DNA of 38,206 nucleotides. Origin: Candidatus Neomarinimicrobiota bacterium (GTDB taxonomy: Bacteria > Fidelibacterota > Marinisomatia > Marinisomatales > S15-B10). The stretch spans positions 1 to 38,206 of the forward strand of contig DTTI01000030.1 of assembly GCA_012964825.1 (NCBI GenBank), in the 5' to 3' direction. Under the pieces are notes generated by a model that worked only from the letters and a program-made list of their open reading frames with translations, had not been told where the DNA came from and searched no databases. Positions 1 to 38,206 of the stretch are shown here, one piece after another (the stretch's first letter is position 1; each line of letters opens with the position of its first letter). The translations under genes and the position numbers were made by a program.

Positions 1-3000
1 TCATGAGGGAAACTGCCGCATTCTCAGGTAGATCGTACTTTATAGACGTAGTCGGGTTGAACGGATTGGGAAAGTTTGCGTGAAGTTGAAACTGATCCGG
101 AAGCAAATCACCGTTCTCAACAGTCAAGCCGGTTGCATCAATAGTCAACTGATAAGGACCATTGCCTGACCAAACATTAGAAACTCCGTCAGAGGCCCAA
201 ATATTCCAGGTTCCCGTCACAACAGAGACCCCGGCCTGATCCATGTAGTACTTAACATGATGATATGGTATGGACCATGTATTTGAGGTCATATTGCTTG
301 AAATGAGAAAGAAATCAGCCAAATCGCCGGTCACCTCATGCTGATACATCATAGAAGACCCTTCAATGTCAACGGCTTCGCTCCATGCGAAAAGAATGGA
401 GTCCTCCCAGGCATTCTCAGAAGTAATCTCTATTGTCATTCCATCGGGAGGAAACATTAGGCTGAATGGCTGAGGGGCGAAATCGTTTTGGTAAATTGAT
501 AAACTTCCTTTGGCACCGTCTTCGGTTCCACTTGATTGTTGAGGAACATAAACATATCCCCCACTCACTTCAACCGATCTTACGGGATAATCTAAACCAC
601 CACCTAAATCCTCATTTCTTTTTGTACTTGGAATTCTGCCGACATGAACGGGAGCCGTATGATGAGTTACATCTATTATGTCTATTCCTTTGTCCCACCA
701 ATCATCATTACCACCTGTAGCTATATAAACATAATTACCAACTTTTTCAATTTCCCCATTCCAGGACTCAAACCATTGGTCGTGGCCCGGGTAAAGAGTT
801 GCAACTTTCGTGATATTTGATACGTCTGAGATATCATAAATCCTGAAGTCACCGCAACTCGTAGTGTAAAGAAAGGAACCGGCAATCTCCATTTTATCGG
901 CATAACCAATGTTAAACGTTGCCACCTGAGCATAAGGCGAAGATGCGCTATGTACTCTTAGAACATTTGCATCCTCGCAGCCGTCAGTATCTTGACCACC
1001 ACCCCAATCAAGGATGTATACATAGGAATCACTGGCATGAATATCTGTAAACCAAGGTGACCAATCATCATCATCATCTAGATCACCCAATTCCACATCC
1101 TTTATTATTGAAGGTAAAGTCGGAACCGTAACGTCAATGATACGAAATCCATCTTGCATATCATCCCACCCTGTTGGTATGTAAAGATTATTTCCGTGTA
1201 AGGCCATTTTCTCTCCAAAACAGCATTTTGTGGCTGCTATTCCACCACTTGCATTCCGAGCCCACGTAGCACCGCTTATGGTACCATTATTGGAGTTTCC
1301 GCTTTCATCGGTAACTGTTGAGCCTGAACCTTCATCCAGCTCCCAGTACCCAACAACCTTGGCAGTTTGAACAGTTGTGGCAGCTCTTCCTGAGCCGGAA
1401 TAATAGAGATTAGAAACTTCATTTGCCGTAAGTGCTTGACTCCAGATAGCAATTTCTTTCAAAGAGCCATCAAAAAAGGGTACGGCTCCAATATAAAGGT
1501 TGTCTGAACTGTTATCAATCGTCCTAGCCCTGTAGCTAGTTTCTACCGTAGCCTTTACACCATCTACATATATTGCCGCATTACCTGATTCCCCTGAACC
1601 CGAATAGTCCCAAGTCGCAACGATATGATGCCATTTACCATCATTAACTGTTAATCCTGTACCAGGGATATATTCATTATCATAGCCCACAAACCAAGGA
1701 TAACCGGCACTCTCCATATAGAGCGCTTTTTCACCAGATTCCCAAACACCATCTGCATCCCCTTTGACAAGTATAGATTGTTCCTTAGTTGAAGTTGTTT
1801 TGACCCATGCCTGAATGGAAAAGTCAGCGGTAGTGAAGTTGGTGGTTGAAATAACGCCCAAATCCACATAATCGTCAGTACCGTCGAAATCGAGATGGTA
1901 AGATCCAACACCTGTGGTGATTTTATCATCCTCCACATTATAGAAATTAGGGCCGTAGTTATCATTGGTAATCAAGACATTACCTTTCACAACCATATCA
2001 AATAAGTACGAGTCATTTGCGTCGGCCGGTCTTGTAAATGCCAGTTCTTTTGGATTTTTTGGGTTCGATATGTCAATAATCCTGAGATATCGATCCTTGG
2101 TGCCATCGAAATAGGCATCACCCCCGGCATAAAGTCTGTTACCACTTATTTCCATATCTTGCATGAAAATATTGGGCATACTGTTAACCATGGGAAGTGT
2201 GGATACTAAAGTCGGTTTGGCCGGGACTTCACCTTCATAATTGAGGGTTGCTTTATGTCTGACAAAATAATCTTTGATCTGATCGTCATCCAGGAAGTCC
2301 AAAGCAAGGCTCAGAACCCAATACTCTCCCTCGATGCACTGTTCCCAACTTTCCCACCAATCTTCTTCCCAATCCTCACAGGGCATTATATCACCGCCCA
2401 GTGTGAGAATACTGTTGGCTACCGAGTAGGGAATCTCAATTTTTTCATATGTTAAATATTCTTCTTCAGCTTCTTCATCCCATTCCCACACTTTCATTGT
2501 GAGAATTAGAGTATCTCCCTTGGTGGTCCATACGTAGTCAGTTGTGTCGATCCACTCCCAATCATCCTCCGGATAGGTGTATTGCCAGATCTCTCTTCCG
2601 AGATGGTCTTTTTGGAATTCCATGAAGTGCGTTTCATTTTCATCTTCAAACAAATCAGATAAGGACGGTAATGGTAAAGGAATCCCCGGCGGCAGTGTTG
2701 TTTTTCCATAACTCAGGTTACCGGAAAATGAATATTCCAGAGTGTTGCCTTCATAATCCTCGCCGGAAATAGAAAGATCACCAATGGAGATTTCTATAGG
2801 TGCCGGGAAGGAAAATTCCACCCAATAATCCTCATAGTCAATACTCTCAAGTTGACCCGTAACAACAGAATCCTCAATGCCCAGGAATTCAAGGTTAACT
2901 TCGTCCTCAACAGAAACCATTTCAAAATCAGCTGAATAATCAACAAAACCGGTCATGAAGGTTCCGGTCAGAGACGCATCAGTCATCCCTGAGGATTTCT

Positions 3001-4598
3001 TTATTGCAATTCCCGCCGATGCAAATTCATCATTGGCTTCAGCAAGAACAATAAATTCATCATTAGCACTGACATACCCTATCTCTTCGTCACCATCAAT
3101 AGTTAGAACACCCTCGGCGGATACAGAATAAGTTCCCGTTTCAGTCTCGTCTCCTTCAGAGACAGTATAGTTTCCATTTCCATCAAATGCCACTTCAGCC
3201 CCAGAAAAATGATAATAGTAACTTTCATCTTCTTCATCCCATTCCATATCTAGACCATTAAACATATAGGTCCCATCAAGGCTGGCTGCAGATTTTTCTG
3301 ATCCTTCCTTAATTGTAAAACCCACAAAGGAGTTTTCAGAATCGGATCCGGAGGTTATGACTCCAAAGGTTCCGTCACTGGTAATATAGCCCACAGTACC
3401 ATCATCAAATGTAAGAACACCATCCTCACTGACACTGTAGGTGCCGGTCGTTGGTGTCGTAGCATCGGCCGTCTGCATTATATAGGTCCCCACACCATCA
3501 AAAATAACGCCGAATAATTCAACATATGCCTCACCTTCATCATAAATGTCCTGATTTATGGTCGCACCAACATAGGTGCCCGCAACGGAGGCAGCGGTGG
3601 TTCCGGTGGCCGTCTTCATCCCTATGGCTAATACACTCTCTTTATCATCACCAAATGCAATAACGAGCAGATCTCCACTGGGATTAACAATGCCTGACAC
3701 TTCACCCTCAAGGGAAAATACCCCATCATCGGCGACTGAGTAAGTTTCAGTTTCTGGATTTGTAGGATCCTCCGGTTCAACGATGGTCATCGAACCAGCT
3801 CCATCGAATGTGAGGCTCAAAAGTCCCATATTGAAGGTAAAGGCATCTTCCGGTATACTTCCGGCGCCAAAAGGGATCCAAATTCCTTCATCTTCGTCAC
3901 TTCCCCATTCATATACAAAGAGCGAACCTGACGTGGGATGTTTCAAGTTGACACTTGTCATGTAATCAACGTATTCATCAAATGACTCAGTGGATGGGTC
4001 AAAGTAATTGAAAACCACATCGTAGACTATGCTTCCATCTGGGATTTCCTGAAACCAACCATAATTGGATACTGCGACCTGTGCATAATTCAAAAAGGTA
4101 CCGCCCAGCATGTAGGTCATCTGTACCGATCCTTCACCCGTCACACCTATAGAACCTAAACCGGATTTATAGCCAATAAATTGCTCCAGATCAGGAATGG
4201 TCACAGCTGATTCCAGAGTGACATATGCACCCTCTTCTACTTTTGATTGCTTCCAGCGTCCGTAGAGATCTTCGTTCATCTGAAACAGTGATCTGGTATC
4301 TGAGGGTGGTTGAGTTGATCGCATCATGGGACCTATCCCCTCTTTTTCCAAGAGTCCACGGTCTCTACCATTTATTGACCTAAGTAGATTTCTGTAGTCA
4401 CCTTTGGAGATTTTGTTTCGCTTGGTCGACATTTTGGCCGTTCTTTCAAAGCCTTTGATCTTTTCATGATACTGAAACCTTTCTGATAGTTTCTTTTTGT
4501 GAGAAAGGTCCAATACCTTGGCCTTATTGAAAACGGGTGATTTGTCTGTGGCGAAAGTGAAAGATAAGAAAATGATGGGAATGATAAGTCTTTTCATG
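1..4598 (-). CDS. Giant modular T9SS-sorted surface protein, 3' end off the window, frameshift in signal peptide
   Basis: About 1,530 codons are present and the C-terminus continues past base 1. A signal peptide starts at the ATG at 4596-4598 (MKRLIIPIIF). The rest of the protein lies in another frame, which is open from about 4560 to base 1, so one extra base sits between about 4560 and 4573, where there are two A-runs. Modules in order: an N-terminal region of unknown type; three related repeats of about 100 residues (roughly 3830-2940) sharing a TYSV-x-(D/E)-GV core; a Trp/Glu/Asp-rich acidic stretch (about 2590-2280); LVIVD-like beta-propeller blades (about 2235-1960); an inserted LamG/concanavalin-like domain (about 1925-1290) with LDFDGTDDYVDL; further propeller blades with RIIDV/RIYDIS motifs (about 1260-500); and the sorting motif NFPNPFNPTTSIKYDL at 79-32. 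It is probably secreted and held at the cell surface. The ligand is unknown. GGAG lies about 13 bases before the ATG. Confidence 0.85.
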
Positions 4599-4706
4599 AA
4601 ATCAAGCTCTCCGTTTTGGTCAAACTATGTTTCAGTGCAATAGGGGCTGTCGAACATACAACTATCAGATATTCTGAGAAAAGATAAACATAAAATCAGA
4701 AAATTG

Positions 4707-4724
4707 TTGTGAGTTTTATCACAA
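4707..4724. promoter_or_regulatory. CRP/FNR-family operator palindrome
   Basis: The sequence TTGTGA-GTTTTA-TCACAA is a perfect 6-bp inverted repeat with a 6-bp spacer. Its core, TGTGA-N6-TCACA, equals the CRP consensus (FNR sites are TTGAT-N4-ATCAA, so CRP fits better). It sits between divergent genes, 109 bases before the surface-protein ATG and 114 bases before the CocE GTG, so it could serve either direction. The regulator is not in the window. Confidence 0.6.
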
Positions 4725-4790
4725 ATATGAGATGGAATAATATTATTTTGCAAATCTTGTAATGGGAAATCCCCCATCCTTCACTTATTT

Positions 4791-4819
4791 TTGACACACT
4801 TACGCTTTCAAAATATTCT
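4791..4819 (+). promoter_or_regulatory. Candidate sigma-70-type promoter of the CocE operon
   Basis: A perfect -35 hexamer TTGACA (4791-4796) is followed after exactly 17 bases by TATTCT (4814-4819), which matches 4 of 6 bases of the -10 consensus. The Shine-Dalgarno-like AAGGGGA (4823-4829) follows almost at once, so the mRNA leader would be very short (about 12 bases) and might clip the ribosome site. That is the main argument against this promoter. The CRP-like palindrome lies about 70 bases upstream of the -35 box. Confidence 0.4.
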
Positions 4820-4837
4820 ATTAAGGGGATTATTGTT

Positions 4838-6739
4838 GTGAGATCAAGATCAGTCATATTTTTTTTCCTGTTTTTTCTATTTGGATGTTCTTCACAGTCA
4901 GAGAAAACAAATGATTCCAGTGGCCCATACGGCTATGAGTTGGTAAGTGACGTTATGGTCTCCATGAGGGATGGTGTTAAACTGGCAACAGACCTCTATT
5001 TCCCTACAGAGAACGGAAAACGCCTATCAGGAAAACTTCCTGCTATTATGGTCCGGACTCCATACAGCAAGTCACGTGGTTACCCACCAAGTGTATCAGC
5101 GGTCTACTTCGCCTCACATGGTTACGTTGCGATGTATCAGGATACTCGTGGCCGCTATAACTCCGAAGGTATCTGGCACATGCTTGACGATGATGGTGTG
5201 GACGGATACGATGCCGCCGAGTGGCTCGTGGAACAGCCTTGGTCTAATGGGAAGTTCGGGATGTACGGCACCTCCTACGTGGGCGGGACTCAGCATGCCG
5301 TGGCATTAGAGAATTCTCCCGGTCTTACCACCATTATACCGGTGGATGCCATGTCAAATCTTGGTTACTACAGTATGCGCTACGACGGTGCGTACGAACT
5401 GCGGTTCTGGAACTGGATCCACTGGGCTGGACAAGGTGGCGGAAGGCAGAGTCGGGATCCGGCAGTCAAGCAGATGCTTGCGGATTTCATTGAAGTTGAC
5501 AACAGGAGAAAATACCTCAAACTATTCCCCGTTCGTGAAGGGACCACTCCCCTGAAGTTCATGCCTGAATATGAAGAGTGGCTTGTGAACGCTATGAAAG
5601 AGGGCGGCAACACAGCTTTCTGGAAGCAGAATAATGTCCGTGATTACACAGAGAATTATAAAGATATCCCAGTTTATCTTGTCGGTGGTTGGTATGATTC
5701 CTGGGGCGTAAACACCACAGAGAATTACATGGCTCTCAGTAAAACCATCAAAGGTCCTGTTTATATGATTATGGGTCCATGGATTCACGGACAGCAGGGA
5801 AATTACAGCCACGGTCAGGTAAGTTTTGGTAATGATGCTGCCATTCCTGACCTATTAGCCTGGCGCATGGAATGGTATGATCATTGGATCAAAGATGAAA
5901 AGACGGCCGTTGGAAATGAGGATCCATTCAAAACGAATGTACGGATATTTGTCATGGGTACAGGAGACGGTCACATGACTGAAGATAGTCTCCTTACTCA
6001 TGGCGGTTACTGGAGAAATGAGAATGAATGGCCTTTGGAGAGAACCCAGTACACTCCCTACTATTTCCACGCCAACGGTTCAGTCTCTGCTGAAAAACCA
6101 GCTCAAAGGATCTCCTCCACTGATTTTGTTTCTGACCCGGACAATCCTGTACCCTCTATAGGAGGAAATACATCATCGGGCGGTGGTATTCTCCTACAAG
6201 GCGCATGGGATCAGAAAGGGGGCGATCATGTCTGGAACTGGCCCCTCCCCATTCCCCTTTCAGCCCGTAATGATGTTCTAGTGTTTCAGACAGAACCATT
6301 ACAGGAAAATGTGGAAGTGACGGGAGAAATTCGCGTCAAATTTTGGGCAACTTCATCCTCTTTGGACACAGATTTTACAGCCAAGCTTGTTGATGTTTAC
6401 CCTCCAAGCGCAGATTATCCTGGTGGTTTTGATATGAATATAGGGGATGGAATCATGCGGGCTAGATACAGAGACTCAAGAACGGAAGAAAATTTGATGA
6501 ATCCCGGAGAAGTTTACGAAATGGAAATTCGGTTATACCCCACTTCAAACGTCTTCAAAAAAGGCCACCGCATCCGTGTGGATTTATCCGGAAGTAATTT
6601 TCCCAGGTTTGATGTGAACCCCAACACAGGTGAGCCTTTAAACGATAATCGCCGGACAATGAAAGCAGTGAATACTATCTATCATGATAGAAATCGCCCT
6701 TCCCACATACTTCTTCCGGTTATTCCTGCTGGATCTTAA
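4838..6739 (+). CDS. CocE/NonD-family alpha/beta hydrolase, lipoprotein
   Basis: A 633-residue hydrolase of the X-Pro dipeptidyl-peptidase / cocaine esterase (CocE/NonD) family, which cleaves esters or amides of acyl groups. The start is GTG with AAGGGG about 9 bases upstream. The N-terminus is a lipoprotein signal with lipobox LFGC (Cys17), so the enzyme is probably anchored in the outer membrane. The nucleophile elbow is GTSYVG (Ser146). The probable triad partners are Asp287 in GGWYDSWG and His317 in GPWIHG. The C-terminal half holds the jelly-roll-like domain usual for the family, including DLSGSNFPRFD. The symporter follows 31 bases later and the acyl-CoA synthetase 11 bases after that, suggesting that the acid it releases is imported and activated. 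The real substrate cannot be read from sequence. Confidence 0.9.
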   Translation: MRSRSVIFFFLFFLFGCSSQSEKTNDSSGPYGYELVSDVMVSMRDGVKLATDLYFPTENGKRLSGKLPAIMVRTPYSKSRGYPPSVSAVYFASHGYVAMYQDTRGRYNSEGIWHMLDDDGVDGYDAAEWLVEQPWSNGKFGMYGTSYVGGTQHAVALENSPGLTTIIPVDAMSNLGYYSMRYDGAYELRFWNWIHWAGQGGGRQSRDPAVKQMLADFIEVDNRRKYLKLFPVREGTTPLKFMPEYEEWLVNAMKEGGNTAFWKQNNVRDYTENYKDIPVYLVGGWYDSWGVNTTENYMALSKTIKGPVYMIMGPWIHGQQGNYSHGQVSFGNDAAIPDLLAWRMEWYDHWIKDEKTAVGNEDPFKTNVRIFVMGTGDGHMTEDSLLTHGGYWRNENEWPLERTQYTPYYFHANGSVSAEKPAQRISSTDFVSDPDNPVPSIGGNTSSGGGILLQGAWDQKGGDHVWNWPLPIPLSARNDVLVFQTEPLQENVEVTGEIRVKFWATSSSLDTDFTAKLVDVYPPSADYPGGFDMNIGDGIMRARYRDSRTEENLMNPGEVYEMEIRLYPTSNVFKKGHRIRVDLSGSNFPRFDVNPNTGEPLNDNRRTMKAVNTIYHDRNRPSHILLPVIPAGS

Positions 6740-6770
6740 TCCACATTTTCGCCGCTAAACAGGTAACATT

Positions 6771-8234
6771 TTGAATTGGTTAGCTGAAAAATGGATCTTC
6801 CTAATAATGTTTGGTGTGTATACCATCGTTCTGATTCGTCACGCCATTGAGGGTAACAAGAAAACCAAAAATGTCACGGACTATTTCATCGGTGGACGAT
6901 CCCTTGGCGGTATAACCATAGGTCTTTCCTTTTTTGCCACCTATTCCAGCACCAACAGTTTTATCGGTTTTTCCGGCCAGGCTTACACCTACGGTATCGG
7001 ATGGTTACTGGTAGCACCGTGTGCTGTCATTTTCTCTTTGATGGCGTGGCTGATCGTAGCTCCCAAGCTTAGACGCTTCACTGAACATCTCGATTCTATA
7101 ACAGTCCCTGATTTCATCGGTTTACGATTTGGTAGTGACAGCGCCCGCCTTATTGCGGCTGTTATCGTTATTTTCTCCAGTTTTCTTTATATGACGGCGG
7201 TATTCAAGGGTGCAGGGAACCTCCTTCAATCCTTTCTGGATATGTCATACGAACTGGCAATATTTCTAGTGCTCATCATAGTTATGCTTTACACAGCTGT
7301 TGGTGGTTTTATTTCTGTTGCTAGAACGGATGCAATTCAAGGAATCATCATGTGCGTCGCTGCCGTTGTTCTTTTCTTGGGTGCCTCCTCCTCTTCAGGT
7401 GGCGTGAGAACCTTATTTGATCTTGATATAACTGAGGCTGGTGAAAATCTACTTTCATGGAATACTGCCATGCCTTTTACCGTTCTCCTGGGCGTCATGA
7501 TGGCGTCTACCATGAAATTCATGGTAGAGCCAAGGCAGCTGTCCAGGTTCTATGCAATCAGCGATAAAAAAAATATCGCCATCGGGCGTGTTGTATCAAC
7601 AGCTGCATTTTTAGTAGTTTATACCCTCCTTGTTCCTATTGGTCTTTATGCACATAGAATTATAAAAAGTCCTTTGGCTGATTCCGATATGGTGGTTCCC
7701 ACATTGCTGACAAATACGGCAGTCTTCAGTCCACTACTCAGTTCATTTTTGGTACTAGCAATGGTGGCGGCCGCAATGTCCTCGCTAGACAGCGTTCTGC
7801 TTGTAATGGCGTCTACATTTCATAGAGATATCATTTCCCTTAAGAAATCTGAAGAATCAAAAGAGCTGAATATCAGTGCCACAAGGATATACGTAATTAC
7901 AGGTGCAATAATAACTGCACTTATTGCCCTTCGTCCCCCCGGTGGTATTGTTTTCCTTACATCATTTTCAGGAAGTTTATATGCGGCGTGTTTTTTACCT
8001 GCTATACTGCTAGGTCTCCACTGGCGTCGTGGCAACAGCCTGGCTGTCTGTTCATCCATGGTTACAGGAGCTTTTGTGCTGTTTCTTTGGCCCTATCTAC
8101 CCTATAGTGAATCAATTCACAAAGTTTTCCCTGCAATGCTTCTCTCTACAGTGCTGTACCTCTTTTTTACACAAACCAGGGAGAATACAGCAGATGAGCG
8201 CGTAGAAGCTCTTTTCTCACAGACTTCTCTGTAA
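6771..8234 (+). CDS. Sodium:solute symporter (SSS family)
   Basis: A 487-residue inner-membrane protein with about 13 hydrophobic segments and the SSS pattern: a variable first helix, then DYFIGGRSLGG, then a serine/alanine-rich helix (FFATYSSTNSFIGFSG), then the TAVGGFISVARTDAIQG region typical of SSS helix 5. It should use the sodium gradient to import a small solute. Members of this family carry sugars, proline, carboxylic acids, pantothenate or iodide, and the substrate is not predictable from sequence. The start is a TTG with AGGTAACA just upstream. It lies between an extracytoplasmic hydrolase and an acyl-CoA synthetase, which makes an organic acid the most economical guess. Confidence 0.88.
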   Translation: MNWLAEKWIFLIMFGVYTIVLIRHAIEGNKKTKNVTDYFIGGRSLGGITIGLSFFATYSSTNSFIGFSGQAYTYGIGWLLVAPCAVIFSLMAWLIVAPKLRRFTEHLDSITVPDFIGLRFGSDSARLIAAVIVIFSSFLYMTAVFKGAGNLLQSFLDMSYELAIFLVLIIVMLYTAVGGFISVARTDAIQGIIMCVAAVVLFLGASSSSGGVRTLFDLDITEAGENLLSWNTAMPFTVLLGVMMASTMKFMVEPRQLSRFYAISDKKNIAIGRVVSTAAFLVVYTLLVPIGLYAHRIIKSPLADSDMVVPTLLTNTAVFSPLLSSFLVLAMVAAAMSSLDSVLLVMASTFHRDIISLKKSEESKELNISATRIYVITGAIITALIALRPPGGIVFLTSFSGSLYAACFLPAILLGLHWRRGNSLAVCSSMVTGAFVLFLWPYLPYSESIHKVFPAMLLSTVLYLFFTQTRENTADERVEALFSQTSL

Positions 8235-8245
8235 ATTGATTGTAA

Positions 8246-9748
8246 ATGTACCTCATTGATCAAGCCGAAAATTTTGGTCATCAGGTTGCGCTTGAATGCG
8301 ATGAACGCTCTATTAACTACGGTCCGCTATTGGATCAAGCTCAATCTCTGGCGGCTGATTTAATAAAAGACCAAGATGATCTCGAAAGTGCGCGGATTGT
8401 TTCCCTGCTTTCACCTTCAATTGATTACGTAGTGCTTCAATGGGCTGTTTGGCTAGCTGGAGGAGTATTTGTCCCTTTAACAGCAAAATCCTCTGATGAA
8501 GAACTAGGTTTCCTTTTTGACGATATTGAACCCACCATAATTGTAGTTGATGAGGAAGAAAAGGACAGATTGTCGGCCATAAGTAAAAGGTATGAAATAA
8601 AATCGGTAAATGACTTTAACATAGTATCACAAAATAAATTGCCCTCTGTTGATTCTCACCGGCCTTGTATGTTGCTTTATACCTCAGGAACAACAGGAAA
8701 ACCTAAGGGTGTTGTGGTTACTCATTCAAATTTGGAGGCGCAAATAAAAAGTCTTCAAGAAGCGTGGGGATGGTCTCAAAAAGACAAAACAGTCTTGACA
8801 CTTCCCCTCTATCATGTCCACGGGAATGTAAACATTCTCTGTTGTGCCCTCGCATCAGGCTCGAACTGCAAAATCCATTCCCGATTTGATCCGGAAGCGG
8901 TCTGGAACGAATTCAGGAACGGAGATTTAACACTGTTCATGGCCGTTCCGACCATTTACGCAAAGTTGATGGAATGGTATGATAACGTTAATTCAAATGA
9001 ACAAATGAAACTTTCCAAAGCCGTTTCAAATCTCAGGCTGACTGTATCAGGATCAGCTCCCTTATCTACTTCACTCTTTGAACGTTGGCATGAGATTTCA
9101 GGTCATACAATGCTTGAAAGATATGGCATGACGGAAACCGGCATGATCCTTTCCAACCCTCTGAATGGGGCACGTCGAAAGGGGGCGGTTGGTCAACCTC
9201 TTCCTGGCGTGACTGTGAAACTTGTTGATGACAAGCTTCAGGAAGTTGCTACGGGTGAATCCGGTGAAGTATTGGTTAAAGGGAAAAATGTGTTCTCAGA
9301 ATACTGGAAACGATCCAAAGAAACTGACGCATCTTTCCACCAGGGCTGGTTTCGGACAGGCGACCTGGCAGTAAATGAGGATGGTGACTACCGACTTTTA
9401 GGAAGATTGAGTCAGGATATTATCAAAACCGGTGGGCATAAAGTGTCCGCACTGGAGATTGAAGAGGTCTTGAGAGAACATCCTGACATAAAAGACGCAT
9501 CGGTCGTATCCATCCACGATGATATGTGGGGAGAGATCGTCTGTGCCGCAGTGACCCCACAATCTGATTTACTTTCTGATAAACGTCTTCTTGAATGGAG
9601 TAAAGGCTATTTTATCAGTCATAAACGTCCAAGAAGAGTCTTAATCATGGAAAACTTCCCCAGGAATAGCCTCGGGAAGGTTATAAAAAGTGAGCTCAGA
9701 AAAAAGTTCGAAAGGTCTTCTGAAATGGAATCAAAGGACGATACTTAA
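8246..9748 (+). CDS. AMP-forming acyl-CoA synthetase, malonyl/methylmalonyl-CoA synthetase-like
   Basis: A 500-residue ANL-superfamily ligase that adenylates a carboxylic acid and transfers it to CoA. The P-loop is [11 protein letters not shown] (residues 145-155). The adenine-site motif is [13 protein letters not shown], followed by [11 protein letters not shown]. The hinge region is [23 protein letters not shown]-terminal catalytic lysine lies in [11 protein letters not shown]. The GRxSxDIIKTGG and GMTETGM forms are close to MatB/ACSF3-type malonyl- or methylmalonyl-CoA synthetases, but the acid-binding pocket cannot be verified by eye and other short or branched acids are possible. The start is an ATG 11 bases after the symporter stop. 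The 3' end overlaps the convergent leuS gene by 18 bases. Confidence 0.88.
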
Positions 9749-12145
9749 AAGGCGATCTTTCACCAGAACTGTCTTCTTGATTTTGTTACCGTCCACATAC
9801 TTCTTTACATTGTCATGCTCAAGTGCCAGTGCCAATGCCGATTCTTCATTAATGCCGGGAGTAACTTCAATCTCCGCTCGCCGCTTCCCGTTTATCTGAA
9901 CTGCAATCGTTATAAGATTTTCCTTCACCAGTTCTTCGTTGTACTCCGGCCAGTTACAATAAGCCAGAGTATCATTATGTCCCAGCTTCTCCCAAAGCTC
10001 TTCGCACATATGTGGGGTAAAAGGACTCAAGAGAAGTACCAGTGATTCAACAACAGTTTTAGGATATGCGTCCAGCTCTTTTATTTCATTGACCAGGATC
10101 ATCATTTGAGAGATAGCTGTATTGAAGCGAAGTGCCTCAATATCATTAGTCACCTTTTTGATGGTTTGGTGAATTAACCGGGTCAAATCTTCATCAGACT
10201 CGACGTCGCTGATTTTTGTTGAAAGATTTCCATCGTTTTCCATCAGCATGGACCAGACCCGCCTGATAAATCGGTTGCTTCCCTGAATTCCTGATGTACT
10301 CCACGGTTTTGCTTTTTCCAGAGGTCCGAGGAACATATAGAACAGGCGAAGGGAATCAGCGCCGTATTTATCGATAATCTCATCGGGATTGATGACATTT
10401 CCCCGGGATTTACTCATCTTTACGCCGTCTTCTCCTAAGATCATTCCCTGATTCACCAATTTTTTGAAAGGTTCCTTTGTAGAAACATAACCCAGGTCGT
10501 AAAGAACATGGTGCCAGAACCGAGCATATAGAAGATGAAGTACAGCATGTTCCTGACCGCCGATATACAGGTCAACAGGCATCCAGTACGACTCTTTATC
10601 TTTGTCCCAGGGTTTATCGTTATTCTGAGGATCGACAAACCTGAGGAAATACCAGCAAGACCCCGCCCATTGTGGCATGGTGTTGGTTTCTCTTTTTCCT
10701 GATTTACCATCGATTTCCACATTCACCCAGTCACCGGCATTTGACAGTGGTGGGTCTCCCGACTTCGACGGCTTATATTTCTCTACTTCTGGAAGTTCAA
10801 CAGGAAGATCTTTTTCAGGTATAGCCTCCACATCACCATTGATGTGAAAAACTGGGAACGGTTCACCCCAATAGCGCTGCCGGGAGAACAACCAATCCCT
10901 CAGTTTGTATTGAATGGTAGGTTTGCCTTTTTTGTTCTCTTCAAGCCAATTGATCATTTTATGCTTTGCATCATCCATGGTCAGGCCATTGAGAAATTCA
11001 CTGTTAATGGCAGGACCATCATTGAGGTATGCCTCACCCTCGAATTTATCGGGCGGCTGTACTGTCCTCACAATGGGAAGGTCAAACTTTTTAGCAAAAT
11101 CCCAGTCACGCTGATCCTCGCCGGGGACGGCCATGATAGCTCCCGTCCCGTAAGTCATAAGGACGTAGTCGGATATCCAAATGGGTATATGTTCTTCATT
11201 AGCAGGGTTAACTGCAAATGAACCGAGGTAAACTCCTGTCTTTTCTTTCTCCAGTTCGGTCCTTACAAGGTCTGATTTTCTCAGAGTTTTTTCTACATAA
11301 TCATGGATCTGTTTTTTCTTATTGGGAGCCGTAAGCCGTTTAACCAAAGGGTGTTCCGGAGCAAGCACCAAATAGGTTGCCCCAAAAAGTGTATCGGGCC
11401 TTGTGGTAAAAACAGTGACAGTGTCATCAATGGATGGTAGTTGAAATATAACCTCCGCCCCTTCTGAGCGTCCTATCCAGTTACGCTGAAGTTCTTTAAT
11501 GCCCTCAGGCCAGTCCAACTCATTCAACCCCTTCAGCAAACTTTCGGAGTATTCGGTTATTTTCAGAATCCATTGACGCATAGGTACCCGGTAGACAGGA
11601 TGACCTCCCCGCTCTGATTTTCCATCAATTACTTCTTCATTGGCCAAAACGGTGCCGAGCTCTGGACACCAATTCACTGGTACTTCAGCTTCGTAAGCAA
11701 GGTCCTTTTTGAACAACTGGAGAAATATCCACTGAGTCCACTTGTAGTATTTTGGATCAGTTGTGTCTATTTCACGGTCCCAGTCATAGGAAAGGCCGAT
11801 GGCCTTAATCTGCCTTCGGAAATTATTAATATTATTAGCTGTTGTTACAGCGGGATGAGTCCCGGTTTGAAGTGCGTATTGTTCAGCAGGAAGTCCGAAC
11901 GCATCCCAACCCATGGGGTGAAGAACGTTGAACCCCTTCATCCGTTTGTAGCGGGCTACCACATCCGTTGCGGTATACCCAAGAGGATGCCCTACATGAA
12001 GTCCTTGCCCTGAGGGATAAGGAAACATGTCAAGGATGTAATACTTAGGTTTTGACTTAACCTCAACAGCCTTGAAGGTTTTGTTCCCTTCCCAGTAGCG
12101 CTGCCACTTCTGCTCTATATTATGATGATCGTAACCGCTTGCCAT
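9731..12145 (-). CDS. leuS: Leucyl-tRNA synthetase
   Basis: An 804-residue class I aminoacyl-tRNA synthetase that charges tRNA-Leu, a full length for the bacterial type. The HIGH-like motif is [17 protein letters not shown] (HVGH at residues 50-53) and KMSKS is at 576-580 within [11 protein letters not shown]. Between them lies the CP1 editing domain, with [14 protein letters not shown] and [16 protein letters not shown]. The end has the HMCEELWE anticodon-binding signature and the C-terminal domain with [12 protein letters not shown]. No T-box leader is visible in the 63 bases upstream, and it probably shares a transcript with the PutP-like symporter. The Shine-Dalgarno site is weak. Its tail overlaps the convergent acyl-CoA synthetase by 18 bases. 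Confidence 0.97.
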
Positions 12146-12208
12146 AACAGGCGATAGTTTATAAGAAAGTCAGAATGCAGTACAACAGTTGTATTAAGAA
12201 GAGATATA

Positions 12209-13684
12209 CTATTTGTTATCCAGTTTGCTGGCGATATATCCAGCCAAAAGTCCCATAGCGAAAGAGGGTGCCATGACATCCAGTTTTTCAAAGTAGACGC
12301 CAAACGTTGCATTAGTTGCCAGTATGAACTTGGTGATGGGGACGGTGACAAAGCCGGCGATCATGGCAGCGATGGCCCCATTTTCAGTAAAATCTTTCCA
12401 GAAAAGAGAGAGGATAATGGTGGGGCAGAATGTGGCTGCTATGCCGGACCAGCCGAAAATGACAAACCAGAAAATGGTACGGTCAGGGGAAAGTACCGAT
12501 ACGGCCATGGCGATTGCCAGGGCGATAAGTGCCATAACCAGTGTAACATACCTTGAAAGAGCGGTCAGTCTCCTTCCTTCCATATTTGGATGAAAAATCT
12601 GTTGATAAAAATCTCTCGTAACGGCACTGGAAGCCACAACAAGAAGTGAATCGATGGTGGACATGACAGCCGCCAGAATAACACCTATATAAAGTCCCAC
12701 AAGAGCGATAGGAAGCACTGTTTCCACCAAGATGGGAAGTACGTTCTCAGCACTTATCCCGAGAATATTTTCTGGATTGTCCCCGATCCTCGTAAAAAGT
12801 ACCCTACCCAGGATACCAATGAAGACAGCTGCTGAGTCTGTAAAAAGAGTGTAAAGAAGGGCAACCACCTTTCCTTTTTCTATTTCCTGTTCATCACGGA
12901 TAGCAATGAATCGAACATAGACCTGAGGTGATCCCATAAAGCCGAGTCCTATGGTGGCAAGACCTATAGCTGTAGCAACATTAATCATGTTGAAACCGCC
13001 GGGGCCCCAAATATTCAAAAGATCAGGATCTATATTGCCAAGGGCAGTAAAAATACCACCTGGAAAATCGGCAACAAAAAAAGCAACAACGGGTAGAGCA
13101 ACCAGGCCAAAAAACATCAGTGATCCTTGGAACAGGTCAGACCAGGCAACTGCCAAAAACCCTCCAATAAATATATAGATAAGAACGATAGTAAAACCAA
13201 GAAGAGCCCCCACGTAATAGTTTATACCGAGGAATGTTTCAAACGTCTTTCCCGTAATATCGATTTGAGCGCTTACATAAATGATCACGAATACGGAAAG
13301 CACTGTGGCCGCCACGATCCGCAACCTGTTGGTAGTCGATTGAAACCTGCTCACAAGGTAATCAGGAATAGTGATAGCTTCATATTCGTCAGCCAGCCTT
13401 TTGAATCTTTTTGCCATGAATTGCCAAGATATAAAAACACCCAATACCTCTCCAATAACCACCCAAAAGGCGCTCACTCCCATCATGGCACCCATTCCCG
13501 TCACACCCAATATAAGCCAGCCCGACTCTCCTGTTGCCCTGGCTGAAAAAGCAGCCACCCAATGCCCAAGATTTTTTCCACCTAGGTAGAAATCCTTCAA
13601 AGAAGAGATTCTCCGGGATGCCACAATGGCGATGCCAAATAGGATCGCGAAATAGAGGATCAGAACTGTGTACTTAGCAATCAT
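12209..13684 (-). CDS. Sodium:solute symporter, PutP-like
   Basis: A 491-residue polytopic inner-membrane protein with about 13 membrane helices. The N-terminus SLKDFYLGGKNLG, followed by SARATGESGWLILGVTGMG, and the GGFLAVAWSDLFQG segment are the sodium-site helices of the SSS family in the form seen in sodium/proline symporters. EYEAITIPDYLVSRF is also characteristic. Proline is therefore a fair substrate guess, with other amino acids or osmolytes possible. It lies 51 bases downstream of tRNA-Pro and 63 bases upstream of leuS on the same strand, so all three may be cotranscribed. It is only distantly similar to the other symporter in the window (6771-8234), so this is not a recent duplication. 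Confidence 0.88.
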   Translation of the reverse strand: MIAKYTVLILYFAILFGIAIVASRRISSLKDFYLGGKNLGHWVAAFSARATGESGWLILGVTGMGAMMGVSAFWVVIGEVLGVFISWQFMAKRFKRLADEYEAITIPDYLVSRFQSTTNRLRIVAATVLSVFVIIYVSAQIDITGKTFETFLGINYYVGALLGFTIVLIYIFIGGFLAVAWSDLFQGSLMFFGLVALPVVAFFVADFPGGIFTALGNIDPDLLNIWGPGGFNMINVATAIGLATIGLGFMGSPQVYVRFIAIRDEQEIEKGKVVALLYTLFTDSAAVFIGILGRVLFTRIGDNPENILGISAENVLPILVETVLPIALVGLYIGVILAAVMSTIDSLLVVASSAVTRDFYQQIFHPNMEGRRLTALSRYVTLVMALIALAIAMAVSVLSPDRTIFWFVIFGWSGIAATFCPTIILSLFWKDFTENGAIAAMIAGFVTVPITKFILATNATFGVYFEKLDVMAPSFAMGLLAGYIASKLDNK

Positions 13685-13735
13685 CTGTCTTTCAGCTCAA
13701 GTTTTGGGAATGAACGTTTTTGGAGGTGGATTCTG

Positions 13736-13810
13736 TCGGGGTGGGGAGATTTGAACTCCCGACCTCGTCGTCCCGAACGACGCGCGCTAACCGGGCTGCG
13801 CTACACCCCG
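13736..13810 (-). tRNA. tRNA-Pro (anticodon CGG)
   Basis: A 75-base cloverleaf reads on the minus strand. The acceptor stem is CGGGGTG/CACCCCG. The D-arm stem is GCGC/GCGC. The anticodon stem is CGTCG/CGACG with loop TTCGGGA, giving anticodon CGG (codon CCG). The variable loop is AGGTC. The T-arm stem is GGGAG/CTCCC with loop TTCAAAT. All stems pair fully and the discriminator base is A. The 3' CCA is not encoded. Confidence 0.96.
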
Positions 13811-13855
13811 AATACCTGACGGACAAATTTAGAATGACTTTACGTGGAATTGCAG

Positions 13856-14446
13856 TTAAAAGAGATACTTGATAGCTAAAAACCCGCCGATCAACAGAAC
13901 AGTAAAGACAACGGAAAGTAAATTAAAATATTTTTCTATAAACCCCTTAATGGAGTCGCCAAAAAAGTAAATAAGTGTAGCCACAGCAAAAAACCTAAAC
14001 GTCCGTCCAATGGCTGAAGCAACAAAGAATTCCATAAAATCAGCCGAGACGGCGCCAGCTGTGATAGTAAAGACTTTATATGGTATGGGAGTCAGGGCTG
14101 CTGCCAGTACAGCAAAAAAGTTATAATGACGAAATGTCTCGCTAAGAGAGTTAAACTGACTCTCGTATCCGTAGAAATGTATAATGGGCCAACCCATCAT
14201 TTCCATGAACTGAGAACCGATGATGTAACCTCCCACTCCACCCATTACTGAAAAAAGACTTGCGTAAGATGCATACTCAAAAGATCGTCCCGGAATAGCG
14301 ACAGCCATAGCGATGAGGAGAATATCAACAGGAATGGGGAAGAATGATGATTCGGCAAAGGCCAGCGCCATTAGTGCAGGAATAGCGTAGGACGTTTCCG
14401 CCCAATGGAGGACCCAGTTATAAAGTTTTCTCAGCCAGCCAAACAT
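13856..14446 (-). CDS. YqaA/DedA-type (VTT domain) inner-membrane protein
   Basis: A 196-residue membrane protein with about five hydrophobic segments. AFAESSFFPIPVDILLIAMAV near residue 30 and the re-entrant segment ALTPIPYKVFTITAGAV with following GR are the conserved features of the SNARE-associated/VTT (DedA) superfamily, in its short YqaA branch. Some DedA relatives are undecaprenyl-phosphate or phospholipid flippases or scramblases. That role here is inferred only from superfamily membership. The start lies one base after the stop of the glycosyltransferase gene, so the two are certainly cotranscribed. A link to envelope lipid-linked sugars would be sensible. Confidence 0.85.
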   Translation of the reverse strand: MFGWLRKLYNWVLHWAETSYAIPALMALAFAESSFFPIPVDILLIAMAVAIPGRSFEYASYASLFSVMGGVGGYIIGSQFMEMMGWPIIHFYGYESQFNSLSETFRHYNFFAVLAAALTPIPYKVFTITAGAVSADFMEFFVASAIGRTFRFFAVATLIYFFGDSIKGFIEKYFNLLSVVFTVLLIGGFLAIKYLF

Positions 14447-14447
14447 G

Positions 14448-15113
14448 CTACCAGAGATAACATTTGAAATACATGGCGGCGAATTTAAGTGTGTCTCGGA
14501 TGTTTCTCATGGCAGATTTCTCCAACCCGTAAACTGTAGGGATTTTGACATGATCTATAGAGTATCCTGACATGGATGCTTTAATTAACAGTTCACTCTC
14601 AAACTGAAATCCATTTTGATGGAATTCTACTTCTTCGAAAAGCGATAGTGGAATAAGGCGAAATCCACATTGTGAGTCTCGAAGACACCTGTTTGTCCTG
14701 ATAGATAACAGAAGAGATGTGAACCGGTTAGAGAAAACTCTGGAGAGTGGCATGGATTTCAGATCAGTCCGGTGGCCAGTAAGAATCACCCCTTCTCTCT
14801 TTTTTTCCATAAACTCCCGGATTGCGGATGGAGGGTGTTGCTGATCGGCATCAAGTGTCAGGATCCAATGGAAATTGTTCTCAATTGCCCATTTGGCCCC
14901 AGATCTGATTGCCGCTCCTTTCCCGAGATTGGTTGAGTGACTGATATGAGGAATCCCATTATCGTTTAGAATTTGGGCCGTGGCGTCAAAGCTACCATCA
15001 TCAATAAAAAGAAGCTGTTGAATATTTGTTTCATTAAGAGCGGTGTGAAGTTTGAAAATGGACCGTTCTCCATTGAATACGGGAACCACAACAAGAATGC
15101 GTGAATCAGACAA
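14448..15113 (-). CDS. Family 2 glycosyltransferase, dolichol-phosphate-mannosyltransferase-like
   Basis: A 221-residue GT-A fold enzyme. It starts with VVVPVFNGE and has the nucleotide-binding IDDGS (residues 37-41) and the metal-binding DAD (88-90) in LTLDADQQHPP. RDSQCGFRLIPL near residue 150 is the motif of DPM1-like and polyprenyl-phosphate glycosyltransferases. It lacks the C-terminal membrane helices of larger members and so would act on the inner face of the cytoplasmic membrane. The likely acceptor is a polyprenyl phosphate (inferred). It is directly followed by the YqaA-type membrane protein and preceded, 21 bases away, by the CsgG-like lipoprotein. Confidence 0.88.
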   Translation of the reverse strand: MSDSRILVVVPVFNGERSIFKLHTALNETNIQQLLFIDDGSFDATAQILNDNGIPHISHSTNLGKGAAIRSGAKWAIENNFHWILTLDADQQHPPSAIREFMEKKREGVILTGHRTDLKSMPLSRVFSNRFTSLLLSIRTNRCLRDSQCGFRLIPLSLFEEVEFHQNGFQFESELLIKASMSGYSIDHVKIPTVYGLEKSAMRNIRDTLKFAAMYFKCYLW

Positions 15114-15134
15114 TGAAAATGCCCGAAGCGATCC

Positions 15135-16406
15135 TTACCGGGCGTAGTCTTTAATGGACTTGGCGATGGATGTGGAAATCTTTTTTGCGGCCCTGTTGAT
15201 CATTTCACCCTCAATGGGTACCCGTTGTTCACCTTTTTTAGCCAATTCTCGGGTGCTATATGAAATTGCTCTATCATCACCTGAATATGTGGCCCATGAT
15301 ACATTGGAACTTGAGAACTCTTCGAAGGAATCACTCTTCAAAATTCGTGCCGTTTCTACGTCCACAATGTTGTAAGAACCGCGAATCCGGGCGCTGGTTG
15401 TTCGCTTAAAAACAATTACCTTGGCCTCAACCTCACCATAAATTTTTCTCACTTTTTCTTTCCCTTCATCATCAACATATTTTTCACGACGAATGACAAC
15501 TCTTTTCTTTTCATTGCGCACATTCCGAGTTGTCTGTTCAGGGGAAACGATAATCTGAGTGATCTTTCCGGACAGGATCTCATTTACACCCAGTATTTTC
15601 CCTACCTCTACTGCCATGGATTCATCGATAATGCCGCTCTGTGAAAGTGCCTGTTCCTGCATTACCTGTTGCAGTCGTTCTCTAGAAACCAGCTCCAGAA
15701 ATTCTGTGGCAGAATCGTCGCGGAGAATATAACTGATCACATCGTCCATAATCACTTCAGAGACAGGGCTGTATTTCCGCCATGTCTCTGTTTTATCTTC
15801 AAAAGGCATTATGGCCATTCGTAGGATAGCCGCCAGCCGCATCTTTTCGTATTTTTCAGATGCGTCTCTGTATTCCGAAACAAAGCCCAGTGCCATCTTG
15901 AACTCTTTTGCCGCCTGTTTCTTTATTTTGAGATCGTCACTTGAGGATAGAGTCACTCCTTCTTCGTAATGAGTTTCGGCAGCCATCTGTTTAGCGGTAT
16001 CTATTTGAGAAGAATAATCAGTCGTCTCAATCTCAATTAATTCTCCTGTTGCCTTTAGTCTGAGGGATGGGAGCTGCTCAATAGTCTGGTTAAGCCTGAT
16101 AAGATCGTTGTATTCTGACACGATCTTGTCCCATCGGAATTTTTCTGTACTGGAGGAAAGGTTTTTCAGATGCGACTCATGTTCAATGACAGCAGCTTTG
16201 AAGGAATCCTGTATCAGGAATTGCGCCGCATCATAGGTTGGATTAATTCTTAGAGCATAGGCACAATCATAAACCGCCTGGTCGTAGTTGCCACTTTGGT
16301 AAGCCTTCCGTGCCTGTTTTTCAAGGCGTCCGTAGGCTGTGAATGCGGAACATCCAGCCAGCCATAAGGAAAAGACGAAAATAACAATCAGTTTAACCAA
16401 TTTCAT
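15135..16406 (-). CDS. Lipoprotein with N-terminal TPR and C-terminal CsgG-like domain
   Basis: A 423-residue predicted lipoprotein with signal peptide and lipobox LAGC (Cys19). Residues about 25-70 resemble a tetratricopeptide pair (ARKAYQSGNYDQAVYDCAYALRINP begins it), followed by a helical region. From about residue 195 it reads as a CsgG/FlgT-type domain: LRMAIMPFEDKT, then ELVSRERLQQVMQEQ, GKILGVNEILSGKI and NIVDVETARIL. In curli systems CsgG forms an outer-membrane pore. Relatives with TPR fusions are common in Gram-negative bacteria and mostly uncharacterised, so pore formation should not be assumed. The gene overlaps the nitrilase-like gene by 4 bases (ATGA type), so the two are translationally coupled. 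Confidence 0.8.
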   Translation of the reverse strand: MKLVKLIVIFVFSLWLAGCSAFTAYGRLEKQARKAYQSGNYDQAVYDCAYALRINPTYDAAQFLIQDSFKAAVIEHESHLKNLSSSTEKFRWDKIVSEYNDLIRLNQTIEQLPSLRLKATGELIEIETTDYSSQIDTAKQMAAETHYEEGVTLSSSDDLKIKKQAAKEFKMALGFVSEYRDASEKYEKMRLAAILRMAIMPFEDKTETWRKYSPVSEVIMDDVISYILRDDSATEFLELVSRERLQQVMQEQALSQSGIIDESMAVEVGKILGVNEILSGKITQIIVSPEQTTRNVRNEKKRVVIRREKYVDDEGKEKVRKIYGEVEAKVIVFKRTTSARIRGSYNIVDVETARILKSDSFEEFSSSNVSWATYSGDDRAISYSTRELAKKGEQRVPIEGEMINRAAKKISTSIAKSIKDYAR

Positions 16407-17227
16407 TCTTTTTTCAAATGAAGGGGGTAAACCTCAGGGCGGCGATCTCGAAAAAACAGTTTCCTGGCATGGGATGAAGACACTTGATTGAGATCAATGT
16501 CAGCCATAAGAATGTGATCTTCACCGGCAGGAGATTGCGCAATCACCTCCCCAGCCGGATTCGTGACGAATGATTCACCAGAAAATTCCATTTTGTCCTC
16601 AATACCAACCCGGTTGGAAAGTGCGCAAAAATAGCCGTTCTGGAAAGAGGAGACTCTTAGTTCTGCCTCAAACAGTCCATTAGGCCACTCTCCCACCGTA
16701 CCCGCCTGCGGGATGACAACCAGCTCGGCCCCGTCCACTGCCAGGGATCTCATGAATTCCGGGTAGTGACGGTCATAACAAATGGCAACACCTACCCTAC
16801 CAGCAGCAGTGTCATAAACAGGGGCACCACGATCTCCTGGAGCATAATAGTCCTTCTCAAAAAAGCAGTCATAATCAGCAATGTGAACCATTCTTGTGGT
16901 TCCGAGAAGAGTGCCGTCAGCATCAATAACTGGTGATGAATCATAAGTCTTGCCGTCTGCCTCTTCAAAAAGATTGATCACAATAACCATGCCGTGTTTT
17001 TTCGCTTTTTCCATGAAAGCCTCAGTAGTAGGTCCGGGTACTTTTTCTGAAAGATGTGCGACAGACCCGCTAGCGTGGTTCTGGGGAAAAAAGCGTGTAA
17101 ATGCAAGTTCGGCGAATACCGCCAGTTCGGCTCCCTGTTCAGATGCTTTGTCAATGGCGATCAATCCCCGATTCAGGTTATCCTCATTATCTCTGGATGC
17201 ATGTTGTTGAATAATAGCAATTATCAT
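16403..17227 (-). CDS. Nitrilase-superfamily protein (carbon-nitrogen hydrolase), catalytic lysine replaced
   Basis: A 274-residue cytoplasmic protein with the carbon-nitrogen hydrolase fold, closest in layout to N-carbamoylputrescine amidase-like members (branch not certain). Of the Glu-Lys-Cys triad, Glu40 (VFAELAF) and Cys150 (VAICYDRHYPE) are present. The RKxH segment that supplies the lysine reads TTRMVHI, giving Met113 where Lys is expected. The flanking residues, including FEKDYYAPGD, align without gaps. The protein is otherwise intact and of normal length. It may therefore be a distinct subfamily with altered chemistry, or a binding protein. It leads the minus-strand operon with the CsgG-like lipoprotein, with a 4-base overlap. 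Its promoter should lie in the 115 bases shared with the divergent SDR gene. Confidence 0.85.
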   Translation of the reverse strand: MIIAIIQQHASRDNEDNLNRGLIAIDKASEQGAELAVFAELAFTRFFPQNHASGSVAHLSEKVPGPTTEAFMEKAKKHGMVIVINLFEEADGKTYDSSPVIDADGTLLGTTRMVHIADYDCFFEKDYYAPGDRGAPVYDTAAGRVGVAICYDRHYPEFMRSLAVDGAELVVIPQAGTVGEWPNGLFEAELRVSSFQNGYFCALSNRVGIEDKMEFSGESFVTNPAGEVIAQSPAGEDHILMADIDLNQVSSSHARKLFFRDRRPEVYPLHLKKE

Positions 17228-17342
17228 GGTTTAATCAGTTTACTCAATTAAAAATAAGCAGAAAGTTATCATAAACAAATGTCTTGAAATTCCCCCACTA
17301 TCTCCGTTTCTTCTTGTAAGAAAGTTAGAAGAGAGAGGTAGC

Positions 17343-18137
17343 ATGAAAAAACCAAATTTTGATTTAACAGATAAAGTTGCGATAGTTACGGGAGGATCCC
17401 GAGGAATCGGAAAGGCCATTGCAAATGGATTTTGTAATTCAGGGGCCACAGTTGTCATTGCTAGCCGAAAACAGGACGGGTTAGATAAAGCAGCCGAGGA
17501 GATCAATAGTGAAAGTGGAAAAGTTGTTCCCATCGCTGCCCATACGGGGGACAGAGATGCTGTGGAAAATCTCATCCAGAAAACGTTAGATTCATGTGGC
17601 GGAATTGATATTGTTGTTAATAATGCTGCCACAAACCCGCAGTTTGGTCCACTCCTTCAATCTGAGGAAAGTCAGTGGGATAAAGTTTGGGAAGTGAATG
17701 TCAAAGGATATTTTCGATTAGCAAAAGCATCATTTTCACACATGAAGAAACGTGGCGGCGGGAAAATAATCAATGTTTCTTCAATAGCCGCAAAACTACC
17801 TCTTATAGGAATGGGAGTCTACTCTATCAGTAAAGCTGCAGTTGTAATGTTGACAAAAATGTTGGCTCAAGAATTGGCACCTGATAATATTCAGGTTAAT
17901 GCCATTGCTCCGGGATTTATCAAGACTCAATTCAGTTCGGGGCTCTGGAAAAATGAAAAAGTTCACGATGAAATCCTCAAAAGCATCCCTCAAAGAAGGT
18001 TGGCAGAACCTGAAGAAATTGCCGGTATAGCTCTCTATCTTGCCTCAGATGCTTCTTCATTTACCACAGGCGAAACCATGACTGTTGATGGTGGGCAAAC
18101 CCTGGGTCCCCCCTTCAATCCAGTAAAATATTATTAA
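17343..18137 (+). CDS. Short-chain dehydrogenase/reductase
   Basis: A 264-residue classical SDR that oxidises or reduces an alcohol/ketone with NAD(P)(H). It has the cofactor motif TGGSRGIG (residues 16-23), NNAA (about 93-96) and the catalytic Ser-Tyr-Lys set (Ser146/147, Tyr160, Lys164 in YSISK). The C-terminus [14 protein letters not shown] is typical of 3-oxoacyl reductase/3-hydroxyacyl dehydrogenase-like members. The ATG follows an AGAGAGAGGTAG purine-rich ribosome site. It begins a three-gene operon and the next gene starts two bases later. With the dehydrogenase and kinase behind it, reduction of a 4-oxoacyl-CoA (as LvaD does in levulinate catabolism) is a plausible role, but this is inferred from context. 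Confidence 0.9.
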
Positions 18138-18138
18138 G

Positions 18139-19311
18139 TTGACAATAAATAACAAAATAAGTGCATTTGTCGAGTCTGAAGTGATACCTCTTGAATCTTT
18201 ATTGCTTTCCAATGAATTCTCGAAACTCATGAAACATCTTAAAAATTTGAGGAAAAAGGTAAAAAAGAAAGGCTGGTGGACGCCCTATCTACCGAAAAAT
18301 GATGGTGGTATGGATCTTTCATTAACACAATTTGCCGAAATTAGTGAAATTCTTGGCAAATCACCTTTGGGTCATTATGTATTCAATTGTCAAGCTCCTG
18401 ATATTGGGAATATTGAACTCCTTCGAGGACACGGTTCACCAGATCAGAAAAGTACCTTCCTTGAGCCACTCATTGCAGGAAACATTCGAAGTTGTTTCGC
18501 CATGACAGAACCAGATAAACCTGGATCAAATCCTACGTGGATGGATACTACATCAAATTTGGATGGGAACGAATACATCATCAATGGACGAAAGTGGTTC
18601 ACTTCGGCCGCTGACGGAGCCAGTTTTTGTATTGTCATGGCAGTAACAGATTCACAAAGTAAAGACAAATATGGTCGAGCAAGTATGTTCATTGTCAGTA
18701 GTGATAATCCTGGATATGAAATCGTCAGGAATATCTCAGTAATGGGAGATACTGGTGAAGGGTATTTTAGCCATGCGGAAGTGGTTTTTCAGGATTGCCG
18801 CGTCCCGACTTCATCCCTGTTGGGCAATGTTGGTTCCGGATTTACACTGGCTCAGGAACGTTTAGGCCCTGGAAGGATTCACCACTGCATGCGGTGGATT
18901 GGTATATGCGAAAGGGCCTTCGATCTTATGTGTCGACGCGCATCTTCTCGTGAATTGTCTCCTGGCCATGCATTGTCAAACGAAGGGGTAATTCACAACT
19001 GGATTTCAGAATCTAGGGCTGAAATAAATGCTGCGCGACTTTTGGTACTGGATTGTGCCAGACAAATAGATGAAAAAGGACCCTATGCGGCCAGAAGGGA
19101 TGTCTCTATCATTAAGTTCTATGTGGCTGATGTCCTTACAAAAATTCTGGATAGAGCTATTCAAACGCACGGTGCTCTCGGAATTACCGATGATACCCCC
19201 CTCTCCTTCTGGTATCGTCATGAGCGAGGGGCTAGGATTTATGATGGTGCTGATGAGGTTCATAAACGGTCAGTGGCAAAACAGATTCTTAAACAATATA
19301 CTGATGGATAA
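18139..19311 (+). CDS. Acyl-CoA dehydrogenase, ACAD10/11-like
   Basis: A 390-residue flavin-dependent acyl-CoA dehydrogenase. It has the FAD/substrate region CFAMTEPDKPGSNP and the INGRKWFTSAADGA segment. RLGPGRIHHCMRWIG, then THGALGI and the C-terminal IYDGADEVHKRSVAKQIL, are the form seen in the ACAD10/ACAD11 branch rather than in classic straight-chain dehydrogenases. It starts at TTG, one base after the SDR stop, and overlaps the kinase gene by 8 bases. In ACAD10/11 the kinase and dehydrogenase are fused in one chain and together turn 4-hydroxyacyl-CoA into an enoyl-CoA through a 4-phospho intermediate. Separate neighbouring genes here suggest the same chemistry (inference). Confidence 0.88.
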   Translation: MTINNKISAFVESEVIPLESLLLSNEFSKLMKHLKNLRKKVKKKGWWTPYLPKNDGGMDLSLTQFAEISEILGKSPLGHYVFNCQAPDIGNIELLRGHGSPDQKSTFLEPLIAGNIRSCFAMTEPDKPGSNPTWMDTTSNLDGNEYIINGRKWFTSAADGASFCIVMAVTDSQSKDKYGRASMFIVSSDNPGYEIVRNISVMGDTGEGYFSHAEVVFQDCRVPTSSLLGNVGSGFTLAQERLGPGRIHHCMRWIGICERAFDLMCRRASSRELSPGHALSNEGVIHNWISESRAEINAARLLVLDCARQIDEKGPYAARRDVSIIKFYVADVLTKILDRAIQTHGALGITDDTPLSFWYRHERGARIYDGADEVHKRSVAKQILKQYTDG

Positions 19312-20353
19312 TGATACCATCTCCGTTCGCCCTGATGAACGGTTTGATGAATCGTGTCTTGCTGAATATTTGCGGGGAAAACTCGAAGGCACTGAAAAAG
19401 CACTTACAGTAAGGCAATTTGGCGGTGGTGCTGCCAATCTAACCTATCTCTTAGACTACGGAGCCTGTAAATATGTTTTAAGACGGCCTCCTCTTGGACC
19501 TGTGGCACCATCCTCGCATGACATGGACCGAGAGTTTAAGGTTCTTTCAGTTCTACATGAGGCGTTCCCATACGCACCACAGGCGTTTCTGTTATGTGCT
19601 GATCCAGATGTTATCGGTGCACCTTTTTTCATCATGGATCGACGGCGGGGTATTGTGATAAGGAGAAACTTGCCAAAAGAATTTTCCAGCATGCCGGAAG
19701 CTCCTCGCTATATGAGTAAGGCCTTGATAGACGTACTCGCAAAATTTCACAAAGTTGACTATAATGTTTTAGGATTAAGTGAACTGGGAAAACCGGAAGG
19801 TTTCATCTCCCGCCAAGTGAATGGTTGGTACACTCGATGGGAAAAGGCAAAACACCAGGAAATGCCAGAGATGGATGAGATTTACGCCTGGCTTGAGAAT
19901 AACCTTCCAGATTCAACACATTATTCTCTTGTTCACAATGATTACAAACTGGACAATATTATGTTTTCCAAAAACAGTCCTAAAGAGGTGGTAGCAGTTT
20001 TTGATTGGGATATGTGTACACTAGGTGATCCATTAAGTGATCTCGGTTCATTGTTGAGTTATTGGAGTGAACCGTCTGACCCAGAATTTTTAAGGAAAGC
20101 GGCAATGATGCCTACGGAAAATGGATTCTTATTCCGAAATGAACTGTTGGAACGTTATTCAGAAATAATCGGTCGTGATATTTCAGCTATAAAATTTTAT
20201 CATGTTCTTGGCCTTTTTCGTGTAGTAGGGATTGTGGCCCAGATATATATCAGGTATGTAAGAGGTCAAACTGAAGACAAGCGTTTTGCTATATTTGGTG
20301 ATATGATACCCTTCCTGACTCAGTCAGCGCTAAATCTTATTCAGGAGCCCTGA
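19304..20353 (+). CDS. APH-family kinase, LvaA / ACAD10/11 N-domain-like
   Basis: A 349-residue aminoglycoside-phosphotransferase-fold kinase. It has the glycine-rich GGGAANLTYLL (about residue 40), the lysine-equivalent region YVLRRPPLG, the catalytic loop HNDYKLDN (211-218) and the metal-binding DWD (234-236) in FDWDMCTLGDPLSDLG. RRPPLGPVAPSSHDMDREFKVL is characteristic of the ACAD10/11 N-terminal domain rather than of antibiotic-resistance enzymes. I chose the ATG at 19304, which gives an 8-base overlap with the dehydrogenase. A longer in-frame start at 19070 would add residues that only mirror the dehydrogenase gene. The likely role is phosphorylation of a 4-hydroxyacyl-CoA. The 3' end overlaps the convergent SMP-30-like gene by 17 bases. 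Confidence 0.88.
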   Translation: MDNDTISVRPDERFDESCLAEYLRGKLEGTEKALTVRQFGGGAANLTYLLDYGACKYVLRRPPLGPVAPSSHDMDREFKVLSVLHEAFPYAPQAFLLCADPDVIGAPFFIMDRRRGIVIRRNLPKEFSSMPEAPRYMSKALIDVLAKFHKVDYNVLGLSELGKPEGFISRQVNGWYTRWEKAKHQEMPEMDEIYAWLENNLPDSTHYSLVHNDYKLDNIMFSKNSPKEVVAVFDWDMCTLGDPLSDLGSLLSYWSEPSDPEFLRKAAMMPTENGFLFRNELLERYSEIIGRDISAIKFYHVLGLFRVVGIVAQIYIRYVRGQTEDKRFAIFGDMIPFLTQSALNLIQEP

Positions 20354-21404
20354 TTCTGGCAAAACCGGAATAAGTAAGGCTCCCAAGGTAGAGCATACCG
20401 TCATGCTCTTCCACACTGGTTATGGGTGAAAATGAATCAGGTGAAGGGTCCTGGAGATTATGAACGACATTCCCTTCTCCATCAATTCCCAAAACAAAGC
20501 CATATCTTTGTGGGGCAGGTTGAATGGCTTCTGGCAACCGAAGAATCATCTTCCTCATAATAGGGTTATCAGAAAGATCGTCAATAATGGTCTGCCGTCT
20601 TGATGGTAGTGCAATCCAATAGATTCCACGACCATTAGAAGAAATTCCATCAGGGAACCCGGGAAGTCCATCCATGAGAATCTCACTCTTACCTTTCATG
20701 TTTCCTTTAATCCACACTTTTCTCACCCTGTATTCACTTGTTTCATTTACCAAAACAAAATCACCTTCCGGGCTGACAGCAACGCCATTGGCAAAATACA
20801 TACTGTCTTGTACCAGATAAGTCCTTTTACTTTGGGGCTCATAAGCAAATAGACCACCATAGGGGCGGTGATCAACAATATCATGTCTGTAGTCAGTAAT
20901 ACCAGTTTTTGAAGATGCATCTGAAAAATAGATTGTTCCATCTGGAGAAATATCCAGATCGTCGGCAAACCCGAACTTGACATCATTGGTACCTGTTGTT
21001 AAGACGGTGATTTTTCCTACAGGATCAATGGAGAGTAGTCCCTGGAGTGCGTCAGCAACTATGAGATTCCCATATTTATCAAACTCTAGACCTAAAGGTC
21101 GGCCGCCAGTGTGGGCGAAGCGCTCTCCTCCACTGCCGTCAGGTTTATACCGGATTATTTCACCTTCTTCATAACCGGTGTATATATTACCGAAAGCATC
21201 TACATCGACATCTTCTGGCCCAATACCATCACCCAAACCAAATCTTTCAACGTTTACTAAATAGTTATTAGGGGTGTAATCACCTTCCAAGGCAGGAGAA
21301 TGAGGAGGTTCCCAAATGACAGGATCTACGGGAACAGGCCAGAAAAAAAGATAAAGAACCATCGAAAGAAAAAGGAAAAGTAATATCTCACGAATTTTAT
21401 TCAT
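20337..21404 (-). CDS. SMP-30/strictosidine-synthase-like six-bladed propeller, membrane-anchored
   Basis: A 355-residue protein with an N-terminal uncleaved-type hydrophobic anchor (ILLFLFLSMVLYLFF, about residues 7-21) and then a six-bladed beta-propeller facing the periplasm. GPEDVDVDAFGNIYTG, GRPLGLEFDKYGNLIVAD, YFANGVAVSPEGDFVLV and LPGFPDGISSNGRGIYWIAL match the strictosidine synthase-like / APMAP branch of the SMP-30/gluconolactonase family. Members include lactonases and arylesterases, but plain homologues often have unknown substrates. It overlaps the upstream dehydrogenase-like gene by 8 bases and its tail overlaps the convergent kinase gene by 17 bases. Confidence 0.85.
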   Translation of the reverse strand: MNKIREILLFLFLSMVLYLFFWPVPVDPVIWEPPHSPALEGDYTPNNYLVNVERFGLGDGIGPEDVDVDAFGNIYTGYEEGEIIRYKPDGSGGERFAHTGGRPLGLEFDKYGNLIVADALQGLLSIDPVGKITVLTTGTNDVKFGFADDLDISPDGTIYFSDASSKTGITDYRHDIVDHRPYGGLFAYEPQSKRTYLVQDSMYFANGVAVSPEGDFVLVNETSEYRVRKVWIKGNMKGKSEILMDGLPGFPDGISSNGRGIYWIALPSRRQTIIDDLSDNPIMRKMILRLPEAIQPAPQRYGFVLGIDGEGNVVHNLQDPSPDSFSPITSVEEHDGMLYLGSLTYSGFARIRAPE

Positions 21405-22476
21405 GTTCTTCTTCTTTGAATCTTTCGAATTGGATACCGGTGTAACCTGGAAGTTTTTCCAGGATTGAGGTGCCTGCTAACATTGCAGGTGTGTAATAAC
21501 CTCCATCAACCCTGTTTGAATTAAGGAAAGAAACAATTTCAACGGCCCCTACAGCCGTAACATCATATCCGTTCCCAGTATCGAAACGACCAACAACAGA
21601 ATCCCCAGAAGGATTCATTAGCTCTCCCCAGATGTTCATTTTTGAATTTTTCCTTTCTTCCTCGGATTGACCTTTTATATTTTTTTCGATTCTACGTTTA
21701 AGAAAATTTTGAACCATAGCTGGCTTCATAATTTTTGCATATTTACGTCTTTTTCTTAGACGCTCAATTCCTTTTTCAGACATAGGGAGGTACACCTGAA
21801 TATTGGGGATGCCTGTGCTGAAATAAGCAGTTGATACATCTCCCCATGAAATGGATACAGTATTTCTAGGCCCAGAACCAAAATCGATTTCTCTAGTTGC
21901 ATAGGCTAAAGGAACAGAAAGAAGCTTCCCATTTTTTCGTATCCAGCCTCCTTTGGATGCACCTTCCACAGCTGTCTTAGCTGTTCCGGGACTTAATTTG
22001 CTTGCAACAGGCTGGAATGCTAAAGAAAGATCCGTGCCGGATGGAAGCTCCCTTTGTAACATTACAGCGAGACAGTCTGTCGGTACTACATCAAAACCAA
22101 CACCCGGGCAAATAACCACACTTGAAGCCTTTGCCTCTCTATTTTTAGAATGGGCATATTCGAAAACATCTATTTCTCCGGTAATGTCAATATAGTGGGT
22201 CGAGGTATGAAGACAGGCTGATATCATCATTTCAGCGGTAGATGAGAAAGGACCAGCACAGTTGAGGAGAATATCTATATCAGAAATTTGCTCAGAAACA
22301 GAGTCAAATGATGTAAGGTCAAAGATACGACTATCCAAACCATGTTCTGAGGAAAGTTGATCTATTTGATCACGATTTCTCCCAGCAATAATTGGTTTCA
22401 TTCCCCGTTCAGAAACCACCTTCAAGATAATCCGCGCCGAATATCCGTTAGCACCGTAAATCATCCAGGGTTTCAT
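21397..22476 (-). CDS. Saccharopine-dehydrogenase-like NAD(P)-binding protein
   Basis: A 359-residue protein with an N-terminal Rossmann fold, MIYGANGYSARIILKVV, followed by PIIAGRNRDQ. This is the pattern of the saccharopine dehydrogenase / trans-acting enoyl reductase family. DILLNCAGPFSS near residue 90, then YIDITGE and CPGVGFDVVPTDCLA, support it. No membrane anchor is obvious. Bacterial members are mostly uncharacterised and true lysine-pathway activity is unlikely in this context. It overlaps the SMP-30-like gene by 8 bases and follows the TPR lipoprotein gene by 13 bases, so all three are probably cotranscribed. Confidence 0.8.
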   Translation of the reverse strand: MKPWMIYGANGYSARIILKVVSERGMKPIIAGRNRDQIDQLSSEHGLDSRIFDLTSFDSVSEQISDIDILLNCAGPFSSTAEMMISACLHTSTHYIDITGEIDVFEYAHSKNREAKASSVVICPGVGFDVVPTDCLAVMLQRELPSGTDLSLAFQPVASKLSPGTAKTAVEGASKGGWIRKNGKLLSVPLAYATREIDFGSGPRNTVSISWGDVSTAYFSTGIPNIQVYLPMSEKGIERLRKRRKYAKIMKPAMVQNFLKRRIEKNIKGQSEEERKNSKMNIWGELMNPSGDSVVGRFDTGNGYDVTAVGAVEIVSFLNSNRVDGGYYTPAMLAGTSILEKLPGYTGIQFERFKEEEHE

Positions 22477-22489
22477 GTCTATCTCCTTG

Positions 22490-23437
22490 TTAGCGGCATC
22501 TATTATCTACCACATCTGCCTCGGCAGCGATATATCCAAAAGCCGGCCAGTAATCACCAGTCAGTATTGATTTCAATTGTCGCGACCCATTCTCCTCGTT
22601 TCCATTATAACAGTGCCAGTTTGCAACGCCGTAAGCCAATGTGGTGTTTTGCAGAGCGTCCTCTCCTTCTTTGAAGAGATTTCTTTCAGCAATTTTGCCC
22701 TTGTAAAATAACAGCAATTGATGGTAAGCATCGTTTTCAATAATATCCATCTTTTCAGAAATTGGAAGAAGAAGATCAGCAGCTTCTTTTTCCCGTTCCA
22801 TACGTCTCAAGGTCATGTATAACCAATGAGAAGTTGCTACTAGCATGTCATTATTACCGGATACTCTCATGCATTCCATATAACTGCGGAAAGCTTTATC
22901 CAAATTCCCAGTAAGGTAATATGCCAGTCCAAGATGATACCAGATATTGGACTGCAATGTGCTGGTGGGAATATTCCTGTCGTTGGGGAGACCGTCTGGT
23001 TCAATTTCATCCTCTTTATTAAAAATTAGCTTCGAAGCCTTTTCAAGATCTTCAATAGCCAAGTCAAATTTTCTTGTACTTATATAACGATGCCCCCGAT
23101 GACGGTACATTCTAGCATCATCCGGGAATTTTGTTATCCCTTCACTGAAAATCTCTATGGCTTTGTGGTATTCACCGAAATATGCAGTCCGTCGGCCAAG
23201 CCAGATGATGTTGTCTGCATTTTCAGGATTATTATCATAATCCGTCTGAGCCTTTTCAAGATTTCGGATGTAAGTGTCAAGGATATTGCCAGAGAAATTC
23301 ATGGGATACAGTGATATTCCTAATAGGGATATCACCTCAGGAGCGGATGAATGAGGCTGAACCCGGGAAGTTCGAACACAAGAATTGAATAGAGAAAAAA
23401 TAACTGCCAGTAATAAAGGAATACGGATGCCAGACAT
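22490..23437 (-). CDS. TPR-containing lipoprotein
   Basis: A 315-residue protein with a signal peptide and a probable lipobox at FNSC (Cys20, with a loose -1/-3 match). At least two tetratricopeptide units are readable, with the pattern WLGRRTAYFGEYHKAIEIF, then MYRHRGHRYISTRKFDLAIEDL, and a later one around YHLGLAYYLTGNLDKAF. Proteins of this type act as periplasmic scaffolds, and no enzymatic motif is visible. The start lies 5 bases after the stop of the dienelactone hydrolase gene, so the two are cotranscribed. Confidence 0.75.
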   Translation of the reverse strand: MSGIRIPLLLAVIFSLFNSCVRTSRVQPHSSAPEVISLLGISLYPMNFSGNILDTYIRNLEKAQTDYDNNPENADNIIWLGRRTAYFGEYHKAIEIFSEGITKFPDDARMYRHRGHRYISTRKFDLAIEDLEKASKLIFNKEDEIEPDGLPNDRNIPTSTLQSNIWYHLGLAYYLTGNLDKAFRSYMECMRVSGNNDMLVATSHWLYMTLRRMEREKEAADLLLPISEKMDIIENDAYHQLLLFYKGKIAERNLFKEGEDALQNTTLAYGVANWHCYNGNEENGSRQLKSILTGDYWPAFGYIAAEADVVDNRCR

Positions 23438-23442
23438 CCGGA

Positions 23443-24279
23443 CTAATTAGTTTTTAGGTAGTGAGAGAAAAAATCCAGTGTCTTAGACCATGCATCCTTT
23501 GCAGGAGTATCTTGATAATTATTTCCAGAAGGGTTTGCAAATGCGTGCCCAGCTCCTTCATAAATATGGACTGAAACAGTTTTGTTTAAATCCTTTAAAG
23601 TCTGTTCAAAAGCTTTTACACCGTCTGCAGGAATGCCCCTGTCTTCACCACCAAATATTCCAAGTATCGGCGACTGAATGGAGCTTAGTTGCTTCTTATC
23701 TGAAATGATTCTACCGTAATAAATAACACATGCATCCAGGCTTTTGCCCAGTAGAATGGAAGTTTGAAGTGACCAACCACCTCCAAAGCACCATCCAATT
23801 ACTCCAATTTTCTCAGATTTAACTACTTCCTTGAGGTATGTAAACGCTTGTCGAATATTTTGCTTTGCAGAATCCGGAGCTTTTCCAACAGCAGACATAA
23901 ATTTTCTAGCGTCGGCAGAAGAATCAGCCACTTTACCCTCATACATGTCAACTGCCAACGCAACAAAACCTTTTTCTGCAAATTGATCTGCCACATTGCG
24001 AATGTTATCATTTAAACCCCACCATTCGTGGATAAGGATAATTCCGGGTAAATCTGAAGCCCCTTTTGAAGGCATAGAAAGATATCCGGATATCTTTTTG
24101 TCATTAATCTTTCCATAGACCACGTTTTGAGAGTACACGAAATTGGATAATGAAACCACCATTCCAGATGAAACAGGTGTATCATTATCGTGAAGACGGG
24201 ACATGGTCTTCACATAGTCCTGGTAAGATTGAGAATTAAGAAATACCGAAAAAAGAAGAAATGTTGAGAAGAGACGCAA
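23443..24279 (-). CDS. Exported dienelactone hydrolase-family protein
   Basis: A 278-residue alpha/beta hydrolase with a signal peptide (MRLFSTFLLFSVFLNSQS), so it is periplasmic or secreted. The nucleophile elbow is GWCFGGG (Cys164) and the triad partners are Asp213 (GGEDRGIP) and His245 (GAGHAFAN). The Cys nucleophile with ILIHEWWGLN and LAVDMYEG is the dienelactone hydrolase pattern. Secreted relatives act on various esters, and classic chlorocatechol chemistry is unlikely without neighbours for it. The start is TTG, two bases after the stop of a 45-codon small ORF, which implies translational coupling if that ORF is real. Confidence 0.85.
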   Translation of the reverse strand: MRLFSTFLLFSVFLNSQSYQDYVKTMSRLHDNDTPVSSGMVVSLSNFVYSQNVVYGKINDKKISGYLSMPSKGASDLPGIILIHEWWGLNDNIRNVADQFAEKGFVALAVDMYEGKVADSSADARKFMSAVGKAPDSAKQNIRQAFTYLKEVVKSEKIGVIGWCFGGGWSLQTSILLGKSLDACVIYYGRIISDKKQLSSIQSPILGIFGGEDRGIPADGVKAFEQTLKDLNKTVSVHIYEGAGHAFANPSGNNYQDTPAKDAWSKTLDFFSHYLKTN

Positions 24280-24281
24280 CC

Positions 24282-24419
24282 TTAGATCGTTTTTGTATAG
24301 TGGTTAAAGACCCAATCATCATGGGTATGTTTCCAGTGTTTTTCTTCACCACTGCGAATAGCACAATCAGAATCTATAGATAAGCGGGATGTAATCCCGA
24401 CATGGGGGTAAAACTCCAT
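24282..24419 (-). CDS. Candidate 45-residue small protein upstream of the dienelactone hydrolase
   Basis: ATG at 24417-24419, an AGGA element about 6 bases upstream, and a stop two bases before the TTG of the dienelactone hydrolase. The product begins MEFYPHVGITSRLSIDSDC and ends in DWVFNHYTKTI. It is hydrophilic, rich in His/Trp/Tyr, and has no signal peptide or family I recognise. The same frame stays open for about 16 codons before the ATG and still reads protein-like (VYDYERPRIV), so it may instead be the end of a decayed longer gene. Forty-five open codons can occur by chance, so the main support is spacing and composition. Confidence 0.4.
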   Translation of the reverse strand: MEFYPHVGITSRLSIDSDCAIRSGEEKHWKHTHDDWVFNHYTKTI

Positions 24420-24496
24420 GACTATCCTAGGTCTTTCATAATCATAGACACAGTTGATAATCTCTCACAAGAAATGACCATGTCGCAAAAGTTATG

Positions 24497-24524
24497 AAAG
24501 TATACCTTTAATTAATTTTCTCAA
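24497..24524 (-). promoter_or_regulatory. Weak candidate promoter before the small ORF and dienelactone hydrolase
   Basis: On the minus strand TTGAGA (24519-24524) is followed after 16 bases by TACTTT (24497-24502), overlapping an alternative TATACT. The surrounding 24500-24600 is strongly AT-rich, unlike the coding DNA on either side. It would serve the block that runs through the dienelactone hydrolase, TPR lipoprotein and onward. This rests on consensus resemblance only. Confidence 0.25.
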
Positions 24525-24545
24525 CCACATTTATATTAAAATAGT

Positions 24546-24558
24546 TAGTTAGTAACTA
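24546..24558. repeat. Small perfect inverted repeat
   Basis: TAGTTA-G-TAACTA is a 6-bp perfect palindrome with a one-base centre, embedded in a run of TAGT/TTAG steps (24541-24565). It lies in the AT-rich gap upstream of the candidate promoter. It could be an operator, but short AT-rich palindromes also arise by chance. The rest of the 24420-24597 gap holds nothing else I can support. Confidence 0.25.
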
Positions 24559-24597
24559 TAGTTAATAAGAATGCTCGTATTTATCAAAAAATGTAAA

Positions 24598-24693
24598 CTA
24601 AAGAACTGAAATTGGTATTTCGTACGTTTCCTCTCTCGGGTTCAGTAACGGTTTAAGGCCTGATTTATTGGTTTCTTTGTAAGTATCCTTCAT
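24598..24693 (-). CDS. Candidate 31-residue small ORF after msrB
   Basis: The ATG at 24691-24693 has GAGGG immediately upstream and lies 16 bases beyond the stop of the MsrB gene. The product begins MKDTYKETNKSGLKPLLN and ends EIPISVL. It is hydrophilic with no signal peptide and I do not recognise it. It may be a real leaderless peptide gene, a remnant, or chance. Length alone gives no statistical support, and the evidence is the ribosome-site spacing and the operon-like position. Confidence 0.25.
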   Translation of the reverse strand: MKDTYKETNKSGLKPLLNPREETYEIPISVL

Positions 24694-24709
24694 CCCTCAA
24701 AGTCACTAG

Positions 24710-25240
24710 TTAATTTTTCTTCTCTTTCGAATCGAAATCAAGGGATATGGAATTTAAGCAATAACGTAAACCAGTTGGATTGGGACCGTCTTCAAAAAGA
24801 TGTCCTAGGTGACCACCACATTTTGCGCAGAGGATTTCCGTACGCTCCATAACCATGCTACGATCCAATTTTGTCTCAACAATCCCTTCTGATAAAGGTT
24901 TCCAGAAACTGGGCCAACCTGATCCGGAATCATATTTAGTATCCGAAGAGAATAGTTTCGCGCCACACCCAGAGCACTTGTAAATACCCTCTTCATAATG
25001 TTTGTTGAATTTACCCGTAAAAGCCATTTCTGTTCCTTTTTCTCGAAGAATTCTGTATTCCTCCGGGGTAAGACAACCTTGCCACTCTTCTTCAGTCTTA
25101 TTGATCTTTTGGTTCATTTCTTTATTAGTAATTTTTTCATTTTGAGACCACAAAGGAACAATCATCATATAGATAACAAAATAGACGATGCTCCTATTAA
25201 GTAATTTATTGATACAAGCCTTCACAACATTGCAGTTCAT
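24710..25240 (-). CDS. msrB: Peptide-methionine (R)-S-oxide reductase, exported
   Basis: Reduces methionine-R-sulfoxide in proteins. Counted from the ATG at 25240 (176 residues), the zinc-binding CxxC pairs are Cys89/Cys92 and Cys138/Cys141. The catalytic Cys161 lies in GLRYCLNS, preceded by GWPSFWKP and [11 protein letters not shown]. The MsrB domain starts near residue 50. Ahead of it is a hydrophobic segment ending in VPLWSQ that looks like a signal peptide or anchor, so the enzyme is probably periplasmic, fitting the exported enzymes around it. In-frame TTG/GTG starts at 25252/25249 are possible, and none has a convincing ribosome site. It lies close behind the small lipoprotein gene (gap about 15 bases). 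Confidence 0.93.
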
Positions 25241-25255
25241 TTTTCGCACCAAAGA

Positions 25256-25696
25256 TTAATTGCTCTCAGCATATTTGCCAATAACCTTCCAGCTTTGAAC
25301 CAATTCACCGCTTGTCGAGGTTATGGCACACACCTTACCTGAATTGACACAGCTTGGTCTTACCGCCAAAGGAATACCCTCAGCAATGTATGTTTGCATT
25401 GGATTGAGAATGAGATCATCATCCCACAATGTTCCTGTGATTAATGTTCCTTGATCAGTTAGCACTTCTAAAGTTAATAACCAAAAAGTAATAGGGAGTT
25501 CTGATATGTTTGATATTCGAACATTACAGAATAGGGTCGGTGAAATAGTGTTGCTGTGGCTTAATAGCTCAAAAGAAAAGTCAACCTCCTGTTCAGATTC
25601 AGTGATAGTAGCTAAAGGAAGAGAAGAATCGGAGCACCCACAAAAAACAATTATTGAGAATAGAAAAAGTTTAATGATATTTTGATGCATTTCCAT
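25256..25696 (-). CDS. Small lipoprotein of unknown function
   Basis: A 146-residue protein with a lipoprotein signal ending in FCGC (Cys21). The mature part is rich in beta-prone residues (FSFELLSHSNTISPTLFCNV, then FWLLTLEVLTDQG), suggesting an immunoglobulin-like or FxLYD-like beta sandwich. This is a guess from residue pattern, and I do not recognise the family. Two further cysteines (PSC and GKVC) could form a disulfide. A second ATG two codons in (25690) is an alternative start. It lies between the unexplained frame at 25712-25846 and msrB, and is cotranscribed with msrB by spacing. Confidence 0.65.
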   Translation of the reverse strand: MEMHQNIIKLFLFSIIVFCGCSDSSLPLATITESEQEVDFSFELLSHSNTISPTLFCNVRISNISELPITFWLLTLEVLTDQGTLITGTLWDDDLILNPMQTYIAEGIPLAVRPSCVNSGKVCAITSTSGELVQSWKVIGKYAESN

Positions 25697-25711
25697 TTAT
25701 CCAAAAGATTA

Positions 25712-25846
25712 TGGTCGTGTCTTCATTGGTAATCTTTTTTCCACCTCACGACGAAGCTTTGCTTCACGGCCCCCTTTCGCAAATTCTTTGTATGAATAGT
25801 GGTCCTTAAAAGCCCCAACACAATTAGACTGGTGGGGTTCAAGTAT
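25712..25846 (-). other. 45-codon open frame directly after and in frame with the P1 peptidase stop
   Basis: The frame continues without interruption from the TAG (25847-25849) that ends the P1 peptidase to a TAA at 25709-25711. It reads as plausible protein: ILEPHQSNCVGAFKDHYSYK, then a basic/acidic tail ending in EKRLPMKTRP. No ATG, GTG or TTG lies near its 5' end, so it has no ordinary start. Possible readings are stop-codon readthrough, a sequencing error at the stop, a remnant of another gene, or chance (a 45-codon open run has roughly a one-in-ten probability). The peptidase is complete without it. Confidence 0.3.
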
Positions 25847-26986
25847 CTACTCTATTGCACCATATTTTTTTAATATTTTTACTACCTCTTCAATTGAGAT
25901 CGCTTCAGATCGACCATATTTACTTTCGACGGTTGTTGCCATAAGAATTGAATTTACAATGGCTTCCTCCGTCCCTTCAACAACTGCCTGAAAAAGAGGA
26001 CTCATGTGCCGGTTATGTACTTCTTGCAGAACAAACTCTAGATCATTACCTCTTGAAATACGACGAACCTTTTGAGATGTCGAAAAAGCAATAGCATAAT
26101 CTCCGCTTCCATTTGAAGAATATGCGCCTACTCTACCGAAAGCATGTGCTGTCCGCTTCGCCATTCGCTTCAGGTTTCTCGGCGATAATGGTGCGTTCGT
26201 AGCAACTACAATCATACATGACCCTTCGTCTTCGATGGTCAAATCTTTCTTGAAGAGAATCTTCCCCATTTCTTTCCCTACGGGTACACCATCAATGGTA
26301 AAGAGGCCGCCGAAATTGGATTGGACCAACACTCCTACGGTGTAACCACCTAAAGACTTAGGCAAAACTCTGGATGCGGTTCCTATTCCTCCTTTAAAAC
26401 CCAGTGCGCGGGTACCGGCGCCCGCCCCAACGGATCCTTCTTCCACAGCCCCGCCAGTAGCATTATTTATGGCAGCAAAAACATGCTGTTTGTTTACATG
26501 CCTTCCCAGGATATCATTCAATCCAGAATCATTTGTTTCGCCTACAACAGGATTAACAGATCGAAGTGGCCCAGAGACAGTAATCATATAATCGATAAGA
26601 GAATTAGCGACCAAAAATGTGTTAAGGGTGTTGGTGAGAGCAATGGGGGTTTCAATTGTACCCAATTCTTCGATTTGAGTTGTTCCAACCAACTTTCCGA
26701 AACCGTTGGTTACATATATTGCACCAGGTACTTTTTCATGAAAAAGATCGCCACCATGCGGTAAAATGACCGTAACACCGGTACGTACACTGTCACCTTT
26801 TATAACCGTTGTCTGTCCCACCGTAACACCCTCTACATCGCTGATTGCATTATTTTCACCTGGGGAGAATATTCCAATTTCAACACCTAGATCCCGGGCA
26901 CGTTTTCGATTTTCAGCTGAAAGATTTACAATACAGCACAGGATCACTAAAAGACAGAGGTCAACCTTAGGCAATTTTCTAATCAC
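25847..26986 (-). CDS. P1 family peptidase (S58, DmpA-like aminopeptidase), exported
   Basis: A self-processing Ntn-fold aminopeptidase related to DmpA/BapA, which release N-terminal D-, L- or beta-amino acids from small peptides. Conserved regions are DVEGVTVGQTTV, GAIYVTNGFGKLVGTTQIEE, TNDSGLNDI, GSVGAGAGTRALGFKGGIGTASR and VGVLVQSNFGG. I could not fix the processing site with certainty. I chose the GTG at 26986: it gives a proper signal peptide (VIRKLPKVDLCLLVILCCIV), a GAAGG ribosome site and an 8-base overlap with the GH1 gene. A start at 27076 would overlap that gene by 98 bases. The product is 379 residues, about normal for the family, and acts in the periplasm. Confidence 0.88.
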   Translation of the reverse strand: MIRKLPKVDLCLLVILCCIVNLSAENRKRARDLGVEIGIFSPGENNAISDVEGVTVGQTTVIKGDSVRTGVTVILPHGGDLFHEKVPGAIYVTNGFGKLVGTTQIEELGTIETPIALTNTLNTFLVANSLIDYMITVSGPLRSVNPVVGETNDSGLNDILGRHVNKQHVFAAINNATGGAVEEGSVGAGAGTRALGFKGGIGTASRVLPKSLGGYTVGVLVQSNFGGLFTIDGVPVGKEMGKILFKKDLTIEDEGSCMIVVATNAPLSPRNLKRMAKRTAHAFGRVGAYSSNGSGDYAIAFSTSQKVRRISRGNDLEFVLQEVHNRHMSPLFQAVVEGTEEAIVNSILMATTVESKYGRSEAISIEEVVKILKKYGAIE

Positions 26987-28376
26987 CTTTTGAGCCTTCA
27001 ACGATTTCAATAAACCGACGGGAACCCTCTCTGAGTTTCCGTTCTTGAGTAATAAAGTCAACCTCATACAAGCCAAATTTCATGTCATAACCTTCTGTCC
27101 ACTCAAAATTATCCATGAGTGACCAGTAGAAATAACCTCGGACGTCATATCCTTCTTGAATTGACCTTGAGACCGCCCGAATGTAACGATCAATGTAAAT
27201 AGCTCTTCTGTCATCTGTCCCATCTGCGATGCCGTTTTCGGTGATATATATAGGCACCCCCATTTGCGATGCCACCTTAATGGACCGATAGAGAGCTTCC
27301 GGATAAATGGGGTAATGCATATCCGTCATTTGTTCATGAGGGTAAAACTCAATGGTGAAGAATTGTTTCAGGTTGAGATGTGAATTGATTCGCTGATGAG
27401 AATAATTGTTGAGCCCAATGAAATCCAGTGTACCAACGGCCTTAGGATTTTCATATTCCACTTTTGCCATGGTGGGCATTGAAAAATCGTATGTTCCTGA
27501 GATCAAGAAATCCAGAGCCACACTGTTGAAAGCATTGTCCAGTATCCGGGTTACCATCCAATCCAAAGGATTCCAACGGTTGTAAGGATCAAAGGGAAAT
27601 ATGTTTTTCACAATGCCGATTTGTGCCCTAGTTCCACCCTTTTTTGACTTAAGGGCCTTATAAACACGGACATGTCCCTCTAAAAGGTTTTTTAATACTG
27701 TCCCGGCTAGTTGAGGATCCATTTTCCCCGGCGGCCAAACTCCATTAAAATATCCCTGGTAGGTGTAAACAGCTGGCTCATTAACGGTGCACCATATGTC
27801 TACATGGTCCTTAAGATAGTCAAAAACCTGTTCAGCGAACCTGACGAAATATTCCAGGTTTTCTTCTTTCTCAAAAGCGCCCTTGGCCTCAAACCAAAGC
27901 GGATTGGTGAAATGGTGCAGGGTGATTACTGGGGTGATACCCGATTGCTTTAAAGCAATACAAACATCTTTGTAGTGTTCTAAGGCACTGTAGTCAAATT
28001 GTCCCTCCTGGGGTTCTATTTTGCTCCATTCAACAGAAAAGCGATACATATCTACTCCCAGGCTTTCGATAAGTCCAATGTCTTCCCTGTAACGGTTCCA
28101 ATGATCACAGGCCATACCTGATTTATTACCTTTGTGAATTCTTGGGTTACCGTTTTCATCGGGAGTATTCTCCCACTCCGACCAGTTATTTGTGCATCCA
28201 CCTTCAACTTGGTGTGCTGCCGTTGCCACGCCCCAAACGAACCCTGGCGGAAAACTTAAAGTTTTCGTTTCTTCCTTTTCCCAATCCCACCTTACTTCAG
28301 GATGCCTGGCACTCATGGTTATGACATAAATGAGCCACAAACCAATTGGGACAAAAAGGATCAGTTTTTTATCCAT
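26979..28376 (-). CDS. Glycoside hydrolase family 1 (beta-glucosidase/galactosidase), exported or anchored
   Basis: A 465-residue retaining GH1 enzyme. The fold starts at FPPGFVWGVATAAHQVEGG (about residue 42). The acid/base Glu200 lies in CTVNEP and the nucleophile Glu380 in YITENG. The C-terminal DNFEWTEGYDMKFGLYEVDF is the sugar-binding signature. The length is normal. The N-terminal hydrophobic stretch (LILFVPIGLWLIYVIT) indicates export or membrane anchoring, which is less usual for GH1, as most are cytoplasmic. Substrates are typically short beta-linked glucosides or galactosides. It overlaps the peptidase gene by 8 bases and the small lipoprotein gene upstream by 8 bases. Confidence 0.93.
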   Translation of the reverse strand: MDKKLILFVPIGLWLIYVITMSARHPEVRWDWEKEETKTLSFPPGFVWGVATAAHQVEGGCTNNWSEWENTPDENGNPRIHKGNKSGMACDHWNRYREDIGLIESLGVDMYRFSVEWSKIEPQEGQFDYSALEHYKDVCIALKQSGITPVITLHHFTNPLWFEAKGAFEKEENLEYFVRFAEQVFDYLKDHVDIWCTVNEPAVYTYQGYFNGVWPPGKMDPQLAGTVLKNLLEGHVRVYKALKSKKGGTRAQIGIVKNIFPFDPYNRWNPLDWMVTRILDNAFNSVALDFLISGTYDFSMPTMAKVEYENPKAVGTLDFIGLNNYSHQRINSHLNLKQFFTIEFYPHEQMTDMHYPIYPEALYRSIKVASQMGVPIYITENGIADGTDDRRAIYIDRYIRAVSRSIQEGYDVRGYFYWSLMDNFEWTEGYDMKFGLYEVDFITQERKLREGSRRFIEIVEGSKGD

Positions 28377-28596
28377 AATCCAAAAAAATTACTGTGCAAT
28401 GATCAATCGTTAGTACGGTTAAATGTCTCAAAGGAGTCTGAGCACAGAAAATTCTACTTTGGAGTGATACCCATGTTGAGGGAGCGAATCTACTTTCTTC
28501 AGTCGTGATAACTTCAGGAGAAGCATTCTGAGGCGGTGCCCCACACCCAGCATAATAAATAAAAAGTAAAGTAAAACTAATAGTCACTCTTTTCAT
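28369..28596 (-). CDS. Candidate 75-residue mini-lipoprotein between M1 peptidase and GH1
   Basis: The N-terminus is a convincing lipoprotein signal, MKRVTISFTLLFIYYAGC (Cys18), followed by a Pro/Gln/Asn-rich linker. The second half (about residue 40 on) is Cys/Ile/Leu-rich, shows no recognisable domain, and might be degenerate. The start overlaps the end of the M1 peptidase by 20 bases and the stop overlaps the GH1 start by 8 bases. This is the packing expected of a real operon gene, but it could also be the shortened stub of a larger lipoprotein. Confidence 0.45.
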   Translation of the reverse strand: MKRVTISFTLLFIYYAGCGAPPQNASPEVITTEESRFAPSTWVSLQSRIFCAQTPLRHLTVLTIDHCTVIFLDYG

Positions 28597-30184
28597 CGAA
28601 ATCCCTCCTCCATAAATACCAGTGGTTAGGATCGATAACCGGTTTTTCCTTAGCTCTAATGAGAACCGGATCTGAACTGAGCTTAATTTTTCGAATCCTG
28701 TCCCCGATATTCACCTCAACAGGGAGTTTCATTCCTACTGCTTCTACACTCAAGGCATAACGATTCTCCTTGACCTTTCGCACAACAGCTACTGGAAGGT
28801 CTGTGGTATAGAGCATCATATGGATGAAAGGACTCAGATCCTGGCCGGCGCGGCTGCTGAAGTGCATTGTGAAATCCTTTTCCAGTACAAGATTTTGGTA
28901 GGTGTATTGAAGGTCTGTGATGAAATCCCTGAGAGCGTGAAAAAAACGTCTATCGCCCATGATGAAACGAAGAGAGTGCATCAGGTATGATCCTTTGCCG
29001 TAGATGTCACTTTGGTAAACTTCATCTGTAGTGGCATTCCGTTTGGGAATAATGGACATCACATTTTGGATACCATGTCTCGCAATGGCCATTTTTTTAT
29101 GATATCCTTCTTCCCCGGCCATTTCCCGGTGATAAAGGGCGTCTGCGTAAGTGCAGATCCCTTCGTGAATCCAGTAATCAGACCAATCAGCGGCATTCAT
29201 TTTGTTTCCCCACCACTCATGCCCCAACTCGTGAAGAAGAAGCCAGTCAAACGACTCCCCGCCCAGTTCAGTGTAACGGAATTGATTTCCATAAGCGTTG
29301 ATGGTCTGATGTTCCATTCCTAGATAAGGTGTCTCCACCAGACCGAACTTTTCATAAATGAATGGGTATTCACCAAAATAGTTTTCATGAGAGCTGATCA
29401 TCTTCATTACCATGTTTAGATGGGGTTCCGCCTTGTTTTTATTTTCTTTCAACACGTAGAAAATGACAGGCATTGACCTTCCTGTGACGGAGATGAACTC
29501 TTTCTCAACTTTTTCGAAAGCGCCAATGGTGAAATTGATATTATAGTTGGCAATGGGGTAGCGTGTTTTCCAGTTATAGGTTGAACCCTTATCAGTTTCG
29601 AATATATTCAGCAAATTACCGTTAGAAGCCACGGACAATCCTTTTGGAACGGTGACTGAAATTGCCATGCTGTCTGCTCGATCGGATGGATGGTCCTTAC
29701 ATGGAAAGAACATTTTTCCTCCTTCGTTAGCACAAGACATTCCAATCCACGGATTTCCGTCACTGTCTTCTTTCCAGGTAAATCCGCCGTCCCATGGAGG
29801 GTTGACGGCTGTTGGAGGATGCCCATCATATTTGATTTGGATCTTACAGAATTTACCCTGGTTATAGGGTGGTATATCTACCCAAAGAGCATCATTTTGG
29901 TGATTAAAAGGCACCCGTCGTCCATTTGCCTTGACGTCTCGCACCGTAAATGCATCAACTAGATCAAACTTGAGACTGTCAACCCTCTCAAGAATATTTA
30001 TATGTGCTGTGGTTGTTCCTTTTAGGAATCGTTTTTCCGGATCGATATGGAAATTGAGATCGTAATAAGTAACATCGTAGGAGGCCTGGTTGGGATGAAG
30101 TATTCCGCCGGAGGTGTATCCCTGTGCGCATAAGAAAAAATTGGAATAGAGAAGTGCAGTAATTAAAAGTGAAGAATACTTCAC
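28577..30184 (-). CDS. M1 family zinc aminopeptidase, exported, short form
   Basis: A 535-residue metallopeptidase with a signal peptide (MKYSSLLITALLYSNFFLCA). The zinc site is HELGH (residues 318-322) with Glu341 exactly 18 residues further on. The exopeptidase motif GAMEN is represented by GMEHQ (289-293), a visible deviation. It lacks the long C-terminal helical domain of the roughly 850-residue members, like other compact bacterial M1 peptidases. It should trim N-terminal residues from peptides in the periplasm or outside the cell. It starts 10 bases after the amidohydrolase stop and is probably cotranscribed with it. Confidence 0.92.
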   Translation of the reverse strand: MKYSSLLITALLYSNFFLCAQGYTSGGILHPNQASYDVTYYDLNFHIDPEKRFLKGTTTAHINILERVDSLKFDLVDAFTVRDVKANGRRVPFNHQNDALWVDIPPYNQGKFCKIQIKYDGHPPTAVNPPWDGGFTWKEDSDGNPWIGMSCANEGGKMFFPCKDHPSDRADSMAISVTVPKGLSVASNGNLLNIFETDKGSTYNWKTRYPIANYNINFTIGAFEKVEKEFISVTGRSMPVIFYVLKENKNKAEPHLNMVMKMISSHENYFGEYPFIYEKFGLVETPYLGMEHQTINAYGNQFRYTELGGESFDWLLLHELGHEWWGNKMNAADWSDYWIHEGICTYADALYHREMAGEEGYHKKMAIARHGIQNVMSIIPKRNATTDEVYQSDIYGKGSYLMHSLRFIMGDRRFFHALRDFITDLQYTYQNLVLEKDFTMHFSSRAGQDLSPFIHMMLYTTDLPVAVVRKVKENRYALSVEAVGMKLPVEVNIGDRIRKIKLSSDPVLIRAKEKPVIDPNHWYLWRRDFDEKSDY

Positions 30185-30194
30185 AGGTTGACTA

Positions 30195-31790
30195 CTAATG
30201 CAGGATTCTGTCCCCCTTTTCCCGTTTTTGTTTCTTAACCATCTTTTTTACATCGTCAAGAAGCCGTTGAGCGTCGTAAACAATTCCGTCCTTTATGGTG
30301 AACTTCACACCCCCTACCCGTTCAACCTCCCCGGTTTGATCATTCAGTCTGACAGCTCCAGTGGCATAGAGTACTTTGAGATTTTCCACAGGGTTTTCAT
30401 CAACAATCAACATATCCGCCAGCATTCCTGAGCGGATGACTCCAAACTCGATGGGTTTCCCCAACGGTTTATAAAGGGTTTCGGCCCCGTGCATTGTAGC
30501 GGAGCGTATTACCTCTAACGGATGAAAACCAGCCTCCTGAAGAAGTTCCAATTCTTCAATGGTACCAAATCCATACAGTTTATAGATAAATCCCGAATCT
30601 GAACCTGTAGTAACACGCCCACCCATGTTCTTGTATTCATTTAAAAACATCATCCAGACCCTATAGAAATTTCGCCAAGCCACCTCATCCCAGGTGGTCC
30701 AATCAAAAAAGTATGATCCGTGGCTCTCTCTACTGGGTGTGTAAAATTCCCACATTGACGGCAAGGTATATTCATCGTGCCAATCCGCGTTCCTGGCATG
30801 CATCACATCACGACCCGCCGCATAGATGGTCATGGTGGGGTCAAGAGTAGTGTCCAAAGCCAGAAATTCTTTCAACAGCGATTTCCACTTTTTACCGTGG
30901 GGTTTCACCAGTTTCCACTGCTGGGCTACCTGTCCAAAACGGTACTGCTCATCACTATAATTCATGCCCACAGGCCATGGTTGAACGTCGTTTGTCTCAT
31001 ACATGGATTCGAACAAGCCATAAAAGTGTGTAACTGAGCCGAGCCCCAGACGAGCAGCGTCGATGGCATTCATTTGTGCTACACCAGTTTGTGCCAAGTG
31101 CGCCGTGGAACCGAGATTTTGCTTCTTTGCTTCGTCCAGTAATGCAGCCATAACATCCGGAGGGTAGGAGCCAAGTTTCATTCCATCAGCGCCTTTTCTT
31201 GCAGCGTAACGGACCCACCTACGTGCCGTCTCGGGAGTATTAACAGAACCATCCTTCCAGTCATCTCCTCCACTTCCAGGACGATGATAAGAGAACATTC
31301 TAGGTGCAGTAATTTCATTCTTTTCGCTTCTTCCTTTTTCACTAAGAGAAAGGTCAAATCCGGTAAAAGGAACACCCCGCGTAGTTGTTATTCCATGTCC
31401 TAGCCAAAGTTTATACACATATTCAGCTTCTGGTGCCTTAGGTACGCCACCTAGATGCGTGTGTAAATCAACGATTCCGGGCAACACGTACATTCCATGG
31501 GCATCTATTTCAAAAGTGGCATCCTTGGGGCGTCGTTCCTCATCAATTTCAATAAAGGGTGTTCCCACACTAGCTACCCGGGTAATTTTATTTCCCTCAA
31601 CGACGATATCAACTGGACCACGAGGAGGCGCACCAGTACCATCAATTAATGTTCCTCCTCTAATAATTAACTTCTGAAAGGGCCCTTCACCTTCACTACG
31701 ATCGGGTGCAGGTTCAATAGTTCTACGGTTTTGTGCTGATAGAAACGTTACGGTCAGTATGGTAAAAAGAAGGAATTTTGTAGTTTTCAT
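30195..31790 (-). CDS. Exported metal-dependent amidohydrolase
   Basis: A 531-residue amidohydrolase-superfamily protein with a cleavable signal (MKTTKFLLFTILTVTFLSAQ). Metal ligands read as His110/His112 (DLHTH), Lys205 (the GMKLG carboxylated-lysine position), His231, His255 and an Asp in TGSDSGF. The beta-sandwich is closed by LADMLIVDENPVENLKVL. The spacing fits the imidazolonepropionase/Xaa-Pro-dipeptidase-like branch, with cyclic amides or dipeptides as possible substrates. An AAAGGAG ribosome site lies just before the ATG and a candidate promoter further up, so this gene probably begins the transcript that runs through the M1, GH1 and DmpA-like genes. Confidence 0.88.
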   Translation of the reverse strand: MKTTKFLLFTILTVTFLSAQNRRTIEPAPDRSEGEGPFQKLIIRGGTLIDGTGAPPRGPVDIVVEGNKITRVASVGTPFIEIDEERRPKDATFEIDAHGMYVLPGIVDLHTHLGGVPKAPEAEYVYKLWLGHGITTTRGVPFTGFDLSLSEKGRSEKNEITAPRMFSYHRPGSGGDDWKDGSVNTPETARRWVRYAARKGADGMKLGSYPPDVMAALLDEAKKQNLGSTAHLAQTGVAQMNAIDAARLGLGSVTHFYGLFESMYETNDVQPWPVGMNYSDEQYRFGQVAQQWKLVKPHGKKWKSLLKEFLALDTTLDPTMTIYAAGRDVMHARNADWHDEYTLPSMWEFYTPSRESHGSYFFDWTTWDEVAWRNFYRVWMMFLNEYKNMGGRVTTGSDSGFIYKLYGFGTIEELELLQEAGFHPLEVIRSATMHGAETLYKPLGKPIEFGVIRSGMLADMLIVDENPVENLKVLYATGAVRLNDQTGEVERVGGVKFTIKDGIVYDAQRLLDDVKKMVKKQKREKGDRILH

Positions 31791-31840
31791 GTTTTCTCCT
31801 TTATTTCAATTTTCTTGCTTATTGCCCCATATAGTCTATG

Positions 31841-31869
31841 AAAATACCACGGAGGATTGATTTAGACAA
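31841..31869 (-). promoter_or_regulatory. Candidate promoter of the amidohydrolase/M1/GH1/P1 operon
   Basis: On the minus strand TTGTCT (31864-31869) and TATTTT (31841-31846) are separated by exactly 17 bases, each matching 4 of 6 consensus positions. The predicted mRNA start near 31834 gives a leader of about 44 bases that contains the strong AAAGGAG ribosome site at 31796-31802. No terminator for the upstream oxidase gene is evident. Confidence 0.35.
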
Positions 31870-31897
31870 AATGGGTAAGAAAATAAGAAAAAGAGAA

Positions 31898-33028
31898 TTA
31901 AAGATGCTGTTTGTTGTAGAGATGAAGCCAGCCACCAGAATTGTAAGGCCGTTCATTAATGGCAAATTTTGTCTCAGGCTTAGTCTTTTCTTCTATTAGG
32001 TCAGCAACATATTTTCCTAATGCCGGTCCGTGTTTAAAACCGTGTCCTGATCCCGCTCCCACAATCCATTGATGATTAAAGCCAGGAACTTGAGCTACAA
32101 TCCAATTGCTATCAGATGTGGAGGTGTATTGACATAGACGTCTTTCTTTTACCTTTGCTCCAGAAAGATCTGGAAAACGCTTGGTTAAATAGTCTTTGCA
32201 CCATTTCAATTGTTCTTTGCTGAGTTCTCTTTCATCTTTGTCAGGATTAAATTCCTTGCCTCGAACATCTGAAGCAAGTTTAAAAGGCCGCCCTTCGCAA
32301 CCGCCACATCCGTAAAAAGCTTCTTCTATATCTGTATAAGCGGGGACATTGGGTGCATCCCATTCTGGGGGTGATTCAAAGAAAATTACTTCCTGTGTAG
32401 TCACTTGAAGGTCCATGCCCAGATCAAAAAGGAGAGGTATCCACGGTCCGCATGCCCACACTACAATATCCCCCCCAACGTCGGTTCCGTTAACCATTAC
32501 ACGGCCTCCAATGTTTTCTGCCCTTCCTTGAATAAAATTCCCTCCCATTTCAGAAAATGCCGAACGTAGAGCATTAACGGATTTTCGTGCTCGTAAAATC
32601 CCACCAGTTGGTTCAAAGACGATAAAACTAAGATCATCACCATTAAAACTTGGATAAAGACGTTCCCCCTCGCTGGGATCAATTCGTTCTACTGGAATTC
32701 CTTCACTTTCCAATGTTTTTAGGCTTAACGCACCCCACCCATCCTCATCATGGGAAAACCAGGCGACTCCACATTCCACCATTAATTCAGTTGACAACCG
32801 ATTTTCAAGTTCTTTCCAAAGAGACCTCGCCATCCAGGCTGATCGGGTGTACCATTCATCACCGGCATGAGAAAATCTAATATTTCGTGTGAGTCCATTA
32901 CTGGTTGTTCGAGAATCGCCCTGATCAAATTGTTCCACTAGAGTAACTCTGTGTCCCCTATCCGCTAGCTCTAATGCTGTAGATGCACCAAATATACCAG
33001 CGCCGATAACCGCAATTTTTGAACTCAC
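31898..33028 (-). CDS. FAD-dependent oxidoreductase, monomeric sarcosine oxidase-like
   Basis: A 376-residue DAO-family flavoenzyme. The Rossmann motif VIGAGIFGASTALELADRG starts at residue 7. TTSNGLTRNIRFSHAG matches the flavin-contact region of sarcosine/N-methyltryptophan oxidases. Cys299 in RLCQYTST sits at the position that binds FAD covalently in monomeric sarcosine oxidase, and GAGSGHGFKHGPALG follows as in that family. It has no signal peptide and is cytoplasmic. It should oxidise an N-methyl or secondary amino acid, releasing hydrogen peroxide. The substrate could also be a cyclic imino acid. The gap to the upstream unknown gene is 36 bases. Confidence 0.87.
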   Translation of the reverse strand: MSSKIAVIGAGIFGASTALELADRGHRVTLVEQFDQGDSRTTSNGLTRNIRFSHAGDEWYTRSAWMARSLWKELENRLSTELMVECGVAWFSHDEDGWGALSLKTLESEGIPVERIDPSEGERLYPSFNGDDLSFIVFEPTGGILRARKSVNALRSAFSEMGGNFIQGRAENIGGRVMVNGTDVGGDIVVWACGPWIPLLFDLGMDLQVTTQEVIFFESPPEWDAPNVPAYTDIEEAFYGCGGCEGRPFKLASDVRGKEFNPDKDERELSKEQLKWCKDYLTKRFPDLSGAKVKERRLCQYTSTSDSNWIVAQVPGFNHQWIVGAGSGHGFKHGPALGKYVADLIEEKTKPETKFAINERPYNSGGWLHLYNKQHL

Positions 33029-33064
33029 TATTTATTAATGAAAATGATCTGAAGATTAGCAGCT

Positions 33065-34039
33065 TCAGTCAATTTTTCTTCTGGGTCTGGGCAAATTGGT
33101 ACGCTCGTAATATTCGTCATAATACTGATCCATAGCCTTGGGGTATGACCGACCACCCCAGACATAACGTAGAGAATCACCGGTATGACTGTCTATTAAC
33201 TCATCCTGTGGTTTTTGTACATGCAAAAATACCAATCTACCAAGTCTTAACATTTCTTCATCATTAGGCGTTTTGCCCATAACAGCAATCATAAGATCCA
33301 TATGTTTTGTTTTCATTTGGTCCATGAGCAAGGATTCAACTTTAGCCTGGAGGCCCCAAACATATTTAGCTTTGGATGCCATTGATAGAAGATTAGCAGT
33401 GCGCGGATTATTTTTGTTTTCAAGTGCAATCCTTGCCGCAATAAGGTTTTCGTATTCTACATCTGTAACAAATATTGCCGGTGATTTGTTAATGTAATGA
33501 GCTTCGGAAATGTATTCCATTGAATTGGTTATTTCATCCCAGAATTCACGTGCTGTAATTGTACCATCAACAAAATTCCTCAAAACAACAGAACTGGTTG
33601 AAGCAGTAAGTTGAGAGTCATCACGTCCTACAGGAATACTGCAATGAATTGTAACAATAGAAGGAATTAATGCAACATAATTAGATTTATTTTCTTTATG
33701 CATTTCACGCTGCATCACTTTCCCAACACAAGAAAATCCAAGGATTACAACTTCCTCAAAATTGTTTCTTCGTGATTTAAGAGAAATTCTGAAAACAGTG
33801 TTGTTGGTTTCCGCTTTGCGGAAAGAAGTATTTTCACCTGAATAAGGCAACCTATAATACTTTAATGCAGAGTGGACTTGATGTGTAAAAGCTGATTTTC
33901 TTTGAGGATTATCTATAAGATCAGATCTTTGAAGACTAGTCTCATCTGGAACTGCGTGTAATGAGGAGAGAATAGCAATTAATAGTATTCGGTTAAGCCT
34001 TATAGTAGATGTCCGTTTTAGATTAAATATATTATTCAA
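33065..34039 (-). CDS. Exported protein of unknown function
   Basis: A 324-residue protein that I do not recognise. An N-terminal hydrophobic stretch (NRILLIAILSSLHAV, about residues 16-30) suggests a signal peptide. The middle has mixed beta-like segments with one FSCVG. Around residues 165-245 it is helical (MEYISEAHY, LIAARIALENK, ANLLSMASKAKYVWG, LLMDQMKTKHMDLM). The C-terminus is basic and Tyr-rich (MDQYYDEYYERTNLPRPRR). The base composition is more AT-rich than in the neighbouring enzyme genes. It overlaps the PAP2 gene by 4 bases, so translation is coupled. Confidence 0.7.
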   Translation of the reverse strand: MNNIFNLKRTSTIRLNRILLIAILSSLHAVPDETSLQRSDLIDNPQRKSAFTHQVHSALKYYRLPYSGENTSFRKAETNNTVFRISLKSRRNNFEEVVILGFSCVGKVMQREMHKENKSNYVALIPSIVTIHCSIPVGRDDSQLTASTSSVVLRNFVDGTITAREFWDEITNSMEYISEAHYINKSPAIFVTDVEYENLIAARIALENKNNPRTANLLSMASKAKYVWGLQAKVESLLMDQMKTKHMDLMIAVMGKTPNDEEMLRLGRLVFLHVQKPQDELIDSHTGDSLRYVWGGRSYPKAMDQYYDEYYERTNLPRPRRKID

Positions 34040-34638
34040 AGTTGATTACTTGATTTAATTCCCCTACTTATCCATTGAATTTTCTCAGTGATTGACAAAT
34101 TAACAACAAAAAGTGAATATACGTGAAGTATGAAATTCCCTATAACAAAACCAAAAAGCGCGCCCGCCATAACATCACCTGGATAATGAACACCTACATA
34201 AACCCTGCTGAATCCCACAAGGATTGCAATAAACAATAACCAACGTCTCATTTGGGGGTAGAAAAAACCTGTAACTATAGCAAACGCCATACTGTTAGCT
34301 GCGTGGTTGGAAGGAAAAGAATATTTCCCCCCCTTCCCCACAAGCAGTCTTATAGATTCAGACAATTCATGAGAAGGGCGAATTCGACCCACCATCGGTT
34401 TGATCATTTGTGCGGCCATCACATCAGATAGAATAAGACAAAAAACGGCTATGAGTAATGCCTTTAATGCCCGCCTCCAGTCATCGCGGAAAAGGTAGAT
34501 GTAGAAGGCGATTAGAGGTAATACCCAGTTAGATGAATCGGTAATAAAAGGGAAAATAAAATCAAAAAGAGGATTTGCGACACTCCTGTTAAAAAGTTCC
34601 AGAAGCATCACATCGGTAGAATTAAGAAATGACAACAC
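34036..34638 (-). CDS. PAP2-family membrane phosphatase
   Basis: A 200-residue integral membrane phosphatase with all three PAP2 motifs: KPMVGRIRP (Lys80, Arg87, Pro88), PSNHA (109-113, with Asn in place of the commoner Gly) and SRVYVGVHYPGD (Ser144, Arg145, His151, Asp155). Five to six membrane helices are visible. Likely substrates are undecaprenyl diphosphate, phosphatidylglycerol phosphate or related lipid phosphates at the periplasmic face. The start is GTG with little ribosome site, and an in-frame ATG occurs 10 codons later. It lies 15 bases after the YtcJ-like gene. Confidence 0.9.
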   Translation of the reverse strand: MLSFLNSTDVMLLELFNRSVANPLFDFIFPFITDSSNWVLPLIAFYIYLFRDDWRRALKALLIAVFCLILSDVMAAQMIKPMVGRIRPSHELSESIRLLVGKGGKYSFPSNHAANSMAFAIVTGFFYPQMRRWLLFIAILVGFSRVYVGVHYPGDVMAGALFGFVIGNFILHVYSLFVVNLSITEKIQWISRGIKSSNQL

Positions 34639-34653
34639 TGTAATATTATATCA

Positions 34654-36387
34654 TTATTCTGCCTTGTATTCAATCTTTCCATTAACAATTGTATAAAGAA
34701 TCTTGGTTCCTAGGATGGCGTCGTCAGAAACGGTCATAATATCCCGGGAAAGGACAGTGAAATCAGCAACTTTACCCACTTTGATGGAACCTTTGAAATG
34801 TTCTTCGAAGGCACCATAGGCGGCGTCCAGTGTATAGCTTTTCAATGCTTCACCCCTGGTCATTTTCTGCGACGGTTCATAACCATCGGGTGGGTATCCC
34901 TCCAATGTTTTTCTTGTAACTGAAGCGTAAAATGATTCAATGGGACTGATGGGCTCAACGGGAACGTCTGTGCCATTAATAACCACAGCGCCTGATTTAA
35001 GTAAATTTCTCCAAACATAGGCACTCTCTTCAATTCTTTTTTTACCCAGACGATCAATAGCCCAAGGTCGATCTGAACTCATATGAATACCTTGAATGGA
35101 TGCTATAACACCCATATCACTGAATCGTGGAATGTCTTCCGGATCTATATGCTGGGCATGTTCAATTCTAAACCTGTGGTTTTTTTCCGGAACTCTTACG
35201 AAAGCGTATTCATACTGATCCAAAACCTCGCGCACCGCTCTGTCACCAATGGCATGAGTGTTAACTTGAAAGCCATACTGAAGACCTTTTTCTGATACCT
35301 CACGAACATAACTCAATTCCTGGGTAGACATGCCGGCATGTCCCGGGCGGTCACTGTAATCTGCTAAAAGCCATGCCCCCCTGGAACCGAGGGCACCGTC
35401 GGCATTTAGTTTTATAGCCCTAATGGTAAGAAAGTTATTTCCAAGACCAATTTCTGGTCCACTTTGGTACCAATCTTTTAACAAATCAGGGTCACGGCTT
35501 GTGAGCATGACATATAAACGAATTTTCATTTTGCCAGAATTCAAGAAACGTTTGTAAGTGTCAATACTGGCTTTTCCTGATCCAGCATCCTGGAAAGAGG
35601 TGACACCGTATCGAAGACACTCATCTATTGCGAGTTCAAGAGATCTGTCGCGGTAGGAATCGTTTTCTTCTGGTAAATGTTTGGAGATTAGCCGCTGAGC
35701 TACCTCGTTGAATATACCTGTAGGGCTTCCATTCACGTCTCTAATTATCTCACCATCATTTCTTTTTAAAATAATTTCATCACCCAATTCCATTTCAAAG
35801 TTAGACCCAGAGGTAATCCCAGCAATTTCCATAGCCTTGGCGTTAGCAAAACCTGCATGCCCGCTGGCATGAGTCAAATAAACAGGATTGTCCGGTGATA
35901 CGGCACTTAGCTTGTGATGCGTCTGAAAACCTTTCACCATGATTTTTGGTTTAGGTGTCCATTTGCTCTGGTGCCATCCTCTTCCCAATATCCATTCTCC
36001 CGGCTCCGTTTCCGACACGGCATCAGCCACCATATCCACCAGTTCATTGTAGTCCTTGATTCCGTTCAGATCGAGTTTCATCTTTGAAGAACCTAGACCC
36101 ATGATGTGACCATGGGATTCGATAAAACCGGGAATCATCGTTTGGCCTTGAAGATCAATAACTTCAGTGTTAGGACCTATAAGGGGTTCAACAGCGGAAT
36201 AAAAACCAACAGCTACTATTCGTCCATTTTTCACTGCAACAGCAGACGCTTTGGGATTTCCAGGATCTACAGTATATATTTTTGCGCTTTTGATTACCAG
36301 CTCAGCGCTATTATCTCTGGAGCAACCAAAAATGAATAATATCGCAATTATGGTGATGGAATTGAACCTCAATGACTTGAGTTGCAT
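34654..36387 (-). CDS. YtcJ-like amidohydrolase, lipoprotein
   Basis: A 577-residue amidohydrolase of the YtcJ/exoenzyme-regulatory (AepA-like) group. The signal peptide ends in lipobox IFGC (Cys22). Metal-binding features are ESHGH near residue 90, NTHAIGDRAV, RIEHAQH and GTDVPVEPISPIESFYASVTRK, all typical of this branch, and VADFTVLSRDIM closes the sandwich domain. The substrate is unknown, with cyclic or N-acyl amides usual for the superfamily. AAGGAAAAATT is the ribosome site. It is the second exported amidohydrolase in this strand run but is not closely similar to the one at 30195. Nothing else is evident in the 107-base gap upstream. Confidence 0.87.
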   Translation of the reverse strand: MQLKSLRFNSITIIAILFIFGCSRDNSAELVIKSAKIYTVDPGNPKASAVAVKNGRIVAVGFYSAVEPLIGPNTEVIDLQGQTMIPGFIESHGHIMGLGSSKMKLDLNGIKDYNELVDMVADAVSETEPGEWILGRGWHQSKWTPKPKIMVKGFQTHHKLSAVSPDNPVYLTHASGHAGFANAKAMEIAGITSGSNFEMELGDEIILKRNDGEIIRDVNGSPTGIFNEVAQRLISKHLPEENDSYRDRSLELAIDECLRYGVTSFQDAGSGKASIDTYKRFLNSGKMKIRLYVMLTSRDPDLLKDWYQSGPEIGLGNNFLTIRAIKLNADGALGSRGAWLLADYSDRPGHAGMSTQELSYVREVSEKGLQYGFQVNTHAIGDRAVREVLDQYEYAFVRVPEKNHRFRIEHAQHIDPEDIPRFSDMGVIASIQGIHMSSDRPWAIDRLGKKRIEESAYVWRNLLKSGAVVINGTDVPVEPISPIESFYASVTRKTLEGYPPDGYEPSQKMTRGEALKSYTLDAAYGAFEEHFKGSIKVGKVADFTVLSRDIMTVSDDAILGTKILYTIVNGKIEYKAE

Positions 36388-36494
36388 AATTTTTCCTTAA
36401 CAGTTAATGAAATAGTTTACTAAATGTCGGGTCTACACTAATAAAGATTTTACGTAGAATAAATCTATTGAATAAGGAAGATAACCTGATGAAA

Positions 36495-38153
36495 TCAGCG
36501 AAGTAGAACAAGTCTTTTTGAATATTGTGAACCATCAGCCTCCAATGTGTAAATATATATTCCGCTCGCAACAGGATTGTTGCGGCTATCCAAACCATTC
36601 CAGACAACCTTGTGTGCACCAGCTGATCTGTTACCCGTTTCCAGTGTTTTCACCAGTTCACCATTAATACTGGATATGAAGAGGTTTACATCACGTCTCG
36701 CACCCAGTGAATACTCGATGGTGGTCGTAGGGTTAAACGGGTTGGGATAGTTCTGGAACAGACTGAAAGTATGCGCCACGAGGGCTTCATCATCAATCGC
36801 CAGCCAATAGGGGTCGCGTTTGCTGCTAGCCAACCTGAGATCATCCATAAACCATGTAGCTTCATCACTTACTGCAGCTGAAATTGTATCGCCAATTGAA
36901 TCAAGTTTTGCTTCCCGTCTGGCATGGATACCCATGGCAATCGTGTGAATGTTGGTAATCACGTTATCGTGATCAGGGCTGGATGATGAATCTGGTGTAA
37001 ACATGTCAGCAAATGGTATTACAATCTCACGATACATGGCACCTGTAGTTCTCCCATGATATCCTTTAGGATAGTCTGAATCTATATGGTTTAACAGTCC
37101 ATAATGACCGGGACGCTCATTATCTCCACCCCAGCGGAAAAGCTGTACAGAACCGTCTGAATTCACGTCCTTTACATCAAAGGTGAAGATGAGGTTCTTA
37201 CGTATGGGTACGCTAGTCACCTTAAATCCCAAGCGGAGCGATGTGGCATTACCAACGGCAATTGGGGTGTCAAATGTATAACTCATATCAGACCACATTC
37301 CCGAGACATAAAAGCTTGATTCGTCCATTGTAATGTTTCCCTTAACACTACCTGCACCTTCAGCATAATACTCACTGCTATTTTCTAAGGTAACTATATT
37401 AGCAGGATCACCTGTTTTAACACTCCAATCTGCGACATTTTCTTCCATGCTCAGAAGTTGACCGTGATCACGGCTTCTGGCAAAATAAAGGTCATCAATG
37501 AGAAATTTCACCGTATCTGAAACCTCACCTCCCGTTGAATAAGAGACAGAATCATTATCAGTATGAACACCAAAAGCAAACTTCCTGATAGCACTGAAGT
37601 CCATCCATCCATCCGTAGGAGAGTACCAGGCTGGCTGTACCAGATTCCGGAAAGGAATTGTTACATCAAACCAGGATGAAGCAATGCTATCATCGGTGGT
37701 AATAGAATGTGGAGTATAGAAAATGTCAAGATCTTCTGGGTAACGCCACATTTCTCCCGCTTCACCCGCACCATCATCTTCGAAAAGATCACAGGTGAAC
37801 TGCAGACTGCGGTGGTTTTGAGTCGGCTCTTTAATTATCTTCAGTTTGAAATGAAGTTCGTCATAGGTAGATGCATCATAAGCTTCATCTAGTGTAAAAC
37901 TGATGTCAGTCCAGCCTCCCCAAACGTAGAAGGTATGGTATTCAACCATAACTGACATACTAGCTGAACCTTCGACGTAGTCTTCATTATCGTTTTCAAG
38001 AACAATAGTATTCTCAGGAAGTGAGCCACCTGAAGCCCAGACACTGGCATCCTCGAAACTGATCATGGTTGACTGACCGTATAGAGAAACTAGTCCGGTT
38101 ACAATAAACAAAAAAGTCAGAGCCAAAAACCTTCCTAGATTAAGATGGCACAT
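36495..38153 (-). CDS. T9SS-sorted protein with two tandem carbohydrate-binding-like domains
   Basis: A 552-residue secreted protein with a signal peptide (FLALTFLFIVTGLVSLYGQ). Two related beta-sandwich domains follow, about residues 25-240 and 250-460. Both start with an MEE/SFED-type strand and contain (V/E)GxxS(M/V) and FYVxGxWxDxSyTfD elements, and both end with (F/L)xxDDLxxA. This layout resembles CBM11-like or galactose-binding folds, but the family assignment is tentative. The end is the sorting domain: FQNYPNPFNPTTTIEYSL and a FlgD-like Ig fold ending in SGIYIYTLEADG and KRLVLLR. It has no catalytic domain, so it probably binds glycan or acts as an adhesin. It starts 3 bases after the partial gene at the right edge. 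Confidence 0.85.
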   Translation of the reverse strand: MCHLNLGRFLALTFLFIVTGLVSLYGQSTMISFEDASVWASGGSLPENTIVLENDNEDYVEGSASMSVMVEYHTFYVWGGWTDISFTLDEAYDASTYDELHFKLKIIKEPTQNHRSLQFTCDLFEDDGAGEAGEMWRYPEDLDIFYTPHSITTDDSIASSWFDVTIPFRNLVQPAWYSPTDGWMDFSAIRKFAFGVHTDNDSVSYSTGGEVSDTVKFLIDDLYFARSRDHGQLLSMEENVADWSVKTGDPANIVTLENSSEYYAEGAGSVKGNITMDESSFYVSGMWSDMSYTFDTPIAVGNATSLRLGFKVTSVPIRKNLIFTFDVKDVNSDGSVQLFRWGGDNERPGHYGLLNHIDSDYPKGYHGRTTGAMYREIVIPFADMFTPDSSSSPDHDNVITNIHTIAMGIHARREAKLDSIGDTISAAVSDEATWFMDDLRLASSKRDPYWLAIDDEALVAHTFSLFQNYPNPFNPTTTIEYSLGARRDVNLFISSINGELVKTLETGNRSAGAHKVVWNGLDSRNNPVASGIYIYTLEADGSQYSKRLVLLR

Positions 38154-38156
38154 AAT

Positions 38157-38206
38157 TTACAATCGTAATCTCAGACCAATGTCCGCTGTCCGGCCATAGT
38201 GCTGTT
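38157..38206 (-). CDS. 3' end of an upstream gene, possibly outer-membrane beta-barrel protein
   Basis: Only 15 codons and a TAA are in the window. They read QHYGRTADIGLRLRL, an alternating Leu/Arg end of the kind that closes outer-membrane barrels such as TonB-dependent receptors, though the usual terminal aromatic residue is absent. The next gene starts 3 bases after the stop, so the two are cotranscribed. The function remains a guess with so little sequence. Confidence 0.4.
   Translation of the reverse strand, partial: QHYGRTADIGLRLRL

What the first reader, a model, noticed from the sequence alone, without database searches (positions are those of the whole stretch)
17343..20353. Split ACAD10/11-like or Lva-like operon for 4-hydroxyacyl-CoA breakdown
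SDR, ACAD10/11-type dehydrogenase and APH-fold kinase are packed with a one-base gap and an 8-base overlap. In Pseudomonas levulinate catabolism (LvaA, LvaC, LvaD) and in mammalian ACAD10/ACAD11, a kinase phosphorylates the 4-hydroxyl of an acyl-CoA and the dehydrogenase converts the phospho form to an enoyl-CoA. The SDR could make the 4-hydroxy compound from a 4-oxo acid. No LvaB-like small subunit is present, and the CoA ligase may be the one at 8246. In this kind of organism the module may handle hydroxylated or oxidised lipids.
Basis: partly seen in the sequence, partly recalled or inferred. Interest (0 to 1): 0.6.

Follow-up and report, generated by a model that had tools for sequence, protein, structure and literature searches.

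The report
Bacterial 4-hydroxy fatty acid salvage operon
Three tightly packed bacterial genes encode split versions of the mammalian ACAD10/11 enzyme (a kinase plus a phosphate-removing dehydrogenase) together with a reductase of the animal DHRS4 / plant IBR1 type; they very probably let the cell burn 4-hydroxylated fatty acids, and genome comparisons here show that the reductase travels with the pair.

Summary
In detail: SDR (17343-18137), ACAD (18139-19311) and APH-fold kinase (19304-20353), with a 1-nt gap and an 8-nt overlap. The pair is a split ACAD10/11-type module. The ACAD scores far better against ACAD11 (E 2e-81) than against conventional ACADs (3e-41). It keeps the phosphate-binding R626/H634/R637 and catalytic D753; the kinase keeps D220, N225 and R176. 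The kinase is nearest to bacterial 9o56 and the ACAD11 kinase, and only distantly related to antibiotic kinases.
It is not an Lva operon: no LvaB at the locus and no adjacent CoA ligase. The genome has at least six CoA ligases and two FadB-like proteins, so naming the ligase at 8246 is arbitrary.
New here: the cassette is absent as a unit from the same slot in three relatives. The SDR lies in a clade that includes animal DHRS4, and it co-occurs with the ACAD in two unrelated groups (both/SDR-only/ACAD-only: 24/2/12 of 245 genomes; 48/5/7 of 194), mostly unlinked in the second. Plant IBR1/IBR3 is the matching genetic pair. The SDR is probably an NADPH 4-oxoacyl reductase or epimerising partner, but its substrate is untested. 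A known kind of system; the SDR link is the part worth following.

The parts
17343..18137 (+). SDR oxidoreductase of the DHRS4 / PRK07035 group (264 aa); TGxxxGIG cofactor site, YxxxK catalytic pair, and an SRKQ motif after beta-2 shared with NADPH-dependent DHRS4
18139..19311 (+). ACAD10/11-type (LvaC-like) acyl-CoA dehydrogenase, 390 aa, TTG start; [quoted passage not shown]
18859..18894 (+). motif RLGPGRIHHCMR: R241, H249 and R252 equal ACAD11 R626, H634 and R637, the three phosphate-binding residues absent from conventional ACADs
19243..19245 (+). codon of D369, equivalent of the catalytic Asp D753 of ACAD11 (Glu in conventional ACADs)
19304..20353 (+). APH-fold kinase of the ACAD10/11 / LvaA type (349 aa); predicted 4-hydroxyacyl-CoA 4-kinase; overlaps the ACAD by 8 nt
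19934..19957 (+). kinase catalytic loop HNDYKLDN (first Asp = ACAD11 D220, last Asn = N225)

Best explanation
A three-gene operon for entry of 4-hydroxylated (and probably 4-oxo) acyl-CoAs into beta-oxidation. The kinase phosphorylates the 4-hydroxyl of an acyl-CoA. The ACAD10/11-type dehydrogenase, using FAD that is reduced and re-oxidised within one turnover, eliminates the phosphate to give a trans-2-enoyl-CoA. The genome's FadB-like enzymes then complete beta-oxidation. The SDR is an NADPH-linked carbonyl reductase that makes the kinase-accepted 4-hydroxy epimer from the 4-oxo compound (or interconverts the two epimers through it). Shown here: family and active-site residues of kinase and ACAD, conservation of the set, presence/absence as a unit, SDR co-occurrence. 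Inferred: the substrate position, transferred from the ACAD10/11 and Lva biochemistry, and the SDR step.
For: ACAD: best PDB matches are ACAD11 (2e-81) and 4hr3 (5e-76), against 3e-41 for the best conventional ACAD. R626, H634, R637 and D753 of ACAD11 (phosphate site and base; PMC12440821) are all conserved in the window protein and invariant in 12 sequences; butyryl-CoA dehydrogenase 5ol2 has T, I, Q and E there. Kinase: 9o56 1e-98, ACAD11 kinase 1e-57, against 5e-4 for APH(2''); D220, N225, R176 and the Arg before the alphaC Glu are conserved. Bacterial split orthologues can replace either ACAD10 domain in vitro (PMC11342911). All 15 related loci read that have the ACAD carry the kinase next to it. 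Sister species G002 and f8 genomes G046 and G052 have the flanking genes contiguous with no cassette. SDR and ACAD co-occur: 24 both, 2 SDR only, 12 ACAD only, 207 neither in the window's phylum; 48/5/7/134 in the order of Aquiflexum, with only 14 of 48 adjacent. The own genome has two FadB-like 3HCDH+ECH proteins.
Against: No substrate was tested by anyone for these proteins. Eight f8 genomes keep the ACAD (with the kinase, in those read) without the SDR, so the SDR is not strictly required. No dedicated CoA ligase, transporter or regulator is linked, so the physiological acid is unknown. Fisher p-values overstate the link because relatives are not independent. The kinase lies in a bacterial subclade apart from the ACAD11 kinase.
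Confidence: 0.75

Rival explanations
1. Same kinase/ACAD chemistry, but the SDR acts downstream as a 3-hydroxyacyl-CoA dehydrogenase on the product after hydration (the role guessed for plant IBR1).
For: The plant literature assigns IBR1 the dehydrogenase step after IBR3 and IBR10. SDRs can be 3-hydroxyacyl-CoA dehydrogenases (general knowledge).
Against: The own genome already has two FadB-like 3HCDH proteins. The cofactor loop (SRKQ) matches NADPH-dependent DHRS4, a reductase. A general beta-oxidation step would not explain co-occurrence with this one ACAD type.
Confidence: 0.25
2. A true Lva-type operon dedicated to levulinate / 4-hydroxyvalerate.
For: The same three enzyme types (kinase, ACAD, SDR) as LvaA, LvaC and LvaD.
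Against: No LvaB between or beside the genes, no adjacent CoA ligase, a different gene order (SDR-ACAD-kinase), and flanks that are also present without the cassette. Many CoA ligases are unlinked.
Confidence: 0.08
3. The ACAD is an ordinary saturated acyl-CoA dehydrogenase and the kinase is an unrelated small-molecule kinase (antibiotic, choline or sugar).
For: General Pfam names only; NCBIfam has no specific model above cut-off for either protein.
Against: Catalytic Asp and R/H/R phosphate site; kinase ranking; kinase/ACAD pairing in all relatives read; ACAD10/11 have no activity on saturated acyl-CoAs in the published assay.
Confidence: 0.04
4. The kinase/ACAD pair handles a hydroxyacyl-CoA with the hydroxyl elsewhere (for example C5), or a non-fatty acyl such as an aryl-butyryl-CoA like the plant IBA pathway.
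For: The IBR1/IBR3 mutants affect indole-3-butyrate conversion, which has no 4-hydroxyl. Substrates of the bacterial kinase subclade around 9o56 are unknown to me.
Against: The phosphate site in ACAD11 is modelled around a 4-phospho group and the residues are identical.
Confidence: 0.12

Closest known systems
Mammalian ACAD11 / ACAD10 (bifunctional 4-hydroxyacyl-CoA kinase + phosphate-eliminating ACAD)
   Same: Both catalytic domains, all tested diagnostic residues, paired in one transcription unit
   Different: Two separate polypeptides in reversed order (ACAD then kinase); no HAD domain; an SDR gene is part of the unit
Pseudomonas putida lva operon (LvaA, LvaB, LvaC, LvaD, LvaE)
   Same: Kinase, ACAD and SDR classes and the predicted chemistry
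   Different: No LvaB, no adjacent ligase or regulator, different order; relationship of this SDR to LvaD untested (no LvaD sequence at hand)
Burkholderia pseudomallei LvaA/LvaC orthologues shown to replace ACAD10 domains (PMC11342911)
   Same: Split bacterial ACAD10-type kinase and ACAD
   Different: Context and identity to the window proteins not tested
Animal DHRS4 and plant IBR1/SDRa (peroxisomal SDRs) with ACAD11 / IBR3
   Same: The SDR's nearest solved structures are DHRS4 (209 bits, next group 161); IBR1 groups with human DHRS4 (PMC10288848); IBR1 and IBR3 act in one pathway
   Different: DHRS4 sits on a sister branch and its best NCBIfam model differs (NF005559 against NF005446), so strict orthology is not shown; the IBR1 sequence was not compared
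ACAD-SDR-kinase-histidine phosphatase operons of Deinococcus, Pseudoalteromonas, Ideonella, Rhodobacteraceae
   Same: ACAD10/11-type ACAD plus kinase plus an SDR in one operon
   Different: Other SDR subfamilies, and an added histidine phosphatase that is absent here

Membership tests
ACAD10/11-type (LvaC-like) dehydrogenase | Closer to ACAD11 than to any conventional ACAD | tested here: met
   E 2e-81 against 3e-41
ACAD10/11-type (LvaC-like) dehydrogenase | Phosphate-site R626, H634, R637 (HCMR) and catalytic Asp D753 | tested here: met
   R241, H249, R252, D369; invariant in A1
[quoted passage not shown]
   needs an enzyme assay
ACAD10/11 / LvaA-type kinase | PKL/APH fold family with HxD...N catalytic loop, the acyl-CoA-contacting Arg (R176) and an Arg next to the alphaC Glu | tested here: met
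   the paper numbers the second Arg 86, while in the printed chain it lies just before the Glu at chain position 84
ACAD10/11 / LvaA-type kinase | Groups with the ACAD10/11 and LvaA kinases rather than antibiotic or choline kinases | tested here: met
   9o56, ACAD11 and 3dxp rank first, APH(2'') last; tree. LvaA itself was not available
Lva operon | LvaB small subunit next to the kinase | tested here: not met
   No gene fits between or beside the three genes; not searched genome-wide
Lva operon | Linked CoA ligase (LvaE) | tested here: not met
   Nearest AMP-binding gene ends at 9748, 7.6 kb upstream
Lva operon | Levulinate or 4-hydroxyvalerate supports growth through these genes | not testable with these tools
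   needs culture or heterologous expression
DHRS4/IBR1-type SDR | Nearest to DHRS4 among solved SDRs and in one supported clade with it | tested here: met
   (209 against 161 bits); clade 99/94 with limited outgroups
DHRS4/IBR1-type SDR | Same best family model as DHRS4 | tested here: inconclusive
   window NF005446 then NF005559; DHRS4 NF005559 first

The most novel reading that the evidence does not exclude
A DHRS4/IBR1-type SDR is a third, ancient component of the ACAD10/11 (4-hydroxyacyl-CoA) pathway in bacteria, animals and plants. Animal DHRS4 would work with ACAD11 in the peroxisome, and plant IBR1 with IBR3, as 4-oxoacyl-CoA reductase or epimerising partner; this would give the orphan IBR1/IBR3 pair and DHRS4 a defined chemistry.
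Probability: 0.4. Interest if true: 0.75.

Novelty: new member of a known kind. Interest (0 to 1): 0.5.

Why it matters
The operon itself is a further bacterial example of chemistry published in 2017-2025. What it adds is a concrete, cheap-to-test link: a DHRS4/IBR1-type reductase that is gained, lost and retained with the ACAD10/11 pair across two unrelated bacterial groups, even when the genes are not neighbours. Neither ACAD10/11 paper mentions DHRS4, IBR3 or an SDR, and the mechanism of plant IBR1 is stated to be unknown. If the link holds, it names the enzyme that feeds 4-oxo or wrong-handed 4-hydroxy acids into the pathway in animals and plants.

Tried and rejected
(1) gamma-Lactone hypothesis: the strictosidine-synthase-like/SMP-30 gene at 20337-21404 could have been a lactonase making 4-hydroxy acids. 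Rejected as part of the system: it, the saccharopine-dehydrogenase-like gene and the nitrilase are present and contiguous in relatives that lack the cassette, and SSL occurs in many ACAD-less genomes. (2) Ligase at 8246 as the dedicated partner: unsupported, one of many, generic acyl-CoA synthetase. (3) An LvaB search by clustering small ORFs next to kinases gave only spurious overlapping frames. (4) Rand et al. 2017 and Zolman et al. 2008 could not be read, and no LvaA/LvaC/LvaD or IBR1/IBR3 sequence was at hand, so those trees were not built. (5) The promoter/terminator scan gave no clear signal above shuffles. (7) The organism could not be named; relatives are unnamed and none of the 80 named loci is a close relative.

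Full report
OBSERVATION. The three genes exist at the stated coordinates with the stated 1-nt gap and 8-nt overlap. Pfam assigns SDR, ACAD (N, M and C domains) and APH. The kinase runs from the ATG at 19304; its ORF extends upstream only mechanically. The ACAD starts with TTG.

DEHYDROGENASE. In the PDB the best matches are mouse and human ACAD11 (2e-81, 4e-81) and 4hr3; conventional ACADs follow at 3e-41 or weaker. The 2025 structural paper on ACAD11 names R626, H634 and R637 as the 4-phosphate site, D753 as the base, R631 as general and H597 as accessory, and reports that non-conservative substitutions of R626, H634 and R637 were the most disruptive to ACAD activity (PMC12440821). All six positions are conserved in the window protein, while butyryl-CoA dehydrogenase has T, I, Q and E at the four specific positions (chain numbering is one lower than the paper's). 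The four specific positions are also invariant in an alignment of 12 bacterial sequences (R241, H249, R252, D369).

KINASE. Best matches are 9o56 (1e-98), the ACAD11 kinase domain (1e-57) and 3dxp (4e-47); 3ats (1e-9) and APH(2'') (5e-4) are far behind. The catalytic Asp and Asn, the acyl-CoA-contacting R176 and the Arg beside the alphaC Glu are conserved. In a tree of 73 kinases the window protein lies in a bacterial clade with Chloroflexota and 9o56-like proteins, apart from the ACAD11 kinase; kinases of the small-genome family f15 of the same order group with Bacteroidota instead, so the module has at least two histories inside this order.

SDR. The nearest solved structures are three DHRS4 proteins (209, 208 and 185 bits); the next SDRs score 161. 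The SRKQ cofactor loop is shared with DHRS4, an NADPH-dependent enzyme by general knowledge (inference: NADPH, reductive direction). In two trees the ACAD-adjacent SDRs of several phyla, the unlinked ones and DHRS4 form a 99/94-99/95 clade, DHRS4 on a side branch with two actinobacterial sequences. Outgroups were limited, and the best NCBIfam model differs between DHRS4 and the bacterial proteins, so I claim kinship, not orthology.

GENOME CONTEXT. In families f1 and f8 of the same order the block nitrilase - [SDR-ACAD-kinase] - SSL - saccharopine-DH-like is conserved. In the same-genus G002, and in G046 and G052, the outer genes are contiguous and the bracketed cassette is missing. The cassette is therefore gained or lost as a unit, and its neighbours are not part of the function. 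L020 and L022 carry ACAD-kinase without the SDR. In f15 the operon is MaoC - histidine phosphatase - ACAD - kinase, with the SDR elsewhere in the genome.

CO-OCCURRENCE. Among 245 genomes of the phylum, 24 have both SDR and ACAD, 2 SDR only, 12 ACAD only and 207 neither. Four of the 12 ACAD-only genomes are incomplete f15 assemblies; eight are f8. As an independent test, 194 genomes from the order of Aquiflexum (Bacteroidota) were searched: 48 both, 5 SDR only, 7 ACAD only, 134 neither (Fisher p 5e-32). Only 14 of the 48 have the genes within 4 kb, so most co-occur unlinked (some may be contig breaks); unlinked neighbourhoods were read to confirm this. P-values ignore shared ancestry. ACAD-less genomes still showed other ACAD candidates, so the signal is not simply presence of beta-oxidation.

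WIDER OCCURRENCE. SDR-ACAD-kinase in this form is found in Cyclobacteriaceae, other Bacteroidota and Caldilineaceae. Deinococcus, Pseudoalteromonas, Ideonella, Rhodobacteraceae and Cupriavidus plasmids carry ACAD-kinase with SDRs, which in the cases compared belong to other subfamilies. A redox partner of SDR type is thus recruited repeatedly.

MECHANISM. By transfer from ACAD10/11 and Lva biochemistry: 4-hydroxyacyl-CoA + ATP to 4-phosphoacyl-CoA (kinase); FAD-mediated oxidation, phosphate elimination and re-reduction to 2-enoyl-CoA (ACAD); then FadB-like enzymes, two of which the genome encodes. The ACAD10 kinase prefers the R epimer, which gives an SDR working at C4 a clear job: making R-4-hydroxy from 4-oxo, or epimerising S through 4-oxo. 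This last step is inference.

KNOWN OR NEW. The kinase-ACAD pair is a new member of a known kind. It fails the Lva operon test (no LvaB, no linked ligase). What I did not find in the papers held is the SDR link. Plant IBR1 (which groups with DHRS4, mechanism stated as unknown) and IBR3 (ACAD-like; from my own knowledge it also carries an APH kinase domain) act in one peroxisomal pathway, and ACAD11 and DHRS4 both carry peroxisomal targeting signals. The bacterial operon pairs the same two types.

Noticed in passing
L037:8044-8748, L124:6040-6732, L127:6043-6756, L128:6040-6699, L036:7655-8359, L029:7578-8297: A histidine phosphatase (His_Phos_1) recurs directly beside ACAD10/11-type ACAD/kinase genes in unrelated bacteria; it may be a functional counterpart of the HAD domain of mammalian ACAD10.
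   Followed up: partly
window:16403-17227, 20337-21404, 21397-22476: Nitrilase, strictosidine-synthase-like and saccharopine-dehydrogenase-like genes form a block conserved with or without the cassette between them.
   Followed up: partly
L034:7527-10586 (own genome, contig C6): The only other APH-domain protein of the genome is a 1019-aa ORF that by eye looks like APH kinase + M23-like + class III aminotransferase, resembling a hydroxylysine kinase / phospho-lyase fusion: another phosphorylate-then-eliminate pair.
   Followed up: no
L025-L033 (family f15, genomes of 0.7-1.0 Mb): Very small genomes keep a MaoC - histidine phosphatase - ACAD - kinase operon whose kinase groups with Bacteroidota, plus a distant SDR next to a second SDR; the pathway survives in small genomes.
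   Followed up: partly
L028:390-1513: The ACAD of G007 is split into two reading frames, either a frameshift or an assembly error.
   Followed up: no
L036:4559-5130: A HicAB toxin-antitoxin pair sits inside the ACAD/SDR/kinase operon on a Deinococcus plasmid.
   Followed up: no
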